From Bacillus multifaciens (GTDB lineage Bacteria > Bacillota > Bacilli > Bacillales > Bacillaceae_G), in the NCBI RefSeq assembly GCF_030756675.1, contig NZ_JAVBXD010000008.1, forward strand, positions 62,001 to 126,000: 64,000 bases of DNA. Reading direction: 5' to 3'. Position 1 is the first letter of the stretch. Each line of letters opens with the position of its first letter. The notes below the pieces were generated by a model. The model did no database searches and was not told the DNA's origin. It saw only the letters and a list, made by a program, of their open reading frames with translations. Of the stretch, positions 1-64,000 are shown in pieces. A program made the translations under genes and the position numbers.

Positions 1-637
1 CATCTCTTAAATCAGTCAGCTGTTTCACTTCTTTACGAAGCCAATGATAGAATTCTACATCTCCAATAAGCGAATGTTTAATGACTTCCGCAAAACCAGA
101 GCGCCACTCTTCTTCTGAAAGCGAATTTAAAAATGGAGTATGATAAATCACCGCTTCTGGTTGATGAAATGCGCCAATCATATTTTTCCCAAGCGGATGA
201 TTAATGGCCACTTTCCCTCCAACGGCACTATCATGCGCAAGTAATGTAGTTGGTATTTGGACAAATCGAATCCCTCTCATGAACGTCGCTGCAACAAATC
301 CCGCTAAATCTCCAATCATTCCGCCGCCAAGCGCAAGAATGAGCGAATGACGATCCATACCATTTTCAAGCGCAAACGTTTGAGCCGCATAATAGTTTTC
401 AAACGATTTTTCTTTCTCGCCACTTGGAACTACTAACGAAAATACTTCTTGTTTTACATGCAAAGTATTGATTACTTCGTCTAAATGAAATGATGCTACC
501 GTTTCATCAGAAATCAGTAAAATATTTGAAACAGCTGGCTTCATATTTTCTATAAGCGTTGCTATTTGTGATAGTGCATTATTTCCGACATACACATCGT
601 ATTGTTTAGAACTTGTTTGAATCTGTATTGTCTCCAT
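1..637 (-). CDS. aroB: 3-dehydroquinate synthase, N-terminal 212 codons (cut by window edge)
   Basis: AroB converts DAHP to 3-dehydroquinate, the second step of the shikimate pathway, in the cytoplasm. The visible part begins [10 protein letters not shown] and carries the NAD-binding stretch GGGMIGDLAGFVAATFMRG and the segment PTTLLAHDSAVGGKVAIN, both hallmarks of the dehydroquinate synthase family. The C-terminal part, with the remaining metal ligands, lies beyond base 1. The start ATG shares one base with the aroC stop codon (TAATG), and a GGAG-type site lies in the end of aroC, so the two genes are translationally coupled in an aroC-aroB operon, the B. subtilis order. Identification is from sequence motifs and context and is secure. 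Confidence 0.95.
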   Translation of the reverse strand, partial: METIQIQTSSKQYDVYVGNNALSQIATLIENMKPAVSNILLISDETVASFHLDEVINTLHVKQEVFSLVVPSGEKEKSFENYYAAQTFALENGMDRHSLILALGGGMIGDLAGFVAATFMRGIRFVQIPTTLLAHDSAVGGKVAINHPLGKNMIGAFHQPEAVIYHTPFLNSLSEEEWRSGFAEVIKHSLIGDVEFYHWLRKEVKQLTDLRD

Positions 638-1809
638 TAAAACTCCCTCGTATATTCGTTATGTTTCTTAATATTTTCACGAATTAAATCGATGCGATCC
701 GTTCCAAATTGTTCAATGACAGCTGCGGCAAGCTCCCAAGCTACAACAGCTTCTGCTACAATACTTGCTGCTGGCACTGCACAACTATCAGAACGCTCAA
801 TACTCGCTTGAAACACTTCTTTCGTATCAATATCTATACTTTGCAGCGGTTTATATAGAGTTGGAATTGGTTTCATAACCCCGCGAACAATAACTGGCAT
901 CCCAGTCGTCATACCGCCTTCTAATCCACCGGCGTTATTTGTACGTCTTGTATACCCATGATCCTTGTCCCATAAAATCTCGTCATGAACAAGGCTTCCA
1001 GGTTTATGAGCTGCTTCAAAGCCAATTCCAATCTCTACACCTTTAAACGCATTAATACTCATGATCGCCGCTGCAAGTTTTGCATCCAATTTACGATCGT
1101 AATGTACATAACTTCCAACACCAATCGGCATCCCTTCGACAACAACTTCAACGATTCCTCCGATAGAATCTCCGTTTGTTTTCGCATTATCGATTGCCTG
1201 CATCATTTTCTTTCCTGCATCTTCATCTAAACATCGAACAGGAGATGCCTCTGTAATCATTTGTAGCTCTTCAATAGAGGAATACGATTGCTTTTCTGCT
1301 TTAACTCCCCCAATTTCAATAACATGCCCCGTTACTTTTATCCCCAATTCTTCTAAAATACGCTTTGCAACAGCTCCAGCAGCAACACGAACCGTTGTTT
1401 CCCTAGCAGAAGAACGTTCTAATACATTTCGCATATCACGATGGCCATATTTAATTGCTCCGTTTAAATCTGCATGTCCTGGACGAGGTCGTGTAATTTG
1501 CCGTTTTACTTCTTTTGATTCTTCATCTGTTAATGGCTCTGCCCCCATAATTTTTGTCCAATGTGTAAAATCACGATTTTCGACAACAAGTGTAATTGGT
1601 GCACCAATTGTATATCCATGACGAACACCGCTTAAAATTTGAACTTGATCTTTTTCGATTTGCATGCGGCGTCCACGGCCGTAGCCTTTTTGTCTTCTTT
1701 CTAACTCCGTATTAATATCATCTGCAACTAAAGATAAACCTGCCGGAATCCCCTCTAATATTGTCGTTAGTTGCGGTCCGTGAGATTCACCAGCTGTTAT
1801 ATATCTCAT
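637..1809 (-). CDS. aroC: Chorismate synthase
   Basis: This 390-aa protein catalyses the last shikimate step, 5-enolpyruvylshikimate-3-phosphate to chorismate, using reduced FMN. The family signatures are visible: [13 protein letters not shown] at the N terminus, [46 protein letters not shown] and the C-terminal [17 protein letters not shown]. Length is normal for Firmicutes. The ATG is preceded by AAAGGGGAG at good spacing. It overlaps aroB by one base. B. subtilis calls the gene aroF and has cheR between ndk and this gene; here that gap holds a repeat element and a terminator instead. Confidence 0.97.
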
Positions 1810-1882
1810 CGGTTACTCCCCTTTACTTCAGTATTTATGTAACACTATATCATAACCTTTATTGTTTCGTAACTAAATAAGC

Positions 1883-2066
1883 ACAAATTAAAGACACGAC
1901 CTAAAAACCCTCTTTCTTCTTAGGGAGGACGAGAGCATCTGGCCGTGCATAGAAACGGTCAGGGCCTTTTCCTGCCACATGCGAGGTTTAAAACAAAGAG
2001 AGAAAGCAAGTAACGGTCATGTTGTATTCTGCATAGCAGCGACTTATATGTTGAAAAATCAAAATG
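1883..2066 (-). repeat. bcr1-like dispersed repeat, copy 1 (inverted orientation)
   Basis: About 184 bp in the aroC-ndk gap matches the other seven copies when reverse-complemented. Shared blocks are GGCCGTGCATAGAA, GGTCAGGGCCTTTTCCTG, CCACATGCGAGGTTTAAA and CTGCATAGCAGCGACTTATA. The outer end towards ndk has lost the CTATATGAATCCA terminus seen in copies 3 and 4. Assignment to the B. cereus-group repeat bcr1 is from memory of that family (size, MITE-like behaviour, many copies) and was not checked by alignment. It occupies the place of cheR in B. subtilis. Confidence 0.75.
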
Positions 2067-2070
2067 AAAC

Positions 2071-2116
2071 AAAAAAGCGCAAGAAGGAGTGTGACCATCC
2101 TTTCTTGCGCCTTTCT
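2071..2116 (-). terminator. Terminator downstream of ndk
   Basis: On the minus strand an inverted repeat GCGCAAGAAAGGA / TCCTTCTTGCGC is followed by TTTTTTG. It lies between ndk and the repeat and should end transcription from ndk before aroC. Confidence 0.8.
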
Positions 2117-2163
2117 CATTATACCTACTATTTTTAAAGCGGTTACAAATTATTTAAAAATAA

Positions 2164-2610
2164 TTAGTAAATCCACTCATTCATTACTCTAGAATACTCA
2201 ACTAGTTCTTCTTTTTTAAAGAAAATACCAATTTCACGTTCTGCACTTTCAAGAGAATCTGAACCGTGAATAATATTTTTCCCAACAGTTAGTCCAAAGT
2301 CACCACGAATTGTACCAGGTGCAGCTTCACTTGGTTTTGTTTTTCCCATCATATTACGAGCTGTTTCCACAACGCCTTCACCTTGCCATACCATTGCAAA
2401 AACAGGTCCAGATGTAATAAAATCTACTAATTCACCGAAGAATGGCTTTTCTTTATGCTCACCGTAGTGCTCTCCAGCAATCTCTGGTGTGATTTGCATT
2501 AGCTTAGCTCCGACTAATTGAAAGCCCTTTCTTTCGAATCTAGCAACAATCTCCCCAATGATTGCACGTTGCACACCATCTGGTTTTACCATTAAAAACG
2601 TTTTTTCCAT
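2164..2610 (-). CDS. ndk: Nucleoside diphosphate kinase
   Basis: Ndk balances NTP and dNTP pools by transferring the gamma phosphate through a phospho-histidine. The 148-aa product begins [15 protein letters not shown] and has the active-site stretch [16 protein letters not shown] with the catalytic His. I chose the inner ATG at 2610: it gives the family's usual length and has GGAGAG at good spacing, while an upstream in-frame ATG would add five unneeded residues. It follows hepT in the conserved order hepS-menG-hepT-ndk-aroC and has its own terminator. Confidence 0.96.
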
Positions 2611-2732
2611 AATAAATCTCTCCACTTCTCATTATGTATATAATTGTATATCCCCAAACACATAGTATCACCCTTATCAGAATTGTGCAATAGTTTTGAA
2701 ATGGAGAGATTATTATTTTTCTCAAAAAACAT

Positions 2733-3695
2733 TTAAAATTTACGTTTTCCAATATATTTTGCAACATTTTGCAACGCCAGTTTTGCCTGTCCACGTGGCA
2801 ACGGCTTAATCACTTCTAGTGCTTTATGTAAATATCTCTCGCTAAATGCAAATGCTTGATCAATTGCATCACTATTTTTGACTGCTTCAATAAGTCTCTT
2901 CATTTCATCCGAAGACATATTTTCGTTAACTTGAACAATTCTCTCACGAAGTACTCGGTCTTCCATTGCATATAAAACAGGAAGTGTAATATTACCTTGT
3001 AATAAATCTCCCCCTGCTGGTTTTCCAAGCTTTTCTTCTGTTGATACAAAATCTAAAATATCATCAATAATTTGATATGACATACCAACAAAGTACCCAT
3101 ACCAAAACAAACGATTTACAGTATCCCGACAAGCTCCAGATGCAAGGGCACCTAATTGACAGCTAGCTGCAATTAACAATGCTGTCTTCCGCTTTATACG
3201 GCGTAAATATGTTCGTAAATTTTGCCCAAAATCATACTTATCTTTAATTTGCTCAATTTCACCTTTACATACTTCAAGAATTGTATTTGATAATGCTTTA
3301 TGTACTTCTGGATTTTCTAAATTTGTAATGCATTCCAGAGATTTTGCAAATAGATAGTCACCTGTATACATTGCAATGCGATCACCCCAATTGGCATTTA
3401 CAGTCGCACTTCCTCTTCTTAAAAGAGCGGCATCTATTACATCATCATGCACAAGAGAAGCCATATGAATAAGCTCTAATGCAACCGCAACATGCTTAAT
3501 CACATCAAGCTTATAATCGCCAAATTTCCCTGCAAGCAGAACGAAAACAGGTCGGATTCGTTTTCCACCGGCCTCAATTAGTTGCAACGCTGCTTCTTCC
3601 AGCAATTGTTGCTCAGAAGCAACAACTATTTTTAGTTCTTTCTCAATTTTATCAATATCCAATCGTAAAAAAGAATACATAAGTTGTAACTTCAT
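2733..3695 (-). CDS. hepT: Heptaprenyl diphosphate synthase, catalytic component II
   Basis: This 320-aa trans-prenyltransferase builds the C35 chain of menaquinone-7 together with HepS. Both Asp-rich motifs of long-chain prenyl synthases are present, VHDDVIDAALLRRG and YQIIDDILDFVS, with GGKRIRP near the N terminus. The start is ATG at 3695, preceded by AAGGTGA at ideal spacing; a GTG nine bases upstream lies inside that ribosome site and is unlikely to be used. Stop TAA at 2733. Part of the menaquinone gene group with menG and hepS. Confidence 0.95.
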   Translation of the reverse strand: MKLQLMYSFLRLDIDKIEKELKIVVASEQQLLEEAALQLIEAGGKRIRPVFVLLAGKFGDYKLDVIKHVAVALELIHMASLVHDDVIDAALLRRGSATVNANWGDRIAMYTGDYLFAKSLECITNLENPEVHKALSNTILEVCKGEIEQIKDKYDFGQNLRTYLRRIKRKTALLIAASCQLGALASGACRDTVNRLFWYGYFVGMSYQIIDDILDFVSTEEKLGKPAGGDLLQGNITLPVLYAMEDRVLRERIVQVNENMSSDEMKRLIEAVKNSDAIDQAFAFSERYLHKALEVIKPLPRGQAKLALQNVAKYIGKRKF

Positions 3696-3744
3696 ATCGT
3701 TCACCTTAACCTAAAACTTCTTTTCTATTTTATCCCGCTCTAAT

Positions 3745-3858
3745 CAATAACAAAACTTCCACCTTAAATTTATCAAAAAATAAAAAAGGCAGGTGGGAGA
3801 TAACTTCTAATATGCTCTCGATTGCTGAAGGCTTTCCATCATCAAAAATACATTTCTT
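3745..3858. repeat. Fragment of a second dispersed repeat family (hepT-menG gap)
   Basis: The gap has AACTTCCACCTTAAA, then GGCAGGTGGGAGATAACTTC, then CTCTCGATTGCTGAAGG and TTTCCATCA. The same words in the same order occur in degraded form at 9890-9985 and 24190-24385. This looks like an old copy of a short palindromic repeat different from bcr1. Boundaries are approximate. Confidence 0.45.
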
Positions 3859-3861
3859 TAT

Positions 3862-4569
3862 TTACTTCGGTTTATATCCTAAATGCATTGCTGCTACCCC
3901 AAAAGTAAACGGCTTTACTTGTACTTTTTCTAATCCAGCTTCTTCAAACATACGAGCCAATTCTTTCATCCCTGGAAATGTGCTTGCAGATTCTTGTAGC
4001 CATGAATATTCTTTGTAACTTTTGGCAAATAATTTTCCAAATAACGGCATGATAAATTTAAAATATAACAAGTAGCCTTGGCGGATTCCAATCATTGTCG
4101 GTTGAGATGTTTCTAAACAAATAACCTTTCCACCTGGTTTTACGACACGCGTCATTTCCTTTAATACCTGCATATAATCTGGTACGTTCCGGAGCCCAAA
4201 TCCAATTGTGACATAATCAAACATATTATCCTCAAATGGCAATTCCATCGCATTACCATGAAGTAACTCTACTTGATTTAATTGTAAAGCAGCCACTTTC
4301 TCTTTTCCAACAGAAAGCATATTTTTACTAAAATCTAATCCATATACCTTCCCGCTAGAACCGACTGCATCAGCAAGCCCAATCGTCCAGTCAGCCGTTC
4401 CACAACATACATCAAGCGCTATGCTGCCCGGTTGAACATCCATAATTCGCATTGTTTCTTTGCGCCATGCTTTATGTCTTTGAAAGCTAATAACCGAATT
4501 CATTACATCGTATTTATTGTATATCTTCTCAAATACGTCATGTACTCTTTCTTCTTTTGATTGTTGCAT
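3862..4569 (-). CDS. menG: Demethylmenaquinone methyltransferase
   Basis: MenG (UbiE/MenH family, 235 aa) makes the final S-adenosylmethionine-dependent methylation that turns demethylmenaquinone into menaquinone. Visible are the SAM-binding motif [29 protein letters not shown], and the family signature [15 protein letters not shown]-like stretch followed by [16 protein letters not shown]. It lies between hepT and hepS, the usual Bacillus arrangement that couples prenyl chain synthesis to quinone methylation. It is about two residues shorter at the C terminus than the B. cereus protein I recall, next to the repeat fragment at 3745-3858. Confidence 0.94.
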
Positions 4570-4604
4570 GCTTTACCCTTCTTCCAACTGTAAATTCAAA
4601 ATGT

Positions 4605-5348
4605 TCAAGTAGCCTCTTTCAATGTGGAAAGAAATGTTCCAATTCCTGTATTATTTTGCACCAAAGTATTGACCTGACTTCGCATTTTTCTTATTAATTC
4701 GTTATATAAGGTTTCTACTTTTATTTCACCATCATGAGACAAAATCTTTTGAAATGCAGCAAATACAGGTGACGATTCTTTCTTCGTGTATATTTGATAC
4801 TCAGTTTGCAAACGATCTATTGTTAACATGTTAGTTATTGCAGACTTTACATGCGGCACCTGAAAATGGTCACATGTTTTCTGTAAAAGAGCCGATTCAA
4901 TCAATCCGACACTTTTTAACATTTCTTCAATCGTTTCATACGTTTGCTGATATAGCATAATTTTTTGTTCATTGATTTCTTTAATTCCGTCTGCTAAGGC
5001 ACGAATCAATGTGATGTCATGATTCATTGAAAGTAAATAATAATATAACCCGCTGTAATAATCACCCGCTAATACCGTTAATTGGCGCCGCTTATGAAAT
5101 TCATCAGTCTCTTCTTTATTTGATACTTTCTCATGCGTGTCCAAAGCAATTTGTACAAGCATAATTGTAACTGCGTAATGTTCAATTTGTTCTTTATGTA
5201 AGTTTGCGCTTTTTAAAATGGAATATAAGAACGCTATTTTTTTTTCATCAACAACTGGTTCTTCAATATATTTTATAAAATAAGGATGGCGTAGTTTTTT
5301 ATATAGCTGCTCCTTTATATCCGCAAACCCTCCGTAAATTTCATCCAC
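4605..5348 (-). CDS. hepS: Heptaprenyl diphosphate synthase, regulatory component I
   Basis: HepS (247 aa) is the non-catalytic partner that sets chain length and activity of HepT. It has no Asp-rich motifs and is mostly helical, as expected for the HEPPP_synt_1 family; AGDYYSGLYYYLLS is a recognisable stretch. The likely start is GTG at 5348: AAGGGTGAT lies eight bases upstream of it, whereas an earlier GTG at 5357 sits inside that ribosome site. In B. subtilis mtrB (TRAP) lies between folE and hepS; here there is only a repeat-bearing gap. Confidence 0.88.
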   Translation of the reverse strand: MDEIYGGFADIKEQLYKKLRHPYFIKYIEEPVVDEKKIAFLYSILKSANLHKEQIEHYAVTIMLVQIALDTHEKVSNKEETDEFHKRRQLTVLAGDYYSGLYYYLLSMNHDITLIRALADGIKEINEQKIMLYQQTYETIEEMLKSVGLIESALLQKTCDHFQVPHVKSAITNMLTIDRLQTEYQIYTKKESSPVFAAFQKILSHDGEIKVETLYNELIRKMRSQVNTLVQNNTGIGTFLSTLKEAT

Positions 5349-5586
5349 AAAAATCACCCTTGTTTTCTAATTCATAAAACCTATTATAACACATTCATTC
5401 ATTTTTCTATAAATAAAACTTGACGCAACAAACTAAAGTAAAAATTGACCTTTATTTCCCCTTATCTTAACCATTAAATTATTATAAAATGAAACTTCCA
5501 TAGTCCCCTCACCATTTAGGTATATATTAGCAGTTATTCCTCCCCATCTTCTTTTTTCTAAATCTTGAAATAGGAGTCAATAATAG

Positions 5587-5770
5587 CTATATATCCATTT
5601 TAATTTTCTGACATATAAATCGTCGCTATGCAGAATACACCATGACCGCTACTGGCTTTCTCCTTTTGTTTGAAACTTTGCATGTGGCAGGAAAAAGCCC
5701 TGACCGTTTCTATACGCCGCCAGATGCACTCGTCCACCAAAAAAGAAGGGGTTTTTAATTTATATATGGG
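5587..5770 (+). repeat. bcr1-like dispersed repeat, copy 2
   Basis: Starts CTATATATCCATTTTAATTT, continues with GACATATAAATCGTCGCTATG, TTGCATGTGGCAGGAAAAA, GCCCTGACCGTTTCTATA, CGCCAGATGCACTCGTCCACC, and ends GGGGTTTTTAATTTATATAT. The block order matches copies 3 and 4 in the same orientation. The rest of the 458-bp hepS-folE gap (5349-5586) holds no gene that I can support; a TGAAACTTCCAT word near 5490 may be a relic of the second repeat family. Confidence 0.78.
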
Positions 5771-5774
5771 TAGA

Positions 5775-5803
5775 TAAAAAAAGAAAAGCAGTTTCCTGCT
5801 TTC
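5775..5803 (-). terminator. Terminator downstream of folE
   Basis: Minus strand AAAGCAG-GAAA-CTGCTTT followed by TCTTTTTTTAT, immediately after the folE stop codon. Confidence 0.75.
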
Positions 5804-5806
5804 CTA

Positions 5807-6376
5807 CTAATTCGTCTTAATAAAAGTTAAAATCTCCGCACGTGCTGCTACGTCTGCTTCTAACGTACCACGCACTGCGGTTGTTACAGTTTTGGCACCA
5901 GGTTTTTTCACACCGCGCATTGTCATACACATGTGCTCTGCTTCTACAACAACCATCACACCATGCGGCTCTAATACTTCCATAATAGAATCTGCTACTG
6001 TTGATGTAATGCGTTCTTGTAATTGCGGTCGACGTGCAACTGTATCTACCGTACGTGCCAATTTACTTAGTCCAGTTACTTTTCCACCACGTGGAATATA
6101 TGCAACGTGAGCAACGCCATAAAACGGAACGAGATGATGCTCACACATAGAAAAGAACGGAATATCCTTTACCAATACAAGTTCTTCATGATCTTCACCA
6201 AACACTTTATGTAAATGTTCTTTCGGATCTTCATGCATACCAGAAAATACTTCTGCATACATCTTCGCAACACGTTTTGGTGTATCTAATACGCCCTCAC
6301 GATTTGGATCGTCCCCAATTGCTTCTAAAATTAGGCGTACTGCATGTTCTATTTGCTCTAAGTTTACATTTGCCAT
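5807..6376 (-). CDS. folE: GTP cyclohydrolase I
   Basis: FolE (189 aa, MtrA in B. subtilis) opens GTP to dihydroneopterin triphosphate, the first step of folate synthesis. Zinc-site and active-site motifs are visible: [43 protein letters not shown] and [11 protein letters not shown]. The ATG is preceded by GGGAGGGAT. It has its own terminator, and no mtrB follows it, unlike the mtrA-mtrB pair of B. subtilis. Confidence 0.96.
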
Positions 6377-6445
6377 CCGCTATCCCTCCCGAATAAAACC
6401 TAAAAATACTACGAACACATTCTAGCATATATATGTTTTTAAATG

Positions 6446-6480
6446 CAAAAAGAAGAGTTTCCAATAAGGAAACTCTTCTT
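6446..6480 (-). terminator. Terminator downstream of hup
   Basis: Perfect 13-bp stem AAGAAGAGTTTCC / GGAAACTCTTCTT with TTTTGCA after it on the minus strand, 20 bases past the hup stop. Confidence 0.75.
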
Positions 6481-6499
6481 CCCCGTAAATATGTAAGGA

Positions 6500-6772
6500 T
6501 TATTTAACCGCATCTTTTAGCGCTTTACCAGGTTTGAATGCAGGTACTTTGCTTGCCGCGATTTCAATTTCCTCACCAGTTTGTGGGTTGCGTCCTTTAC
6601 GAGCCGCACGCTCACGAACTTCGAAGTTACCAAATCCGATAAGTTGTACTTTATCACCTTGCTTTAAAGCTTCTAAGATGGAATCAAAAACAGCGTCAAC
6701 TGCTTTTGTTGCGTCCTTTTTAGAAAGGGAACTTGCTTCTGCAACAGCATTGATTAAATCTGTCTTGTTCAT
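6500..6772 (-). CDS. hup: DNA-binding protein HU
   Basis: The 90-aa product is an HU histone-like protein (Hbs in B. subtilis) that bends and packages DNA as a homodimer. The arm signature [18 protein letters not shown] and the C-terminal [14 protein letters not shown] are clear. The start is ATG at 6772, behind the strong site GGAGGAGGTGA; a longer in-frame extension upstream would cross that site. The order hup-spoIVA is conserved in Bacillus. The 287-base gap upstream to spoIVA is AT-rich leader and promoter DNA with the spoIVA terminator at its far end; I saw no gene in it. Confidence 0.96.
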
Positions 6773-7030
6773 GCCATTCACCTCCTCCCAAAGATACGAC
6801 TGTATAATGATCATAAAATGAGTCTTACCTTCATTTGTAGGCAATTTTTACAAATTCTATACTACAAAGGTATAGATAAATCATTATCTAGGCCTATATT
6901 ATACGATTCTCCTTTATAATTCAATATTTTTAAAGAAAATGTTGCCGTGAAATTGTAAAAAACTAATGAAACTTGACAATCAACTATAAAGTATTAGATA
7001 ATGACATTTTGTTTTTCTATGAAAAATAAA

Positions 7031-7058
7031 AAAAGACCCCAAAATAAGGAGTCTTTCG
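7031..7058 (-). terminator. Terminator downstream of spoIVA
   Basis: Minus strand AAAGACTCC / GGGGTCTTT (with G-U pairs) followed by TTTTTTATTTTTC, directly after the spoIVA stop. Confidence 0.7.
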
Positions 7059-7059
7059 A

Positions 7060-8538
7060 TTATAAAATAATTGCTATTAAGCCGCCCGATCCTTCATTTA
7101 TAATTCGTTCTAGCGTTTCTTTTAACTTATAGCGAGCATTTTCTGGCATTAATGATAATTTTGCCTGAATCCCTTCTCGAACAATTGAGCTAAGTGAACG
7201 CCCAAAAATATCAGAATTCCAAATAGAAAGTGGATCATCTTCAAAATCTTGCATTAAATAGCGAACGAGCTCTTCACTTTGCTTTTCTGTTCCAATAATC
7301 GGTTCAAATGTTGATTCCACATCAACTTTAATCATATGAATCGACGGGGCAACAGCTTTCAATTTCACACCAAAGCGTGATCCATGTCGAATAATTTCCG
7401 GTTCATCTAAGCTCATATCTGCTAAGGCCGGTGCTGCAACACCGTATCCGGTTTGTTTTACCATTTTCAGCGCATCCGCAACTTGATCATATTCAATTTT
7501 TGCATGAGCGAAGTCGAGCATTAGTTTTAACAAATGATCTCGGCCTCGAATTTCAACACCTACCACTTCTTTTAAAATTTGATCGTACAATTCATCTGGT
7601 GCATATAAATCAATCTCTGCAACACCTTGCCCCATATCAATCCCTGCCAAACTTGCACGATCGATAAATTCATATTGACTAAATTGCCATACAACGCGAT
7701 CAACATCACGAAGTCGCTTAATATCTTTCACCGTTTCTTGAACAGCCTCTTGATAGCTTTGACGAAGCCAATGGTTGTCATTTAGCACCATTACCCAGCT
7801 TGGAAGATTTACATTCACCTCAAGAACCGGAAATTCATATAACGCCTCACGTAATACGTTATATACATCGCCTTCTCTTAGTCCTTCTACACTCATTGCC
7901 AACACCGGGATATCATATTCTTCTACTAAACTTTGACGAAGTTGTTCTGTATCAGGATGATAGGGCTGTACTGTATTAATAATCATAATAAACGGTTTCC
8001 CTACTTCTTTTAATTCATTTACAACCCGTCCTTCCGCTTCAATATAATCGCGGCGTGGGATTTCTCCGATTGTTCCATCAGTTGTGATGACTACCCCAAT
8101 TGTAGAATGCTCTTGAATTACTTTGCGCGTTCCAATTTCCGCCGCTTCATGAAATGGGATTGGTTCTTCATACCACGGTGTATTTATCATACGTGGCCCA
8201 TTTTCATCTTCATATCCTTTCGCTCCTGGGACAGTATAACCCACACAATCTACTAAGCGAATATTTACATCAAGCCCTTCATCAACATGGATAGAAACCG
8301 CTTGGTTTGGAACAAACTTTGGTTCTGTCGTCATAATTGTACGCCCTGCTGCGCTTTGCGGCAGTTCATCCTGTGCGCGCTGGCGATCTGAATCATTTTC
8401 AATGTTTGGAATGACAACTAGCTCCATAAACTTCTTAATAAAAGTTGATTTCCCTGTTCGGACAGCCCCTACAACCCCGAGATAAATATCACCGCCTGTG
8501 CGCTCAGCAATATCTTTAAAAATATCAACCTTTTCCAA
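7060..8538 (-). CDS. spoIVA: Stage IV sporulation protein A, coat morphogenetic ATPase
   Basis: SpoIVA (492 aa) polymerises with ATP hydrolysis on the outer forespore membrane and forms the base on which the spore coat assembles. The Walker A box GAVRTGKSTFIKKF near residue 24 is visible, followed by a TRAFAC-GTPase-like core (RLVDCVGYTVPGAKGYEDE, MIINTVQPYHPD). The start codon is TTG, behind GAGGGAGGGAAT. Made in the mother cell under sigma E in B. subtilis; I did not identify the promoter here. Confidence 0.97.
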   Translation of the reverse strand: MEKVDIFKDIAERTGGDIYLGVVGAVRTGKSTFIKKFMELVVIPNIENDSDRQRAQDELPQSAAGRTIMTTEPKFVPNQAVSIHVDEGLDVNIRLVDCVGYTVPGAKGYEDENGPRMINTPWYEEPIPFHEAAEIGTRKVIQEHSTIGVVITTDGTIGEIPRRDYIEAEGRVVNELKEVGKPFIMIINTVQPYHPDTEQLRQSLVEEYDIPVLAMSVEGLREGDVYNVLREALYEFPVLEVNVNLPSWVMVLNDNHWLRQSYQEAVQETVKDIKRLRDVDRVVWQFSQYEFIDRASLAGIDMGQGVAEIDLYAPDELYDQILKEVVGVEIRGRDHLLKLMLDFAHAKIEYDQVADALKMVKQTGYGVAAPALADMSLDEPEIIRHGSRFGVKLKAVAPSIHMIKVDVESTFEPIIGTEKQSEELVRYLMQDFEDDPLSIWNSDIFGRSLSSIVREGIQAKLSLMPENARYKLKETLERIINEGSGGLIAIIL

Positions 8539-8677
8539 GTGATTCCCTCCCTCAAAATTTTTGGGAATAAATCATGATTATTCTTGTAGTTGGACAATAC
8601 AGCATATGATTTTGTCCCAATTTCATATGACTATTTTAAAAAAACTTTTTATTAGCGATGCAAATATTTCAAGAAGT

Positions 8678-8719
8678 AAAAAACCCTTCTTCTAGAACTT
8701 ATTCGCTAAAAGAAGGGTT
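8678..8719 (-). terminator. Terminator downstream of yphF
   Basis: Stem AACCCTTCTT / AAGAAGGGTT with a TTTTTT run on the minus strand, ten bases beyond the yphF stop codon. Confidence 0.8.
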
Positions 8720-8728
8720 CATGACTTA

Positions 8729-9439
8729 TCACTTAAAAAAAATTGGTTCTTTATCCTTCACTGTATATGGCAAAGAATAAGCTGGTACAAATGGAGTATG
8801 CTTTACAAGCAACTGACGAATATCGTCTCCTTCTTTTACTTCATCACCATGTTTTTGTAACATGTCGTATAAGTCAATGCGATAATCAATATATACCTCA
8901 CCTTTCTCGTCAACAACAAAAGGTAAGTTTTTACCAGAATAAGGGCTTTCCACTTGAGGAATTTCTTTATAGCCCATTTTATTATAATCAAGCTCATACA
9001 CACCATCTGTAATTACTTTTTTAAATGGTGGATATCGATGCTCATCACGATAGATTTGTAGTTTCAACTTTAAATCTTGAACCCGCTCCGCTGTTCGTAC
9101 ATCAATTAATTTCACAGTTGGATTTGTTTCTACATCAACTAATACATACTGATAAATGCCGCCGCTTTCAAAAGCATTTCCAGGAGGTTCTTGCATTAGT
9201 CTAGGCGTAATCTTTTGAAAATCAATCGGATATTTTTGATAGATTGGTGTATTCATATCACGTGTTTTAATAGGCAATATATGACCATTTTGTTCTCTAT
9301 ATGTATTAACCGCTATTTGTACCGCTTGTAATTGGTCTTCATATGGTACGGCGTGTTGTTGCACCTTTTCTTTCGGATATAGACAACCAGATAGAATAAT
9401 AGTGCAGCATATTACGAAAATCATTAGTATTTTCTTCAT
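8729..9439 (-). CDS. yphF: YphF-like lipoprotein of unknown function
   Basis: The 236-aa product starts with a lipoprotein signal peptide: MKK, a hydrophobic stretch, and the lipobox LSGC near residue 19, so it should be lipid-anchored outside the membrane. The mature part is soluble with repeated short alpha/beta elements, such as LQAVQIAVNTYREQNG and VQDLKLKLQIYRDEHRYP, which look like two related halves. Position between spoIVA and yphE matches yphF of B. subtilis, which is why I use that name; the function is not known to me. Confidence 0.82.
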   Translation of the reverse strand: MKKILMIFVICCTIILSGCLYPKEKVQQHAVPYEDQLQAVQIAVNTYREQNGHILPIKTRDMNTPIYQKYPIDFQKITPRLMQEPPGNAFESGGIYQYVLVDVETNPTVKLIDVRTAERVQDLKLKLQIYRDEHRYPPFKKVITDGVYELDYNKMGYKEIPQVESPYSGKNLPFVVDEKGEVYIDYRIDLYDMLQKHGDEVKEGDDIRQLLVKHTPFVPAYSLPYTVKDKEPIFFK

Positions 9440-9460
9440 TAGAAATCCGTCCTTTAGTTT

Positions 9461-9664
9461 CTATTGTTCGATTGGTCCGCTAAATACGACAAGAAAGATA
9501 ATAAATCCTGATACAACCATACATGCATATGCAAACAAAGCTGTAAACCCTTTCAAAAATGTATTCTTTATTTTATGACGACTTAGCAAAATGAAAGCAA
9601 CAGAAATAAACATGAGAGCCATTGCCCCCAAAGCAAACCACATCTTTATAAGACCAACAGACAT
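9461..9664 (-). CDS. yphE: YphE-like small membrane protein (DUF2768)
   Basis: A 67-aa protein with two predicted membrane helices (about residues 7-27 and 40-62) separated by a short basic loop, LSRHKIKNTF. The ATG has AGGAGGGGGATAT before it. It lies 21 bases upstream of yphF on the same strand, and the pair is conserved next to spoIVA in B. subtilis. No catalytic motif; function unknown. Confidence 0.8.
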   Translation of the reverse strand: MSVGLIKMWFALGAMALMFISVAFILLSRHKIKNTFLKGFTALFAYACMVVSGFIIFLVVFSGPIEQ

Positions 9665-9772
9665 ATATCCCCCTCCTAATGTATTTTCCTATTATTTTAA
9701 CAAATTATAACTTTTAAACAAATGAAAATAATCTATTTATTTGACAATACCTCAAAATTCAGCAAAAGCATT

Positions 9773-9889
9773 GTCCAGCTTTAGCGGCTAGAATCTCCGG
9801 TCGTTTCGCCCCTCGGACGAGGCGAAGAGTACCTCTCTACCTTTGGCGCGGGCGTCCTACCATTCTGAGCGAGCCGCTTTTCTAAAGAG
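9773..9889 (+). repeat. GC-rich dispersed repeat of B. cereus-group type
   Basis: A roughly 117-bp segment of much higher GC than its surroundings: TTGTCCAGCTTTAGCGGC, TAGAATCTCCGGTCG, CCCCTCGGACGAGGCGAAG, GCGGGCGTCCTACCATTCT, GAGCGAGCCGCTTTTCT. It includes a short hairpin CCCCTCGGACGAGG. I recall very similar intergenic segments in other B. cereus-group genomes, but this was not checked. It has no reading frame worth calling. Confidence 0.55.
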
Positions 9890-9985
9890 GTTAGGCGGGA
9901 GATAAACTTCTGGCATGTGCCCGATTGGTGGGGGCTAATTATCAGTGGGGGAGGAAGCCTCCCCCCTACTGATTAAAGTTTCATC
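9890..9985 (+). repeat. Second dispersed repeat family, copy with two G/C-rich palindromes
   Basis: AGGCGGGAGATAAACTTCTG, GTGCCCGATTGGTGGGGG, then a hairpin ATCAGTGGGGGAGG / CTCCCCCCTACTGAT and AAAGTTTCATCTTA. The same succession is seen in weaker form at 24190-24385 and as a fragment at 3745-3858. Confidence 0.5.
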
Positions 9986-10000
9986 TTATATTGAAACGAA

Positions 10001-10037
10001 TAAAAACCGAAGCGAACGGGACTTCTTCGCTTCGGTT
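10001..10037 (-). terminator. Terminator downstream of spoVIF
   Basis: Perfect 12-bp stem AACCGAAGCGAA / TTCGCTTCGGTT, followed on the minus strand by TTTATTCG. It lies about 80 bases past the spoVIF stop and also insulates yphE. Confidence 0.75.
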
Positions 10038-10118
10038 GACCAAATGCTCCCACAAACAGCTCATATTCATTCCTTCATAGTATCGTATGCAATGTATATA
10101 ACAAGGGTTTCTCATACT

Positions 10119-10370
10119 TTATTTTTTAAACATTTTAGTCAATGAACTAAAGTCAGTTGGCATATTATTATTAATAATCGCATTTATAATTTGCTCTTCT
10201 TTTTCTTTTGATACATCTCTTCCCGCCATTGTTGCAACCTGATGAATTAACTGACGTAACACTTTTTCATCGCGTAAATTTGAATTTTGAACCGAAGAGG
10301 CTAATTTAAAAATATCTTCTTTATTTACTTTGGATTCCTTTTCAATATTGTTGAATAAATTATTATCCAC
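10119..10370 (-). CDS. spoVIF: Stage VI sporulation protein F
   Basis: The 83-aa product, beginning (V)DNNLFNNIEKESKVNKEDIF and containing KLASSVQNSNLRDEKVLRQL, matches the small SpoVIF (YjcC) family needed for late coat assembly in B. subtilis. The start is GTG at 10370, behind GAGAGGGTGA; a longer in-frame extension reaches into the upstream terminator and is not real. In B. subtilis spoVIF lies elsewhere, so its place after gpsA is a difference in order. Identification rests on sequence resemblance by eye. Confidence 0.75.
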   Translation of the reverse strand: MDNNLFNNIEKESKVNKEDIFKLASSVQNSNLRDEKVLRQLIHQVATMAGRDVSKEKEEQIINAIINNNMPTDFSSLTKMFKK

Positions 10371-10442
10371 CTTGTTCACCCTCTCATGTAATCTACACTT
10401 CATCGTATGCAGAAAATAAAGAATGGTGAAAAAACCCAAAAG

Positions 10443-10487
10443 AAAAAGCTGTACAAATGTCTTTTTACATTTGTACAGCTTTTTTTA
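10443..10487 (-). terminator. Strong terminator at the end of gpsA
   Basis: Stem of 18 bases, AAAAAGCTGTACAAATGT / ACATTTGTACAGCTTTTT, with a six-base loop and T-rich flanks on both sides; it overlaps the last codon of gpsA. It should stop gpsA transcripts before spoVIF. Confidence 0.85.
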
Positions 10488-11507
10488 CAGCAAGTCTGGA
10501 ATGGCTTCTACTTCGTGTTTACGCACACGTCCCATCAACATTCCAACAGCATCTTTTACATTTTTCCCATTAAATAACACATCATATAAAACAGTTGTAA
10601 TCGGCATTTCGACATCCATTTTCTTAGCCATCTCATATGCTGCTTTCGTTGTCCGTACGCCTTCAACAACCATTCCCATATTATCTAATACTTCTTGTAA
10701 CGAGCAACCTTTACCAAGCATGTTACCAGCACGCCAATTTCGGCTATGAACACTCGTACATGTTACAATTAGGTCACCCATACCTGTCAGGCCAGCAAAC
10801 GTTAATGGGTTCCCACCCATTTTACGTCCTAAACGAGCAATTTCTGTTAATCCTCGCGTCATAAGTGCTGCCTTAGCATTATCTCCTAAGCCAATTCCAT
10901 CAGTAATACCCGCCGCAAGGGCAATGATATTTTTTAGCGCTCCGCCAAGTTCAACTCCAATAATATCTGGGTTTGTATATACACGGAAATAGCTATTCAT
11001 AAATAAGTCTTGAACCTCTTCAGCTGCTTCCATACGCTTTGCAGCTGATGTAACTGTTGTAGCTTGGCGCAATCCAACTTCTTCTGCATGACTCGGTCCT
11101 GATAAAACAACCACATCGCGAATGAGATGTGCCGGAATTTCTTCTTCAATCACTTCCGAAATACGCTTTGAAGTTCCTGGTTCAATCCCTTTACTCGCAT
11201 GAATCCATGTAATTGGCTGCGAAACAAATGTTTTCAGATTTTGCAATACTTCTCGATATGCCTTTGTAGGTACAACGAGAAGTACTGTATCAACCCCTAC
11301 TAATGCCTCTTCTAAGGAAGAGTAAGCAACGATACCAGCTGGCAGTGTAATCCCCGGAAGATAACGACTATTCTCATGTTTTTCATTAATTTCATCCATA
11401 AGTTCTGCTCGATTTCCCCAAAGACGTACATCATGGCCGTTGTCAGCTAATACCATTGCTAACGCCGTTCCCCAGCTACCTGCTCCTACTACTGTGATTT
11501 TTTTCAT
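10485..11507 (-). CDS. gpsA: Glycerol-3-phosphate dehydrogenase [NAD(P)+]
   Basis: GpsA (340 aa) reduces dihydroxyacetone phosphate to sn-glycerol-3-phosphate for phospholipid synthesis. The N-terminal dinucleotide-binding motif [19 protein letters not shown], the stretch [10 protein letters not shown] and the catalytic [18 protein letters not shown] are all present. RBS AGAGGATGTG precedes the ATG. It follows der by 18 bases in the same direction, as in B. subtilis. Confidence 0.97.
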
Positions 11508-11525
11508 AAAATCACATCCTCTCCA

Positions 11526-12836
11526 TTAGTCTCGTGCTCTTGCAATAACTTTAATTGGTGTTCCTACGAAACCAAACGCATCGCGCAGACGATTTTTCAA
11601 GAAGCGCTCATATGAGAAGTGCAGTAACTCTGGATCATTTACGAACACAACAAATGTCGGTGGTTTCACCGCGACTTGTGTTGCATAGAAAATTTTCAAA
11701 CGTTGTCCATTATGCGTTGGTGTTGGATTCATTGCAACAGCATCCATAATTACATCGTTTAATACATTTGTTTGTACACGAATACTATGACTTGCATTTA
11801 CCTCATTAATAACAGGAAGTAGTGTGTGTGTACGTTTTCTCGTTTTTGCAGATAAGAATACGATTGGTGCGTAATCTAAAAATTGGAAATGAGCACGAAT
11901 ATTCTCTTCGAATTCCTTCATCGTTTTCTCATCTTTTTCAACCGCGTCCCATTTATTTACAACAATAATAACAGCACGACCTGAATCATGGGCATATCCA
12001 GCAATTTTTTTATCTTGTTCAATGATTCCTTCTTCACCGTCTAAAACAACTAAAACAACATCAGAGCGTTCAATTGCTCGAAGTGCACGAAGCACACTAT
12101 ACTTTTCAGTACTTTCATATACTTTTCCTTTTTTGCGCATTCCTGCTGTATCAATGATAACGTAATCTTGTCCATCTTTGCTGTACGGCGTATCAACCGC
12201 ATCACGTGTAGTACCTGCTACATTACTAACGATTACACGTTCTTGACCAAGAATTGCATTTACCATTGATGATTTTCCAACGTTCGGGCGACCGATTAAA
12301 CAGAATTTAATCGTTTCATCATCGTACGGTTCTTCTTCAATTTGCGGGAAATGTTTTGCTGCTTCATCTAATAAGTCCCCTAAACCTAAACCGTGCGTTC
12401 CAGATATAGGAAACGGTTCCCCAAAGCCTAACGCATAAAAATCGTAAATATCGCTGCGCATCTCTGGATTATCTACCTTATTCACAGCTAATACAACTGG
12501 CTTTTTAGAACGATATAAAATCTTTGCAACTTCTTCATCCGCAGCTGTTACACCGTCGCGACCATTTGTCATAAAAATAATAACATCAGCCTCATCAATC
12601 GCAACTTCTGCTTGTTGACGAATTTGTGTCAAGAATGGCTCGTCTCCAATATCAATTCCACCTGTATCAATAATGTTAAACTCATGATTTAACCATTCTC
12701 CTGCGCTATATATACGATCTCTTGTTACACCAGGGATATCTTCAACAATCGACACTCTTTCTCCAACAATTCTATTGAAAATAGTAGATTTCCCCACATT
12801 TGGGCGTCCTACTATTGCCACTACCGGTTTTGGCAT
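11526..12836 (-). CDS. der: GTPase Der, 50S ribosome assembly
   Basis: Der (EngA, 436 aa) has two tandem GTPase domains and a C-terminal KH-like domain and is essential for large-subunit maturation. Both P loops are visible, [14 protein letters not shown] at about residue 9 and [14 protein letters not shown] at about 182, with NKVD and NKWD base-recognition motifs and two DTGG/DTAG switch II motifs. ATG behind AAAGGATGAAAG. Conserved position upstream of gpsA. Confidence 0.98.
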
Positions 12837-12873
12837 ATACTTTCATCCTTTCTATTTGCTTCTGTTATTATGT

Positions 12874-12901
12874 AAAAAACCCTTCTTTGTGCAAGAAGGG
12901 A
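12874..12901 (-). terminator. Terminator at the end of the seaA-YIEGIA group
   Basis: CCCTTCTT / AAGAAGGG stem with GTTTTTTAC on the minus strand, between the small capping-subunit gene and der. Confidence 0.75.
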
Positions 12902-12956
12902 TTTGCATTCCAGAATATTTCTCTTCGTATCAAAACATCTCATATTATAACACATT

Positions 12957-13145
12957 TTAAGAATGTTTCACAATAATATATAAGTTCTCTTGCAAACGGT
13001 GGGCAATTCCATCTAAGATCGCTTCTAAATTACTAGCAACAAACTCCATTTCTTCTACTGTCTCACATACAAATAATGGAGCCCCGCCAGCAAACTTTTC
13101 CGGAATTGTTGTAATAACAGCAAGAATACATTTTTCTAATATCAT
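12957..13145 (-). CDS. Small capping-complex subunit for the YIEGIA protein
   Basis: A 62-aa soluble protein, MILEKCILAVITTIPEKFAG onward, rich in beta-alpha pattern and ending NLYIIVKHS. Its start overlaps the stop of the YIEGIA gene by four bases, so the two are co-translated. Current annotation practice, as I recall it, names this small family 'capping complex subunit for YIEGIA'; what it caps is not known to me. Frame and ribosome site (GGGGAG) support a real gene. Confidence 0.7.
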   Translation of the reverse strand: MILEKCILAVITTIPEKFAGGAPLFVCETVEEMEFVASNLEAILDGIAHRLQENLYIIVKHS

Positions 13146-14035
13146 CCTTTTTCTCCCCTTCCATTTGGGGCCTCAGAAGACATATGAATCGCACTTTCTA
13201 ATGTTGGAACATTCCCAATGACCTGAATCGCTTTATTTACATCTTGATCTTGCGGCAAAACAAATATGCCTATTCTCCCATCATTTAAATCACGTTTTGC
13301 AAGCGGTACAAGTGCAGGTGTTCCAGAATCTCGATATACACCAAGCGCAACAGATATATCATGCAAAATCGCTTGTCTTTGACCAAGGTTTGCTAATGTT
13401 ACCCGAGCATCAATAGATTTTGGTTTTAAAATAAAACCCATACCATACTTCATAATTTCTTTTTGTCTTGCTGGTAAACCGATATTCATAATATAAATAT
13501 TATCAACATAAAGGCCTGCTCCTTCAAAATGCAATGGAGCATGCTCAACTTCAACAAGATCGTGCAGCCGTTTACCAGACATCAACTTTTTCGCGAAAAA
13601 GAATCCTATAATTCCAGCTAAAATACCGGCATACCACGATTTAAATCCTAAATAAGCAAAGGTTGCTAAGAAAGAAGTTAACATTGCTAAATAATTACGG
13701 CTCTCAAACACAATTGCAATTCCCTCAATATACGTATTGCCCCTAGGGACAAGTTCATACCCGTCTAATTGCTGCAATGTATTCCGCTCCATATTCCGTA
13801 CATCACGAAACTGCGATGCTGCTAATGTCAGAAATGTAATAGCAGAGAAATCCTTTTTCAAAATAGCTGGAATGGCAACCGCCCCAAGAGCAGCTGCAAT
13901 AATTCCCATTGCAATATGAATAATCTTGCCATGTAAACGAGTGGGATACTGCCTTGTATCAGTTTGAAGCATTAAAATTCGTGTGACGGTTCCAACAGTT
14001 ACTCCAAGCAACATAGCTGATGTATACGAATTCAT
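13142..14035 (-). CDS. YIEGIA-family membrane protein
   Basis: A 297-aa protein with about four to five hydrophobic segments in the first 165 residues, then a soluble C-terminal half. The name-giving motif YIEGIA is at about residues 103-108 (NTYIEGIAIVFE). The family is found in spore formers; the genes around it (seaA, spoIVA, spoVIF) suggest a spore or envelope role, but that is inference. It occupies the place of B. subtilis yphB. RBS GGAGGGACAAGG before ATG at 14035. Confidence 0.75.
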   Translation of the reverse strand: MNSYTSAMLLGVTVGTVTRILMLQTDTRQYPTRLHGKIIHIAMGIIAAALGAVAIPAILKKDFSAITFLTLAASQFRDVRNMERNTLQQLDGYELVPRGNTYIEGIAIVFESRNYLAMLTSFLATFAYLGFKSWYAGILAGIIGFFFAKKLMSGKRLHDLVEVEHAPLHFEGAGLYVDNIYIMNIGLPARQKEIMKYGMGFILKPKSIDARVTLANLGQRQAILHDISVALGVYRDSGTPALVPLAKRDLNDGRIGIFVLPQDQDVNKAIQVIGNVPTLESAIHMSSEAPNGRGEKG

Positions 14036-14038
14036 AAG

Positions 14039-14638
14039 TTAACCTTGTCCCTCCTTCACTTGCTTTTGCTTAAATTGCTCTGTATATGTCATTATTTTTC
14101 CAAATCCGTATAAAAGACTAAAGAACATGGTAGACACAGCAATCATATTAAAAAATTGTAAATTTCCTAATTGATACGGAAAATTAAATGTTTTTAAGAT
14201 GAAAGCTACAAACACCTCACCCTGCAACGCCCCTGCATATAAGCTCCATATACGTAATACACGATCCCTATGTAATAAAACAGATGTATAAACGAGAATA
14301 CTACTTAACATCCATGTACGATCTACAACAATCCAAATTGGATCATATAGTTCGATTAAAGAAAAACTTGCATATAACATCGCGATCATAAGTGCACATA
14401 GTAAAGTGTAGATCTTTTTCCATACTGAATATGCCGCAATTCCAATAAATGAGATCCCTCCTAACAAAAGAGCGTTTACCGAAATTGTAATAGAAGCAAA
14501 AGATATCACTGCTTGCGAACAAATAATTAATAATAAAATACCGGCACTGAGCCTAAGCCTAACTGTATCTTTTTTCAAAAAAAACGTCGTAACAATCCAA
14601 CCCATCCATGCTAAAAAATAAAAATAACCACCTTCCAA
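14039..14638 (-). CDS. seaA: Spore envelope assembly membrane protein SeaA (YphA)
   Basis: A 199-aa integral membrane protein with about six hydrophobic helices and a basic tail ending KQKQVKEGQG. I take TTG at 14638 as start: AGGAGGTG lies at the right distance, whereas the ATG eight codons upstream precedes that site; the resulting length equals B. subtilis SeaA. Its stop is four bases from the YIEGIA start, so the three genes form one operon. SeaA is reported to affect spore envelope assembly in B. subtilis; the assignment here rests on position, length and topology. Confidence 0.72.
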   Translation of the reverse strand: MEGGYFYFLAWMGWIVTTFFLKKDTVRLRLSAGILLLIICSQAVISFASITISVNALLLGGISFIGIAAYSVWKKIYTLLCALMIAMLYASFSLIELYDPIWIVVDRTWMLSSILVYTSVLLHRDRVLRIWSLYAGALQGEVFVAFILKTFNFPYQLGNLQFFNMIAVSTMFFSLLYGFGKIMTYTEQFKQKQVKEGQG

Positions 14639-14754
14639 GTGAACACCTCCTATTATTTCCATTATGGGAATTGTTTATGAAAAATAATCATTTTCTACCG
14701 CTGCATATTTTTAAAAATAACAGCAACACTTTGTACTAAGGAGGTGGGAACACC

Positions 14755-14889
14755 ATGGGTAAAGATCGTCAAGAGAAGAAATTGAAACAATCACGACGCG
14801 TAGAATCCGACCGCAGCCAATCATTACAATATCCTGGTGCAACAGGACTCGATACACCGGAGCAAGCACGAAGACAAAATCAACATTAA
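14755..14889 (+). CDS. ypzI: YpzI-family small protein (44 aa)
   Basis: A short plus-strand gene, ATG at 14755 behind AAGGAGGTGGGA, reading MGKDRQEKKLKQSRRVESDR and continuing through a Gly/Pro/Gln-rich tail to TAA at 14889. The strongly basic first 20 residues and the perfect ribosome site, followed at once by an intrinsic terminator, make this a real transcription unit. It resembles the YpzI family in Bacillus; function unknown. The ORF on the opposite strand is a shadow. Confidence 0.8.
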   Translation: MGKDRQEKKLKQSRRVESDRSQSLQYPGATGLDTPEQARRQNQH

Positions 14890-14932
14890 AACAAAGAACC
14901 AGCCGACATACCGTTGGCTGGTTCTTTGTTTT
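14889..14932 (+). terminator. Terminator of ypzI
   Basis: Stem AACAAAGAACCAGCC / GGCTGGTTCTTTGTTT with TTTTCAC on the plus strand, starting at the ypzI stop. Confidence 0.85.
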
Positions 14933-14945
14933 CACATATTAATAA

Positions 14946-15133
14946 CTATATGAATCCATTTTGATTTTCCGACATATAGATTGCTGCTATGCAGAAAAAA
15001 AGGAGCTTCCACTCGCCTTCTGACTTTGTTTAAACTTCGCATGTGGCAGGAAAAGGCCCTGACCACTTCTATGCATAGCCAGATGCTCTCGCCCACCTAA
15101 AAAAAGATGGTTTTATATCGGTTTTTAATTTGG
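14946..15133 (+). repeat. bcr1-like dispersed repeat, copy 3, with terminal inverted repeats
   Basis: One of the best-preserved copies. It begins CTATATGAATCCATTTTGAT and ends TTTTTAATTTGGATTTATATAG, so the ends are inverted repeats CTATATRAATCCA. Internal blocks include GACATATAGATTGCTGCTATG, CGCATGTGGCAGGAAAAGGC, CATAGCCAGATGCTCTCGCC. The right end overlaps the last codons and stop of the LuxR-type gene at 15125. Confidence 0.85.
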
Positions 15134-17704
15134 ATTTATATAGTTCATCATTCCTTGTTCTGTGGCTTTCTTTATTGCTTCAACACGGTTAGAAACATGA
15201 AGCTTTGAATATATGTTAATAATGTGCGTCTTAACTGTCGAAATCGATATACACAATTGTTCACCAATTTTCTTATTTGATGCCCCAGTCGCAAGAACCT
15301 TCAATACCTCTAATTCTCTATTACTTAACAGAATATTCTCTTTATCATGATCCCCTAACTGTAATAACGTGTATAAAAACTCCCGCTCTCTTTCATTTAA
15401 ATCTTGCAACCGTTCTTCTTTTAATAACATCAATAATGTTTGAATTTGTTTATCTATCCTTAAGTAAGGTAATAAAATATGATTTTCATAACTATAATGT
15501 ACCGCTTCTCGTAATAAATTTAAAAGCTCCCGCTTATGCTTTTGCATATCATTTCCTAAGATAAGAACTTTTAATAATAACGCTTCTATTAATAGTACTT
15601 TCACTTTATGCTTTCTCGTAAATTCCGCAACTTCATCAAGTAACTGTAATGATTCTTGCACATGTCCTTTCTGCAATAAAATCTGAGCATATAACAATTT
15701 ATCTTCAGTTCGTAGTTTCTTTTTTTCTTTCTTTTGTTTGTACATCAATACGAACTGATCTAATTGCTGTGCATATTCTCCATCAACATGAATCGCATAT
15801 TTTAGTATGGAGGATATAAACAGCTCATTTTGATACACCTCAAATGTTTGTAACTTTCGAATCGTTTCGTTTGCTTGCTGTTTATCACCTTTCAGAAATT
15901 GAAGTTCCATTAAATTATATAAATAAGCTTTTCCTACAACAGCTTCGTCACCTTGTACATGTTGTAGTGATTTTTCAGCCTCCTCTAATTGTAAGCGTTT
16001 TAAATAAATACCCGTAATTCCAATATGACAAGTTACTGTGAGAGCTGATAAAAATGGATGTTGTTCAATTACCTGAAAAAGCTGCTTATATAAGCTCTCA
16101 CACTCTTTTAAATCTCCTAATTCCTCTTTAATCTGGCATAAAGAACTTAAAATGCCCATTTTCACATATGGATTTTTCATTCTCTTCTCAAGCACAGACG
16201 CTTTATCAAGCACATATAGTGCATCCTTGATTCGCTCCTGAAACCTCAGAAAAAATGATAATTCTACATAAATGATCGCCTTAGTTACATCACTTATATC
16301 CATGTCTTCAATTTCATTTATAAACAAAACATCTAATTGTAAATTATTTTCCTCAATTAAAGCCTTGCAAAATTCGAATACCCTCCAAGGATGATGACCA
16401 CTTTCCCCTTCGTACACGATATTTAATATTTCTGTACACTGTTCAAACTCCATATTACAATAATGGTAAAAAATGAGTTGAAACGTCATCTCTTTATTTT
16501 GCACAATACACGTTAACGGAATATGTTGCAAATAACTCCATCCTTGTGGATTTTGTCCGTGCACTTCAATTTTTCTGAGCGCATCCTCAAAACATTGCAT
16601 CTCTAATAATTGTTTTATACATTCCTCAAAATCACCGCATCGTTCGTATACTTCTGCCGCTCGTAAACGTAACTTCTTTTGTTTCTCCTTTTCTAACCGC
16701 TTAAAAGAATGTTGTAAAAACTGTTGAAAAATAGCATGATAGCGATATATTCCACGATCTTCATCAAGATTAATTATAAATAAATGCTTTTGAAATAGAC
16801 GTGTAATTATTTCTTTTGTACCTTGTTTTTCCAATAATTTATTACAAATTTCCTCATTAAAATAACTTAAAATAGATGTTTTCACGAGAAAGTCTTTTTC
16901 ATCTTCTTCCAGCGCATCTAAAATCTCTTTCGATAAATAAGTAATCATATATTTATTCAGCACTTTCATATGCTGTGTGCAATCATTTTTATGATAAGAA
17001 CGTGCAAGTGCAATTAACTGAAGACCACCAATCCACCCTTCTGCCAACATGTTCATATCATGAATTACCTCATAATTTAGATCCATCCTCAATGTATCTT
17101 TAATAAATCGAAAACCTTCATCTGCCGAAAACTTTAATTCTTCTTCTCCAATTTCTAATAGTCTTCCTGATATGAGAAAATCACCTACATAAAATTTAGG
17201 TTCTTCCCTCGTTAATAAGACAATGCGAACATTTTCTGAGGAATGCTTTAAAAAATATTCCATTGTTTTATTAACATCAACATCCGTTATATAATGAAAA
17301 TCATCAATAATAATCGTAATATCATCTTTTGTACTTAATAAGTTAATTAAAGCTACAATAATACGTTTCATATCATCTTTATGCATAATCATCTGAAATA
17401 AAGAAATAATGTCTTTTATTTCTTCAATATATACACGCATACTCTCTAACATATAGTACCAAAAAGAAAATACATTATTATTCTCTTTATCTAGTGTAAT
17501 CCACGCAATTGAAAATTCTTGGTTTTCTTTTACAAAAGAAGAGCATATAGTCGTTTTTCCACTACCAGCTGATCCTTTCACAACTACAAGCTTATAATCG
17601 TACAATGTTTCTAATTTTTTTAATACATTTTCTCTACGTACATAATTTTTCCTCGGAGTTGGAGTCATTAATTTTGTAGAAATGATTTGAACTTCTCTCT
17701 TCAT
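15125..17704 (-). CDS. MalT-type LuxR-family transcriptional activator with STAND ATPase
   Basis: An 859-aa regulator of the MalT/LAL class. A Walker A box GSAGSGKTT lies at residues 44-52 and a Walker B IIIDDFHYI at 131-139, with LLTREEP as a likely sensor. The middle (about 340-750) is helical and TPR-like, probably the effector-sensing region. The C terminus has a LuxR helix-turn-helix, LSNRELEVLKVLATGASNKK then ISISTVKTHIINIYSKLHVS. RBS AAGGTGATGAA before ATG. It follows an ABC exporter by 65 bases on the same strand and may control it. Its last codons YINPN and stop lie in the end of a bcr1-like element. The inducer is unknown. Confidence 0.85.
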   Translation of the reverse strand: MKREVQIISTKLMTPTPRKNYVRRENVLKKLETLYDYKLVVVKGSAGSGKTTICSSFVKENQEFSIAWITLDKENNNVFSFWYYMLESMRVYIEEIKDIISLFQMIMHKDDMKRIIVALINLLSTKDDITIIIDDFHYITDVDVNKTMEYFLKHSSENVRIVLLTREEPKFYVGDFLISGRLLEIGEEELKFSADEGFRFIKDTLRMDLNYEVIHDMNMLAEGWIGGLQLIALARSYHKNDCTQHMKVLNKYMITYLSKEILDALEEDEKDFLVKTSILSYFNEEICNKLLEKQGTKEIITRLFQKHLFIINLDEDRGIYRYHAIFQQFLQHSFKRLEKEKQKKLRLRAAEVYERCGDFEECIKQLLEMQCFEDALRKIEVHGQNPQGWSYLQHIPLTCIVQNKEMTFQLIFYHYCNMEFEQCTEILNIVYEGESGHHPWRVFEFCKALIEENNLQLDVLFINEIEDMDISDVTKAIIYVELSFFLRFQERIKDALYVLDKASVLEKRMKNPYVKMGILSSLCQIKEELGDLKECESLYKQLFQVIEQHPFLSALTVTCHIGITGIYLKRLQLEEAEKSLQHVQGDEAVVGKAYLYNLMELQFLKGDKQQANETIRKLQTFEVYQNELFISSILKYAIHVDGEYAQQLDQFVLMYKQKKEKKKLRTEDKLLYAQILLQKGHVQESLQLLDEVAEFTRKHKVKVLLIEALLLKVLILGNDMQKHKRELLNLLREAVHYSYENHILLPYLRIDKQIQTLLMLLKEERLQDLNEREREFLYTLLQLGDHDKENILLSNRELEVLKVLATGASNKKIGEQLCISISTVKTHIINIYSKLHVSNRVEAIKKATEQGMMNYINPN

Positions 17705-17768
17705 TTCATCACCTTGTCATTTGTTTTATGCATTTTATTTCCATTTTATATGGTTGACACAGTAAATT

Positions 17769-18755
17769 TCAATATCGACCTTCCTGTACTCTTTTTTTAC
17801 AAATGATGATACTAAGCATAAAGAACAACAAGATAATAAAACTTATATACGTAATTGCGCCTCCATACCGTGCTATATTATAACCATTTTCAAAACCGTC
17901 AATAATCGATAGATACTGTTTTTGTGGCAACATTCGCACAAACCAATCTACTATCCCATTCTTGTCATTTAAAGTAAAGAAGGCCCCTGATAAAATTGTA
18001 GTAAAAATAATAATGGACGAAGACAACATCATTGTATTATCAGTGGTTTCAATAATCGTGCTCATAAATAACGCAAAAGATGTTGCAATCATAACAAGGA
18101 TAGCCAATAAATAACTATATTCTAAATAACTAAATCCTATATCTACCTGAAACACTATCTTCTCGACGATTAATATAATAAATGTTGGAATATATACAAT
18201 AAAGAATGTAAAAAGGAAATGTGCAAATAAATAGTTACTAATACGTATAGGTGAAGATACAGTACGTGTAAATGTATGATTTTCTTTATCTTCTGTAAAA
18301 AAACTCATAAACATGATACTCTCTAGTAATACAAACATACAAAGATAGCCCAAAATATTCGTACCTATTTTCCTCACTCCACCTGGCTGAAGAGAACCGC
18401 TACTTTTTTGTTGAAATGCTATCTCAACTTTTTCTTTAAAATCATGCTCTTTAATCGTCCTTACTTCTATCTCTCCATTGTCTTTTGGGATCACTGCCGC
18501 ATCATATTTTTTCATTACAAATTCAGACATCCTTGGAATTTCATTCGTATTTTTAATACGAAATCCTTCTACATGTATATTACCCTTGTCTTCTTTTGTT
18601 ACATACGCAATATTTCCTTTCAATTCAAATTTGGATGTGAAGAAGATAGCGAGTGAAATAGAAATAAACGTAAGGAGAATTGTTAAAAGTATATAATTCT
18701 TCTTACTAATAGCTCTCCGGATATTATGACGAAAAACAATGAAAATCTCGTTCAT
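17769..18755 (-). CDS. ABC-2 type exporter permease, second subunit
   Basis: A 328-aa permease: one N-terminal helix (about 22-40), a large extracellular domain (about 42-140), then five helices, the ABC-2 layout. The ATG overlaps the stop of the upstream permease (ATGA) and has GTGGAGGATT before it, so the two permeases are co-translated and probably form a heterodimer. Substrate unknown; the ATPase/permease/permease layout resembles LnrLMN-type drug exporters of Bacillus. Low-GC codon use fits neighbours. Confidence 0.8.
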   Translation of the reverse strand: MNEIFIVFRHNIRRAISKKNYILLTILLTFISISLAIFFTSKFELKGNIAYVTKEDKGNIHVEGFRIKNTNEIPRMSEFVMKKYDAAVIPKDNGEIEVRTIKEHDFKEKVEIAFQQKSSGSLQPGGVRKIGTNILGYLCMFVLLESIMFMSFFTEDKENHTFTRTVSSPIRISNYLFAHFLFTFFIVYIPTFIILIVEKIVFQVDIGFSYLEYSYLLAILVMIATSFALFMSTIIETTDNTMMLSSSIIIFTTILSGAFFTLNDKNGIVDWFVRMLPQKQYLSIIDGFENGYNIARYGGAITYISFIILLFFMLSIIICKKRVQEGRY

Positions 18756-19495
18756 ACATAATCCTCCACTTTAAATAGAAATTTACAACCAACTAATCCG
18801 AAACAAGTTAACAAAACTAACACACCGCCTGTTGTAAGAAAAAGACTAAAATCTTGATCATATATGATCTTCATCACACATTCTACAACCCACTTTACTG
18901 GTGAAATATATGATATTGTTCGAACAGCATCCCCTAATCCATCAAGAGAAAAGAATACTCCTCCTAAAATTGCGAAAGCGTTATTTAACAAACTTAGTAT
19001 TTTATTCGTTACCTCTTCACTTTTAAACATACAGCAAAACAATACACCAATAACCGCTGATAAAAAATTAAACAACAACATAATGATCATGACATAGCCA
19101 ACATTCCTTCCTCCAAATGTTACATGCAGGCCTACATGCGCTACACACATGACAAATAAGTAACAAACAGATGTAAAAGTAAATGTAGCAAATATTTTCG
19201 ACAAATATAGATAAGAAACACGAATTGGGCTATACATAACTCGTAAATTACTATTTTTCAATCTTTTCTCCATAAAACTATTAGAAGCTGTCATTGATAC
19301 ATTCAAGATGCCATAAATCAAAATTGTAACGCCATAATAATCATAGGATGTAATCCCACTTTCTCCGTAACTACCATTACTCAAATAACCGAAAATTAAT
19401 ATAAATAAAATCGGAGAAATTGTATTCGTTAGTAAAAGGACTGGATTCATGACAATATTGACTACATCGCGTTTATATAACACAAAGAAGCTCAT
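18752..19495 (-). CDS. ABC-2 type exporter permease, first subunit
   Basis: A 247-aa permease with six hydrophobic helices and the ABC-2 core (helices 2-6 around residues 55-240). The start is ATG at 19495, placed five bases after AAGGTGA; an in-frame TTG at 19510 overlaps that ribosome site and is unlikely. It begins just 11 bases after the ATPase stop and ends overlapping the next permease, so the three genes are one operon. Confidence 0.8.
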   Translation of the reverse strand: MSFFVLYKRDVVNIVMNPVLLLTNTISPILFILIFGYLSNGSYGESGITSYDYYGVTILIYGILNVSMTASNSFMEKRLKNSNLRVMYSPIRVSYLYLSKIFATFTFTSVCYLFVMCVAHVGLHVTFGGRNVGYVMIIMLLFNFLSAVIGVLFCCMFKSEEVTNKILSLLNNAFAILGGVFFSLDGLGDAVRTISYISPVKWVVECVMKIIYDQDFSLFLTTGGVLVLLTCFGLVGCKFLFKVEDYV

Positions 19496-19506
19496 TATTT
19501 TCACCT

Positions 19507-20445
19507 TCAATCTCTTAATTTTCTTCCCGTTAACTGTAAAAACACTGTCTCTAAACTTGCACGTTCACTCATAATATTTTTCACTTTCATTCCTTCATTT
19601 ACAAGAAGCGTAATGATTTTATCCAAATTTTCCACACCTTTTAATACAACAACTTCTATTAGCTCGTCTTTTATTATTACTTCTTTCATTCCTTCAATTT
19701 TAAAAAAGCCCTCTTCTATACCAGCTGTTATCTGTTCACATTCAATGAAATAGCGTTTTTCATCCGCGATATACTTTTTGAGCTCTTCTTTTGTTCCCTC
19801 TGCAACAATCTCACCATGATCCATAATGATAATTCTCGTCGATATCTCTTCTACTTCCTCCATATAATGGGTTGTATAAATAATTGTAGATCCTTGTTCT
19901 TGTAATTGTTGAATCGACTGTAAAATATGATTTCGAGATTGCGGATCAATCCCAACTGTCGGTTCATCCATAATAATAACTTTTGGTTTATGTGCAATTG
20001 CACACGCTATATTCAGCCTTCTTTTCATTCCGCCCGAAAAAGTTTTCGGTTTTTCATTTTTCCTATCAAGCAGCCCAACAAATTGCAACGCTTCATCTAC
20101 AGATTGCTGTAATTGTGTTCCTTTCAAGCCATAAAGGGCTGCAAAAAATGCTACATTTTTTTCCGCTGATAGATCTTCATAAATCGCTAAATCCTGGGGG
20201 ACAATACCGAGATTGCGCTTTACATATCGTGCATGTTTTTTTACATCTTTTCCTTCAAATAAAATTTCGCCCCCGTCGTATTGCAAAATGGTCGACAAAA
20301 TATGAATAGTTGTACTTTTCCCCGCACCATTTGGACCTAGGAAACATAAAATTTCACCTTCTCTTACATCGAATGAAATCCCATTTAATGCTTTAAATTG
20401 CGCGTAACATTTTTCTAACTCTCTTACTTCAATTAACTTTTCCAT
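19507..20445 (-). CDS. ABC exporter ATP-binding protein
   Basis: A 312-aa ATPase of the DrrA/CcmA type. Motifs: Walker A GPNGAGKST, Q loop GIVPQDLAIYED, signature FSGGMKRRLNIACA, Walker B VIIMDEPTVGIDP, switch His in IIYTTHYMEE, and a C-terminal regulatory extension of about 80 residues. I took ATG at 20445 with AAAGGAGCGGAT upstream. The frame stays open for 38 more codons to a TTG at 20559 that has its own good ribosome site AGGAG, and that stretch spans a terminator-like hairpin; see the findings. First gene of an exporter operon ending with the LuxR-type regulator. Confidence 0.85.
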   Translation of the reverse strand: MEKLIEVRELEKCYAQFKALNGISFDVREGEILCFLGPNGAGKSTTIHILSTILQYDGGEILFEGKDVKKHARYVKRNLGIVPQDLAIYEDLSAEKNVAFFAALYGLKGTQLQQSVDEALQFVGLLDRKNEKPKTFSGGMKRRLNIACAIAHKPKVIIMDEPTVGIDPQSRNHILQSIQQLQEQGSTIIYTTHYMEEVEEISTRIIIMDHGEIVAEGTKEELKKYIADEKRYFIECEQITAGIEEGFFKIEGMKEVIIKDELIEVVVLKGVENLDKIITLLVNEGMKVKNIMSERASLETVFLQLTGRKLRD

Positions 20446-20485
20446 ATCATCCGCTCCTTTCTTCCTCATTGTATAAATTTTATAA

Positions 20486-20529
20486 ACAAAAAAAATCAAC
20501 CGAATGGTTGATTCATTCGGTTGATTTTT
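20486..20529 (-). terminator. Terminator-like hairpin in the leader of the ABC operon
   Basis: Perfect 13-bp stem AATCAACCGAATG / CATTCGGTTGATT (16 bp counting flanking A/T pairs), seven-base loop, followed on the minus strand by eight T. It lies 40 to 80 bases upstream of the ABC ATPase start and downstream of fni, which already has its own terminator. It may be an attenuator, or a second fni terminator. Confidence 0.7.
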
Positions 20530-20607
20530 ATATCGCTGTTCGTTAACAGTAAAATCCAAAGTTTCTCCTAGCTAAACAAATAACAAAAGTATTATGAGAC
20601 GTGCAAA

Positions 20608-20676
20608 ATAAAAAAATGCATCATTTAGGATTTACTTTACATGAACTTTATCAAAAAGCTTCCTAAGATGCATTTT
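20608..20676 (-). terminator. Terminator downstream of fni
   Basis: Long-loop hairpin AAAATGCATCTTAGGA / TCCTAAATGATGCATTTT followed by TTTATTTTG on the minus strand, starting three bases past the fni stop. Confidence 0.65.
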
Positions 20677-20678
20677 AT

Positions 20679-21737
<1,059 letters not shown>

Positions 21738-21740
21738 TCA

Positions 21741-22889
21741 TTATTTCTTTAAATTTTTTAGCTGTTCTCCAATAATATCACCTAATTGGAATGTTGCAGA
21801 ATCAGAAGTTGGTTCATATTTGCTATAATCTTCTGTTACATTATTTTCTTCAAGCGCTTCTTTTATACTTAAAGAAATACGCTTTTCTTCTGAATGAACC
21901 TCTAATACTTTTACTTTCACATCTTGTCCGATGTTTAATACCTCATTCGGGTTTTTCACATGACGATTTGCGATTTGCGAAACGTGAACAAGTCCTTCTA
22001 CACTAGGAAAAATCTCAACAAACGCTCCAAAAGTAACAAGGCGTTTTACTTTCCCATCTAATAAATCGCCTACTTTTACTTGATTTGAAACATTCGACCA
22101 TGGACCTGGTTGCACCGCTTTCATAGATAAAGAAATACGCTGCGTATCAGCATCAACAGATAACACTTTTACTTTTACAGTTTGTCCCTCTGTTAATACA
22201 TCAGATGGTTGCTCTACACGATCGTGAGAAATTTGAGAAATATGAACTAAGCCATCTACACCGCCCACATTTACAAATGCTCCAAAGTCAGTTAAACGTT
22301 GAACTGTGCCCTCTACAACATCGCCTGCTTGTAAAGAAGAAACCGCTTCTTTTTTCTTCTTGTCTAGCTCTTGCTCTACAACTGCCTTATGAGAAAGAAT
22401 CACACGATTTTTCTCGCGATCTAATTCTACAATTTTTACTGCCAATGTTTTTCCTTTATAATCAGTAAAATCTTCTACATAATGCATCTCTACAAGTGAA
22501 GCCGGAATAAAGCCACGAACACCAAGGTCAACAACTAGACCTCCGTTAACGATATCTTTAATTGTTACATCAAATACTTCACCTGATGTAAATTGCCCTT
22601 GCAATACTTCCCATGCTTTTTCTGCATCTACTGCACGTTTAGACAACACTAAATCATCATCTTCTAATTTAATTACTTTCAATTCAAGAGTTTGTTCAAC
22701 TTCTACAACATCGCTTGCTTTTTCAATATGAACATTTGCCAGTTCACTAATTGGAATCACACCATCAGTTTTGTACCCAACATTTACAAATACTTGCTTT
22801 TCTTCAACTTTAGTTACTGTACCTGTAACAATATCGCCTACTTGTAATGCCTTTGTGTTTACAACTTCTTCATTCATCTTTTCTACCAT
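21741..22889 (-). CDS. rpsA: 30S ribosomal protein S1 homologue, four S1 domains
   Basis: A 382-aa RNA-binding protein (YpfD in B. subtilis) made of four S1 domains at about residues 16-85, 103-168, 189-257 and 274-343; GLVHISQISHDRVEQPSDVL and GLVHVSQIANRHVKNPNEVL are the clearest. Gram-positive S1 homologues of this size lack two of the six domains of E. coli S1. RBS GGGAGGTATTTCC before ATG. Lies between cmk and fni as in B. subtilis. Confidence 0.95.
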   Translation of the reverse strand: MVEKMNEEVVNTKALQVGDIVTGTVTKVEEKQVFVNVGYKTDGVIPISELANVHIEKASDVVEVEQTLELKVIKLEDDDLVLSKRAVDAEKAWEVLQGQFTSGEVFDVTIKDIVNGGLVVDLGVRGFIPASLVEMHYVEDFTDYKGKTLAVKIVELDREKNRVILSHKAVVEQELDKKKKEAVSSLQAGDVVEGTVQRLTDFGAFVNVGGVDGLVHISQISHDRVEQPSDVLTEGQTVKVKVLSVDADTQRISLSMKAVQPGPWSNVSNQVKVGDLLDGKVKRLVTFGAFVEIFPSVEGLVHVSQIANRHVKNPNEVLNIGQDVKVKVLEVHSEEKRISLSIKEALEENNVTEDYSKYEPTSDSATFQLGDIIGEQLKNLKK

Positions 22890-23065
22890 GGAAATACCTC
22901 CCTACTAAAATGATAAAGCATCTTTATGTATATACGAAATGGAAACAATGGCTTCCATTTGCATGTATGTAAAATATTTAGAAAATACCCTCTTTTACTA
23001 ACTTCTAACAAATCGATGAATTTGTCAAGAAAATTGTCTCCTTATTAACAGATAGAAATAGAAAT

Positions 23066-23100
23066 AAAAATAAAGGAAGGGGGTCCCCCTTCCTTTATTT
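23066..23100 (-). terminator. Terminator overlapping the cmk stop codon
   Basis: A perfect inverted repeat AAATAAAGGAAGGGGG / CCCCCTTCCTTTATTT whose right arm contains the cmk stop codon; T-rich after it on the minus strand. Confidence 0.85.
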
Positions 23101-23772
23101 TGCGAACGTTACCGATACAATATCCATAATCTTTTGAACTACTTCCTCAATAGATAAAGACGTTGTATCTAATTCAATTGCATCCTCAGCTTTTTTTAAC
23201 GGAGACACTTCACGTTCAGAATCTAATTTATCACGGCGCGCAATTTCTTCTTTTAGTTGTTCTAAGTTAGAAAGAAATCCTTTTTGGGTATTTTCTAAAT
23301 GCCTTCTTTCAGCTCGCTCTTCAACAGAAGCTAGCATAAAAATTTTCACTTCCGCATTCGGCAATACATGCGTCCCAATATCACGTCCGTCCATAACAAC
23401 GCCGCCCTTTTCGGCTAAAGCTTGTTGACGACGCACCATTTCTTCACGTACAAGGCGATGTCTTGCCACAATCGATACACGATTTGTTACATCCGGTGTG
23501 CGAATCACTTCTGATACATCTTTTCCGTTTAAAAAGACAAGCTGTACATTTTCTCCTTGTTGAAATGAAATGTCTATATCCCTAACTATTCCCATTAACT
23601 CTTCTTCATTTTCAATATCAATCCCTTGCTCTAATGCCGCATATGTTACAGTACGATACATTGCACCCGTATCAATATAAACATAAGACAATTTTTTAGC
23701 AACAATTTTAGCAACCGTACTTTTCCCTGCAGCTGCCGGGCCATCAATTGCGATTGAAATTCGTTTCTCCAT
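23095..23772 (-). CDS. cmk: Cytidylate kinase
   Basis: Cmk (225 aa) phosphorylates CMP and dCMP. The P loop is [18 protein letters not shown] at about residues 8-25; the family-specific stretches [16 protein letters not shown] and [21 protein letters not shown] are clear. It precedes rpsA, a pairing widespread in bacteria, although a strong terminator separates them here. Confidence 0.97.
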
Positions 23773-23807
23773 TGTAACACCCCATTTTTCACTTATAAGA
23801 ACAGAAG

Positions 23808-23830
23808 GAAAAGCAGGTATTCCCTGCTTC
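23808..23830 (-). terminator. Weak terminator-like hairpin between ypfB and cmk
   Basis: AGCAGG-GAAT-ACCTGCT followed by TTTCCTT on the minus strand. The stem is short and the T tract broken, so read-through into cmk is likely. Confidence 0.4.
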
Positions 23831-23983
23831 TCTCAACATTGTTTCATTTTACATTAACAGGAAGTAAAAATCCGATTGGTTCCATTAACGATCAGCTCTT
23901 TTCACTAATAACCGTTTCACTTTACCCCGTTTCAAGTCCTCAACTATTGTAGCACACTCTCTCTTAGAAGCAAATGAAAAAAA

Positions 23984-24157
23984 CTATTGATTTACCTCTA
24001 AAACATTTGTTATAAGCCCTTTTGTAACGCCTTCATAATAGACAACTTTCGATACATATTTTGCTATGTTTTCCTCCGTTAAAAGCAATTGAACAATACA
24101 CAAACAAATACATTGTCCAATTAGTAACCAAATTAAAATTCTCTCCATTGTTTTCAA
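23984..24157 (-). CDS. ypfB: YpfB-like small membrane protein (DUF5359, 57 aa)
   Basis: A minus-strand gene too short for most ORF filters. It reads MKTMERILIWLLIGQCICLC, then a short loop and YVSKVVYYEGVTKG, ending at TAG. TTG at 24157 is the likely start, with GGAG nine bases upstream; an ATG three codons in is the alternative. One N-terminal membrane helix (about 7-26). Position just upstream of cmk matches ypfB of B. subtilis, and the YVSKV.YEGV stretch resembles that family as I remember it. Function unknown. Confidence 0.72.
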   Translation of the reverse strand: MKTMERILIWLLIGQCICLCIVQLLLTEENIAKYVSKVVYYEGVTKGLITNVLEVNQ

Positions 24158-24189
24158 AACCTACAGCTCCTTTTTCATTATTATTCCAC

Positions 24190-24385
24190 TCTAGTGGACA
24201 CTGAAACTTCCACCTTAAAATTGTAAAGCGGATACATGGTGCCCCCAGTTCAAGAAAAAGAGAAACGAGGAAGTTAGGGGGAAGTCATTTTTCCCGTAAA
24301 AGCCTGATTGGTTGGACTTTCCATCAGCAGGGGATGAAAAACTCTCCATTGATGGAAGTTTCACTTTATTTTCATTGTGATAATT
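24190..24385 (+). repeat. Second dispersed repeat family, copy flanked by inverted TGAAACTTCCA words
   Basis: Starts ACTGAAACTTCCACCTTAA and ends TGATGGAAGTTTCACTTTA, so the outer ends are inverted repeats of about 15 bp. Inside are AGCCTGATTGGTTGGACTTT, CCATCAGCAGGGGATGAA and AACTCTCCATTGATGG. It fills most of the ypfB-ansA gap and resembles 9890-9985 and 3745-3858. Confidence 0.55.
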
Positions 24386-24477
24386 ACTTAGAAGTTTTAT
24401 ACTTTTTCATTGTCGAATCCGATCAAATCATGTTATGTTCTTAATGTATTTGCATTGATTGGAGAGGAGTAAAGGCA

Positions 24478-25449
24478 TTGAAAAAAATTCTTGTTTTGCA
24501 TACAGGTGGAACAATTGCGATGGAGGAAGATAAAGAAACTGGAGTTGTTCAACCAGGCGCACAAAATCCACTTTTGAAATTCATTCCAAATTTAGAAGAA
24601 GATATCGATTTAATTGTTGAAGATGTCTTTCATCTTCCATCTCCTCACATGACACCAAATGAAATGCTACAATTGCAAGTCATGATTGACGAGAAGGTAA
24701 AAAACAATAACGTGCAAGGTGTTGTCATTACACACGGAACAGACACATTAGAAGAAACAGCTTATTTCCTTGACTTAACTGTACAAGCCAATGTTCCAAT
24801 TGTCGTTACAGGAGCAATGCGCTCAAGTAATGAGTTAGGAGCAGACGGTTTATATAACTTTTTGTCAGCAGTAAAAGTTGCGAGTAGTGAAGAAGCAAAA
24901 GGAAAAGGCGTTCTTGTCGTATTAAACGATGAAATTCACTGTGCAACGAATGTGACAAAAACACATACAAGTAACGTAGCAACATTCCAAAGTCCACAAT
25001 ATGGACCAATCGGCATGGTAACTAAGCGCGGTGTTGTCTTCCATCACGCATTAATGCATCATGAAAAATATGCTGTCGCACAAATTACAAAAAATGTTGT
25101 CATATTAAAAGCGTATGCTGGTATGGATGAAACATTATTAGCTGCAATTGAGCAATTGCCAGTTGATGGAATCATTATCGAAGCACTCGGACAAGGAAAC
25201 TTACCACCGCGTACACTTCCTGCTCTGCAGCGTTTGATAGATAAAGAGATTCCAGTTGTTCTCGTTTCTCGCTGCTTTAACGGAATTGTTCAAGATGTAT
25301 ATTCTTATGAGGGCGGGGGCAAACAATTGAAAAATATGGGCATTGTCTTCACATATGGTTTAAATGCTCAAAAAGCTCGTATTAAGCTACTTGTTGCACT
25401 GGAAGTAACAAAAAAACAAACAGAGATTCAATCTATGTTTAAACATTAA
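24478..25449 (+). CDS. ansA: L-asparaginase, type I
   Basis: A 323-aa asparaginase that hydrolyses L-asparagine to aspartate and ammonia. The two threonine active-site motifs are present, VLHTGGTIAMEED near residue 6 and VVITHGTDTLEETAYFLDL near residue 81, with TGAMRSSNELGADG. No signal peptide, so cytoplasmic. The start is TTG at 24478 behind GGAGAGGAGTAAAGG. Single-gene unit on the plus strand in the place where B. subtilis has ypfA, ypeB, sleB and prsW; a difference in local order. Confidence 0.93.
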   Translation: MKKILVLHTGGTIAMEEDKETGVVQPGAQNPLLKFIPNLEEDIDLIVEDVFHLPSPHMTPNEMLQLQVMIDEKVKNNNVQGVVITHGTDTLEETAYFLDLTVQANVPIVVTGAMRSSNELGADGLYNFLSAVKVASSEEAKGKGVLVVLNDEIHCATNVTKTHTSNVATFQSPQYGPIGMVTKRGVVFHHALMHHEKYAVAQITKNVVILKAYAGMDETLLAAIEQLPVDGIIIEALGQGNLPPRTLPALQRLIDKEIPVVLVSRCFNGIVQDVYSYEGGGKQLKNMGIVFTYGLNAQKARIKLLVALEVTKKQTEIQSMFKH

Positions 25450-25465
25450 AATTTGATTGTAACAA

Positions 25466-25518
25466 AAAAACACCTCCGTCTAACTCTTAAACCTACGAAT
25501 TAGATGGAGGTGCTTTTC
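25466..25518. terminator. Bidirectional terminator between ansA and ypdA
   Basis: CACCTCCGTCTAA / TTAGATGGAGGTG with GCTTTTCATTTG on the plus side and TTTTTTTGTT on the minus side. Lies between convergent genes. Confidence 0.8.
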
Positions 25519-25535
25519 ATTTGTTACCGTTCTTA

Positions 25536-26522
25536 CTAATTTTTCTGTTCTCGAGCTGCAATGAGCTCCGCAATGGCATCCCCATGAAATCGACCATTTT
25601 CTATAAAAATTTCATTTGCATTATTACCAGCAGCAATTACACCCGCGATAAAAATTCCTTCCACATTTGTTTCCATCGTTTCTTCGTTATACAGTGGTCT
25701 TCCTGTTTCAGAGTCAATTTCCACACCCATTTCTGTTAAAAAACTATGATCTGGATGATAACCTGTCATGGCAAAGACAAAATCATTTGAAACCGTATAT
25801 TCTTCGGTTCCCACTGTATATGTGACTGTATGTTCTGTAATTTCTTTTACATGTGCACCGAATTCCATTTTTATCGTTCCTTGTCGCACTAACGCTTCAA
25901 ATTCCGGTAAAATCCACGGTTTAATACTAGGAGAATATACTTGACCACGATATAACACCGTTACACGTGCTCCGCACTTTACAAGCTCTAACGCTGCGTC
26001 TATACTTGAATTCTTTCCTCCTACAACGATAACGTCCCTATTAAAATAAGGATGCCCTTCTTTGAAATAATGTGTTACTTTTTCTAACTCTTCTCCAGGA
26101 ACATTCATATAATTAGGGTTGTCATAATATCCTGTTGCGATAACAACATATTTTGCACTGTACTTCTCTCGCTCACCATCACTCTTTAACGTTTGAACAA
26201 GGAAAGTATCTTCCTCTTTCCGCACTTCTTCTACTCGCTCAAACGCGTTCACACGTACATGCTTCCGTTTCACTACTTCCCGATAATATGCTAATGCTTG
26301 ATTCCGAACAGGCTTACGGTTTTCTGTAATAAAGGCTACTCCACCAATTTCTAGTTTTTCACTAGAGGAAAAAAACGTTTGATGTGTTGGATAATTATAG
26401 ATTGCATTAACAATATTCCCTTTTTCAATCACAAGTGGATTCATCCCAACATTTTGCATCGCAATCGCTGCCGCTAATCCGCATGGCCCTCCGCCGATGA
26501 TAATTGCTGTTTCCTTTTGCAT
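25536..26522 (-). CDS. ypdA: YpdA-family bacillithiol disulfide reductase
   Basis: A 328-aa FAD/NAD(P)H oxidoreductase. The FAD-binding motif IIIGGGPCGLAAAIAM opens the protein, a second nucleotide-binding motif VVGGKNSSIDAALELV lies near residue 165, and FIAGVIAAGNNANEIFIENG is the C-terminal FAD contact. YpdA/Bdr enzymes reduce oxidised bacillithiol in Firmicutes; they carry no CXXC redox pair, and none is seen here. It lies downstream of gudB, as in B. subtilis, separated by an amidase gene and two small genes. Confidence 0.9.
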   Translation of the reverse strand: MQKETAIIIGGGPCGLAAAIAMQNVGMNPLVIEKGNIVNAIYNYPTHQTFFSSSEKLEIGGVAFITENRKPVRNQALAYYREVVKRKHVRVNAFERVEEVRKEEDTFLVQTLKSDGEREKYSAKYVVIATGYYDNPNYMNVPGEELEKVTHYFKEGHPYFNRDVIVVGGKNSSIDAALELVKCGARVTVLYRGQVYSPSIKPWILPEFEALVRQGTIKMEFGAHVKEITEHTVTYTVGTEEYTVSNDFVFAMTGYHPDHSFLTEMGVEIDSETGRPLYNEETMETNVEGIFIAGVIAAGNNANEIFIENGRFHGDAIAELIAAREQKN

Positions 26523-26576
26523 ATAAGGCTCAACTCCTAGTCTTCTACTCTCTATTCAAATAAACAATTAAAAACA

Positions 26577-26603
26577 AGAAAAAACCTACTTTCAGCAGTA
26601 GGC
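26577..26603 (-). terminator. Terminator downstream of the amidase gene
   Basis: Short stem CCTACT / AGTAGG followed by TTTTTTCTTG on the minus strand. Confidence 0.6.
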
Positions 26604-26638
26604 ACCTATCTTTATTGTATTCATTTTTCATATATTTG

Positions 26639-27169
26639 TCATCTATACGATACGTACATGCGATAGACGTCCGCTAAAAATTGTTTAAAAGGTATACCTT
26701 GATTATTTAATACGTGTTCCGGATCAATCTTACGAGTAGAATCAAGCTTTTTATGTGAAACAATATCTGTCCTTGGATTCAACCCAAAATTATGACACAA
26801 ATAAGCATGATACCATGTAAAGCGTGTATATGCATCCCAAAAGTTTATATTCCCACCGTAGCAAAGTTCAACACCAATTGCTGCGCTATTCGCATTGTAA
26901 CCATATATATCATTATCTGTTGGAACATTGTATCGAACATGGTAGGCTACCTCATTGATCGGAATAATCTCGAGTATGGTTGTATCATCAATAAATGTAT
27001 GAGCTGAAGCTTTCGGTTGCACTTCATTAAAATAGTCTCGATTTCCAATCGCATTACTACCTGGATTCCCTGTGTCATGACTGACAATAAAACGAACTTT
27101 TGAAAGTGGAAGGCCAGGCCGAGAGCTTCCATGTTTAATGTAATTTCGCTGTATAGGAAACTTCGCCAT
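26639..27169 (-). CDS. N-acetylmuramoyl-L-alanine amidase, Amidase_2 type
   Basis: A 176-aa zinc amidase predicted to cut the bond between MurNAc and the stem peptide. Zinc-site motifs of the T7-lysozyme/PGRP fold are visible: VSHDTGNPGSNA (first His), AIGVELCYGG, and VSHKKLDSTRKIDPE (second His and Asp/Cys-site region). No signal peptide or cell-wall repeats, so export would need another route or cell lysis. Phage-type amidases look similar, but no other phage gene is near. RBS GGAGATGATGTG before ATG. Confidence 0.85.
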   Translation of the reverse strand: MAKFPIQRNYIKHGSSRPGLPLSKVRFIVSHDTGNPGSNAIGNRDYFNEVQPKASAHTFIDDTTILEIIPINEVAYHVRYNVPTDNDIYGYNANSAAIGVELCYGGNINFWDAYTRFTWYHAYLCHNFGLNPRTDIVSHKKLDSTRKIDPEHVLNNQGIPFKQFLADVYRMYVSYR

Positions 27170-27248
27170 TCACATCATCTCCGCTCTTATAGAATCATCT
27201 TCCTAATCTTATATGTATTCAGATGATGTGTCCCTATCGCAAACATTA

Positions 27249-27482
27249 TTATGAAAACAGAAAATCCATCATATTCGAAACAAATACCATAAATAATAGT
27301 ACACTTACTGCCACCGTATAAAAACCATAAAACCACATTTCATCTTGCTTCGTTTCTAAACCAAAAAAACGATTCACTGTATGCAAGAAGGAATATTCTT
27401 TCACGTTCTTCTTACGTAAATTTTCAACTCGCTCCATTACATGTGTTGGCATCATAAAACGTTGCTGTGCAGTCGTTTTCAT
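27249..27482 (-). CDS. Small membrane protein of unknown function (77 aa)
   Basis: I do not recognise a family. The protein has a basic N-terminal half (RVENLRKKNVKEYSFLH) and one or two C-terminal hydrophobic helices from about residue 48 to 75. A clean AAAGGAGAG ribosome site before ATG at 27482 supports it. It stands alone between the amidase and another small membrane protein gene. No known domain seen. Confidence 0.6.
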   Translation of the reverse strand: MKTTAQQRFMMPTHVMERVENLRKKNVKEYSFLHTVNRFFGLETKQDEMWFYGFYTVAVSVLLFMVFVSNMMDFLFS

Positions 27483-27625
27483 TAAAATCTCTCCTTTATA
27501 ATTAGCGAATATTTTCCATCAATGAATACCAAATAAACTTCTCATTGTGAAACTTTCACTTTATTTCCGTTTTTCTATCTAAGGAGAGTATAGCACAAAT
27601 GTTCTGTTAGAACAAGTGTTCTTTT

Positions 27626-27841
27626 TTACGAATTTATGTAGCTCATTAGGAATACAAATAACGCCACTACAACTGTAATAAGCGGGCCAACAATTAATAC
27701 ACCAAATAACAGAGAAGCAAATGCCTCCCCCAATATTTGAATCGGCCTTATTTTTCTTATTCGTTTTTCTTCTAATCTCTTTTCTAAATCCATAATTCGC
27801 TGTTCTAATTCATCCACTCGTTTCATTGGATCTATTTGCAC
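27626..27841 (-). CDS. Small coiled-coil membrane protein of unknown function (71 aa)
   Basis: Residues 5-32 form a charged coiled coil (RVDELEQRIMDLEKRLEEKR) followed by a hydrophobic segment from about 38 to 67, probably two membrane passes around a Gly/Pro turn. The open frame begins at GTG 27841 behind GGAAGGAAAG; ATG at 27826 is the alternative start. No family recognised. It lies next to the gudB terminator on the same strand. Confidence 0.55.
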   Translation of the reverse strand: MQIDPMKRVDELEQRIMDLEKRLEEKRIRKIRPIQILGEAFASLLFGVLIVGPLITVVVALFVFLMSYINS

Positions 27842-27954
27842 TTTTCATCTTTCCTTCCTTAATCATCTTTTGACTTATTCCAAACACTTCAACTTTTCTC
27901 AATAGAAGATGCCACGTTGAGAAAAATTTTAATTTACCTTGCAATCTAATTACA

Positions 27955-27994
27955 ACAAAAAACCGCAACTTCCTTTAAGGAAATTGCGGTTTTC
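27955..27994 (-). terminator. Terminator downstream of gudB
   Basis: AAAACCGCAA / TTGCGGTTTT stem (with an inner CTTCC/GGAAA helix) followed by T-rich DNA on the minus strand. Confidence 0.8.
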
Positions 27995-28010
27995 ATAATC
28001 AAGAATCGGT

Positions 28011-29294
28011 TTATACCCAGCCTCTGAAGCGACTTGCTTCTGCCATTTTACGAACACCAACCATATAAGCCGCTAAACGCATATCCACTTTACGAATTTG
28101 CGCTGTTTCGTAAATAGAATCAAACGAGCTTACCATTACTTTTTCTAAACGAGCCTCAACTTCTTCTTCTGTCCAATAGTAACCTTGGTTGTTTTGTACC
28201 CACTCAAAGTAAGATACTGTTACGCCACCAGCACTTGCTAATACGTCTGGAACAAGTAAAATGCCACGTTCAGTTAAAATTTTCGTTGCTTCTAATGTTG
28301 TAGGGCCGTTTGCTGCTTCTACAACAATTTTCGCTTTAATATTTGCTGCATTTTCTTCTGTAATTTGATTTTCAATAGCAGCTGGTACTAAAATATCACA
28401 ATCTAGTTCTAATAACTCTTTATTAGAAATTGTATTATTAAACAATTTCGTTACTGTACCGAAGCTATCACGGCGGTCTAATAAATAATCAATATCCAGA
28501 CCGTTTGGATCATGAAGTGCACCGTAAGCATCAGAAATTGCAATTACCTTCGCTCCCGCATCGTGCATAAACTTCGCTAAGAAGCTACCTGCATTTCCGA
28601 ATCCTTGTACAACAACACGTGCACCTTTAATATCAATATTTCGCTTTTTCGCTGCCTCACGAATACAAATTGTTACACCTTTTGCAGTCGCTGTTTCACG
28701 ACCATGAGATCCACCTAAAACAAGTGGCTTCCCTGTAATAAATCCAGGTGAATTAAATTCATCAATACGGCTATATTCATCCATCATCCATGCCATAATT
28801 TGTGAATTTGTAAATACGTCTGGAGCCGGAATATCTTTTGTTGGCCCTACAATTTGACTAATTGCTCTTACATAGCCACGGCTTAATCTTTCTAACTCAC
28901 GGAAAGACATTTCACGTGGATCACAAATGATACCACCTTTACCCCCACCATATGGTAGGTCAACAATACCACATTTTAAGCTCATCCAAATCGAAAGTGC
29001 TTTTACTTCATTTTCCGTTACATTCGGATGGAAGCGAATACCACCCTTTGTCGGACCAACAGCATCATTATGCTGAGCACGATATCCTGTAAATATTTTA
29101 ACAGTCCCATCATCCATACGAACTGGAATCTTCACTGTCATCATACGAATTGGTTCTTTAAGTAATTCATATACCTCGTTTGGATAACCCAATTTTTCTA
29201 AGGCTTCTTTAATAACAATTTGCGTCGAATTCAACAGTTCAAAATGTTGTTCTCTTTGTTGTGTTTGTGTTTGAGCTCCCTTTTCGGCTACCAT
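28011..29294 (-). CDS. gudB: NAD-specific glutamate dehydrogenase
   Basis: A 427-aa GDH that deaminates glutamate to 2-oxoglutarate, linking carbon and nitrogen use. Motifs: [14 protein letters not shown], catalytic Lys in [17 protein letters not shown]-binding [16 protein letters not shown], and [15 protein letters not shown]. Gene order (gudB next to ypbH and near ypdA) points to GudB rather than RocG. No tandem duplication like the inactivating one of laboratory B. subtilis gudB is seen. Upstream there is a good sigma-A promoter and two cre-like sites. Confidence 0.93.
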
Positions 29295-29344
29295 AGTAAG
29301 TAAACCCCCTGTAATTTCACTTGTTTAGTAAACCTTCATTGCTT

Positions 29345-29372
29345 AGTATACACTCTTAAAATAGGAATGCAA
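29345..29372 (-). promoter_or_regulatory. Likely sigma-A promoter of gudB
   Basis: Minus strand -35 TTGCAT, 16-base spacer, -10 TATACT, about 50 bases upstream of the gudB ATG. Confidence 0.6.
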
Positions 29373-29373
29373 G

Positions 29374-29426
29374 AGAAAACGCTAACAAATATATGCAAAC
29401 CTTTTTTATTTTTGCAAACGTTTTCA
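29374..29426 (-). promoter_or_regulatory. Two CcpA cre-like sites upstream of the gudB promoter
   Basis: TGAAAACGTTTGCA at 29413-29426 fits the cre consensus with one mismatch; TGTTAGCGTTTTCT at 29374-29387, touching the -35 box, fits with two. Both read on the minus strand. Confidence 0.45.
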
Positions 29427-29520
29427 ATATTATTATAGTCTTTTTGTTGTTTTTAGAAAAGCGAAATACTTAAAAAGCTAACATTTTTTATATAATATAA
29501 TGTTTAAATACTTTATATAA

Positions 29521-29560
29521 AGAAAGCCTCAACTACATCACTTAGCTGAGGTTTTCTTTT
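29521..29560 (-). terminator. Terminator overlapping the ypbH stop
   Basis: AAGAAAACCTCAGCTA / TAGTTGAGGCTTTCTT pair on the minus strand, its left arm holding the ypbH stop codon; T-rich after the stem. Confidence 0.7.
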
Positions 29561-30147
29561 GCGATAAAGTATTTGTAGATTTGTTTAATTGCGTCATTCG
29601 CCATTAGCTCTTTTCCATATTCCATCATACGATAAATTGTAATTGTAGAAGAACTGCCAAACTCTGCTAAGATGGCAATCATATCTTCTTTCAATAAAGT
29701 AGCTGTTTCCTCTTCTAACCACAAATAAAAACGATCTTGCCACCCATAAAGCTTTCCGCCTGTAACTCCAAGACTATATAAACGACCAGCTAAAGCAATT
29801 ATATCGTCTAATGAAGCAAATTCGTATAGTATATGTTCACTCTCATCAAGAGTAACTTGCATTTCAATAAATTCATCTTGAAATTCTTCTTCCGTATCTA
29901 ACTCTTGATTTTCTTTTGTAACAATAACAACCATACCTTGCGCTTGTAATGAAAACACTTCCACTGCTATTGGACCATCTGCTTCAAAACCAAGCTCTTT
30001 ATTTGCTTCTTGCATCATATCTCGAAATAGTTGTTGTACTTTAGGGGCATTTTTCCATAAATCTTCCTTCGTGAGTCCACGTTCTGACAAATCATCGAAC
30101 GTTAGAAAGATTTTTATTTTATTATAATTTAAACGTTCTAGCCTCAT
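29542..30147 (-). CDS. ypbH: MecA-family adaptor protein YpbH (MecB)
   Basis: A 201-aa adaptor of the MecA family, which brings substrates to ClpC/ClpP. The N-terminal substrate domain begins MRLERLNYNKIKIFLTFDDL, a typical MecA opening, an acidic linker lies at about 75-95, and the C-terminal ClpC-binding domain contains EFASLDDIIALAGRLYSLGV. Synteny with ypbG, ypbE, ypbD and gudB identifies it as the YpbH paralogue rather than MecA. RBS GGAGGTTACGGG before ATG. Confidence 0.9.
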   Translation of the reverse strand: MRLERLNYNKIKIFLTFDDLSERGLTKEDLWKNAPKVQQLFRDMMQEANKELGFEADGPIAVEVFSLQAQGMVVIVTKENQELDTEEEFQDEFIEMQVTLDESEHILYEFASLDDIIALAGRLYSLGVTGGKLYGWQDRFYLWLEEETATLLKEDMIAILAEFGSSSTITIYRMMEYGKELMANDAIKQIYKYFIAKENLS

Positions 30148-30224
30148 CCCGTAACCTCCTTACGCAACCGTTGTATCTAATTTTTATTATATGAAACAGA
30201 AAATAGATGGTTCTTTTCGAACAA

Positions 30225-31124
30225 CTATTCTGACATTTTTAACCATTCGTCCCATTCTTCTGTCGTATCCCCAACAAACAAATTACAAATCTCTTCTCTT
30301 TCTTCATTAGAAGTAAACCTAAAAGCAAAACCACTAAGTCCGATAGAAAGATTTTTATATTGCTCATGCAATCTCTTTGCAAGTTGAATACTCGCCATTA
30401 TATTTTCTTGCATTGTACAAGAAATAAACAAAAACTTAGGATTTACTCGTGTAATTACATCATGAATGCCGGCTTCTTCTATGCCTGTCCCAATATAGAT
30501 TGTTGGATAACCTTTTCGTCGTAAATATGTTGTAAAAATAAACAATTCAAGTTCATGTAATTCTCCTGGAACGCATATAGAAAGCACCTTTGATGTTCCT
30601 GTATTGGTGGGTATACTATAATAAATCGCTCCCATACGTGATTGTAAAAGAGAAATTGCATATTGTTCCTCAGCACTTGTTATTTTTTCATTCAAGCGTT
30701 GCTCTCTTAACTTGACCAGCAATTTTAAGAACACATCTGTAATCACTTTATCTATTGAAAAAATACTAAAAGCTTCGTTCAATAATTCGTGAGCTTGTAT
30801 TTCATCAAATTTTAACAAAGAATACAAGATATCGTCTACTAAAAGTTCTACTTTATTATATTCTTTTTCTAATAAAATGTGATTTTGTAATTGATTATTT
30901 TCTAATAAACTTACTGCTTGTCCAATGGTAAAACCTTGATTCAGTTTATTAATAAGCCATTTGAAAATTTGAACATGTTCTTCTGTATATAAACGATGTC
31001 CAGCATCATTACGTTTCGGTGTAATGATTTGATATCGTCTTTCCCAAGCTCGCAATGTTCCTGGATGTATACCTAGCATATTGGAAATTGCTTTAATATT
31101 ATATTTACCGGTAGTATTTGGCAT
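30225..31124 (-). CDS. MerR-family regulator with C-terminal B12-binding-like domain
   Basis: A 299-aa protein with a MerR winged helix at about 8-75 (IKAISNMLGIHPGTLRAWER), a four-helix bundle at about 90-170 and a Rossmann B12-binding-like domain at 178-295. It belongs to the CarH/LitR class. The lower-ligand His of the E-x-H motif is kept (GELHEL, His190), but the Trp-x9-Glu-His motif of adenosylcobalamin photoreceptors reads Arg143...Glu153-Gln154. Start ATG 31124 behind AAGGTGGGAAG. It sits between ypbG and ypbH, where B. subtilis has no such gene. Target unknown. Confidence 0.82.
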   Translation of the reverse strand: MPNTTGKYNIKAISNMLGIHPGTLRAWERRYQIITPKRNDAGHRLYTEEHVQIFKWLINKLNQGFTIGQAVSLLENNQLQNHILLEKEYNKVELLVDDILYSLLKFDEIQAHELLNEAFSIFSIDKVITDVFLKLLVKLREQRLNEKITSAEEQYAISLLQSRMGAIYYSIPTNTGTSKVLSICVPGELHELELFIFTTYLRRKGYPTIYIGTGIEEAGIHDVITRVNPKFLFISCTMQENIMASIQLAKRLHEQYKNLSIGLSGFAFRFTSNEEREEICNLFVGDTTEEWDEWLKMSE

Positions 31125-31150
31125 ATATCTTCCCACCTTAAAAAACAACG

Positions 31151-31927
31151 TCAATCTTTTCTTCGTAATGTGATCAAATGCGTTTGTGCAGGGGCCTGAA
31201 ACCGTAATGGTACAAATGTTGTTCCATAACCATTACTTACAAATAAAGTCGTATGTGGATATTCATACATTCCACCTTTCAAAAAACGTGTAGCATGAAA
31301 CAATCGAATTTGCCCACCGTGCGTATGACCACTTAATATAAAGGAAATACGTTCCGTTCCATTTAATTTATGTGCAATATCAGGATTGTGGCTCACAAGG
31401 ATGCGAAAACCCTCTTCTTCGCAATCTGCTAATGCTAAATCTAATCGATCACGCTTTAAGCCTACATCATCGACACCTAATAACCATATTTTTTCTCCCT
31501 GCTCCGATTCAAATAAAGTTCCTGTATTATCTAAAATTTTCACGCCATTTTGAAGAAGTAACGCATCTAATTCGTGAAAATCAATTTCATAATCATTATT
31601 TCCCCAAACAAAATATACTTGTCCAAGTTCATTTAATCGTTTAATATTATCAGCTACTCGTGATAGAGGTACTCCTCGTTCCGCTAGATCCCCACCTATA
31701 ATAACAAGATCTACTTTTCCTTTTACTTTCTGTATTAAAGATTGAGATACTGTTCTTCTGTGAATATCTGAAATAAAAAAAATTCGAACCTCTCCAAAAC
31801 TTATTGGAAAATTCGCAAATGATATGCTATGCTCCAACAATGTATCACGTATCGCTTCTCTATACATCATAATAAAACAAACAATTACACTACATAAAAT
31901 GAAGCAACCTAGTACTATCCATGTCAT
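31151..31927 (-). CDS. ypbG: Metallophosphoesterase YpbG
   Basis: A 258-aa calcineurin-like phosphoesterase with one N-terminal membrane anchor (about residues 3-20). The metal-binding motifs FISDIHRR, GGDLAE, WGNNDYE, SHNPD and SGHTHGGQIRLF are all intact, so it should be active; the substrate is unknown. Conserved position in the ypb cluster. RBS GGGGGAAGTGT before ATG. The B. subtilis gene ypbF, between ypbE and ypbG, is absent here. Confidence 0.88.
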   Translation of the reverse strand: MTWIVLGCFILCSVIVCFIMMYREAIRDTLLEHSISFANFPISFGEVRIFFISDIHRRTVSQSLIQKVKGKVDLVIIGGDLAERGVPLSRVADNIKRLNELGQVYFVWGNNDYEIDFHELDALLLQNGVKILDNTGTLFESEQGEKIWLLGVDDVGLKRDRLDLALADCEEEGFRILVSHNPDIAHKLNGTERISFILSGHTHGGQIRLFHATRFLKGGMYEYPHTTLFVSNGYGTTFVPLRFQAPAQTHLITLRRKD

Positions 31928-31969
31928 ACACTTCCCCCATCTTTCTTCTTAACAGAATATAACCACAGC

Positions 31970-32098
31970 AATTTATGAAGAGAGAAGAATAACTTCCTGT
32001 AAAAATAAGATTGATACGACTTAACAGTTATCCCCCATCACTCTTCTCCAAATTCCTCATAATCTTAAGATGGGGGCTTACTGTCCGCGAAAAGCAGA
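31970..32098. other. ypbG-ypbE gap with a degraded palindrome
   Basis: The 185-base gap where ypbF would be holds no reading frame. It contains CAGTTATCCCCCATCA and, inverted, AAGATGGGGGCTTACTG, pairing GTTATCCCCCATC with GATGGGGGCTTAC. This looks like a relic of a palindromic repeat or an mRNA hairpin. Confidence 0.4.
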
Positions 32099-32112
32099 AT
32101 AAAATTTTCTTT

Positions 32113-32610
32113 TTACTTTTTCTGTTCTGATTCTGTCTTCTTCGGAATTTTTAACACCTGTCCTGACTCTAATTCTCCTGCTACCTCATTATATTTCTTT
32201 ATAATCGCTATTCCATCTTCGTTCGGAAAATATTTCTTTGCAACCTCTTCCAAAGTTTCTCCTTCTTTTACTGTATGAAACTGAAATGTCTCTGATGAAG
32301 ATGATTTTGATTCATGATTTGTTTTCTTTTTTGAATCATAAAAAATAACTTCAAATGCACTATGTTCAGAATCAGCACTTGATTTTCCGTTTTTTTCTGC
32401 AATGTAACGATCTGTATACCATAAAATTCCAATCGGAAGTAGGATAAATAATACTGTTAAAATTCGAACAAAAAAATGCTTTATTTTAAATTTTGATTTT
32501 TTATTTTTTTTGTCTTTATGAACTTCACTACGCGGCGGTAAACCCTCTTTTTCTGTTTGCGTTGACTCTTCTATATTCTCTTCAAACTCTGTTGTCTGTC
32601 TCGTCGTCAT
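32113..32610 (-). CDS. ypbE: LysM-domain membrane protein YpbE
   Basis: A 165-aa single-pass protein: an acidic N-terminal cytoplasmic part, a basic stretch KDKKNKKSKFKIKHFF, a membrane helix at about 50-70, and a C-terminal extracellular LysM domain (FHTVKEGETLEEVAKKYF ... SGQVLKIPKK) that should bind peptidoglycan. Start uncertain: ATG 32610 has GGTGA at good spacing, while ATGs at 32622 and 32625 lie just upstream; all overlap the end of ypbD. Next to ypbD as in B. subtilis. Confidence 0.82.
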   Translation of the reverse strand: MTTRQTTEFEENIEESTQTEKEGLPPRSEVHKDKKNKKSKFKIKHFFVRILTVLFILLPIGILWYTDRYIAEKNGKSSADSEHSAFEVIFYDSKKKTNHESKSSSSETFQFHTVKEGETLEEVAKKYFPNEDGIAIIKKYNEVAGELESGQVLKIPKKTESEQKK

Positions 32611-33199
32611 CTCGGTCACCATCATCTTTCGTTTGATTTCTTAATTGTAACCCCATTATGAAATCGACTAAAAAATGCGCAAAAATTGTAATTAATAAAT
32701 TCCCTGTATATTGAAACACATAACCAAATACAATGCTAATCAGTAATACAAAACAAAATAAAAACGGCTTTGTAATATAGCGAATATGTAAAACAGCAAA
32801 TACCACACTCGCAAAAATTAAACCAAAATATGTTTGGATCACACCCCGAAATAAAAATTCCTCTGCTGTTCCAATTAAAAGAGTAACAGCCAACACTTGA
32901 AAAACAGACATACCTTGAAACATGCGATCATTAATTCCACCGTCATCAAACCACGAGTCAGGAAAAAGTTTCATTGCAATATAATCCAACAGAACAATAA
33001 TACAAGCTACTCCTCCACCTATAAAAAAAATAGATAAAAAATCCCAAGACCACAAATTCAAAAATGTATCCACACTCGGAAAGAATGTATACGCTAATAG
33101 TATTCCCACACATATAATAATTGCTTGTGTAATATATAAATTTAATCGGATTTCTTTTGGGCTCATGTCTTCAATACTTTTTTTACGTATATCCATCAT
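32582..33199 (-). CDS. ypbD: CPBP/CAAX-type intramembrane protease YpbD
   Basis: A 205-aa protein with about five to six membrane helices. The CPBP motif EEFLFRG (Glu-Glu and Arg) is at about residues 113-119, followed by FGLIFASVVFAVLHI with the second-motif His and FAHFLVDFIMG with the third. These Abi family proteases act within membranes; the substrate is unknown. Start ATG overlaps the recQ stop, and its end overlaps ypbE, so recQ-ypbD-ypbE are coupled. Confidence 0.87.
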   Translation of the reverse strand: MMDIRKKSIEDMSPKEIRLNLYITQAIIICVGILLAYTFFPSVDTFLNLWSWDFLSIFFIGGGVACIIVLLDYIAMKLFPDSWFDDGGINDRMFQGMSVFQVLAVTLLIGTAEEFLFRGVIQTYFGLIFASVVFAVLHIRYITKPFLFCFVLLISIVFGYVFQYTGNLLITIFAHFLVDFIMGLQLRNQTKDDGDRDDDETDNRV

Positions 33200-34722
33200 T
33201 CCTTCCCTCTAAATCCGAAGAGCAATTGTAACTCTGTTTCCCAATTATAGTCGAAAACAGGTTGTCTCGCTTGCTTTTTTTTATAATCTTCCATATGAAT
33301 CCCACAATAATTACAACAATTTTTCGGCTGTATTTCCTTTCCATATCCAAATTGAGAAAGAATTGCTTCTCTTTGACAATCTGTTCGCCCTATCCATTCT
33401 TTCATCGTTTCTAGTTGACCATATTTATTATAAAGCCGCGTTCTCACTTCTGTAATTAATTTCTGCTCAGCATCATCTGACAAGAATTCAATCATCACTT
33501 TCCTATGTTGTATGATTTTCATCTTTTCGAAATGATATCGAATAAATCTCCAGTATTGTTCATTTAACCCTGCTGCATTATAACAAATTTCTTCTATATC
33601 TTCTAACGATAACACTTTCGTTTGCGTGGCTGTTTCTCGCAATAAAGAAAATAAAAAACGAATTTGTTGTTCATTTGGTAATTCTTCTTCAATAATGGAG
33701 AGAGGCAAATCATGATCAAGCGGGCTACATAACAAAATAGCAATGCTCGGTTCTCCATCACGGCCTGCTCGTCCAATTTCTTGTAAATAAGATTCTATAT
33801 TGATTGGATAATGGAAATGGATAATATACCGTGTATTTTGCTTGTTTACTCCCATACCAAATGCACTTGTACAGACAACAATTTGCAGTTGATCGTTCAT
33901 AAATTGTTGCTGAATTAACATCCGTTCTTCATGTTCCATTCCCCCGTGATAATATGCAATATCATCAATACCTTCATCTCTTAAGTACGCTACAAGGCGT
34001 TCAGTCCAAGCCCTACTTGAACAATAAACGATCCCAGGTCCTTGTAAATATTTCACATAAGATAATAATGCTTCTTTTTTCTCTTGAATCGTTTGTAGAA
34101 ATTCGACTTTCATCGCGATATTAGGACGATCAATCGAATATAAGTGCTGCTTCACATCTTTCAAGTGTAAGCTTTCAATAATATCTTGTAATACTTCTTT
34201 CGTAGCTGTAGCTGTTAAAGCAAGAACCGGCGGGTAACCCATTGATGCAATAACTTGATCTAGCTTTTTATAATCTGTTCGAAAATCATATCCCCATTGA
34301 GAAATACAATGTGCTTCGTCCACAACAAATAAAGAAATATGAATTTTTCTTAGTTCTTTTAGCAACATATCTGATTGCAACATTTCAGGGGATACAAAGA
34401 CAAATTTATAGGAATGCAACCGCCGCATCGCTTCTTTTTTTTCTATTATCGTCCGAAAGCTATTAAGAGCAATAACTTGATTTTTCACTATATATTTTAA
34501 TTGTGTAACTTGATCTTCCATTAAAGACAATAATGGTGAAACAATCAGTACCGTTCCATCTTGTACAAGACCCGGAAGTTGATAACAAAGTGATTTTCCG
34601 CCTCCAGTTGGCAGCATTGCTACAACAGAGTTTCCCTTTAATAAATCTGCAACGACTTCCTTTTGTCCGTTTCGAAATGTTCGGTACCCAAACCACTGAT
34701 ATAAAATATCTTCAAGTCTCAT
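33196..34722 (-). CDS. recQ: RecQ-family ATP-dependent DNA helicase
   Basis: A 508-aa helicase (RecS in B. subtilis). Walker A MLPTGGGKSLCYQLPG near residue 37, DEAH box VVDEAHCISQWGYDFR near 137, motif V CTSAFGMGVNK and motif VI EIGRAGRDGEP. A zinc-binding region follows, ending in QPKNCCNYCG. It lacks the HRDC domain of longer RecQ proteins, as is usual for this short Bacillus form. The start overlaps the ypbB end by 11 bases. Role in replication-fork and recombination repair. Confidence 0.93.
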   Translation of the reverse strand: MRLEDILYQWFGYRTFRNGQKEVVADLLKGNSVVAMLPTGGGKSLCYQLPGLVQDGTVLIVSPLLSLMEDQVTQLKYIVKNQVIALNSFRTIIEKKEAMRRLHSYKFVFVSPEMLQSDMLLKELRKIHISLFVVDEAHCISQWGYDFRTDYKKLDQVIASMGYPPVLALTATATKEVLQDIIESLHLKDVKQHLYSIDRPNIAMKVEFLQTIQEKKEALLSYVKYLQGPGIVYCSSRAWTERLVAYLRDEGIDDIAYYHGGMEHEERMLIQQQFMNDQLQIVVCTSAFGMGVNKQNTRYIIHFHYPINIESYLQEIGRAGRDGEPSIAILLCSPLDHDLPLSIIEEELPNEQQIRFLFSLLRETATQTKVLSLEDIEEICYNAAGLNEQYWRFIRYHFEKMKIIQHRKVMIEFLSDDAEQKLITEVRTRLYNKYGQLETMKEWIGRTDCQREAILSQFGYGKEIQPKNCCNYCGIHMEDYKKKQARQPVFDYNWETELQLLFGFRGKE

Positions 34723-35773
34723 GTAATCCCCCTACTCGTGCTAATACAAGACGAATCTCAAAATAGGAAACATGCTCTCCAGCAGCTTGTTTTAATATTC
34801 GCAGCTTTCGTGTTTGTAACTTTTCAATCATGTTCTGTATTTGCTTCATTTTTTCTTTTTCTATAAATTGCTCCACCTGAAATTCTTTCTCACGTAATGC
34901 AATTTCGACAATGTGATCTTCAATTGTTGCAACTTTCAATTTCCTGATCCGCGCGATTTCATCCATAGTTCTTCCTTGTTTCCATAATTGATACGTTTTT
35001 TGTGTAGATATACTAAATAAATCTGCTTTTTCATTTGGATACGCAATGATTTCTGTTAACAACGGAAACTGTTGCTTATGATTTTGCACTTGTTGAATGA
35101 TGAAATGAATTGTTCCCCAAAATAAAAAGTATATGCGAAGTGCCTCTTGCTTCATCATATCTCCAAGTTGATTTGTTGTATAACCAATACGTCGGTACCC
35201 TGTGAGACGGTACACAAAAATTGTTGCTTCTAACGAAGTCACATTTTTTAATATTAAATTTATTTCTTTATATAACTGTTTCGCTAAATGTTCTCTTGAA
35301 ACAGAGGAGCTCATAATAAATCGTTTTACCCATATCGTAATTTCTGTATCTTGTTGAATTGGAATAAATTTCACATATTGCCGCTTTAAATTTGATACAG
35401 TTTGTATAATTAAGGATAATCTTTTCCAAAAATTCTCTCCAAGTTCACCGTATTGCAGGCCATGTAAATGTTTCGGGAAATAAAATATTTTCTCCCATTC
35501 ATTTAATTGTTTTTCTCCTGCTTCAGATAAAATGTAAGTATTTTCATGTACACATGTAATAAGTTGTGCGTTTAATAATGTTTCAATCTGTTTATCATAA
35601 TCATGACGTCTTAAAGATTTATATACACCAAATAAAAAGGAAAGATGAAACATATTCCCATCTTGAAACGTTTGTGAAGAACGCTTTCCTTTTAAAAGAT
35701 GATAAATGGAAGAAACTGTCCTTTCACCTTTTAATTGCTTTAAACAGTATAGTACAGTATATTGTAGCTGCAA
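34712..35773 (-). CDS. ypbB: YpbB-like protein, recQ partner with HTH region
   Basis: A roughly 353-aa protein encoded directly upstream of recQ and overlapping it, as ypbB does in B. subtilis. It is mostly helical; the C-terminal part (about 265-350), with TYQLWKQGRTMDEIARIRKL and VATIEDHIVEIA, is a helix-turn-helix region of the kind found beside RecQ helicases. I prefer TTG at 35773 as start, because AAAGGATGG sits eight bases before it; ATG at 35785 touches that site. The biochemical role is not known. Confidence 0.8.
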   Translation of the reverse strand: MQLQYTVLYCLKQLKGERTVSSIYHLLKGKRSSQTFQDGNMFHLSFLFGVYKSLRRHDYDKQIETLLNAQLITCVHENTYILSEAGEKQLNEWEKIFYFPKHLHGLQYGELGENFWKRLSLIIQTVSNLKRQYVKFIPIQQDTEITIWVKRFIMSSSVSREHLAKQLYKEINLILKNVTSLEATIFVYRLTGYRRIGYTTNQLGDMMKQEALRIYFLFWGTIHFIIQQVQNHKQQFPLLTEIIAYPNEKADLFSISTQKTYQLWKQGRTMDEIARIRKLKVATIEDHIVEIALREKEFQVEQFIEKEKMKQIQNMIEKLQTRKLRILKQAAGEHVSYFEIRLVLARVGGLHET

Positions 35774-35871
35774 TGCCGCTTCCATCCTTTCACTCTACTT
35801 CTACTTCCATTGTAACAAAATGCAACTTATTTAGATATTTTTAAAACATCATGAATGACTAAAGAAATTAG

Positions 35872-36248
<377 letters not shown>

Positions 36249-36255
36249 CCTCCAG

Positions 36256-36288
36256 AAATAACCCTCAAATGATGAGGGTTATTTTTAT
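36256..36288 (+). terminator. Terminator of fer
   Basis: AATAACCCTC / GAGGGTTATT followed by TTTATTC, ten bases after the fer stop. Confidence 0.85.
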
Positions 36289-36351
36289 TCTATAAAAATA
36301 ATACACCTTCTAAACAAATCGAAACTTGTCGGCAATCAAGCTTTTACAAGA

Positions 36352-36386
36352 TAAAAAAGCATCAGCAGAAAAATATCCACTGATGC
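36352..36386 (-). terminator. Terminator of ribU
   Basis: GCATCAG / CTGATGC stem followed by TTTTTTATC on the minus strand. Confidence 0.75.
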
Positions 36387-36402
36387 AAAATCTTCTATTT
36401 AT

Positions 36403-36981
36403 TTATGCATTTTTCATTTTTGCAAACACCCATACTTTTAATCGAGAAAATAAAGGAACAAACACAATTGTTACTACAATTCCTTTAATTAAATTAAAAG
36501 GTAAAATTGCTGCCACAATCATTTGACGCATTGCACCGCTAGACATAGCAGGTTGACCTAAGAACCAAGTGTAGGCTGGTAAAATGATAAAATAGTTTAG
36601 TACACTCATAATCAGAGTCATACAAATTGCCCCTAACATCAATCCAGTTGTTAAACTTTTAATTGTGCGATGTTTACGGAACAAAATAGATGCCGGAAGA
36701 ATAAAAAGACATCCAGCGATAAAATTCGCCACTTCCCCTACTGGCACTCCCGTTAAATTTCCATGGATGACATAATAAAGAACGTTTTTAATCGCCTCTA
36801 CAATTACACCAGAAAGTGGTCCAAAAATAATTGCTACAATTAATGCTGGGACATCACTAAAATCAATTTTCAAAAACGGTGGTAATCCTGGAAATGGAAA
36901 ATCCAGCATCATTAGCAAATACGCAATACTCGATAGCATCGCAATGCTCATCATTTTTACTACACTCTTTTGTTGTTTCAT
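36403..36981 (-). CDS. ribU: Riboflavin transporter, ECF S-component RibU
   Basis: A 192-aa membrane protein with six hydrophobic helices, the S-component that binds riboflavin and joins the shared ECF energising module (not encoded here). The conserved stretch FLKIDFSDVPALIVAIIFGP and NVLYYVIHGNLTGVPVGEVANF are typical of RibU/YpaA. ATG at 36981 follows GGAGAGAGAATT. The FMN riboswitch and terminator in its leader leave little doubt about the substrate class. Confidence 0.93.
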   Translation of the reverse strand: MKQQKSVVKMMSIAMLSSIAYLLMMLDFPFPGLPPFLKIDFSDVPALIVAIIFGPLSGVIVEAIKNVLYYVIHGNLTGVPVGEVANFIAGCLFILPASILFRKHRTIKSLTTGLMLGAICMTLIMSVLNYFIILPAYTWFLGQPAMSSGAMRQMIVAAILPFNLIKGIVVTIVFVPLFSRLKVWVFAKMKNA

Positions 36982-37051
36982 AATTCTCTCTCCTTTTCCA
37001 TCGATCATCTCATGGAAAGTGGAAAGGTTCTGCTATGCCCTAATATTCTAG

Positions 37052-37085
37052 ATGAAAAAACCCTTTGCATCCAAAATGCAAAGGG
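37052..37085 (-). terminator. Riboswitch-controlled terminator upstream of ribU
   Basis: CCCTTTGCAT / ATGCAAAGGG stem followed by TTTTTTCATC on the minus strand, between the FMN aptamer and the ribU start; expected to form when FMN is bound. Confidence 0.85.
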
Positions 37086-37148
37086 AGAAATTTTAGGCAC
37101 ATCAAATAGACGTTCAAGTACTTATCTTTTTTGAACGCTTGAACCTCC

Positions 37149-37277
37149 ATCTTCTCCCATCCAGACTGTACTGTCGGCTTTGGAATCGCACCAAATCCTG
37201 CCTTAACGGCTCGCGGGCTTAGAACAAACACATGTGTTCATCACCGCCGGTCGGGATTTTCACCCTGCCCCGAAGAT
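37149..37277 (-). ncRNA. FMN riboswitch (RFN element)
   Basis: Read on the minus strand: ATCTTCGGGGCAGGGTGAAA, TCCCGACCGGCGGTGATG, AGCCCGCGAGCC, GGCAGGATTTGGTGCGATTC, AAGCCGACAGTACAGTC, TGGATGGGAGAAGAT. All conserved RFN blocks are present and P1 closes ATCTTC with GAAGAT. It controls ribU through the terminator at 37052-37085. The remaining DNA between 37278 and 37643 is AT-rich with no gene seen. Confidence 0.95.
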
Positions 37278-37643
37278 AGACCGATATTCTATTTTCCTCA
37301 TCATTATACAACAACTTTAAAGCAATGTGAATGAAAATGCTTCTTTTTCACACTTTATAAAAACCTTCCCTTGTTTTTATCCTTATATTCGGTAACATGT
37401 TAGATACTCTTGCTCATCTAATTAGATGCATGTTTTTTTATTAATATCATGCTTATTAAACTTTATATAGTCAAATCTTCATGATTGCATGACATTCTAA
37501 CGACTAGTAAATAATATGACAAAAAAGAACATTTTTTCGTGTTTGGCCCTTAATGTTGGCAATTCCCTAGCCATTCATATGCGAAAGTGATAATATATGA
37601 TATTGTTAAGAAAACAGCATTTTCTTACAATGGAGGAAATGTC

Positions 37644-38330
37644 ATGAGTAAAGAAAAAAAACAATCAATTCAAGAAGTTATGAAAAAAAATCTTCGCAAA
37701 GAATATTTTTATTTAAAAAAAGAATTACTGTTCTATTGTCCTGTTGACTCAGGAAAATTCTCAAGAGATACATATTATGCTGCCTTTGATAAACACGGAA
37801 TTAGCATATACCAATATGATAAAAACTCAGACAGTAAACTAAAACTTTGCGAACGACACCCATGGAAAAGCTGGAAAAAAGTCAAAATCGATCATTATTT
37901 AACAAAAAGCCAGTTCGTCTTTCAGGGGGAACGAAATTGGATCCTTTCTTTGTTTCATCAAGGAAAGAAGGCAGAAAAAATCATTCAAACTAATACATCT
38001 TTAGAAATAGAGATTGTTTCTAGACCATTTTTTAAAAAACTGCCAGGTTACCGTTCTAACACAACATTAAATATGTATATTGGAACAATTTGCTACACTG
38101 CACTAATTGCGTTTGTATTAAAATTTATTGTTCCATTTCAAGTCGTCCAAATCGCCTTGTATTCACTATCCCTCGGCTGTATGTTTCTCGGTCTACTTTG
38201 TTTAATTATCGGCCTTATTGAACCTACTATCGTCTTATTTAGAACAGAAGAGAAAACAAGAGCGAAAGTATTTTATTATTATAGCTATTTAGCAATTGCC
38301 GGATTTATTTGCCTGTTTATTTTTTGGTAA
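37644..38330 (+). CDS. Membrane protein of unknown function (228 aa)
   Basis: I do not recognise the family. A soluble, Lys- and aromatic-rich N-terminal part (1-135; it looks like a PH-type beta domain with FDKHGISIYQYDKNS and WKSWKKVKIDHYL) is followed by four hydrophobic helices from about 142 to 228. The start is ATG at 37644 behind TGGAGGAAAT; 19 earlier in-frame codons have no ribosome site. It stands alone on the plus strand and has its own terminator. Confidence 0.65.
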   Translation: MSKEKKQSIQEVMKKNLRKEYFYLKKELLFYCPVDSGKFSRDTYYAAFDKHGISIYQYDKNSDSKLKLCERHPWKSWKKVKIDHYLTKSQFVFQGERNWILSLFHQGKKAEKIIQTNTSLEIEIVSRPFFKKLPGYRSNTTLNMYIGTICYTALIAFVLKFIVPFQVVQIALYSLSLGCMFLGLLCLIIGLIEPTIVLFRTEEKTRAKVFYYYSYLAIAGFICLFIFW

Positions 38331-38336
38331 CAAACG

Positions 38337-38364
38337 AAAGAGCTAGGAAGACTAGCTCTTTTTT
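38337..38364. terminator. Bidirectional terminator
   Basis: AAAGAGCTAG / CTAGCTCTTT with a five-base loop and TTTTAATT on the plus strand; overlaps the end of the convergent M23 gene. Confidence 0.8.
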
Positions 38365-38977
38365 AATTAATATGTAATTTTTGCGCTGGATAAATGTTGT
38401 CTTTTTGTAAGTGGTTCTTCACTTTCAATTCTCCAACAGTTGTGCCAAACTTCCTAGCAATACTTAATAGCGTATCTCCTTTTTGTACAACATATACAGA
38501 AGCAGATGCTACCGTATTTTGTTTTTCGCCAAGTATTTGCAGCGGATTTACCGCATATGTTTTCGCCATTGTCCAAGATCCTTTATGAACTTCTAAATGT
38601 AAATGCGCTCCATTAGACTGTCCTGTATTCCCTACTTGTCCAATTATTTGCCCTTGCAAAATCTCTTCTCCCTCTTTCACAAGTCGTTTATTCATATGTG
38701 CATATACAGCTTCATAATCTCTATGTTTAATAAATACAACATGACCATAACTATCAGAAAAATAAGATCTTGTTACAATGCCATCTTGCATAGCTACAAT
38801 TGAAGTACCTGTTGGTGCAGCAATATCAATACCAAAATGCTTTCCGTTTCTCGTTCCAAAATAATCACTAATACGTCCCTCTACTGGCCACGTCCACTGT
38901 TTTTCTTCAGCAGCACCTTCTGCTTGCCCTATAAAAAAAATACAAAAGAAAAACAATATAACCTTTAAAGCTTTCAT
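38363..38977 (-). CDS. Secreted M23-family peptidase with C-terminal LysM
   Basis: A 204-aa exported protein: signal peptide (MKALKVILFFFCIFFIGQAEG, residues 1-23), an M23 domain with the zinc motif HFGIDIAAPTG (H-x3-D) and HLHLEVHKG (HxH), and a C-terminal LysM (VYVVQKGDTLLSIARKFGTT ... YPAQKLHI). It probably cuts peptidoglycan cross-links, binding the wall through LysM. Start ATG 38977 behind CGGAGGATTT. An exact 19-bp inverted repeat lies just upstream. Confidence 0.88.
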   Translation of the reverse strand: MKALKVILFFFCIFFIGQAEGAAEEKQWTWPVEGRISDYFGTRNGKHFGIDIAAPTGTSIVAMQDGIVTRSYFSDSYGHVVFIKHRDYEAVYAHMNKRLVKEGEEILQGQIIGQVGNTGQSNGAHLHLEVHKGSWTMAKTYAVNPLQILGEKQNTVASASVYVVQKGDTLLSIARKFGTTVGELKVKNHLQKDNIYPAQKLHIN

Positions 38978-38990
38978 TGTAAATCCTCCG

Positions 38991-39038
38991 TTTTCTATAA
39001 TCAACCACACTTTTTCTATTGTGGTTGATTATAGAAAA
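38991..39038. promoter_or_regulatory. Perfect 19-bp inverted repeat upstream of the M23/LysM gene
   Basis: Arms TTTTCTATAATCAACCACA and its exact complement are separated by 10 bases (CTTTTTCTAT). The right side ends in A rather than T on either strand, so it is not a standard terminator. It ends 14 bases before the start codon of the M23 gene and lies just downstream of the corrinoid adenosyltransferase gene. Confidence 0.55.
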
Positions 39039-39061
39039 AAGTATACAAAAAAAGAAAGAGT

Positions 39062-39643
39062 CTATGTCTCTTTCTTTTCTACTTCATCTCGAAATACAAT
39101 CGCACTTCTTTCATATTCTACATCGTTTACACGAGAACGAGCATTCACAACCCTTGCAACTGCAAATAAATAATCCGATAATCGATTTACGTATTGCAAA
39201 ACATGTTCATTTATCTCATCTTGTTTCTTTAAAGACACGATGCTGCGTTCTGCTCTTCTTGTAACAGTACGAGCGATATGAATAATCGCTGCGCCTTCAC
39301 TTCCTCCTGGCAAAATAAAGCGTTCCAGCGGCGGTGCTTCTTTTACATATACATCAATCCTTCTCTCTAGAAAAGTAATGATATCCTCCGTTACTTTATA
39401 CGGAATTTTTTTATTCACAATCGCTAAATCCCCGCCGCAATCAAACAACTCATGCTGAATCTTTTCAAGTTCTTGATAAATATCTTGAAACAATTCACCT
39501 TGCAATCGTGTCATTGCATGCCCAATAAACGAATTCGCCTCATCGAGTGTTCCATATGCCTCCACACGCAAATCATCCTTATCTACGCGCCCGCCAATAA
39601 GACTCGTTCTGCCCTTATCTCCTGTTTTTGTATAGAGCTTCAT
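39062..39643 (-). CDS. PduO-type corrinoid adenosyltransferase
   Basis: A 193-aa enzyme that transfers adenosyl from ATP to cob(I)alamin. Signature TKTGDKGRTSLIGGRVDKDD at the N terminus and RTVTRRAERSIVSL with LNRLSDYLFAVARVVN-type helix at the C terminus. The start is ATG at 39643 behind GAAGGAGGGGAAAT; 60 earlier in-frame codons run into a bcr1-like repeat and are not coding. It may supply adenosylcobalamin for salvage-dependent enzymes or for a B12 regulator such as the one at 30225. Confidence 0.92.
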   Translation of the reverse strand: MKLYTKTGDKGRTSLIGGRVDKDDLRVEAYGTLDEANSFIGHAMTRLQGELFQDIYQELEKIQHELFDCGGDLAIVNKKIPYKVTEDIITFLERRIDVYVKEAPPLERFILPGGSEGAAIIHIARTVTRRAERSIVSLKKQDEINEHVLQYVNRLSDYLFAVARVVNARSRVNDVEYERSAIVFRDEVEKKET

Positions 39644-39672
39644 ATTTCCCCTCCTTCTCTTATGTATTTTTA

Positions 39673-39868
39673 CTATAGGAATCCATTTTGATTTTCCAAC
39701 ATATAGATTGTTGCTATTCAGAAAAAAAGGAGCTTCCACTCGCTTTCTCCCTTTGTTTAAACTTCGCATGCGGCGGGAAAAGACCCCGACCGCTTCTATG
39801 CTTGGCCAGATGCTCTCACCCACCTAAAAAGATGGTTTTATGTCGTTTTTTAATTTGGATTCATATAG
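39673..39868 (+). repeat. bcr1-like dispersed repeat, copy 4, with terminal inverted repeats
   Basis: Begins CTATAGGAATCCATTTTGAT and ends TTTAATTTGGATTCATATAG, ends inverted to each other. Internal blocks CAACATATAGATTGTTGCTAT, CGCATGCGGCGGGAAAAGAC, CTTGGCCAGATGCTCTCACC match copy 3 closely. It begins 30 bases upstream of the adenosyltransferase start codon. Confidence 0.85.
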
Positions 39869-39943
39869 ACTAGAGATACTTATCCATAAAAATTCTCTTG
39901 GTACTTATTAAGTAATACAGCCCGCATAGCTCATTGTTTCACT

Positions 39944-39977
39944 TTAAAAAAAAGCTTATCAAAATGATAAGCTTTTC
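39944..39977 (-). terminator. Terminator of resDE
   Basis: AAAAGCTTATCA / TGATAAGCTTTT followed by TTTTAAAG on the minus strand; touches the resE stop. Confidence 0.8.
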
Positions 39978-39978
39978 A

Positions 39979-41751
39979 TTATACTTCTGATGGTAAATAT
40001 ACAGAGAATGTTGTGCCCTCACCTACTACACTCGACACTGTTATTTTACCCTCATGTCCTCGCACAATGTTTTTGGCAATTGCAAGCCCTAAACCTGTAC
40101 CACCTGTTTTCCCGCGTGTACGAGCTTTATCTGCTTTATAAAAACGCTCAAATAAGAACGGAATATCCTCTTCTGGAATACCAACTCCAGAATCTGAAAC
40201 TTCGAATACAATTCCGTTATTTTTCTCATCAATAATAAGTGATACTTTACCACCGGTATTTGTATGCCTCAACGCATTATCAATTAAATTTGTTAATACT
40301 TGTTCCATTCGATCAGGATCAAAAGGATGTTGCTTTATTGAAGTTCGAAAATCAACGAGTAATTGTACTTCTTTTTCCTTGGCTATCCCTTGAAACTTCC
40401 GTGCAATCTTTTCAACAAATGGAACAACATCCACCTCTGATATATGTAATTCTACATGACCGCTCTCCATTCGAGCTAAATCTAACAACTCATTCACAAG
40501 ACGCCCTAATCGGACAGATTCATCATAAATGATTTGTACAAATTCATGCACTTCTTCTTTCGTTTGAACAATATCATCTAAAATTGCTTCACTATATCCT
40601 TGAAGCATTACCATCGGTGTACGTAATTCATGCGAGACATTCGCAATAAAATCTTTCCGCATTTTTTCTAGACGGCGTTCTTCTGTCATATCACGAAGTA
40701 CTGCAACAGCCCCTCGAATTTTTGTCTGATTGTATAGAGGTGTCATCAATACAACATAATTCCCTTTTTCTAAATTAATTTCCACAACTTGCTCTTGTTC
40801 ACTTTCTACAACTGAATGGAACAATTCAACAAGCTCAGATGGTAAACTTGCGCTTAACTCTACCTCTTTTTCTTCATGCCACACTTGTAAGAAATGCTCT
40901 GCTGGCGGATTAATTACAACAACTTCTCCTTCTTGATTTAACGTAATAACACCATCGGCCATACTACTTAAAATGCTAGAAAGCTGTTCTTTTTCTTGCT
41001 GCAGTGCATTCATATTAAACTTTAATTGTTTCCCCATTTGATTTAATGCTGTTGCCAATTCACCGATTTCATCTTGCGAAACCATTGGTACCTTTGCATC
41101 AAATTTCCCACGCGCTACTTCAAAAGCTACTTCACGCATTTTACGAAGCGGCGCTGTAATCCGAGTTGATAAGAAAAACGCAAAGAATGTTGTTAAAATA
41201 ATTGCAATCCCCGCAGATAAAAAGATAAAATCTGTCGATTTTTCTATTCCTTGTTTTGGTACTTGTAACGATTGGTATACAAAAACTGCACCATCTTTTG
41301 ATGATTTTAACGGAACACCAACGACCATAATATCATTTTCATGATTCTTCTTGTTTTTTTTATCTGGGACGCTTTTTATTTTTTGTACCTTTTTACGCTC
41401 TGTAAATACAGCTTGCAACTCTTTATCATGTTTTAAATCTTCTAATGTTAATGTTACCAATCCTTGTTGGGTCGGAGAAGCAGATACTTTATCATCCTCT
41501 TTAATAATAATAATCCGCGAAAGAGGGTCAGCGAATTTATATGCGATATGTTCTATCGTCTTTTCATCCGCCCCCTCTTCTATTAATTCAGAAACGCTCG
41601 TTGCAACATTTGTCAGCCTCGTTTCTCCCATCGTCACATAATAATTGTCGAAAAACTGAGAAAGTAAAATAGCGACAAAACCCAGGACGAAAGAAACGAG
41701 GAGCAAAATGGTCATCCATAGTTTTCCAACAACACTTTTCCAAAGCATCAA
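39979..41751 (-). CDS. resE: Redox-sensing histidine kinase ResE
   Basis: A 590-aa membrane kinase that with ResD controls respiration genes when oxygen is limiting or nitric oxide is present. Two membrane helices (about 10-32 and 172-192) enclose an extracellular domain; then HAMP (195-250), PAS (about 258-360), HisKA with FIANVSHELRTPMVML and HATPase with LIDNALRHTN, VSDSGVGIPEED and GGTGLGLAIAKNIV. It overlaps resD by four bases. The pair has its own leader here, separated from resCBA by a terminator. Confidence 0.94.
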   Translation of the reverse strand: MMLWKSVVGKLWMTILLLVSFVLGFVAILLSQFFDNYYVTMGETRLTNVATSVSELIEEGADEKTIEHIAYKFADPLSRIIIIKEDDKVSASPTQQGLVTLTLEDLKHDKELQAVFTERKKVQKIKSVPDKKNKKNHENDIMVVGVPLKSSKDGAVFVYQSLQVPKQGIEKSTDFIFLSAGIAIILTTFFAFFLSTRITAPLRKMREVAFEVARGKFDAKVPMVSQDEIGELATALNQMGKQLKFNMNALQQEKEQLSSILSSMADGVITLNQEGEVVVINPPAEHFLQVWHEEKEVELSASLPSELVELFHSVVESEQEQVVEINLEKGNYVVLMTPLYNQTKIRGAVAVLRDMTEERRLEKMRKDFIANVSHELRTPMVMLQGYSEAILDDIVQTKEEVHEFVQIIYDESVRLGRLVNELLDLARMESGHVELHISEVDVVPFVEKIARKFQGIAKEKEVQLLVDFRTSIKQHPFDPDRMEQVLTNLIDNALRHTNTGGKVSLIIDEKNNGIVFEVSDSGVGIPEEDIPFLFERFYKADKARTRGKTGGTGLGLAIAKNIVRGHEGKITVSSVVGEGTTFSVYLPSEV

Positions 41752-42464
41752 TCGTTCACAACCTCAAACTTGTAACCAACACCCCATACTGTTACAATCA
41801 TTTTCGCTGCATTTGCTGATTTTTTACTCAATTTCTCACGCAAACGCTTTACGTGCGTATCAACCGTACGTAAATCACCGAAAAATTCATACTGCCATAC
41901 TTCTTTTAATAATTGTTCACGGTCAAACACTTTATCCGGTGCCTTCGCTAAAAATAGTAATAATTCATATTCTTTTGGTGTTAAATTCACTTCTTCTCCA
42001 TCTGCTGTAACACGATGTGCATCATTATCAATTGTTAAGTGCGGGAATACAATAACATCTTTTGTTGTTGTATCTTGCGTAAAGAATGTTGTTGTAACGG
42101 ATCGACGAAGTACAGCTTTTACACGCAGCACAACTTCACGCGGGCTAAACGGTTTTACGATATAATCATCTGTGCCCACTTCAAATCCTTGCACTCGATT
42201 TATTTCTTCTCCTTTTGCCGTTAGCATAATAATTGGCGTTGCTTTTTTCTCACGAATCCCTTTACAAACTTCAATGCCATCTATTCCAGGCATCATAATA
42301 TCTAAAAGGATAAGATCATAATCATTTTGCAATGCTTTTTCTAAAGCCGTTTCTCCGTTGTCAGCTTCATCAATGATGTACTGCTCTCTCTCTAAATACA
42401 TTTTTAACAAACGACGGATACGATCTTCATCATCTACAATTAAAATCTTTAGTTCATTTTCCAT
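41748..42464 (-). CDS. resD: Redox response regulator ResD
   Basis: A 238-aa OmpR-class regulator. The receiver has acidic DDED, the phospho-acceptor in LILLDIMMPGIDG, and the switch Lys in TDDYIVKPFSPRE. The C-terminal winged helix includes LTPKEYELLLFLAKAP and LRTVDTHVKRLREKL. In B. subtilis ResD~P activates resA, ctaA, fnr and nasDEF. The 415-base gap upstream (42465-42879) holds its leader and the resC terminator; I see no gene there. Confidence 0.95.
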   Translation of the reverse strand: MENELKILIVDDEDRIRRLLKMYLEREQYIIDEADNGETALEKALQNDYDLILLDIMMPGIDGIEVCKGIREKKATPIIMLTAKGEEINRVQGFEVGTDDYIVKPFSPREVVLRVKAVLRRSVTTTFFTQDTTTKDVIVFPHLTIDNDAHRVTADGEEVNLTPKEYELLLFLAKAPDKVFDREQLLKEVWQYEFFGDLRTVDTHVKRLREKLSKKSANAAKMIVTVWGVGYKFEVVND

Positions 42465-42789
42465 GGCTATCCGCTGTACACATACACGTCACAACGGTTC
42501 ACACCTACCTTTCTTCAATACACTCAAACTTCCCTTATGAGAATTAGTTAAATTAATAGGACATATGCTAGCCGTAATTTCCCGTTAAAGTGAAATAACT
42601 TTTCACAGACAAACCTCGCCACGATTAGAAAGTTCACTTTTGCATTATGTTTCACATAAATAACAAAATATGTTCATATTTTTTCCGAAAATATGTATTT
42701 TCTCTGAACTATACAATTTGTCCTCGACATCATTTTACAAAATCACTCTATACTTTGTCATGTTTTTCTCAAAAAAGAAAAGAATTTAA

Positions 42790-42830
42790 CAAAATTAAAA
42801 TAGGAAAGTGACAGTCACCTTCCTATTTTA
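42790..42830 (-). terminator. Terminator of the resABC operon
   Basis: Near-perfect TAAAATAGGAAGGTGAC / GTCACTTTCCTATTTTA followed by ATTTTGTT on the minus strand, about 50 bases past resC. Confidence 0.8.
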
Positions 42831-42879
42831 TACCGCAATAATGAACTACACAATAGAATTCGTTGAACTCCAATACTCG

Positions 42880-44037
42880 TTATGCATACGAATGCAAACC
42901 TGCAATTACTAAATTCACTGCTACAAAGTTAAACATAATAATTGCAAAGCCAATTACTGCAAGCCACGCTGATTTTTCACCGTGCCACCCTTTCGATAAG
43001 CGTAAATGTAAAAACGCTGCATAAAAGAGCCAAGTAATAAGTGCCCAAACCTCTTTTGGATCCCATCCCCAAAAACGCGTCCATGCAATTTGTGCCCATA
43101 TCATCGCAAAGATTAATGCACCTAATGTAAAGACTGGGAAACCAATTGCGACAGACCGATATCCGATTTCATCAAGTAAATCACTATCAACTTTCTGCAG
43201 CGCAGGTTGAATCGCTGCCGCTACTCGTTTTCGTAAAATTAATCTTAGGAGAATATAGAGCACCGTTCCTACAAATACTGACCAAATCACAGTGTTTAAT
43301 TTTTTCGCATTAATAATAGCTGGAGTTTCTATTACAGGCTCCAATTTTTCAGCTGTAACTAACTTTCCTTCATGGGGACCAACTAAAGCAGGTAAATTAT
43401 ATACCATTTCTGATTTCTGTTCATTTTTATTAATCCATTGGAACTTCGCTTCATACTTTACACTTGAAAAAACAGTTGTCGCCACTATAAATCCAATTAC
43501 ACAAACAAGTGAAAAAATAACTGCTTCGAGCCAAAATCTTTGCTTGCTTTTTTTTGACTGATCCACATTTTTTAGTAAATATATAACTCCCGTAATAAAA
43601 CTAATCGATAAAATAGCTTGTCCAGCCGCTGCTGTTGTTACATGAATATGAAGCCAGTTACTTTTTAACGACGGAATAAGCGGATTAATTTCTCTTGGAA
43701 ACATACTTGAATAGGCAATTAGTAAAATAGCAACTGGAAGCGCAAATAAGCCAAGTATACTTGTCCGATACATAAAATAAATAAGAATAAACGCACCGAC
43801 CATCATCATACCGAAAAATGTACCAAACTCAAAGAAATTACTAACCGGTGCATGCCCTGATGCAATCCATCTCGTAACAAAATATACTGATTGAGCAGCA
43901 AAGCCTAAAATTGTGATGGTTATCCCGATGTTTGCCCACTTCCGCCCTTTTTCTTTAATCGCTCCCCCAAAGAATAGTGTTGCAATTAAATATAATACGA
44001 AAGCAGTAAATAAGAAATTACTACTTATTTCTACCAT
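42880..44037 (-). CDS. resC: Cytochrome c biogenesis protein ResC (CcsA/CcsB type)
   Basis: A 385-aa protein with about eight membrane helices. The heme-handling tryptophan-rich motif [20 protein letters not shown] lies near residue 330, the mark of CcsA/ResC proteins, and conserved His residues flank it. With ResB it forms the system II cytochrome c synthase that exports heme and attaches it to apocytochromes. RBS GGGGAGAGAGT before ATG; 14 bases from resB. Confidence 0.94.
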
Positions 44038-44051
44038 ACTCTCTCCCCACC

Positions 44052-45674
44052 TTATCTAATTTTTTTCTCATTTACTTTGTCATTTGGCTGCGGAATATTT
44101 GTCCCTTCTACCACTTTTTCGATCTCTTTTCGCAAACCATACCAATTTTTATTTGTATGACCAGCAATCCACCATTCATTATCAACACGCTGCACCCAAA
44201 TACGACGATGATTCCAATACATCCCCTGGATGACGCCTATCATAAAAATAATGCCCCCTAAAGCGATTATCCAAAGTGTTAAATCTTTTCGGACAGTAAG
44301 TGCTGTAACGTTACGCGTTTCGATACCTGCAAAAGACATTTTATATAAATTGTTTCCTTCAGGCTCTATATTTTGCTGAATTCCAACAAAACTCACTTCT
44401 CCATTTGGTGTTTCAGGCGTAAACATTTTAAAGACAAAAGCTGGGTTGTTAGGAAGCTTCGTTTTTGTATTTGGCTTTCCACTTTCATCGAAGTAAAAAT
44501 CCGGAAAATAACTTAACAAATGCAGAGAATACCCATTTCCTAAATCGTATGTTTCTTTTGGATTTGCTAGATCAACCGTAATCGGACCCCATTTTTGACC
44601 GCCTTCTTTCTTTTGTAAAAAGAAAGACATCTTACTTAATTCACCTTCTTTATAATCGACTTGATACAGAGCATAGTCATCAAATTTAAGAGGGTCATTT
44701 ACTCGAATGTCATACTCTTTCACTTTCTCAAGCTTCGGCTCTTCACCAGCAACATTTTTCCCGACTACTTTATACAAAACAGCATTTGTTTGAAAATTTT
44801 TCGCAATCATCTTATTTCCAACTCGATCAATCGCATCATTAAACACTTCATTTTCTTTGCCTTTATCATAAACTTCTTTAATAAACTTTTCATTTTTCAA
44901 ATAGTACTTTCCGTCTGTTCCAGGAATTTCTTTCGTTTCACCTTCACGAAGCCAAAGTGATGCATCTACATACATACCAGGGACAAAACGAAGCATCGTT
45001 CCAAATAAGAAAATAATAAGACCAATATGATTTACATATGGACCCCAGCGTGAAAAACGACCTTTTTCCGCTAGAATATTATCCCCTTCCACTTGAATAT
45101 TGTATTTTCTCTTTTCCAAATTCTCTTTCACACATTCAATCTCTTCTTTTGTCGCAAGTGCTGTTCCATATAATCGCTGTCTTTTTAAAAAACTCGGATG
45201 TCTTGTTACCCTTTGTTTTTTCAGCGCTTTATATAAAGGAACAACACGATCTAAACTACATATCACAAGAGAAATTCCAATAGATGCTACTAAAATCATA
45301 AACCACCAAGAACTAAATAAATTATTAAACCCTAATTGATAATACAGTTTTCCAAGGAAACCATACTGCTGTTCATAATATTCTCCCGGCGTGACAGTTG
45401 GTGGAATATACATTTCTTGCGGGAAAATTGTTCCAATTCCAGATGCGATAAGTGTAATAACAATAAGCCATATTCCAACTTTTACAGAAGAAAAAAAACT
45501 CCAAATTTTATCTATCACTGTTTTGGTATGTGTAAGAGAACGCCGCGCACTTCCTTCATATCGCATATCTAGTAATTTTGTATCCTGCTCATCTTCAAAA
45601 GGCTTTCCGCAAGCTTCACAAAAAATTGTACCGATTGGGTTTACATGACCACAATCACATTTTACTTGTTCCAA
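44052..45674 (-). CDS. resB: Cytochrome c biogenesis protein ResB
   Basis: A roughly 540-aa ResB/Ccs1 protein: a zinc-ribbon-like N terminus ([18 protein letters not shown]), helices near 70-90, 125-145 and 215-235, a large outside domain with [15 protein letters not shown] before it, and a last helix near 470-490. TTG at 45674 is the likely start, five bases after AAGGCGGTGA; GTG at 45683 lies within that site. Works with ResC in heme attachment. About 150 bases separate it from resA, with a small hairpin GGTGCTGTAC/GTACC in the gap. Confidence 0.92.
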
Positions 45675-45823
45675 ATTTCTCACCGCCTTTTTCTTATTAC
45701 TATATATCTATGTTTTATAGATTAATTAACGAAATACTCAGAAATTTTAGGATAGGTACTGAAAATCCATGTACAGCACCTTTTCCAGCGAAGAACCTAA
45801 TAGATTTTCCATACTCTTCTCAT

Positions 45824-46345
45824 TTACGGAGTAATTTTCTTTAAATATTCTTCCATTTGTTCTTTCGATTGTGTACCTGTAATTTTTTCGATAACCCTGC
45901 CATCCTTATCAATTAAAAACGTTGTCGGTAGTGGACCTACACCATATGTATTTAAAATTTCTTGGCCTTTATCAATGGCTACAGGAAATTTCAGCCCGTA
46001 CCCACTTACAAAATTTTTCACTGCGAGTTCTGTTTCGTCTGCATCTAATGCCAATATTTCAACACCTTTTTCCTTATATTTCGGATACAGTTCATTCATA
46101 TACGGCATTTCTTTCTCGCAAGGTTTACACCATGTTCCCCAAAAGTTTAAAAATACTCCTTTGCCTTTCAATTCTTTTAACGTAATCTTTTTACCTTCTA
46201 AATCCGTAGCAACAAAGTTTGGTGCTTCTTTTCCTACTTGCACTTTCTCTTTATCAACAAAAAAGTTTTGATATAACGTAAACCCTAACGCTCCTCCTAA
46301 TAGAAGCAAAATAATTACGCGAAATAATAGTCTATTTTTCTTCAC
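45824..46345 (-). CDS. resA: Thiol-disulfide oxidoreductase ResA
   Basis: A 173-aa membrane-anchored thioredoxin-like protein: one N-terminal helix (about 8-26) and an extracytoplasmic thioredoxin fold with the CxxC site in [17 protein letters not shown]. ResA reduces the heme-binding cysteines of apocytochrome c before heme attachment. The start codon is GTG behind GGAAGGAGAG. First gene of resABC. Confidence 0.95.
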
Positions 46346-46410
46346 GGTGTCTCTCCTTCCTTAACTGAATAAAGAAGTTTAGCACATACTAAACTTTTCT
46401 ATAAAAATAC

Positions 46411-46590
46411 CAATAAAAAAACCGACATATCCCCCTTCTTTTAGGTGGAGATATGCCCATCCATAAAAGTGGTCAGGTCCTTTTCTTGCCACATGCAAGG
46501 TTTAAAATTAAAGAAGAAATCAAGTAGCAGTCATGTATTTTTCTGCATAACAGTGACTTATATGTAAAAAAATTGAAATATATTATATAT
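46411..46590 (-). repeat. bcr1-like dispersed repeat, copy 5 (inverted orientation)
   Basis: AAAAAACCGACATATCCCCC, TTAGGTGGAGATATGCCC, GTGGTCAGGTCCTTTTCTTG, CCACATGCAAGGTTTAAAAT and TCTGCATAACAGTGACTTAT follow the bcr1 block order in reverse. The copy is diverged and its ends are eroded. It lies between rluB and resA; no gene lies in this 306-base gap. Confidence 0.7.
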
Positions 46591-46651
46591 GTATACTTCT
46601 ATCAGCAAAGGTTTCTTTACTGATAGAAGCTCTAACATTCTATACTCCGTA

Positions 46652-47380
46652 CTATCTCGGTTTCGTTGAAGCAAGAGCACGAAGTTGCTTTACTTCATGA
46701 GGAGATAATTCTCTTGCATCCCCTGGGCGTAAATTACCTAACTCTAAGAAGGCATAACGCTCACGCTTTAATTTCATCACCTTACATCCAACTGCTTCAA
46801 ACATTCTACGTACTTGGCGATTTCTTCCCTCATGAATTGTCAATTGTACAATTGCAATCTCTTTACGTTTATCCCAAGAAAGGATTTTCACACGTGCAGG
46901 CGCCGTCTTTCCTTCTTCCAGCATAACGCCTCTTTCTAACATGCGGATTTTTTCACCAGTTAGCGGGCCTTTTACCTTGGCCACGTATGTTTTTTCAACC
47001 TTATACTTTGGATGCATTAAAATGTTCGCAAACTCTCCGTCATTTGTCATCAATATTAAACCAGATGTATCATAGTCTAATCGGCCAATTGGAAAAAGAC
47101 GCTGCGGAATTTCTGGAAAGAAATCTGTTACCACTTTTCTTCCTTTATCATCTGTTACACTCGAAATAACACCGGTTGGTTTATATAATAAAAAGTAAGC
47201 AGGAGTTTCTTTTTCAAGAGGAATGTTGTTTACTTCAACCTTGTCTTGCGCACTCACTTTCGTTCCTAGTTCGGTCACGACTTTCCCGTTAACCTTAACT
47301 TTCCCTTGTTGAATGAGTTCTTCTGCTTTTCGTCTCGATGCAATACCTGCTTGTGCTATTACCTTTTGTAGTCGTTCCAT
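46652..47380 (-). CDS. rluB: 23S rRNA pseudouridine synthase RluB
   Basis: A 242-aa enzyme with an N-terminal S4 RNA-binding domain (MERLQKVIAQAGIASRRKAE ... GKVKVNGKVV) and a RsuA-type catalytic domain; the catalytic Asp lies in GRLDYDTSGLILMTNDG. It makes a pseudouridine in 23S rRNA near the peptidyl-transferase centre. RBS GAGGTGAAG before ATG. Next to spmB as in B. subtilis (ypuL). Confidence 0.93.
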   Translation of the reverse strand: MERLQKVIAQAGIASRRKAEELIQQGKVKVNGKVVTELGTKVSAQDKVEVNNIPLEKETPAYFLLYKPTGVISSVTDDKGRKVVTDFFPEIPQRLFPIGRLDYDTSGLILMTNDGEFANILMHPKYKVEKTYVAKVKGPLTGEKIRMLERGVMLEEGKTAPARVKILSWDKRKEIAIVQLTIHEGRNRQVRRMFEAVGCKVMKLKRERYAFLELGNLRPGDARELSPHEVKQLRALASTKPR

Positions 47381-47589
47381 TTCGTTTCTTCACCTCAAAT
47401 TCATCTTACCTTCATTAGAAGGACTTGGCAACTGTCTAGCCTTGATGGCAGTTACCCTTACTTACCGTAAACAACATCGTCAGCTTTATAAGCTAATAAA
47501 GGAATAAAATACATTTTTCCTCTTTATTATGATTTACACCCTTCTATTTGCTTACAACAAATGTTCACAGTTTCGTCAAAAACAATCCA

Positions 47590-47628
47590 TAAAAAAGCCA
47601 CTATTAAGCACATTCTTAATAGTGGCTG
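47590..47628 (-). terminator. Terminator of dacB-spmA-spmB
   Basis: AGCCACTATTAAG / CTTAATAGTGGCT followed by TTTTTATGG on the minus strand, about 45 bases past spmB. Confidence 0.8.
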
Positions 47629-47673
47629 TATCCGTATTATAGTCTAATTTGAATTAAAAATGAATCATTATTA

Positions 47674-48201
47674 CTAAAACATAAGTGAAACAAATACAAT
47701 TGAGCACACAATCCCAATTAAATCAGCAAATAATCCTACCTTTAAAGCATCGCCCATTTTCCGAATCCCAATCGCTCCAAAATAAACTGTTAAAATATAA
47801 AAGGTTGTATCTGTACTTCCTTGCATCGTAGACGCGAGTCTCCCAATAAACGAATCTGGTCCATATGTAGCAATTAAATCCGTTGTAATGCTTAGCCCTG
47901 CTGATCCAGAAATAGGACGAATAAGAGCAAGAGGCACAATTTCTGCTGGCACATGGATAGTATCTAACATTGGTTTCATTACATGTATCATTGCATCTAA
48001 CGCGCCAGAAGCTCGAAAAATTGAAATAGAAACAAGCATACCAACCATAAATGGCAAAATAGATACCGCAATTTGAATTCCTTCTTTCCCGCCCTCTACA
48101 AATGATTCATACGTCGGTACTTTTTTTATCGTCCCATATAATAGAATAAATCCAATAACACATGGAATAACCCATAAAGAAATCGTATTAACGAGGCTCA
48201 T
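47674..48201 (-). CDS. spmB: Spore maturation protein B
   Basis: A 175-aa membrane protein with five to six helices of the nucleoside-transporter-gate family; RPISGSAGLSITTDLIATYG is the conserved core. With SpmA it is needed for full spore core dehydration in B. subtilis. It starts in the last codons of spmA (four-base overlap). Confidence 0.94.
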   Translation of the reverse strand: MSLVNTISLWVIPCVIGFILLYGTIKKVPTYESFVEGGKEGIQIAVSILPFMVGMLVSISIFRASGALDAMIHVMKPMLDTIHVPAEIVPLALIRPISGSAGLSITTDLIATYGPDSFIGRLASTMQGSTDTTFYILTVYFGAIGIRKMGDALKVGLFADLIGIVCSIVFVSLMF

Positions 48202-48794
48202 TTTTTCTTCCCCTTTCTACTTCTTCTTCGGTAAAAATAACGATCAATCCATATTGCTCCAATCATAGATAAAACCTGGGCGATAAACGTTACGCCTACA
48301 ATCTCAGTTGGATTTGCAGAATGATACGTCATCCGAATCGAAATAACAGTAGTGGGAATAAGTGTAATAGCTGATGTATTTAAAGCAAGAAATGTTATCA
48401 TAGAGCGGCTCGCAAAGTCTCTTCCTCCATTTAACTCCTTTAAATGTTCCATTGCTTTAATCCCAAGTGGTGTGGCTGCATTCCCTAGTCCAAAAAAGTT
48501 TGCCATCATATTAGATAAGATAAAACCCAGTGCTGGATGATTCTTCGGAACTTCTGGAAACAGTTTTTTTGCAAGAGGCATAAACAATGCAACAAGTTTC
48601 TTTAGCAGACCCGCTTCCTCGGCAATCTTCATTAAGCCAAGCCAAAAAACAAGAACACTAATTAGCCCGATACAAATGGTTACAGCATTTTTTGAGCCAT
48701 CGAAAACCGCTTTATTCACCTCGTCCATCGTTCCATTAAACATTGCATATACAATACCAATTACCGCCATCGCAACCCATATAATATTAACCAT
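48198..48794 (-). CDS. spmA: Spore maturation protein A
   Basis: A 198-aa protein with four to five helices; the conserved FILSNMMANFFGLGNAATPLG is plain. It overlaps both dacB (upstream) and spmB (downstream), so the three are translated together, the arrangement known from B. subtilis where the operon is under sigma E. Confidence 0.94.
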   Translation of the reverse strand: MVNIIWVAMAVIGIVYAMFNGTMDEVNKAVFDGSKNAVTICIGLISVLVFWLGLMKIAEEAGLLKKLVALFMPLAKKLFPEVPKNHPALGFILSNMMANFFGLGNAATPLGIKAMEHLKELNGGRDFASRSMITFLALNTSAITLIPTTVISIRMTYHSANPTEIVGVTFIAQVLSMIGAIWIDRYFYRRRSRKGKKK

Positions 48795-49908
48795 CTACTT
48801 CCACACCTAACATGTGAGAAAATACTTCTTTAAAATCTTTCCAAAACAAACCTGTAGTCACAATAAGTTTCCGTTTACTATAAAAAAGATTACGCTCTCC
48901 AACTTCTTCATCATTTAAATAGGCAACGGCACGCCCTACTTTTTCTCCATCTATCAGTTTGGCTGATTTATCAAATTCGATTTTCAACGTGACCTTTTTA
49001 GCTTCCTCTTCCGTTAGTGGCACTAATAAATCATTTTTCGTATATATATGATTTGTATACTTTTTGTCTTGCAGTTCAGAAAGGGGCCCCTTCGCTACTA
49101 CCGTAGTTGCTGTATATTGTTTAAATCCTTCATTAAATAAGTACATATGATCATCCCAATCACTCGAAGCTTGCAATGTTACAACAATCAAATCTAGGCC
49201 ACCCTTTGATGCAGTCGTTACAAGTGTGCGCCCTGCCTTTTTCGTAAATCCAGTTTTCCCTCCTGTTGCATACTCGTACATAGAAGTAACAAGCTTATGT
49301 TTATTTTTCCATGGATAGTCCCATGCTTCAGACTGATACGTTTTCGTTCCAAAAATTTTACGAAATGCCTCATTTTCCATAGCATACCTTGTTAACAGTG
49401 CCATATCATATGCTGAAGAATAATGTGTTCCATCTCCGTCTAAACCATGTGGATTAGAAAAATGTGTATCCTTCATTCCAATTTGTGCTGCTTTTTCATT
49501 CATTAAATAAACGAATCCATCTATACTCCCACCAACATATTCTGCAATTGCCTGAGCTGAATCATTTCCAGAGCGCAGCATTAAACCATATACTAAATCT
49601 TCCAACGGTACTTTCTGTCCTGGTTTTAAGTAAATCGCTGACCCTTCCACCCGAACTGCTGTATTACTAATGGGTACCTTTTCTTTCATTTTCCCTGATT
49701 CGGCCGCTAAAAGTGCGGTCATAATTTTTGTAATACTTGCGATTTTTTCAGATTCATGCTCTAACTTTCCATATAATACACGCCCCGAATGTTGTTCCAT
49801 CAACACAGCATTACGCGCACTAACATTTTTCATTTGCGCATATGTATCATGTGGCAACATACTTGCACATATTATAATAAGTACAATGACAATCCATCTT
49901 CTTCGCAT
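48787..49908 (-). CDS. dacB: Sporulation D-alanyl-D-alanine carboxypeptidase (PBP5*)
   Basis: A 373-aa low-molecular-weight penicillin-binding protein that trims cortex peptides and so sets cortex cross-linking. Signal peptide at 1-24; catalytic motifs SITK (ASITKIMTALL), SGN (RSGNDSAQAIAEYVG) and KTG (TGGKTGFTKKAGRT); C-terminal domain with an amphipathic end. Start ATG 49908 behind AAGGACGTGAAT; 35 in-frame codons upstream have no ribosome site. Operon with spmAB. Confidence 0.94.
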   Translation of the reverse strand: MRRRWIVIVLIIICASMLPHDTYAQMKNVSARNAVLMEQHSGRVLYGKLEHESEKIASITKIMTALLAAESGKMKEKVPISNTAVRVEGSAIYLKPGQKVPLEDLVYGLMLRSGNDSAQAIAEYVGGSIDGFVYLMNEKAAQIGMKDTHFSNPHGLDGDGTHYSSAYDMALLTRYAMENEAFRKIFGTKTYQSEAWDYPWKNKHKLVTSMYEYATGGKTGFTKKAGRTLVTTASKGGLDLIVVTLQASSDWDDHMYLFNEGFKQYTATTVVAKGPLSELQDKKYTNHIYTKNDLLVPLTEEEAKKVTLKIEFDKSAKLIDGEKVGRAVAYLNDEEVGERNLFYSKRKLIVTTGLFWKDFKEVFSHMLGVEVDG

Positions 49909-50013
49909 ATATTCACGTCCTTTTTGGAACTTTTTGTACAAGTGTATGCTTGGACCTTTAAAATATGAATGGAAGTTGATAGAGTGACTAACTGCATAAG
50001 AATAAACAAACAA

Positions 50014-50040
50014 CTAAAAAAGACGCATTGTGATGCGTCT
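50014..50040 (-). terminator. Terminator at the end of sodF
   Basis: AGACGCAT / ATGCGTCT with a four-base loop and TTTTTAG on the minus strand; the stem contains the sodF stop codon. Confidence 0.8.
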
Positions 50041-50953
50041 AATATGGTATCCACTGTAAATTTTTTGCACTTTCAAATCTTTTCTCTACATCTCCCCAAT
50101 TGACAATATTCCACCAATTTTTAATATATTCTTCTTTTCGATTTTGATACTGTAAATAATATGCATGCTCCCAAACATCCAGTACTAATAGAGGTATTGT
50201 ATCCCACTGCGTAAATAATTGATGAAGTGTACTTTGTAAAATTTCTAATCGTCCGGAACGAGGTGCCCAAACGAGAATGGCCCAGCCTGACCCTTCCACC
50301 TTCGCTGCTGCTTCTGTAAAATGTTTTTGAAAACGTAAATAACTCCCAAAATCTTTTTCAATTTGCCTTGATAAGTCTCCATGCGGGCTACCACCACCCT
50401 CTTTTTTCATGTTGTTCCAAAAAATAGTGTGTAAATAATGTCCCGAACCATGGAAGGCAGCTTCTCTCTCCCAATGCTTTATTAAATCAAATTGATTTGT
50501 TTTTCTCGCCTCTGCCATCATCTGCTCCGCTTTATTCAATCCTTCTACATAACTACGATGATGCTTATCGTGGTGCAGCATCATAATTTCCCGTGAGATA
50601 TAAGGCTCTAGCGCATTATACGGATACGGAAGCGGCGGCAAGGTATGTCCGCCAATTGGTACAGAAGCTTCTGTATAATTTCTTTCATATAAAACATATT
50701 GTTCTGAGTCAGGCATTAACGCTTCTTGTAAGTAGTGTTGAATATGTTCAACATCATCACTAATTTCATAAACAAATTCAGCATCGTAGTCATATTCATT
50801 TTCTTTTATCCGATCTAATAGCATTTGAATTTTATATGCAAGCATATGAACATCATACACTTCTGTTGCCCGGCTATCTAATACGTGGAGAACACTTTCA
50901 CACCAATTTTCAACTTCATGAAAGTAATCAGTGAACACTTCTTGCTGACTCAT
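50039..50953 (-). CDS. sodF: Fe/Mn superoxide dismutase with N-terminal extension (SodF type)
   Basis: A 304-aa enzyme; ordinary bacterial SODs have about 200 residues. Residues 1-95 form an extra helical, acidic domain (VENWCESVLHVLDSRATEVY), and the SOD fold starts at HTLPPLPYPYNALEPYISRE. Metal ligands are in MLHHDKHHRSYVEGLN, SGHYLHTIFWNN and the DVWEHAYYLQYQNRKEEYIK motif. B. subtilis SodF has a similar long N terminus. RBS GGAGGTGTC before ATG. The place between dacB and ypuI is a difference from B. subtilis. Confidence 0.88.
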   Translation of the reverse strand: MSQQEVFTDYFHEVENWCESVLHVLDSRATEVYDVHMLAYKIQMLLDRIKENEYDYDAEFVYEISDDVEHIQHYLQEALMPDSEQYVLYERNYTEASVPIGGHTLPPLPYPYNALEPYISREIMMLHHDKHHRSYVEGLNKAEQMMAEARKTNQFDLIKHWEREAAFHGSGHYLHTIFWNNMKKEGGGSPHGDLSRQIEKDFGSYLRFQKHFTEAAAKVEGSGWAILVWAPRSGRLEILQSTLHQLFTQWDTIPLLVLDVWEHAYYLQYQNRKEEYIKNWWNIVNWGDVEKRFESAKNLQWIPY

Positions 50954-51020
50954 ATGACACCTCCATCAATATATCCTCTTTAAATGTATTCCAAATTACG
51001 AGCGTATATGACGGTTCGAA

Positions 51021-51053
51021 AAGCAAAAGAAGCTAGGAGTTCCCTAGCTTCTT
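51021..51053 (-). terminator. Terminator of ypuI
   Basis: AAGAAGCTAGG / CCTAGCTTCTT with a five-base loop, followed by TTGCTTTT on the minus strand. Confidence 0.75.
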
Positions 51054-51060
51054 ACAGTCG

Positions 51061-51552
51061 TTAATATTTTTGTATCATTTTCGTTTGATAGTCTGTCTCA
51101 TAATATTCTAGTTCTTCGCGCAACATTTGAAAATTCCCTTCTAGCTCTTTCATCATTTGTTCAATAGAAAAAGGAGGTTGTTTTTGAAACACAATTGAAT
51201 TCTTTCCCGTATAAGCTGATCGACTATTTTCATACCAATGATCATTTTTTGGTGAAAAAAACTCTGCAATTACTTGATGATAAATTTTATATAACGTTCT
51301 TTCCGCTGCATTTTTTCGAAACGGCGTATTATTCAGTAATACGCCACAAGCATCTAAACCTTCTTCACAAAATACAAGCAAGCGCCGAATGGAAGCTAAC
51401 AATCCAGCAAAATATTGCTCATCGCCTTCTGGTGTTTCTTCTAATAATAAAGGTAACGAATGATAGTTTACATATTTTGTGATCACTTCAACTACTTCTC
51501 CCAAGAAAACAGTTACTTGCTGCGTTTGGTTTTCAACCATTAAATTGGACAT
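51061..51552 (-). CDS. ypuI: YpuI-like protein (DUF3907)
   Basis: A 163-aa soluble helical protein beginning MSNLMVENQTQQVTVFLGEV; the stretch SAYTGKNSIVFQKQPP is typical of the YpuI/DUF3907 family as I know it. ATG at 51552 lies behind GGGGGGAG; an in-frame extension of seven codons precedes it without a site. Next to the spm operon as in B. subtilis. Function unknown. Confidence 0.8.
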   Translation of the reverse strand: MSNLMVENQTQQVTVFLGEVVEVITKYVNYHSLPLLLEETPEGDEQYFAGLLASIRRLLVFCEEGLDACGVLLNNTPFRKNAAERTLYKIYHQVIAEFFSPKNDHWYENSRSAYTGKNSIVFQKQPPFSIEQMMKELEGNFQMLREELEYYETDYQTKMIQKY

Positions 51553-51874
51553 GCTAGTTACTCCCCCCACCATTTAAACTGATTTTTAAAGCTAATTTTT
51601 CTGTTATGTATTTATTCTGAATCAGTTTCTTGACAACATGTCTTACCATTATTGTTTCTTTATCAAAATATACGCAAAAGTCTTTTAAGGTATTAATATG
51701 TTTTGATTTTCGATTTTAAAAACAGATTTCCTTCAAAAGAAATAAATTCTTTCAAAAAATCTTTTACATTAAGATTACAACTAAAATTTCAATGAATTTT
51801 TCTTTTTATTTTTATTGAAGTTTGTCATAATAAAACTATTGCCTCAGTTTTCTTATACAAGGAGAGTTGTCTTT
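51553..51874. other. Divergent leader region between ypuI and mprF
   Basis: 322 bases of very AT-rich DNA with no gene that I can support. It must hold both promoters; TTGACA words occur (near 51630) but none has a convincing -10 partner. No repeat element. Confidence 0.5.
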
Positions 51875-54448
51875 ATGTCGTTTTCATGGAAACGTATATT
51901 ACAAATTGGAAAATTTATTTTCCCCTTTGTTGTATTAACAATTGTATTTTTTCAAGCACGAAAAGAACTATCTGGTATTTCATTTCGAGAAGCAGTTGAA
52001 ACAATTAAGCATATTCCACCTGGTGGTTTTTTCTTAGCTGTTACGCTCGGTGCATTAGCTGTTGCTACAATGTTTTTTTATGATTTTGTTATGCTGCGGC
52101 ATTTACAAGCTGATATCCCAGTTAAAAAGATTTTCCGTATTTCTTGGACTGCTAATACATTCAATGGATTTATAGGATTTGGTGGTCTTGTCGGGGCAGG
52201 TATAAGGACTATGTTATATCGGCCTTATGTACAGGAAAATGGTAAACTTATTCGAAGTATCGCCTGGATGACAACGGCCTTTATTAACGGACTAGCATTA
52301 TTATCTTTTCTCGGCCTGATTGGGGTATTAGATACAAGATTCATTTTACATGAAAAACCTTGGCTATGGCCTGTTTTCATCTTTTTTGCTCTTTTTGTCC
52401 CATTATACATAGGTATTTCGAAAATAAAAAATCGCAAACAAAAAAAAGAAGAGCAACAAGTAGAAAAAAATCCAACTGTCCTCTATTCATTAGTTTCATT
52501 AGTAGAGTGGGTATCAGCGGGCATAGTAATGTATGTCATCTTACTTCTATTCGGAATTGAAATAGAGTTCCATAAATTTCTTGGTGTATATGTCATTGCA
52601 GCTCTCGCTGGCGTTGTGAGTCTTGTACCAGGGGGGCTTGGTTCCTTTGATCTTGTTTTCTTAACAGGGATTGGACAATTCGGCGTAGATACAGGTGTAT
52701 TACTCCCTGCTATGTTACTATACCGCCTTGTATATTATATTTTACCGTTTGGTCTCGGTTTAATTTTTGCAGCATTTGAAATGACAGGAGCTGCTTTAAA
52801 GAAATTTGAAGATAAACCGTTCATCGCACCTGCCCTCGAAACAACCGGAGTCATTTGGTCGTTGCAACGTGATTTTCTAGGAAAACTCGGTTCTTGGGCA
52901 TCTGCAGCATTAACAATTTTCGCAGGACTTATGGTGATTTTTTCTACCATTTTCCCAACAAGTATTGAACGGGCTCATGCACTTCATATTTTAGTTCCTA
53001 AACACCTTATACAAATTTCCTTTAGTCTATCACTAACATTTGGTATCTTACTCGTTATTTTATCCCGCGGGATTTATCACGGAACAAAACGTTCCTATTA
53101 TATGACGATGGTATCTCTTATCGGTGCCGCGATTTTCAATACACTAAAAGGAATTGACTTAGAAGAAACCTTTATCTTACTCATCGTACTCACTGTACTA
53201 TATATGATTCGCAAACGGTTTGTTCGGGAAAAAATGGCGGTTTCATTCTCAGATATAATAAAAGTTTGTCTCTTTATACTTATTACATTATATCTTTACA
53301 AAAATCTTGGGGTACAATTTGCACAAGCCAAAGAAGTATTTAAACCTGATTTTGTTGTTCGTAATATTAAACAAGTACAACGCAGTGCCATTGCAGCAGC
53401 TTTTTTTGTACCAAGTTTTCTGCTAATTGGTTCTTTGATTGCCAATCGTTTCAAAAATAAATTTCCCGGGCAACAAGCCAATACGGCACGACTACAACAC
53501 TTTTTAGATGAACACGGTGGAAACGTGCTAAGTCACCTTGGTTTTTTAGGAGATAAACAATTCTTTTTCAGCAGCGACGGAAAAGCAATGATTCAGTTTT
53601 CTCTTGCAGGTAAACGCCTTATTGTACTCGGTGATCCCATTGGACAACCCTCTTCTTTCCGTAAAGTTTTAGAAGAATTTCTAACAGATGCGGATCGTTT
53701 CGGATATATTTGTGTATTTTATCAAATTGAAAGTAAATGGATGAGTTTATATCATGATTTTGGTTATAACTTCTTCAAACTTGGTGAAGAAGCCGTTGTC
53801 GATTTGAATGATTTCACAATTACAGGAAAAAAACGAGCTGGATTGCGGGCAACTTTCAATCGTTTCGAACGAGAAGGTTATACTTTTGCAATTCACGAAC
53901 CATCATTTTCAGATGAATTGTTTGATGAACTAAAAAAGGTATCAGATGCATGGCTTGGGGGAAAAAAAGAAAAAAGCTTCTCTCTTGGCTATTTTGATCG
54001 TGATTATATAAACCGTGCGCCCATCGCAACTCTCTCTGATGCTGATGGGAAAATTATTGCCTTTACAACATTTATGCCTGTATACCAAGATGGTGAATTA
54101 TCTGTTGATTTAATGCGTTATTACCCTGACGCACCAGGCGGAATTATGGATGCTATGTTCATTCATCTATTCCAATGGGCAAAAGAACACGGCTATCACT
54201 GCTTTAATATTGGAATGGCTCCGCTATCTAATGTTGGATTATCAGTGCAATCATTTTGGTCAGAGCGCGTTGCAGCAGCCATTTTTAATAACGTTCGTTA
54301 TACATATAGCTTTAGCGGCCTGCGACATTTCAAAGAAAAGTATAAACCAACATGGAGCGGGAAGTATTTAGCATTTCGGAAAAATCATTCCTTACCAATT
54401 ACGATGCTCGCTGTAACAAAATTAATAGGCAAGCGAAAAGACAGCTAA
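51875..54448 (+). CDS. mprF: Phosphatidylglycerol lysyltransferase/flippase MprF
   Basis: An 857-aa protein that makes lysyl-phosphatidylglycerol from Lys-tRNA and moves it to the outer leaflet, lowering surface charge and giving resistance to cationic peptides. About the first 520 residues are membrane-spanning flippase (NTFNGFIGFGGLVGAGIRTM, SLVPGGLGSFDLVFLTGI); the C-terminal third is the GNAT-type synthase (ANTARLQHFLDEHGGNVLSH, FNIGMAPLSNVGLS). ATG 51875 behind AAGGAGAGTTG. Its C terminus KRKDS is encoded within a perfect palindrome shared with the convergent gene. Confidence 0.95.
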   Translation: MSFSWKRILQIGKFIFPFVVLTIVFFQARKELSGISFREAVETIKHIPPGGFFLAVTLGALAVATMFFYDFVMLRHLQADIPVKKIFRISWTANTFNGFIGFGGLVGAGIRTMLYRPYVQENGKLIRSIAWMTTAFINGLALLSFLGLIGVLDTRFILHEKPWLWPVFIFFALFVPLYIGISKIKNRKQKKEEQQVEKNPTVLYSLVSLVEWVSAGIVMYVILLLFGIEIEFHKFLGVYVIAALAGVVSLVPGGLGSFDLVFLTGIGQFGVDTGVLLPAMLLYRLVYYILPFGLGLIFAAFEMTGAALKKFEDKPFIAPALETTGVIWSLQRDFLGKLGSWASAALTIFAGLMVIFSTIFPTSIERAHALHILVPKHLIQISFSLSLTFGILLVILSRGIYHGTKRSYYMTMVSLIGAAIFNTLKGIDLEETFILLIVLTVLYMIRKRFVREKMAVSFSDIIKVCLFILITLYLYKNLGVQFAQAKEVFKPDFVVRNIKQVQRSAIAAAFFVPSFLLIGSLIANRFKNKFPGQQANTARLQHFLDEHGGNVLSHLGFLGDKQFFFSSDGKAMIQFSLAGKRLIVLGDPIGQPSSFRKVLEEFLTDADRFGYICVFYQIESKWMSLYHDFGYNFFKLGEEAVVDLNDFTITGKKRAGLRATFNRFEREGYTFAIHEPSFSDELFDELKKVSDAWLGGKKEKSFSLGYFDRDYINRAPIATLSDADGKIIAFTTFMPVYQDGELSVDLMRYYPDAPGGIMDAMFIHLFQWAKEHGYHCFNIGMAPLSNVGLSVQSFWSERVAAAIFNNVRYTYSFSGLRHFKEKYKPTWSGKYLAFRKNHSLPITMLAVTKLIGKRKDS

Positions 54449-54469
54449 CTTTTAGCTGTCTTTTCGCTT
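54431..54469. terminator. Bidirectional terminator made of two convergent stop regions
   Basis: AAGCGAAAAGACAGCTAA and its exact complement are separated by three bases (18-bp arms). Each arm contains the last five codons and the stop of one of the two convergent genes; CTTTTCGC tracts flank the core, so it can act as a terminator both ways. Confidence 0.8.
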
Positions 54470-55225
54470 CTGAACTTGTAATGTAAACTGTTCTTCATAT
54501 TTCTTTCCATCTATATAAAAAGTGCCCCATATTTTATAAATCCCTTCACTTGGAAACGTAACGCGAAATTGTAATTGTTCTGCATCATTATTAGGAACAA
54601 CGTATAGAAAATGTTGTCGCCCTCCATCCACTATACGCAATTCAGCACGTTCTCCTGTATTTGAGCGAAACTTTATCTTTTGCCCTTTTCCTATTTGAAA
54701 TTGAAACGTTAATGTTTCTTCTTCATTCGGATGTAACGTACGAAATAAAAGCGATGTTTTGTAAGGACCAATATTTTTTGTTAATACCGTATCTACAGCA
54801 ATTGGGTTTTGTTTTTTTTCTACCATTTTATTTCCTACTACTATATTTTTTTCAGCAAACTGTTTTGTTGTATCCCCTGTTTCTTCATATAGAAAAATCG
54901 TATATTCTCCTTCTTTTTTAAACTGATGTGTAGCTTTATAAGAACCATTCCCAACAAAAGTTGGTCTTACTTGATACGATTGTGCTAGTTGCTTGTCCAC
55001 AATAAACATACGAATATGGTCGTTTACACCACGAATTTCAGCTCCTTTTTTATTTTGCAATTGAAATATAATATTCGTGATTTCATTTACATCCATATCA
55101 TGCAGTTGCCACTTCACTTGCTGTATCTGCCCTGTTGTTTCTTCACTGTTTTTATATTTTTTCATATAAAATCCCCCAAGAACAATAAGAAGCAACGCGA
55201 TAACTCCTATAATAACATTCTTCAT
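54452..55225 (-). CDS. Membrane-anchored beta-rich protein of unknown function (257 aa)
   Basis: An N-terminal hydrophobic anchor (about 4-22) is followed by two beta-sandwich-like halves, roughly 35-125 and 135-250. Each carries the pattern seen in YtkA/FixH-like domains (FKKEGEYTIFLYEETGD; FPSEGIYKIWGTFYIDGK). It is therefore probably an extracytoplasmic protein, but I cannot name the family with confidence and infer no function. RBS AGGTGATTTC before ATG. Convergent with mprF, sharing its terminator palindrome. Confidence 0.65.
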   Translation of the reverse strand: MKNVIIGVIALLLIVLGGFYMKKYKNSEETTGQIQQVKWQLHDMDVNEITNIIFQLQNKKGAEIRGVNDHIRMFIVDKQLAQSYQVRPTFVGNGSYKATHQFKKEGEYTIFLYEETGDTTKQFAEKNIVVGNKMVEKKQNPIAVDTVLTKNIGPYKTSLLFRTLHPNEEETLTFQFQIGKGQKIKFRSNTGERAELRIVDGGRQHFLYVVPNNDAEQLQFRVTFPSEGIYKIWGTFYIDGKKYEEQFTLQVQKRKDS

Positions 55226-55324
55226 GAAATCACCTATCTATTTTTTTGTAAATTGTAACATAATTCTGACTATTTTACACAAAAAAACATCTCCTTGAGT
55301 ACAATTATTTTATTCTTTCTGAAG

Positions 55325-55470
55325 CAGATCATAAATACTCTCTCCGAATAAAAGTTTCACTTGATGTCTTTATAAGTGAATATATAAATTCAAACTCCCA
55401 TCAAGGATATTTTCTTTCACCCACTCCCTTTACTTCTCACAAAATTTCAAGATGGAATCTTATTACCTCA
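55325..55470. other. Gap upstream of deoD with a possible repeat relic
   Basis: The 356-base gap 55226-55581 has no gene. AAGTTTCACTTGATG, AAACTCCCATCAAGG and TTTCAAGATGGAATCTTA resemble words of the second repeat family and can pair with each other. The deoD leader follows, with TAAGGAGG before its ATG. Confidence 0.35.
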
Positions 55471-55581
55471 AATAATTGGATAGATAGAAATACTCTATTG
55501 TAAACGCTCTACTTCGTGTATACTACAAAGTGAAGTAGATATTTAGTTATATTTGTTGTTACATAATAAGGAGGATTTTAT

Positions 55582-56289
55582 ATGAGTATTCATATCGGAG
55601 CAAAAGAAGGCGAAATTGCAGAATCTATTTTATTACCTGGGGATCCTTTACGTGCAAAATATATTGCAGAAAATTTCTTAGAAGATGTAACATGCTACAA
55701 CAATGTGCGCGGCATGCTAGGATTTACAGGAACATATAAAGGAAAACGTGTCTCTGTTCAAGGTACAGGTATGGGAGTTCCTTCTATTTCGATTTACGTA
55801 AACGAGCTAATCCAAAGCTATGGGGTAAAAAATTTAATCCGAGTTGGAACATGCGGTGCAATTCAAAAAGACGTTAAAGTACGTGATGTTATTATTGCAA
55901 TGACTGCTTGTACAGACTCTAACATCAATCGTTTAACATTCCCGGGATTTGATTTTGCCCCTTGTGCAAACTTTGATTTATTGAAGAAAGCATACGATGC
56001 TGGTATAGAAAAAGGGTTACACATCCGTGTTGGTAACGTCCTTACAGCCGACGTATTTTACCGTGAGAGCATGGATATGGTAAAAAAACTTGGAGAGTAC
56101 GGTGTATTAGCTGTTGAAATGGAAACAACTGCACTATATACATTAGCAGCAAAATACGGTGTAAATGCATTATCTGTCTTAACAGTAAGTGACCATATCT
56201 TTACTGGTGAAGAAACAACTGCTGAAGAACGTCAAACAACATTTAATGAAATGATTGAAATTGCATTAGATGCAGCAATCCAATCGTAA
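55582..56289 (+). CDS. deoD: Purine nucleoside phosphorylase, DeoD type
   Basis: A 235-aa hexameric-type phosphorylase that cleaves purine nucleosides with phosphate. Family motifs: [54 protein letters not shown] and [18 protein letters not shown] with the ribose-binding Glu, and [26 protein letters not shown]. Single-gene unit with its own terminator. Confidence 0.97.
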
Positions 56290-56296
56290 ACCCGAT

Positions 56297-56330
56297 AAGA
56301 ACTTGTCATACGTCTGGCAAGTTCTTTTTT
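56297..56330 (+). terminator. Terminator of deoD
   Basis: AAGAACTTG / CAAGTTCTT followed by TTTTATCC on the plus strand. Confidence 0.85.
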
Positions 56331-56460
56331 ATCCCTCTATTTATATGACTTTTTAAACTAAACTGTCTTAGTACGCGACAGATTTTCTCCCCCTATTATG
56401 TTTATTCATTTGCTATAATAAAATGACGATTATGGAATATACAGTTTATGAGGTGAAAAA

Positions 56461-58278
56461 GTGAAAAAAAGAAGTATTGTGTTTAAGCTATTCTTATTAA
56501 CATCAGCGTTATTTACTGCTACATTTTTACTCTTTTTTGTTGGACAATCACTGTTTTTAGAGAAATTTTATATTAATAAAAAAGTTCATACAGTCCAAAC
56601 TAATTTTGAAAAATTTGTAAACAAGTATGAAAAAAGCAACGGGTCCTTCGAAGAGCTCTCAAAGTTAAAACAAGAGTTTTATGAAAAAACAAGTGCTGAA
56701 CTCGTGCTACTAGATCGAAATGGCATTATAAAAGATGATAAAAATTACCACATAGAAATTGTTGATAAATCCAATAAAACATTTTTTATTCCATTGAATA
56801 ATACGTTTACAATTTCCGAATATTCTTCGTTTATCAATTTAGGATTAAAAATTTCCGATCCAATCCGTGTACAAGGAATCTTAAAAAACGATATGATCAT
56901 TCCTGTTGCGATTACTACTTCTGAAAATAGAACATGGCAAAATGATAATATCATTTCAGATTTAAAACTATTTGGCATTCAACCTACGGATGCCAAAAGA
57001 AACTTATATACAAAAGATTTTAATAATAGCGTAAACACATTTGATGGCACTATAACAAAATTGCACACTCCTTCTACGAACGATATTCGCCTTGCAAATA
57101 AGGATACATTAATGCAGGGTATCCAACATTGGGAGCTTTCTGTCGCATTAGGAAAAACAAATACAAGTGAAATGACAACATATACATTGGGCGGGGAAAA
57201 CGATATTAAAAGTCAAATTTTTGTTAAACCTGTTATCACAAATGGAGAAATAAAAGAATTTGCCTTTGCAATGACATCATTGCAGCCCGTTAATGAGGCA
57301 ATGCTTGTTTTGAAAGATTATTATGTCTATGCATTAATCATTGTCTTTATTGTCATTATTTTATTGTCGTTCTATTACTCAAAAATCATTGCAAACCCAC
57401 TTATTAAAATGAATCGTGTTACAAAAAAAATGGCGAACTTTGATTTCTCTGAAAAACTCCCTATATCAACAGAAGATGAAATCGGAAGTCTATCAAGTAG
57501 CATTAACTCACTTGCTGTAAATTTAAAGGATCGAATTGACAAACTACATGTAGCAAATACAAAGCTACAACAAGACATTGAAAAAGAACGACAACTAGAA
57601 AAAACAAGAAAAGAATTTATCTCTGGTGTATCACATGAATTAAAAACGCCATTAAGTGTAATCCGAAGTTTCGCTGAAGGCATTAAAGATGGTGTAAGTA
57701 AAGACACTACGTATTATACTGACGTTATTTTAGAAGAAACTGATAACATGAACCGCCTGATTGTCGAAATGCTAGAACTTGCAAAACTTGAGTCTGGCAC
57801 ATATAAATTAGAATTAGAAAATTTTTCAATAGGAGAACTCATTCAACAAGTATATACAAAGCTATTATTTAGTATCGAAGAAAAAAAATTACAGGTAGAG
57901 CTTGCATTTGACTCCACTATTTATGTACAAGCAAATCGAAATCGTATTGAACAAGTTGTCGTCAATTTATTAAGCAATGCAATTCGTTATACACCAGCTG
58001 GAGAACAAGTAAAAGTTTCTGTTAGTGAGCATGAAGAAGTAGTAAAAGTTGAAATTGAAAATAACGGTGCACCGATTCCCGAAGAAAGTTTAGATAAAAT
58101 TTGGGATCGCTTCTATCGAATAGATGCATCGCGTAGCCGTCATACAGGTGGAACTGGTCTTGGACTATCCATCGTAAAAAATATCTTAGATTTGCATCAT
58201 GCTAATTATGGCGTCTATAATAAAGAAAATGGCGTTGTCTTTTACTTTCATTTGCCAAAAGTGGAAGTAATCAAATAA
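56461..58278 (+). CDS. Orphan sensor histidine kinase
   Basis: A 605-aa kinase. Helix about 8-30, large extracellular sensor (about 31-285), helix about 288-307, HAMP about 308-362, HisKA with phospho-acceptor His392 (FISGVSHELKTPLSVIRSF), HATPase with VVVNLLSNAIRY and TGGTGLGLSIVKNILDL. The start is GTG behind GAGGTGAAAAA. No response regulator gene lies next to it on either side; the next gene, 107 bases on, is recombinase-like. Sensor domain not recognised; ligand unknown. Confidence 0.9.
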   Translation: MKKRSIVFKLFLLTSALFTATFLLFFVGQSLFLEKFYINKKVHTVQTNFEKFVNKYEKSNGSFEELSKLKQEFYEKTSAELVLLDRNGIIKDDKNYHIEIVDKSNKTFFIPLNNTFTISEYSSFINLGLKISDPIRVQGILKNDMIIPVAITTSENRTWQNDNIISDLKLFGIQPTDAKRNLYTKDFNNSVNTFDGTITKLHTPSTNDIRLANKDTLMQGIQHWELSVALGKTNTSEMTTYTLGGENDIKSQIFVKPVITNGEIKEFAFAMTSLQPVNEAMLVLKDYYVYALIIVFIVIILLSFYYSKIIANPLIKMNRVTKKMANFDFSEKLPISTEDEIGSLSSSINSLAVNLKDRIDKLHVANTKLQQDIEKERQLEKTRKEFISGVSHELKTPLSVIRSFAEGIKDGVSKDTTYYTDVILEETDNMNRLIVEMLELAKLESGTYKLELENFSIGELIQQVYTKLLFSIEEKKLQVELAFDSTIYVQANRNRIEQVVVNLLSNAIRYTPAGEQVKVSVSEHEEVVKVEIENNGAPIPEESLDKIWDRFYRIDASRSRHTGGTGLGLSIVKNILDLHHANYGVYNKENGVVFYFHLPKVEVIK

Positions 58279-58384
58279 TTTGTCCGAATTTCACGAAAAG
58301 TTCACATGAAATTCACACACTTCCTTTACAGTAATAACTAGTTAATCCTTTCCTTAACACATATAAAAGAGGAGAGTGCGTGAA

Positions 58385-58915
58385 ATGAAACAAGTTGGAC
58401 AACCAATTCAAAACGAAAAACAATTAGAAAAAATCAAAGATATACTAATACAATCATCAAAACGTGATGCTTTATTATTCGTATTAGCTGTAAATTCAGG
58501 ATTAAAAGTAAGTGAAATATTACAGTTAAAAGTTGGCGATGTTATCGATGAAAATGAGCATGTTCGTCATTCTATTTTGTTCTATAATGACAAAATGAAA
58601 AAGCATAAATGGTTCGCTGTAAACGAAGAATTACAACATACGATTGAACAATATATGAAAGAACGAAAAGTATGGAAGCGTAATGAACCATTATTAAAAT
58701 CTCAAAAAGGAACAAAATCTATTACGAGACAACATGCTTGGTACATTTTAAACAAGGTGGCAAAAGAAGTTGGTTTAGAAGGGATTAGCTCGCATACACT
58801 TCGCAAAACATGGGGATATTGTGCTTATAAATCTGGCGTAGATATTGCTTTTTTACAACACTTTTTCGATCATAGTACCCCATCAAAAACTTTGAAATAC
58901 ATCGGTATTGCTTAA
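58385..58915 (+). CDS. Tyrosine recombinase catalytic domain, stand-alone
   Basis: A 176-aa protein with only the catalytic half of a phage-integrase-type recombinase; the N-terminal DNA-binding (SAM-like) domain is missing and nothing upstream encodes one. Box II HTLRKTWGYCAYKSGVD keeps His and Arg, FFDHST keeps the second His, and LKYIGIA keeps the Tyr. The first catalytic Arg, normally in a G-L-R-x-S-E motif, is Lys here (SGLKVSEILQL). ATG 58385 after GAGGAG. No attachment site or phage gene is visible nearby. Confidence 0.8.
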   Translation: MKQVGQPIQNEKQLEKIKDILIQSSKRDALLFVLAVNSGLKVSEILQLKVGDVIDENEHVRHSILFYNDKMKKHKWFAVNEELQHTIEQYMKERKVWKRNEPLLKSQKGTKSITRQHAWYILNKVAKEVGLEGISSHTLRKTWGYCAYKSGVDIAFLQHFFDHSTPSKTLKYIGIA

Positions 58916-58938
58916 CTGTACTCACTGTAAAGATTGTA

Positions 58939-58977
58939 AAAGAAGGTAACTATTTTGAAAATAGTTGCCTTCTTTTT
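58939..58977 (+). terminator. Terminator of the recombinase-like gene
   Basis: AAGAAGGTAACTATTTT / AAAATAGTTGCCTTCTT followed by TTTATATA on the plus strand. Confidence 0.8.
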
Positions 58978-59245
58978 ATATACATATAAATTAAAACAGC
59001 CATTAAAAAAACTTTTCTTTTTGGTGTGTAAGAGCATTTGGCCATACATAGAAGCGGTCACCTGCCACATGTGGAATGTAAAACCTAGAGAAAAAGTGAG
59101 TGTAGATTATGTTCAATCCCACATTAAAAGACTGTTAGACCCCCCATCTTAAAATTAAACGAAAAGAAGATAGATGTACAATTGGTGTGAGGTTTCTTCT
59201 GCATAGCAGCAATTTATATGTTAAAAAATAAAATGTATTTTTATA
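58978..59245 (-). repeat. bcr1-like dispersed repeat, copy 6, degraded and interrupted
   Basis: Reverse-orientation blocks: ACATATAAATTAAAACAGCC at one end, GAGCATTTGGCCATACATAG, AAGCGGTCACCTGCCACATG, then about 85 unrelated bases (from near 59115 to 59190, including GACTGTTAGACCCCCCATC), then TTCTGCATAGCAGCAATTTA. The extra bases are missing from all other copies here. A 65-codon open frame across it is not a gene. Confidence 0.65.
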
Positions 59246-59327
59246 CTTTATCTATCACCTTATATATCTTTCTCTTTTCTTGTTTCTCTCCTCTTCTAGT
59301 GATACTCTAATAATAGGGGGGAGAAAT

Positions 59328-59522
59328 ATGCACACATTAACAATTGAATTACCGAAAGAAACATTAGAAAAACTAAATTTATTGCAGCAAGCTTACAAAA
59401 AGAAAACAGGTGCTGTCGTTACTGAAAGTACCCTTATTCAGTCCCTTATTTCAAGAGAATTTATTCAAGAGGTTACACCATTTGATTTACAGCAATACGT
59501 ACAACAAAAAGAACAACAATAG
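59328..59522 (+). CDS. Small ribbon-helix-helix-like protein (64 aa)
   Basis: The protein opens with a beta-strand-like MHTLTIELPKETLEKLNLLQ and continues with two amphipathic helices (QQAYKKKTGAVVTESTLIQS, LISREFIQEV), the outline of an RHH DNA-binding protein or antitoxin-like protein. This is a shape-based guess. ATG 59328 lies behind GGGGGGAGAA. No toxin-like partner is adjacent. The gene has its own 21-bp-stem terminator. Confidence 0.6.
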   Translation: MHTLTIELPKETLEKLNLLQQAYKKKTGAVVTESTLIQSLISREFIQEVTPFDLQQYVQQKEQQ

Positions 59523-59527
59523 GTTTT

Positions 59528-59579
59528 AAATGACAGAAAAACTCTCACCTATCTTAAAGTGAGAGTTTTTCTGTCATTT
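59528..59579. terminator. Terminator after the RHH-like gene (21-bp perfect stem)
   Basis: AAATGACAGAAAAACTCTCAC and its exact complement with a ten-base loop; the inner GTGAGAG is followed by TTTTTCTG, so the core can terminate. Confidence 0.75.
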
Positions 59580-59651
59580 ATAGCAAGTCATCGCAAGCCT
59601 ACACAATCGATTACCAATCTAAATTTTTTTAAATAAAATCTAGAAAAATCA

Positions 59652-59680
59652 TTGACAATGATAATGATAACCATTATCAT
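59652..59680 (+). promoter_or_regulatory. Sigma-A promoter overlapped by a Fur box
   Basis: -35 TTGACA (59652-59657), 17-base spacer, -10 TATCAT (59675-59680). The Fur box GATAATGATAACCATTATC at 59660-59678 matches the 19-bp consensus GATAATGATAATCATTATC at 18 positions and covers the spacer and most of the -10, so Fur-Fe binding must block this promoter. Confidence 0.85.
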
Positions 59681-59686
59681 TTATTA

Positions 59687-59798
59687 TGAAGCCAACAATT
59701 GATGAATCAACCAAACGCTCAGTAACATTGTTACCCCTCTTTTTTCATAAAGAAAAACACTGTACATTCCCCCTGTTTGTACAGTGTTTTTCTTTTTA
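59687..59798 (+). ncRNA. fsrA: Fur-regulated small RNA, probably FsrA
   Basis: A Fur-box promoter points into a short gap between two convergent genes and the transcript would end at a strong terminator about 110 bases later, with no usable reading frame between. The RNA has an unpaired C-rich stretch TTACCCCTCTTTTTT (59731-59745) suited to pairing with Shine-Dalgarno sequences, and a second, TTCCCCCTG, in the terminator loop. This is the layout of FsrA, the iron-sparing sRNA of B. subtilis. Identity with FsrA is inferred from architecture, not from an alignment. Confidence 0.7.
59753..59797. terminator. Terminator of the Fur-regulated sRNA, shared with the DUF72 gene
   Basis: Perfect 14-bp stem AAAAACACTGTACA / TGTACAGTGTTTTT, loop TTCCCCCTGTT, followed by CTTTTTATTTT on the plus strand; also suited to end the convergent DUF72 transcript. 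Confidence 0.9.
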
Positions 59799-59827
59799 TT
59801 TTAACTAGTAATGAATGATATTTCACT

Positions 59828-60673
59828 TCACTCAAATAAATTTAGTTGTTCAGGCTTAGGTTCCCCGTACGTAATGCCAAGCATATCCATGAGTTGTTTC
59901 GCGTTATCTGCTGCATCTCCGCCAGAATTATTATTAAATAGAAGATAAACTTCTTTTGTTTTTGTTTTCAATTCTTCTATCCGTTCTACCCATTCTTTTA
60001 ATTCTTGTTTATTATAGCGATATAAACAGCGAACAGCCCGCCAGTTCTCTCCCTTATCCAGCCATCCGTGCACATTGCGACCATGAAATCGAACTAAAGT
60101 CATTTGTTCCTGTGTTGATTCTAATACAATTGGAATAGACCCTATTCCCGCTTGCGGTTCATCACAAATTGTATGAATCCACCCTTCTTGTTTCATAAAT
60201 TCCATCGTTCGATTGCGAAATTGTGGATAAAACCAAGTCTGATTCCGAAACTCTAATGAACATGGGATATCTGGCATTTTCTCTTTTGTATAACGTAATA
60301 AATCCACATTTTTCTTTTGACAATCAAACCAAGGTGGATACTGGAACAATACCATTTTTAGCTTATTGGCTTTTTGAAGAGGAGCGATTGACTCTTTAAA
60401 TGCGTGAAACATATCATCAATATTTGCAAATGGAATTTCTCCGCGCATATGCCCTGTCATTCCTTGATAAGCCTTTACAATAAATGAAAAGTTTGACGGT
60501 GTTTCTAAAACCCATTTCTCATAATTTCTCACAGGCTGCATAGCATAAAAAGAACTATCTACTTCTACAATTGGAAAATACTCGCTATATGTTTGCAGTT
60601 TATGCTTCATTTCATATGCATCTTTATATAAAGAATCGTGATCTCCCCATCCTGTTAACCCAATAGAAATCAT
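59828..60673 (-). CDS. DUF72 (YecE-like) protein
   Basis: A 281-aa TIM-barrel-like protein of the DUF72 family: MISIGLTGWGDHDSLYKDAY opening, then FPIVEVDSSFYAMQP, FIVKAYQGMTGHMRG, MVLFQYPPWFDC, SLEFRNQTWF and VYLLFNNNSGGDAADNAKQL. Its biochemical activity is not known to me. ATG at 60673 follows GGGGGGGCAG; 63 earlier in-frame codons run through a bcr1-like repeat and are spurious. Two tandem repeats fill its upstream region, so its promoter lies in or beyond them. Confidence 0.88.
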   Translation of the reverse strand: MISIGLTGWGDHDSLYKDAYEMKHKLQTYSEYFPIVEVDSSFYAMQPVRNYEKWVLETPSNFSFIVKAYQGMTGHMRGEIPFANIDDMFHAFKESIAPLQKANKLKMVLFQYPPWFDCQKKNVDLLRYTKEKMPDIPCSLEFRNQTWFYPQFRNRTMEFMKQEGWIHTICDEPQAGIGSIPIVLESTQEQMTLVRFHGRNVHGWLDKGENWRAVRCLYRYNKQELKEWVERIEELKTKTKEVYLLFNNNSGGDAADNAKQLMDMLGITYGEPKPEQLNLFE

Positions 60674-60683
60674 CTGCCCCCCC

Positions 60684-60853
60684 CTATCTCCAATCCATTC
60701 TAATTTTTCGACATATAGATCGCGCTCGCTTTCTCCCTTTGTTTTAAATCTAGCGCGTCGTAGGAAAAATCCCTGACCGTTTTTATGCACGGCCAGATGC
60801 ATTCGCCCACCGATAAAGAATGCTTTTCGGTTTTTTAATTTGGATTTATATAC
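60684..60853 (+). repeat. bcr1-like dispersed repeat, copy 7 (first of a tandem pair)
   Basis: CTATCTCCAATCCATTCTAA, CGACATATAGATCGCGCTCG, GGAAAAATCCCTGACCG, GCACGGCCAGATGCATTCGC, ending TTTTTTAATTTGGATTTATA. The central GCTATGCAG block is shortened to GCG. It begins 11 bases upstream of the DUF72 start codon. Confidence 0.8.
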
Positions 60854-60885
60854 ATCTAACAAACATCTTATAATATATAAATAAC

Positions 60886-61054
60886 ATATAGATCGCGGTT
60901 ATGCATAACATAACATGACCTACTCTCACTTTCTCCTTTGTTTTAAATCTAGCGCACGGCAGGAAAAAGCCCTGACCGCTTTTCTATGCACGGCCAGATA
61001 CACTCGCCCCTCGAAAAAGAAAAGGGGTTTTTATGCCGTTTTTTCGATTTGTAT
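60886..61054 (+). repeat. bcr1-like dispersed repeat, copy 8 (second of a tandem pair)
   Basis: CATATAGATCGCGGTTATGC, TAGCGCACGGCAGGAAAAAG, CCCTGACCGCTTTTCTATGC, ACGGCCAGATACACTCGCCC, ending CGATTTGTATTCACATATA. Same orientation as copy 7, about 30 bases away. The two share TTTTAAATCTAGCGC, absent from other copies, suggesting a local duplication or common recent origin. Confidence 0.8.
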
Positions 61055-61171
61055 TCACATATACAAAAAAAGACCATCTTTACTTTTCTTTACTTCAGCT
61101 TAACGTTAGTTTAATGCTCATTTTGTATAATTCATAATGAAAGAACTTATACGAAACGAGGGTGAATGTTG

Positions 61172-61624
61172 ATGAAAGTATTATCATCTATCCGCTTTTG
61201 GATTCTTCTCATGTCATGTATAACATTATGTCTTGCACTCTTCTTAATTGGAGAATACAGTAAACCGAAAGCAGAATCAAATGACAATACAGTTCCTTAT
61301 CACATTCTATATACAACCCAAAACCACATTCCACTAACACAAACTAAACAAAAAGAAAAAATTGTTCTAAAGGGAATGATGATTACTGATGCTACTTTCT
61401 ATAAACAACTAGAAACAATTGCAAAACAAATCAAAGAAAAATATGCACATGCAAACCTCGACTCTATTGAACTAACAGTCCATAACAAAAGTACTGGCCA
61501 ATACGATGATCTTGCTTTTGAACCAATTGCCAAAGGAAATATTATCATCTCTTATACAACATTAGCTAACACCGAGCGCAATATGCATACAAATATAAAC
61601 ATTCAAATCAACAAGCACTCTTAA
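61172..61624 (+). CDS. Anchored or secreted protein of unknown function (150 aa)
   Basis: One N-terminal hydrophobic segment (about 8-28, FWILLMSCITLCLALFLIGE) is followed by a soluble domain rich in Lys, Asn and Thr with alpha/beta pattern (FYKQLETIAKQIKEKYAHAN, LDSIELTVHNKST). No family recognised. ATG 61172 follows GAGGGTGAATGTT; an ATG two codons earlier overlaps that site. The stop lies within its own terminator stem. Confidence 0.6.
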   Translation: MKVLSSIRFWILLMSCITLCLALFLIGEYSKPKAESNDNTVPYHILYTTQNHIPLTQTKQKEKIVLKGMMITDATFYKQLETIAKQIKEKYAHANLDSIELTVHNKSTGQYDDLAFEPIAKGNIIISYTTLANTERNMHTNINIQINKHS

Positions 61625-61647
61625 TCTAGCAGAGTGCTTGTTTTTTT
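61611..61647 (+). terminator. Terminator overlapping the 3' end of the 150-aa gene
   Basis: ACAAGCACTCT / AGAGTGCTTGT followed by TTTTTTATG; the left arm is coding. Confidence 0.85.
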
Positions 61648-61766
61648 ATGTGTACGCACATTTTTTATAAATTAGTCAAGTATCCTAGGTCTTGTCCTGT
61701 AAAGATGAATATCATATAACGACAAATGATTTAAATAGAAAAAATTCCATTTAGGGGGAACTATGT

Positions 61767-62411
61767 ATGATGTATCCATACAATAATTCGTTTTATTCTC
61801 AAAGCGCGATGAGAAATTTTAAAAACTTAATTGGCACAAATGTAAGTGTTAATTTAGGAGGTCCAGAAAAAGGAGAGGGAACATTATTAAAAGTTCAAAA
61901 TGATTTTTGTATAGTACAAACTGACGATGGTGTTGTTTACTATCCGTTACAACATATTAATGGCTTCGCCGAGCAATATGAAGATGAATCTGAAGAATCA
62001 GATGATAATGAACAAAACAACGAACAAAACAACCAAAATAACCAATATGAAGAACCTATCATTGTAAGCGGAACACGTTTTGGAAGTGTTATTAACCGTC
62101 TAAAAGGGGAAACAGTTCAATTGAATCAAGGTCCGAAAAAAATAGAAGGGACAGTTGTCGGCCGTACTAGAGATCATATTCTTCTAGAAGTTGATGGTCA
62201 GGTTACGTATGTACCATCGTTCCATGTTCAAAGTATGCGTTGGAACTATAATAACAATAATGATGATAACAACAATAATGATAACAATAACAACAACGAA
62301 AATAATAACGATGCTAATAACAACGATGATAATGAAACACGTAACCAAGATTGTAAGAGAAATGAGTGCAAAAGAAAGAAATGTAAACGACGCGAAAAAC
62401 GTTGTGACTAA
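61767..62411 (+). CDS. CotB-like spore coat protein
   Basis: A 214-aa protein with two copies of a small beta-rich domain, at about 19-66 (LIGTNVSVNLGGPEKGEG ... VVYYPLQHINGF) and 109-157 (RLKGETVQLNQGPKKIEG ... VTYVPSFHVQSM), joined by an acidic Gln/Asn linker. Residues 161-190 are nearly pure Asn and Asp, and the tail is Lys/Arg-rich with four evenly spaced Cys (196, 201, 206, 213). The domain repeats resemble CotB of B. subtilis. Charged low-complexity tails and Cys suit a cross-linked outer coat protein. RBS AGGGGGAAC before ATG. Likely made late in the mother cell; inference only. Confidence 0.7.
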   Translation: MMYPYNNSFYSQSAMRNFKNLIGTNVSVNLGGPEKGEGTLLKVQNDFCIVQTDDGVVYYPLQHINGFAEQYEDESEESDDNEQNNEQNNQNNQYEEPIIVSGTRFGSVINRLKGETVQLNQGPKKIEGTVVGRTRDHILLEVDGQVTYVPSFHVQSMRWNYNNNNDDNNNNDNNNNNENNNDANNNDDNETRNQDCKRNECKRKKCKRREKRCD

Positions 62412-62439
62412 AGTAATATCGATCCCCGTGCTAACTATA

Positions 62440-62476
62440 TGTAAATCCCAGATTATTTAATAATCTGGGATTTACT
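62440..62476. terminator. Bidirectional terminator between the coat gene and the PBP gene
   Basis: TAAATCCCAGATTATT / AATAATCTGGGATTTA, perfect 16-bp arms between convergent genes. Confidence 0.75.
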
Positions 62477-62478
62477 CC

Positions 62479-64000
62479 TTAAAAGGATGAAATCCATTCT
62501 TTTATTTTATCCATCAAGCTTCCATTCTGTTCTTTTCCTTGTTTTTCTTCCTGTCTTTTTTTCTCTTCTTTTCGCTTCATTTCTTTTTCAATTGTTTGTA
62601 GCTGTTTTGTATACTCTGCTTCTGGTATAAGAGACAAATCAAAGTTTTTTTGAATTGGCTTTCCAATTGCTTTATTCATAATGTCGCGAAACATTGTTGT
62701 CGTTATTTGACTACCAGCTGGCACAAAATGTTCATTATCTGTTTTATCGTAACCAACCCAAATGGATGCAAGCAATTCTGGTGTATAGCCAACAAACCAT
62801 GAATCTTTTGAGCCGTTATTTGATTCATCTGCTAATTGTGTTGTGCCTGTTTTTCCGGCAGTCTCTGCATTTTTAAGTTTCGCTTTTTTCCCGGTTCCTT
62901 TCTCTACAACTCCTTTTAATAGGTATGTCATCTTTTGAGCTGTTTTTTCATCTGTAACATGAATTTCTTTTTTATACCATTTTCCTACTGTATTCCCTTC
63001 ACCATCTTGAATTTCCCGAATCGCATGTGCTTCCATTTGTACACCATCATTTGCAAATGTTGCATATGCTTGTGCCATAACAAGAGGAGAGGTGCCTTCA
63101 CTCATTCCTCCTAGCGCTAACGCATACGATCGGTCTTTTTCTTGCAGTGGAATACCAAAACGTTCTAAAGACTTCAAACCTTTTTCTAAACCAATTTGTT
63201 CTAATAGCCAAACAGCAGGTACATTATATGAATTAGCAACTGCCTCATACATCGTTACATTACCATGGTATACATTTCCGCTATTTTTTGGTTTATAATC
63301 ATTAATTTCAAGCGGTTCATCTTTTAATACATCATAAACCTCATATCCTTGTTCTAGTGCCGGTGTATACACCGCTAACGGTTTTAATGTAGAACCTGGC
63401 TGACGTTTTAATTGCACCGCATGATTAAACTGTAAAAATTGATACGTCCCTCTCCCGCCTACAAGGGCCGGAATACCGCCCGTTTTGGGATTCATAAGCA
63501 CAACACCTGTTTGCATAATCTGATCAGAAGTAGTATTCGGAAAATAATGATCACTATTTACAACCTCTTCTGTAGCTTCTTGCATTTTTGGATTTAATTC
63601 TGTGTAAATATGATAACCGCCTGATAAAATTTCATTTTGTGTCAATTTATATTTATTCATTGCCTCTCGAACAATGTAATCAACATATTGAGAGTACTTT
63701 CCTTTATATTTATCTTCGACACCTCGATGAAGTGAAAGCCCTTCATCTTTTGCGATTTGAAATTGTTTCTCTGTAATATATCCTTGTTCTTTCATTAACG
63801 AGAGAACAACATTTCTTCTTTCAATCGACTTATTAAAGTTTTTAAAAGGTGAATACATAGAAGGTGCTTTAATTAATCCAGCTAAAGTAGCAGCCTCCGG
63901 AATCGTCAATTCCTTTACCTCTTTGTCAAAATACGTTTTTGCTGCCTTTTTAATCCCCCAGGCTCCTTCACCAAAATAAATTTGATTCAAATACATCTCT
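62479..64000 (-). CDS. Class A penicillin-binding protein, C-terminal part (cut by window edge)
   Basis: A bifunctional glycosyltransferase/transpeptidase for peptidoglycan synthesis; 506 residues are visible and the frame runs off the right edge, so the N-terminal anchor and most of the glycosyltransferase domain are missing. Seen are its end (MYLNQIYFGEGAWGIKKAAK, AATLAGLIKAPSMYSPF) and the whole transpeptidase: catalytic Ser in PGSTLKPLAVYTP, ANSYNVPAVW (SxN) and AGKTGTTQLA (KTG). The last 45 residues are Lys/Glu-rich. It looks like PbpF/PBP1-type, but I do not commit to a symbol. An ATG at 63996 is internal, not the start. Confidence 0.92.
   Translation of the reverse strand, partial: EMYLNQIYFGEGAWGIKKAAKTYFDKEVKELTIPEAATLAGLIKAPSMYSPFKNFNKSIERRNVVLSLMKEQGYITEKQFQIAKDEGLSLHRGVEDKYKGKYSQYVDYIVREAMNKYKLTQNEILSGGYHIYTELNPKMQEATEEVVNSDHYFPNTTSDQIMQTGVVLMNPKTGGIPALVGGRGTYQFLQFNHAVQLKRQPGSTLKPLAVYTPALEQGYEVYDVLKDEPLEINDYKPKNSGNVYHGNVTMYEAVANSYNVPAVWLLEQIGLEKGLKSLERFGIPLQEKDRSYALALGGMSEGTSPLVMAQAYATFANDGVQMEAHAIREIQDGEGNTVGKWYKKEIHVTDEKTAQKMTYLLKGVVEKGTGKKAKLKNAETAGKTGTTQLADESNNGSKDSWFVGYTPELLASIWVGYDKTDNEHFVPAGSQITTTMFRDIMNKAIGKPIQKNFDLSLIPEAEYTKQLQTIEKEMKRKEEKKRQEEKQGKEQNGSLMDKIKEWISSF

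What the first reader, a model, noticed from the sequence alone, without database searches (positions are those of the whole stretch)
59652..59798. Fur-box promoter driving a roughly 110-nt small RNA, probably the FsrA iron-sparing RNA
The gap between two convergent genes has a near-consensus sigma-A promoter whose spacer and -10 are covered by an 18/19 Fur box, followed about 110 bases later by a strong terminator, with no protein between. Since both neighbours point inward, the box cannot serve either gene. In B. subtilis Fur represses FsrA, which blocks translation of iron-rich enzymes under iron limitation. Seen: promoter, box, terminator, C-rich segment. Known: FsrA biology. Inferred: identity.
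Basis: partly seen in the sequence, partly recalled or inferred. Interest (0 to 1): 0.78.

Follow-up and report, generated by a model that had tools for sequence, protein, structure and literature searches.

The report
Fur-controlled iron-sparing small RNA
This stretch encodes a short regulatory RNA that a Bacillus-like bacterium probably switches on when iron runs out, to stop it making iron-rich enzymes; it seems to do the job of the known RNA FsrA but to belong to a different RNA family.

Summary
In detail: 59652-59797 holds an 11/12 sigma-A promoter, an 18/19 Fur box, a roughly 111-nt RNA with two C-runs and an intrinsic terminator, between convergent genes. The name FsrA is not supported: no Rfam FsrA hit at E<=10, 12 bits and rank 7 in the window with an FsrA model built here, transcript similarity mostly within shuffles. 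Only the promoter clearly matches fsrA. The RNA belongs to another family: a syntenic copy beside the same DUF72 gene occurs in 5 of 19 genomes of the family of G851, 2 of the 19 not judged. A model of those five, without the window, finds it as best window hit (72 bits). The most conserved part of the RNA is the C-rich terminator loop. In G612 it pairs best with Shine-Dalgarno regions that include the two targets named beforehand, sdhC and citB (ranks 3 and 4 of 1513 gene models), then Fe-S fumarase and an oxidase subunit III. Loop:citB pairing recurs in 5 of 5 genomes. Best reading: Fur-repressed iron-sparing sRNA, analogue of FsrA and IsrR. Nothing was tested in the window's own species.

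The parts
59652..59657 (+). -35 hexamer TTGACA
   Evidence: TTGACA, TTGACG or TTGGCA in the 5 syntenic relatives
59660..59678 (+). Fur box, 18 of 19 match to GATAATGATAATCATTATC (consensus recalled)
   Evidence: box of 18-20 of 21 at the same place in 5 relatives
59675..59680 (+). -10 hexamer TATCAT
59687..59797 (+). predicted small RNA (start inferred from the -10, end from the terminator)
   Evidence: leave-one-out model of 5 relatives finds 59713-59797 at 72.4 bits, best hit of the window
59733..59739 (+). first C-run ACCCCTC; a C-run of 4 or 5 is near this place in 4 of the 6 sequences (window, G873, G851, G872), none in G559 and G612
59749..59795 (+). terminator hairpin, 18-bp arms; some stem pairs change on both sides among relatives
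59767..59777 (+). C-rich terminator loop TTCCCCCTGTT, the most conserved part of the RNA and likely seed
59328..59522 (+). upstream neighbour, DUF3924 (64 aa); a protein alike by eye is at the same place in relative G873
59527..59580 (+). perfect 22-nt inverted repeat, likely terminator of the DUF3924 gene
59828..60862 (-). convergent neighbour, DUF72 gene (ORF as listed; the start with the best ribosome-binding site is 60673)
   Evidence: syntenic in 5 relatives
58376..58915 (+). phage-integrase-family gene; homologues (by eye in ORF lists) lie on the same side of the RNA in G559, G873 and G872

Best explanation
59687-59797 is a trans-acting small RNA gene repressed by Fur when iron is plentiful. 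On iron starvation Fur leaves the box, the RNA is made, and its C-runs, above all the conserved terminator loop (CAUUCCCCCUGUUUGU), pair with G-rich Shine-Dalgarno regions of mRNAs for iron-rich enzymes (aconitase citB; in some species succinate dehydrogenase sdhC; probably Fe-S fumarase and a terminal oxidase) and block translation, sparing iron. Shown by computation: promoter and box, RNA structure, conservation and synteny, complementarity in relatives. Inferred: Fur binding, transcription, translational block, and that the same targets hold in the window's species. It works like FsrA and IsrR but does not pass the test for membership of FsrA.
For: Promoter, box, terminator. Full-length homologue in G851 (query 5-158 of 166, 72%, E 8.7e-14). 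Syntenic copy with a Fur box facing DUF72 in 5 of 19 genomes of that family. Leave-one-out model: 72.4 bits, E 2.8e-12; next separate window place 20.6 bits. Five of 16 predicted stem pairs change on both sides in at least one sequence and stay paired, while the loop is nearly invariant. Targets in G612 (1.6 of 3.9 Mb, 1513 gene models): sdhC rank 3, citB rank 4, class I Fe-S fumarase 5, oxidase subunit III 6. The citB leader holds a 9-14 nt perfect complement of the species' own loop in 5 of 5 genomes; 0, 10, 8, 5 and 4 of 1513 background leaders score as well. The window's loop is identical to that of G873. Class and C-rich-to-SD mechanism: PMC9410917 and PMC8216469 (passages seen).
Against: No expression data. 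The window's own genome is not held, so no target could be read there. sdhC complementarity is strong only in G559 and G612; in G851 426 of 1513 background leaders pair as well with the loop. Ranks 1 and 2 in G612 are an acyl-CoA carboxyltransferase and a VirB4-like ATPase, with no evident iron link; ranks 7 and 9-11 gave no iron family either, rank 8 was not scanned. Any C-run prefers G-rich SDs: with CCCCCC kept and flanks shuffled, 3/40, 1/40, 1/40 and 14/40 controls rank sdhC, citB, fumarase and oxidase as high. An AT-rich control segment ranked citB 27th. The 12-nt pairing with sdhC in G612 uses CCAT, which the fold places in the terminator stem; the first C-run of G872 is predicted paired. 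The overall RNAalifold covariation term is unfavourable (+1.22). The family model R2 has a terminator-like background (up to 35.6 bits in G612). The window's ferredoxin leader ranked only 11th of 66 (8/200 shuffles as good).
Confidence: 0.82

Rival explanations
1. It is FsrA itself, a strongly diverged orthologue of the B. subtilis RNA that acts on the same kind of targets.
For: The four best matches of the window segment among 398 Bacilli are fsrA promoters (one search places coincide); both RNAs have ACCCCTC in a loose stretch and a C5 terminator loop, 35 versus 38-39 nt apart. A few of 18 trimmed-transcript tests are weakly above shuffles: G872 global 1/500 and local 16/500, G873 local 10 and 22/500, window global 16/500. 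G559 and G612 start with a small hairpin, as FsrA does.
Against: No Rfam RF02273 match at E<=10; 12.2 bits, rank 7, with model R1, and at most 8.9 bits at the RNA in the five relatives; the other transcript tests are within shuffles; family model R2 gives no FsrA locus above 17.4 bits; DUF72 is not near FsrA in 5 of 5 FsrA genomes.
Confidence: 0.14
2. The Fur box drives a Fur-regulated small RNA, but its main targets are not iron enzymes (for example other regulators, or antisense control of the DUF72 3' end).
For: The RNA runs towards the 3' end of DUF72 and shares its terminator; a Fur-repressed pseudo-tRNA RNA of B. cereus has a cymR homologue and sod as predicted targets (PMC3399842, passages seen).
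Against: The C-rich loop is what is conserved; distance from box to DUF72 stop varies from 105 to 180 nt in relatives; iron or respiratory enzymes fill ranks 3-6 of 1513.
Confidence: 0.12
3. A Fur-regulated leaderless peptide.
For: An ATG at 59686 opens 40 codons, and G873 shares its first bases and stays open to the terminator.
Against: No ribosome-binding site, reading runs through the terminator, no ATG at that place in G851, and G559 and G612 have only 70-71 nt.
Confidence: 0.02
4. Only a convergent-gene terminator beside a chance Fur box.
For: The terminator is T-rich on both strands.
Against: 18/19 box versus 14-15 in shuffles; box, RNA and loop conserved in synteny in 5 relatives.
Confidence: 0.01

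Closest known systems
FsrA (Rfam RF02273), Bacillus subtilis
   Same: Fur box over an almost identical sigma-A promoter (88% over 48 bases for G239), C-runs in a loose stretch and in the terminator loop; sdhC and citB are among its reported targets (PMC8216469, passages).
   Different: No covariance match of the transcript and little or no sequence similarity; other neighbours; 83 model positions against 111 nt; the strong 8-bp 5' hairpin of FsrA is missing in the window.
IsrR, Staphylococcus
   Same: Fur-repressed, C-rich regions, pairs with Shine-Dalgarno sequences of iron-sulphur enzyme mRNAs (PMC9410917, passages seen).
   Different: IsrR is 174 nt with two Fur boxes and three C-rich regions; [quoted passage not shown] I did not align IsrR.
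RyhB / PrrF
   Same: Same logic: Fur-repressed RNA lowering iron-using enzymes (PMC9410917, passages).
   Different: Gram-negative, Hfq-dependent (same passages). PrrF scores 20.5 bits on the window against a gathering score of 90.
Fur-regulated pseudo-tRNA RNA (tRNA-Other) of B. cereus ATCC 14579
   Same: Another Fur-repressed regulatory RNA in a Bacillus (PMC3399842, passages seen).
   Different: That one holds a tRNA-like element; the only Rfam hit of the window at gathering level is an FMN riboswitch elsewhere. Sequences not compared.

Membership tests
FsrA (RF02273) | Covariance score near or above the family's 80-bit gathering score | tested here: not met
   No match at E<=10 in 59600-59860; real FsrA 109-116 bits with RF02273; own model R1 12.2 bits
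FsrA (RF02273) | Fur box overlapping the promoter | tested here: met
FsrA (RF02273) | Transcript sequence homologous to B. subtilis-group FsrA | tested here: not met
   458/500 and 113/500 shuffles score as well; trimmed: 267, 203 and 16 of 500; a few weak excesses in relatives G872 and G873
FsrA (RF02273) | Same genomic neighbourhood | tested here: not met
   Window family lies beside DUF72; best DUF72 match is on another contig (G239, G069) or over 1.4 Mb away in contig coordinates (G163, G328, G015) from FsrA. Other neighbours were not compared
FsrA (RF02273) | Help from FbpA, FbpB, FbpC | not testable with these tools
   own genome not held
Fur-repressed iron-sparing sRNA (functional class) | Fur box in front of a noncoding transcript unit | tested here: met
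   by sequence only:
Fur-repressed iron-sparing sRNA (functional class) | Complementary to leaders of iron-enzyme mRNAs | tested here: met
   in relatives only: sdhC 3rd and citB 4th of 1513 in G612; citB in 5 of 5 genomes, sdhC strongly in 2 of 5
Fur-repressed iron-sparing sRNA (functional class) | Iron-responsive transcription and repression of targets in cells | not testable with these tools
   needs RNA and protein data
IsrR | Sequence homology to Staphylococcus IsrR | not tested
   IsrR sequence not fetched

The most novel reading that the evidence does not exclude
Iron-sparing RNAs in Bacillales turn over as a module: a nearly invariant Fur-box/sigma-A promoter is kept while the RNA body is replaced lineage by lineage (FsrA, this DUF72-linked family with its seed in the terminator loop, and at least two further Fur-box C-run RNAs without Rfam match seen here), each re-evolving C-runs against the same citB/sdhC leaders.
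Probability: 0.4. Interest if true: 0.72.

Novelty: new member of a known kind. Interest (0 to 1): 0.58.

Why it matters
It would supply a post-transcriptional arm of the iron response in a Bacillus group outside B. subtilis, with named targets and an exact seed, and a case for how iron-sparing RNAs are replaced between lineages while promoter and targets stay. It also shows that the label FsrA, carried over by resemblance of promoter and C-runs, does not pass a membership test.

Tried and rejected
FsrA by covariance model and by shuffled alignment: not supported. FsrA elsewhere in G612: best R1 hit 24.3 bits, E 0.022, in the 1.6 of 3.89 Mb read. A pattern built from both FsrA and the window (Fur box, CCCCT, CCCC) hit 7 of 398 genomes: the 5 FsrA genomes and 2 where a reading frame starts within 20 nt; it was designed after seeing both, so it is not independent evidence. 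Plasmid, phage and viral-contig searches for the locus found nothing. Searches with 24 kb of the window found one 58-bp match in two Proteus records (plasmids) and nothing (phages). Genome contigs held no close relative of the DUF72 protein (4 loci, best 63%), and the 398 Bacilli gave only promoter-length or shorter matches in the rows listed. A DNA search with G851's copy found G873 (full length) and G872 (terminator part) but not G559 or G612; those two were recognised by position, box and loop. Pairing with leaders of the window's own genes was not informative. The MAFFT alignment misplaces the stem of the short forms. Papers: the listings (several capped below the number of papers found) show no title or abstract start about this RNA or an FsrA homologue in the B. 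cereus group; I opened only the papers named in this report. PMC9938188 discusses B. subtilis FsrA by analogy (passages); PMC2742718 has no occurrence of FsrA or small RNA (find); PMC3987803 concerns plasmid sRNAs (passages); PMC12871923 states broad FsrA conservation, without a list in the passage seen. The founding FsrA paper was not held; FsrA biology beyond the cited passages is recalled.

Full report
1. What is there. Between the DUF3924 gene (59328-59522, +) and the convergent DUF72 gene (stop at 59828, -) lies TTGACA-17-TATCAT at 59652-59680 (11 of 12). A Fur box, 18 of 19, lies at 59660-59678; the next separate place in the window has 16 of 19, and 20 shuffles gave 14 or 15 at best. 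An 18-bp perfect terminator hairpin with a C-rich loop follows (59749-59795). The predicted 111-nt RNA folds far better than shuffles (z -6.2). A perfect inverted repeat after the DUF3924 gene (59527-59580) is probably that gene's terminator, so in the window the box sits in front of nothing but this RNA. The sRNA terminator is T-rich on both strands and probably serves DUF72 too.

2. Is it FsrA? Rfam's FsrA (RF02273, 83 positions, gathering 80 bits) is among the 4227 families scanned at E<=10 over 59600-59860; it gave no hit, while 21 other hits far below their gathering scores were listed. A model from five FsrA sequences (A1) scores the locus 12.2 bits, seventh of 45 hits in the window, and at most 8.9 bits at the RNA of the five relatives described below. 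Similarity of transcripts is not above shuffles (458/500 and 113/500 as good), whereas promoter plus transcript is (0/500 and 0/500). On trimmed transcripts, 18 tests (6 sequences, 3 scorings) gave mixed results: the window 267, 203 and 16 of 500; G872 171, 16 and 1; G873 10, 22 and 38; G851, G559 and G612 between 77 and 442. So a faint common architecture or very old kinship is not excluded, but membership is not met. The promoter does resemble fsrA: in 398 Bacilli genomes the four best matches of the window segment are the fsrA promoters of G239, G163, G328 and G015 (same places), and the fsrA promoter of the fifth FsrA genome, G069, matches too. Those five were the only ones of 398 over the FsrA cut-off. 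In all five the best DUF72 match lies on another contig or more than 1.4 Mb from FsrA in contig coordinates.

3. Its nearer relatives. In 397 genomes drawn from the order of G239, 119 matched, mostly through the Fur box only. One match ran almost full length (G851, query 5-158 of 166, 72%, E 8.7e-14) and one came in two adjoining pieces (G559). Both lie 3' of, and convergent with, a DUF72 gene homologous to the window's; read by eye, G559 also keeps the integrase-family gene and the histidine kinase. All 19 held genomes of that family have DUF72. In 5 (G851, G873, G872, G559, G612; DUF72 identity 65-74%, the highest of the 19) a Fur box of 18-20 of 21 faces DUF72, 105-180 nt from its stop. In 12 the best within 420 nt is 12-13 of 21. 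In 2 (G750, G683) my motif failed to find the gene end, so they are not judged. By eye G873 and G872 also keep the integrase gene, and G873 a DUF3924-like gene. In G873 and G872 a small gene lies divergently upstream of the RNA, so there the box could in principle serve two transcripts. I infer one small sRNA family kept by descent. A model built from the five relatives only (R3) finds 59713-59797 at 72.4 bits, E 2.8e-12; apart from the opposite strand of the same hairpin (32.3 bits) the next window place scores 20.6. The model that includes the window (R2) gives its own members 52-85 bits, by construction, and no FsrA locus above 17.4 bits. Its specificity is moderate: in 1.6 Mb of G612 the true locus is best (52.4 bits, E 2.3e-7), but other places reach 35.6 bits, E 0.001. 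None of the five relatives has an Rfam hit at gathering level.

4. What is conserved. Across six sequences: promoter and box; a terminator stem in which 5 of 16 predicted pairs change on both sides in at least one sequence and remain paired; and the loop CAUYCCCCCUGUUUG (one base shorter in its 3' part in G612). The RNAalifold covariation term as a whole is unfavourable (+1.22), which I put down to the bad alignment of the two short forms (70-71 nt), so I rest on the individual pairs. A first C-run is present in four and missing in G559 and G612; in G872 it is predicted paired. The loop is thus the likely seed. The RNA is probably not coding: lengths and frames differ, and the window's ATG at 59686 has a counterpart in G873 but not in G851.

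5. Targets. I named two FsrA targets beforehand, sdhC and citB; the sdhC leaders had been looked at before the citB search, the citB leaders not. In G612 I fetched 1.6 of 3.89 Mb, made 1513 gene models with a ribosome-binding site, and ranked the duplex energy of the 16-nt loop segment with each leader. sdhC is 3rd and citB 4th. Fifth is a class I Fe-S fumarase and sixth an oxidase subunit III (Pfam COX3; the NCBIfam QoxC score is below its cut-off). Ranks 1 and 2 are an acyl-CoA carboxyltransferase and a VirB4-like ATPase; ranks 7 and 9-11 showed no iron family, rank 8 was not scanned. By longest perfect complement sdhC has 12 nt, citB and fumarase 11, against 3-8 for 1,497 of 1513 models; 4 of the 12 sdhC-pairing bases lie in the predicted stem. 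Controls: with CCCCCC kept and flanks shuffled, 3/40 (sdhC), 1/40 (citB), 1/40 (fumarase) and 14/40 (oxidase) loops rank them as high; fully shuffled, 2, 0, 0 and 2 of 40. In G612 the window's loop ranks citB 10th and sdhC 14th; the window's first C-run 227th and 167th; FsrA's two C-run segments rank citB 498th and 230th, sdhC 38th and 233rd, the Rieske gene 7th and 229th; an AT-rich control ranks citB 27th and sdhC 465th. Across species, each genome's own loop pairs with its own citB leader by 14, 9, 11, 12 and 11 perfect base pairs (G851, G873, G872, G559, G612), and 0, 10, 8, 5 and 4 of 1513 G612 leaders do as well or better in energy. For sdhC the figures are 426, 110, 79, 5 and 3 with the loop, and 461, 62 and 214 with the first C-run in G851, G873 and G872. 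So citB is the robust target, and sdhC varies between species. The window's loop is identical to that of G873.

6. Mechanism and likelihood. Fur-repressed transcription (inferred from the box), release under iron starvation (inferred), and loop pairing over the citB and other Shine-Dalgarno regions with block of translation (inferred from complementarity in relatives; the mode is that reported for FsrA and IsrR, PMC8216469 and PMC9410917, passages seen). I put about 0.82 on this statement and more than 0.9 on a real Fur-box sRNA gene.

7. What is new. The kind is known (RyhB, PrrF, FsrA, IsrR). This RNA has no Rfam match at gathering level in the window or the five relatives, and no listing in the searches named under Tried and rejected shows it. 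PMC9410917 already argues that iron-sparing RNAs arose convergently (passage). The present case adds a lineage that keeps the fsrA-type promoter with a largely unrelated body. In the same survey two further Fur-box C-run RNAs without Rfam match turned up (see Noticed in passing), which makes a general turnover plausible.

8. Limits. The species was not told and its genome is not held. I take it, from recall of gene content and 33.5-37% GC, to be close to the Bacillus cereus group, but no call shows this. Target evidence comes from relatives. Gene models were mechanical, and starts were chosen by ribosome-binding site.

Noticed in passing
window 35881-35905 and 36000-36248 (+): The second-best Fur-like box of the window (16 of 19) overlaps a TTGACA-18-TATCAT promoter in front of an 82-aa ferredoxin-like gene (named by eye), odd for an iron protein if Fur acts there as a repressor.
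   Followed up: partly
L014, L104, L109, L130-L134, L138-L162: A different Fur-box RNA (TTTTCTCCAGAAGTT stem-loop, then ACCCCCCTC) with no Rfam hit at E<=0.5 in the three loci tested; 5 of 5 genomes in the genus of G061, and at least 46 of 151 in its family with matches of 100 nt or more, a second copy in at least six.
   Followed up: partly
L165, L172, L173, L184, L192 (G728, G791, G832, G683, G875): Another Fur-box transcript without an early reading frame, with an AATACnnnnnnACCC..TATTGAT stem-loop and TTCCCCA-CCC motifs; no Rfam hit at gathering level in the four loci tested, L165, L172, L173, L184. R2 gives L165 33.8 bits elsewhere in the locus, not examined.
   Followed up: no
window 37145-37281 (-): FMN riboswitch, 117 bits, the only Rfam hit of the window at gathering level.
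   Followed up: no
window 56213-56270: 58 bp inside the 3' end of a gene (55582-56289) 88% identical to two Proteus mirabilis records, the only near match of 24 kb of window in the plasmid collection.
   Followed up: no
window 58376-58915: Short phage-integrase-family gene kept beside this RNA in three relatives (by eye), so a resident gene and not a recent insertion.
   Followed up: partly
L189:1676-1894 and L190:1652-1876: In G873 and G872 a small divergent gene (72-74 aa, alike by eye) sits just upstream of the sRNA promoter; none like it is listed there in G559 or the window.
   Followed up: no
G612 gene models with GGGGGG before the start (41 of 1513): Besides sdhC, citB, fumarase and the oxidase subunit this list holds a Rieske Fe-S protein, hemA-like, pyruvate formate-lyase-like and isocitrate dehydrogenase-like genes, further candidate targets; it also holds ORFs that are probably spurious.
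   Followed up: partly
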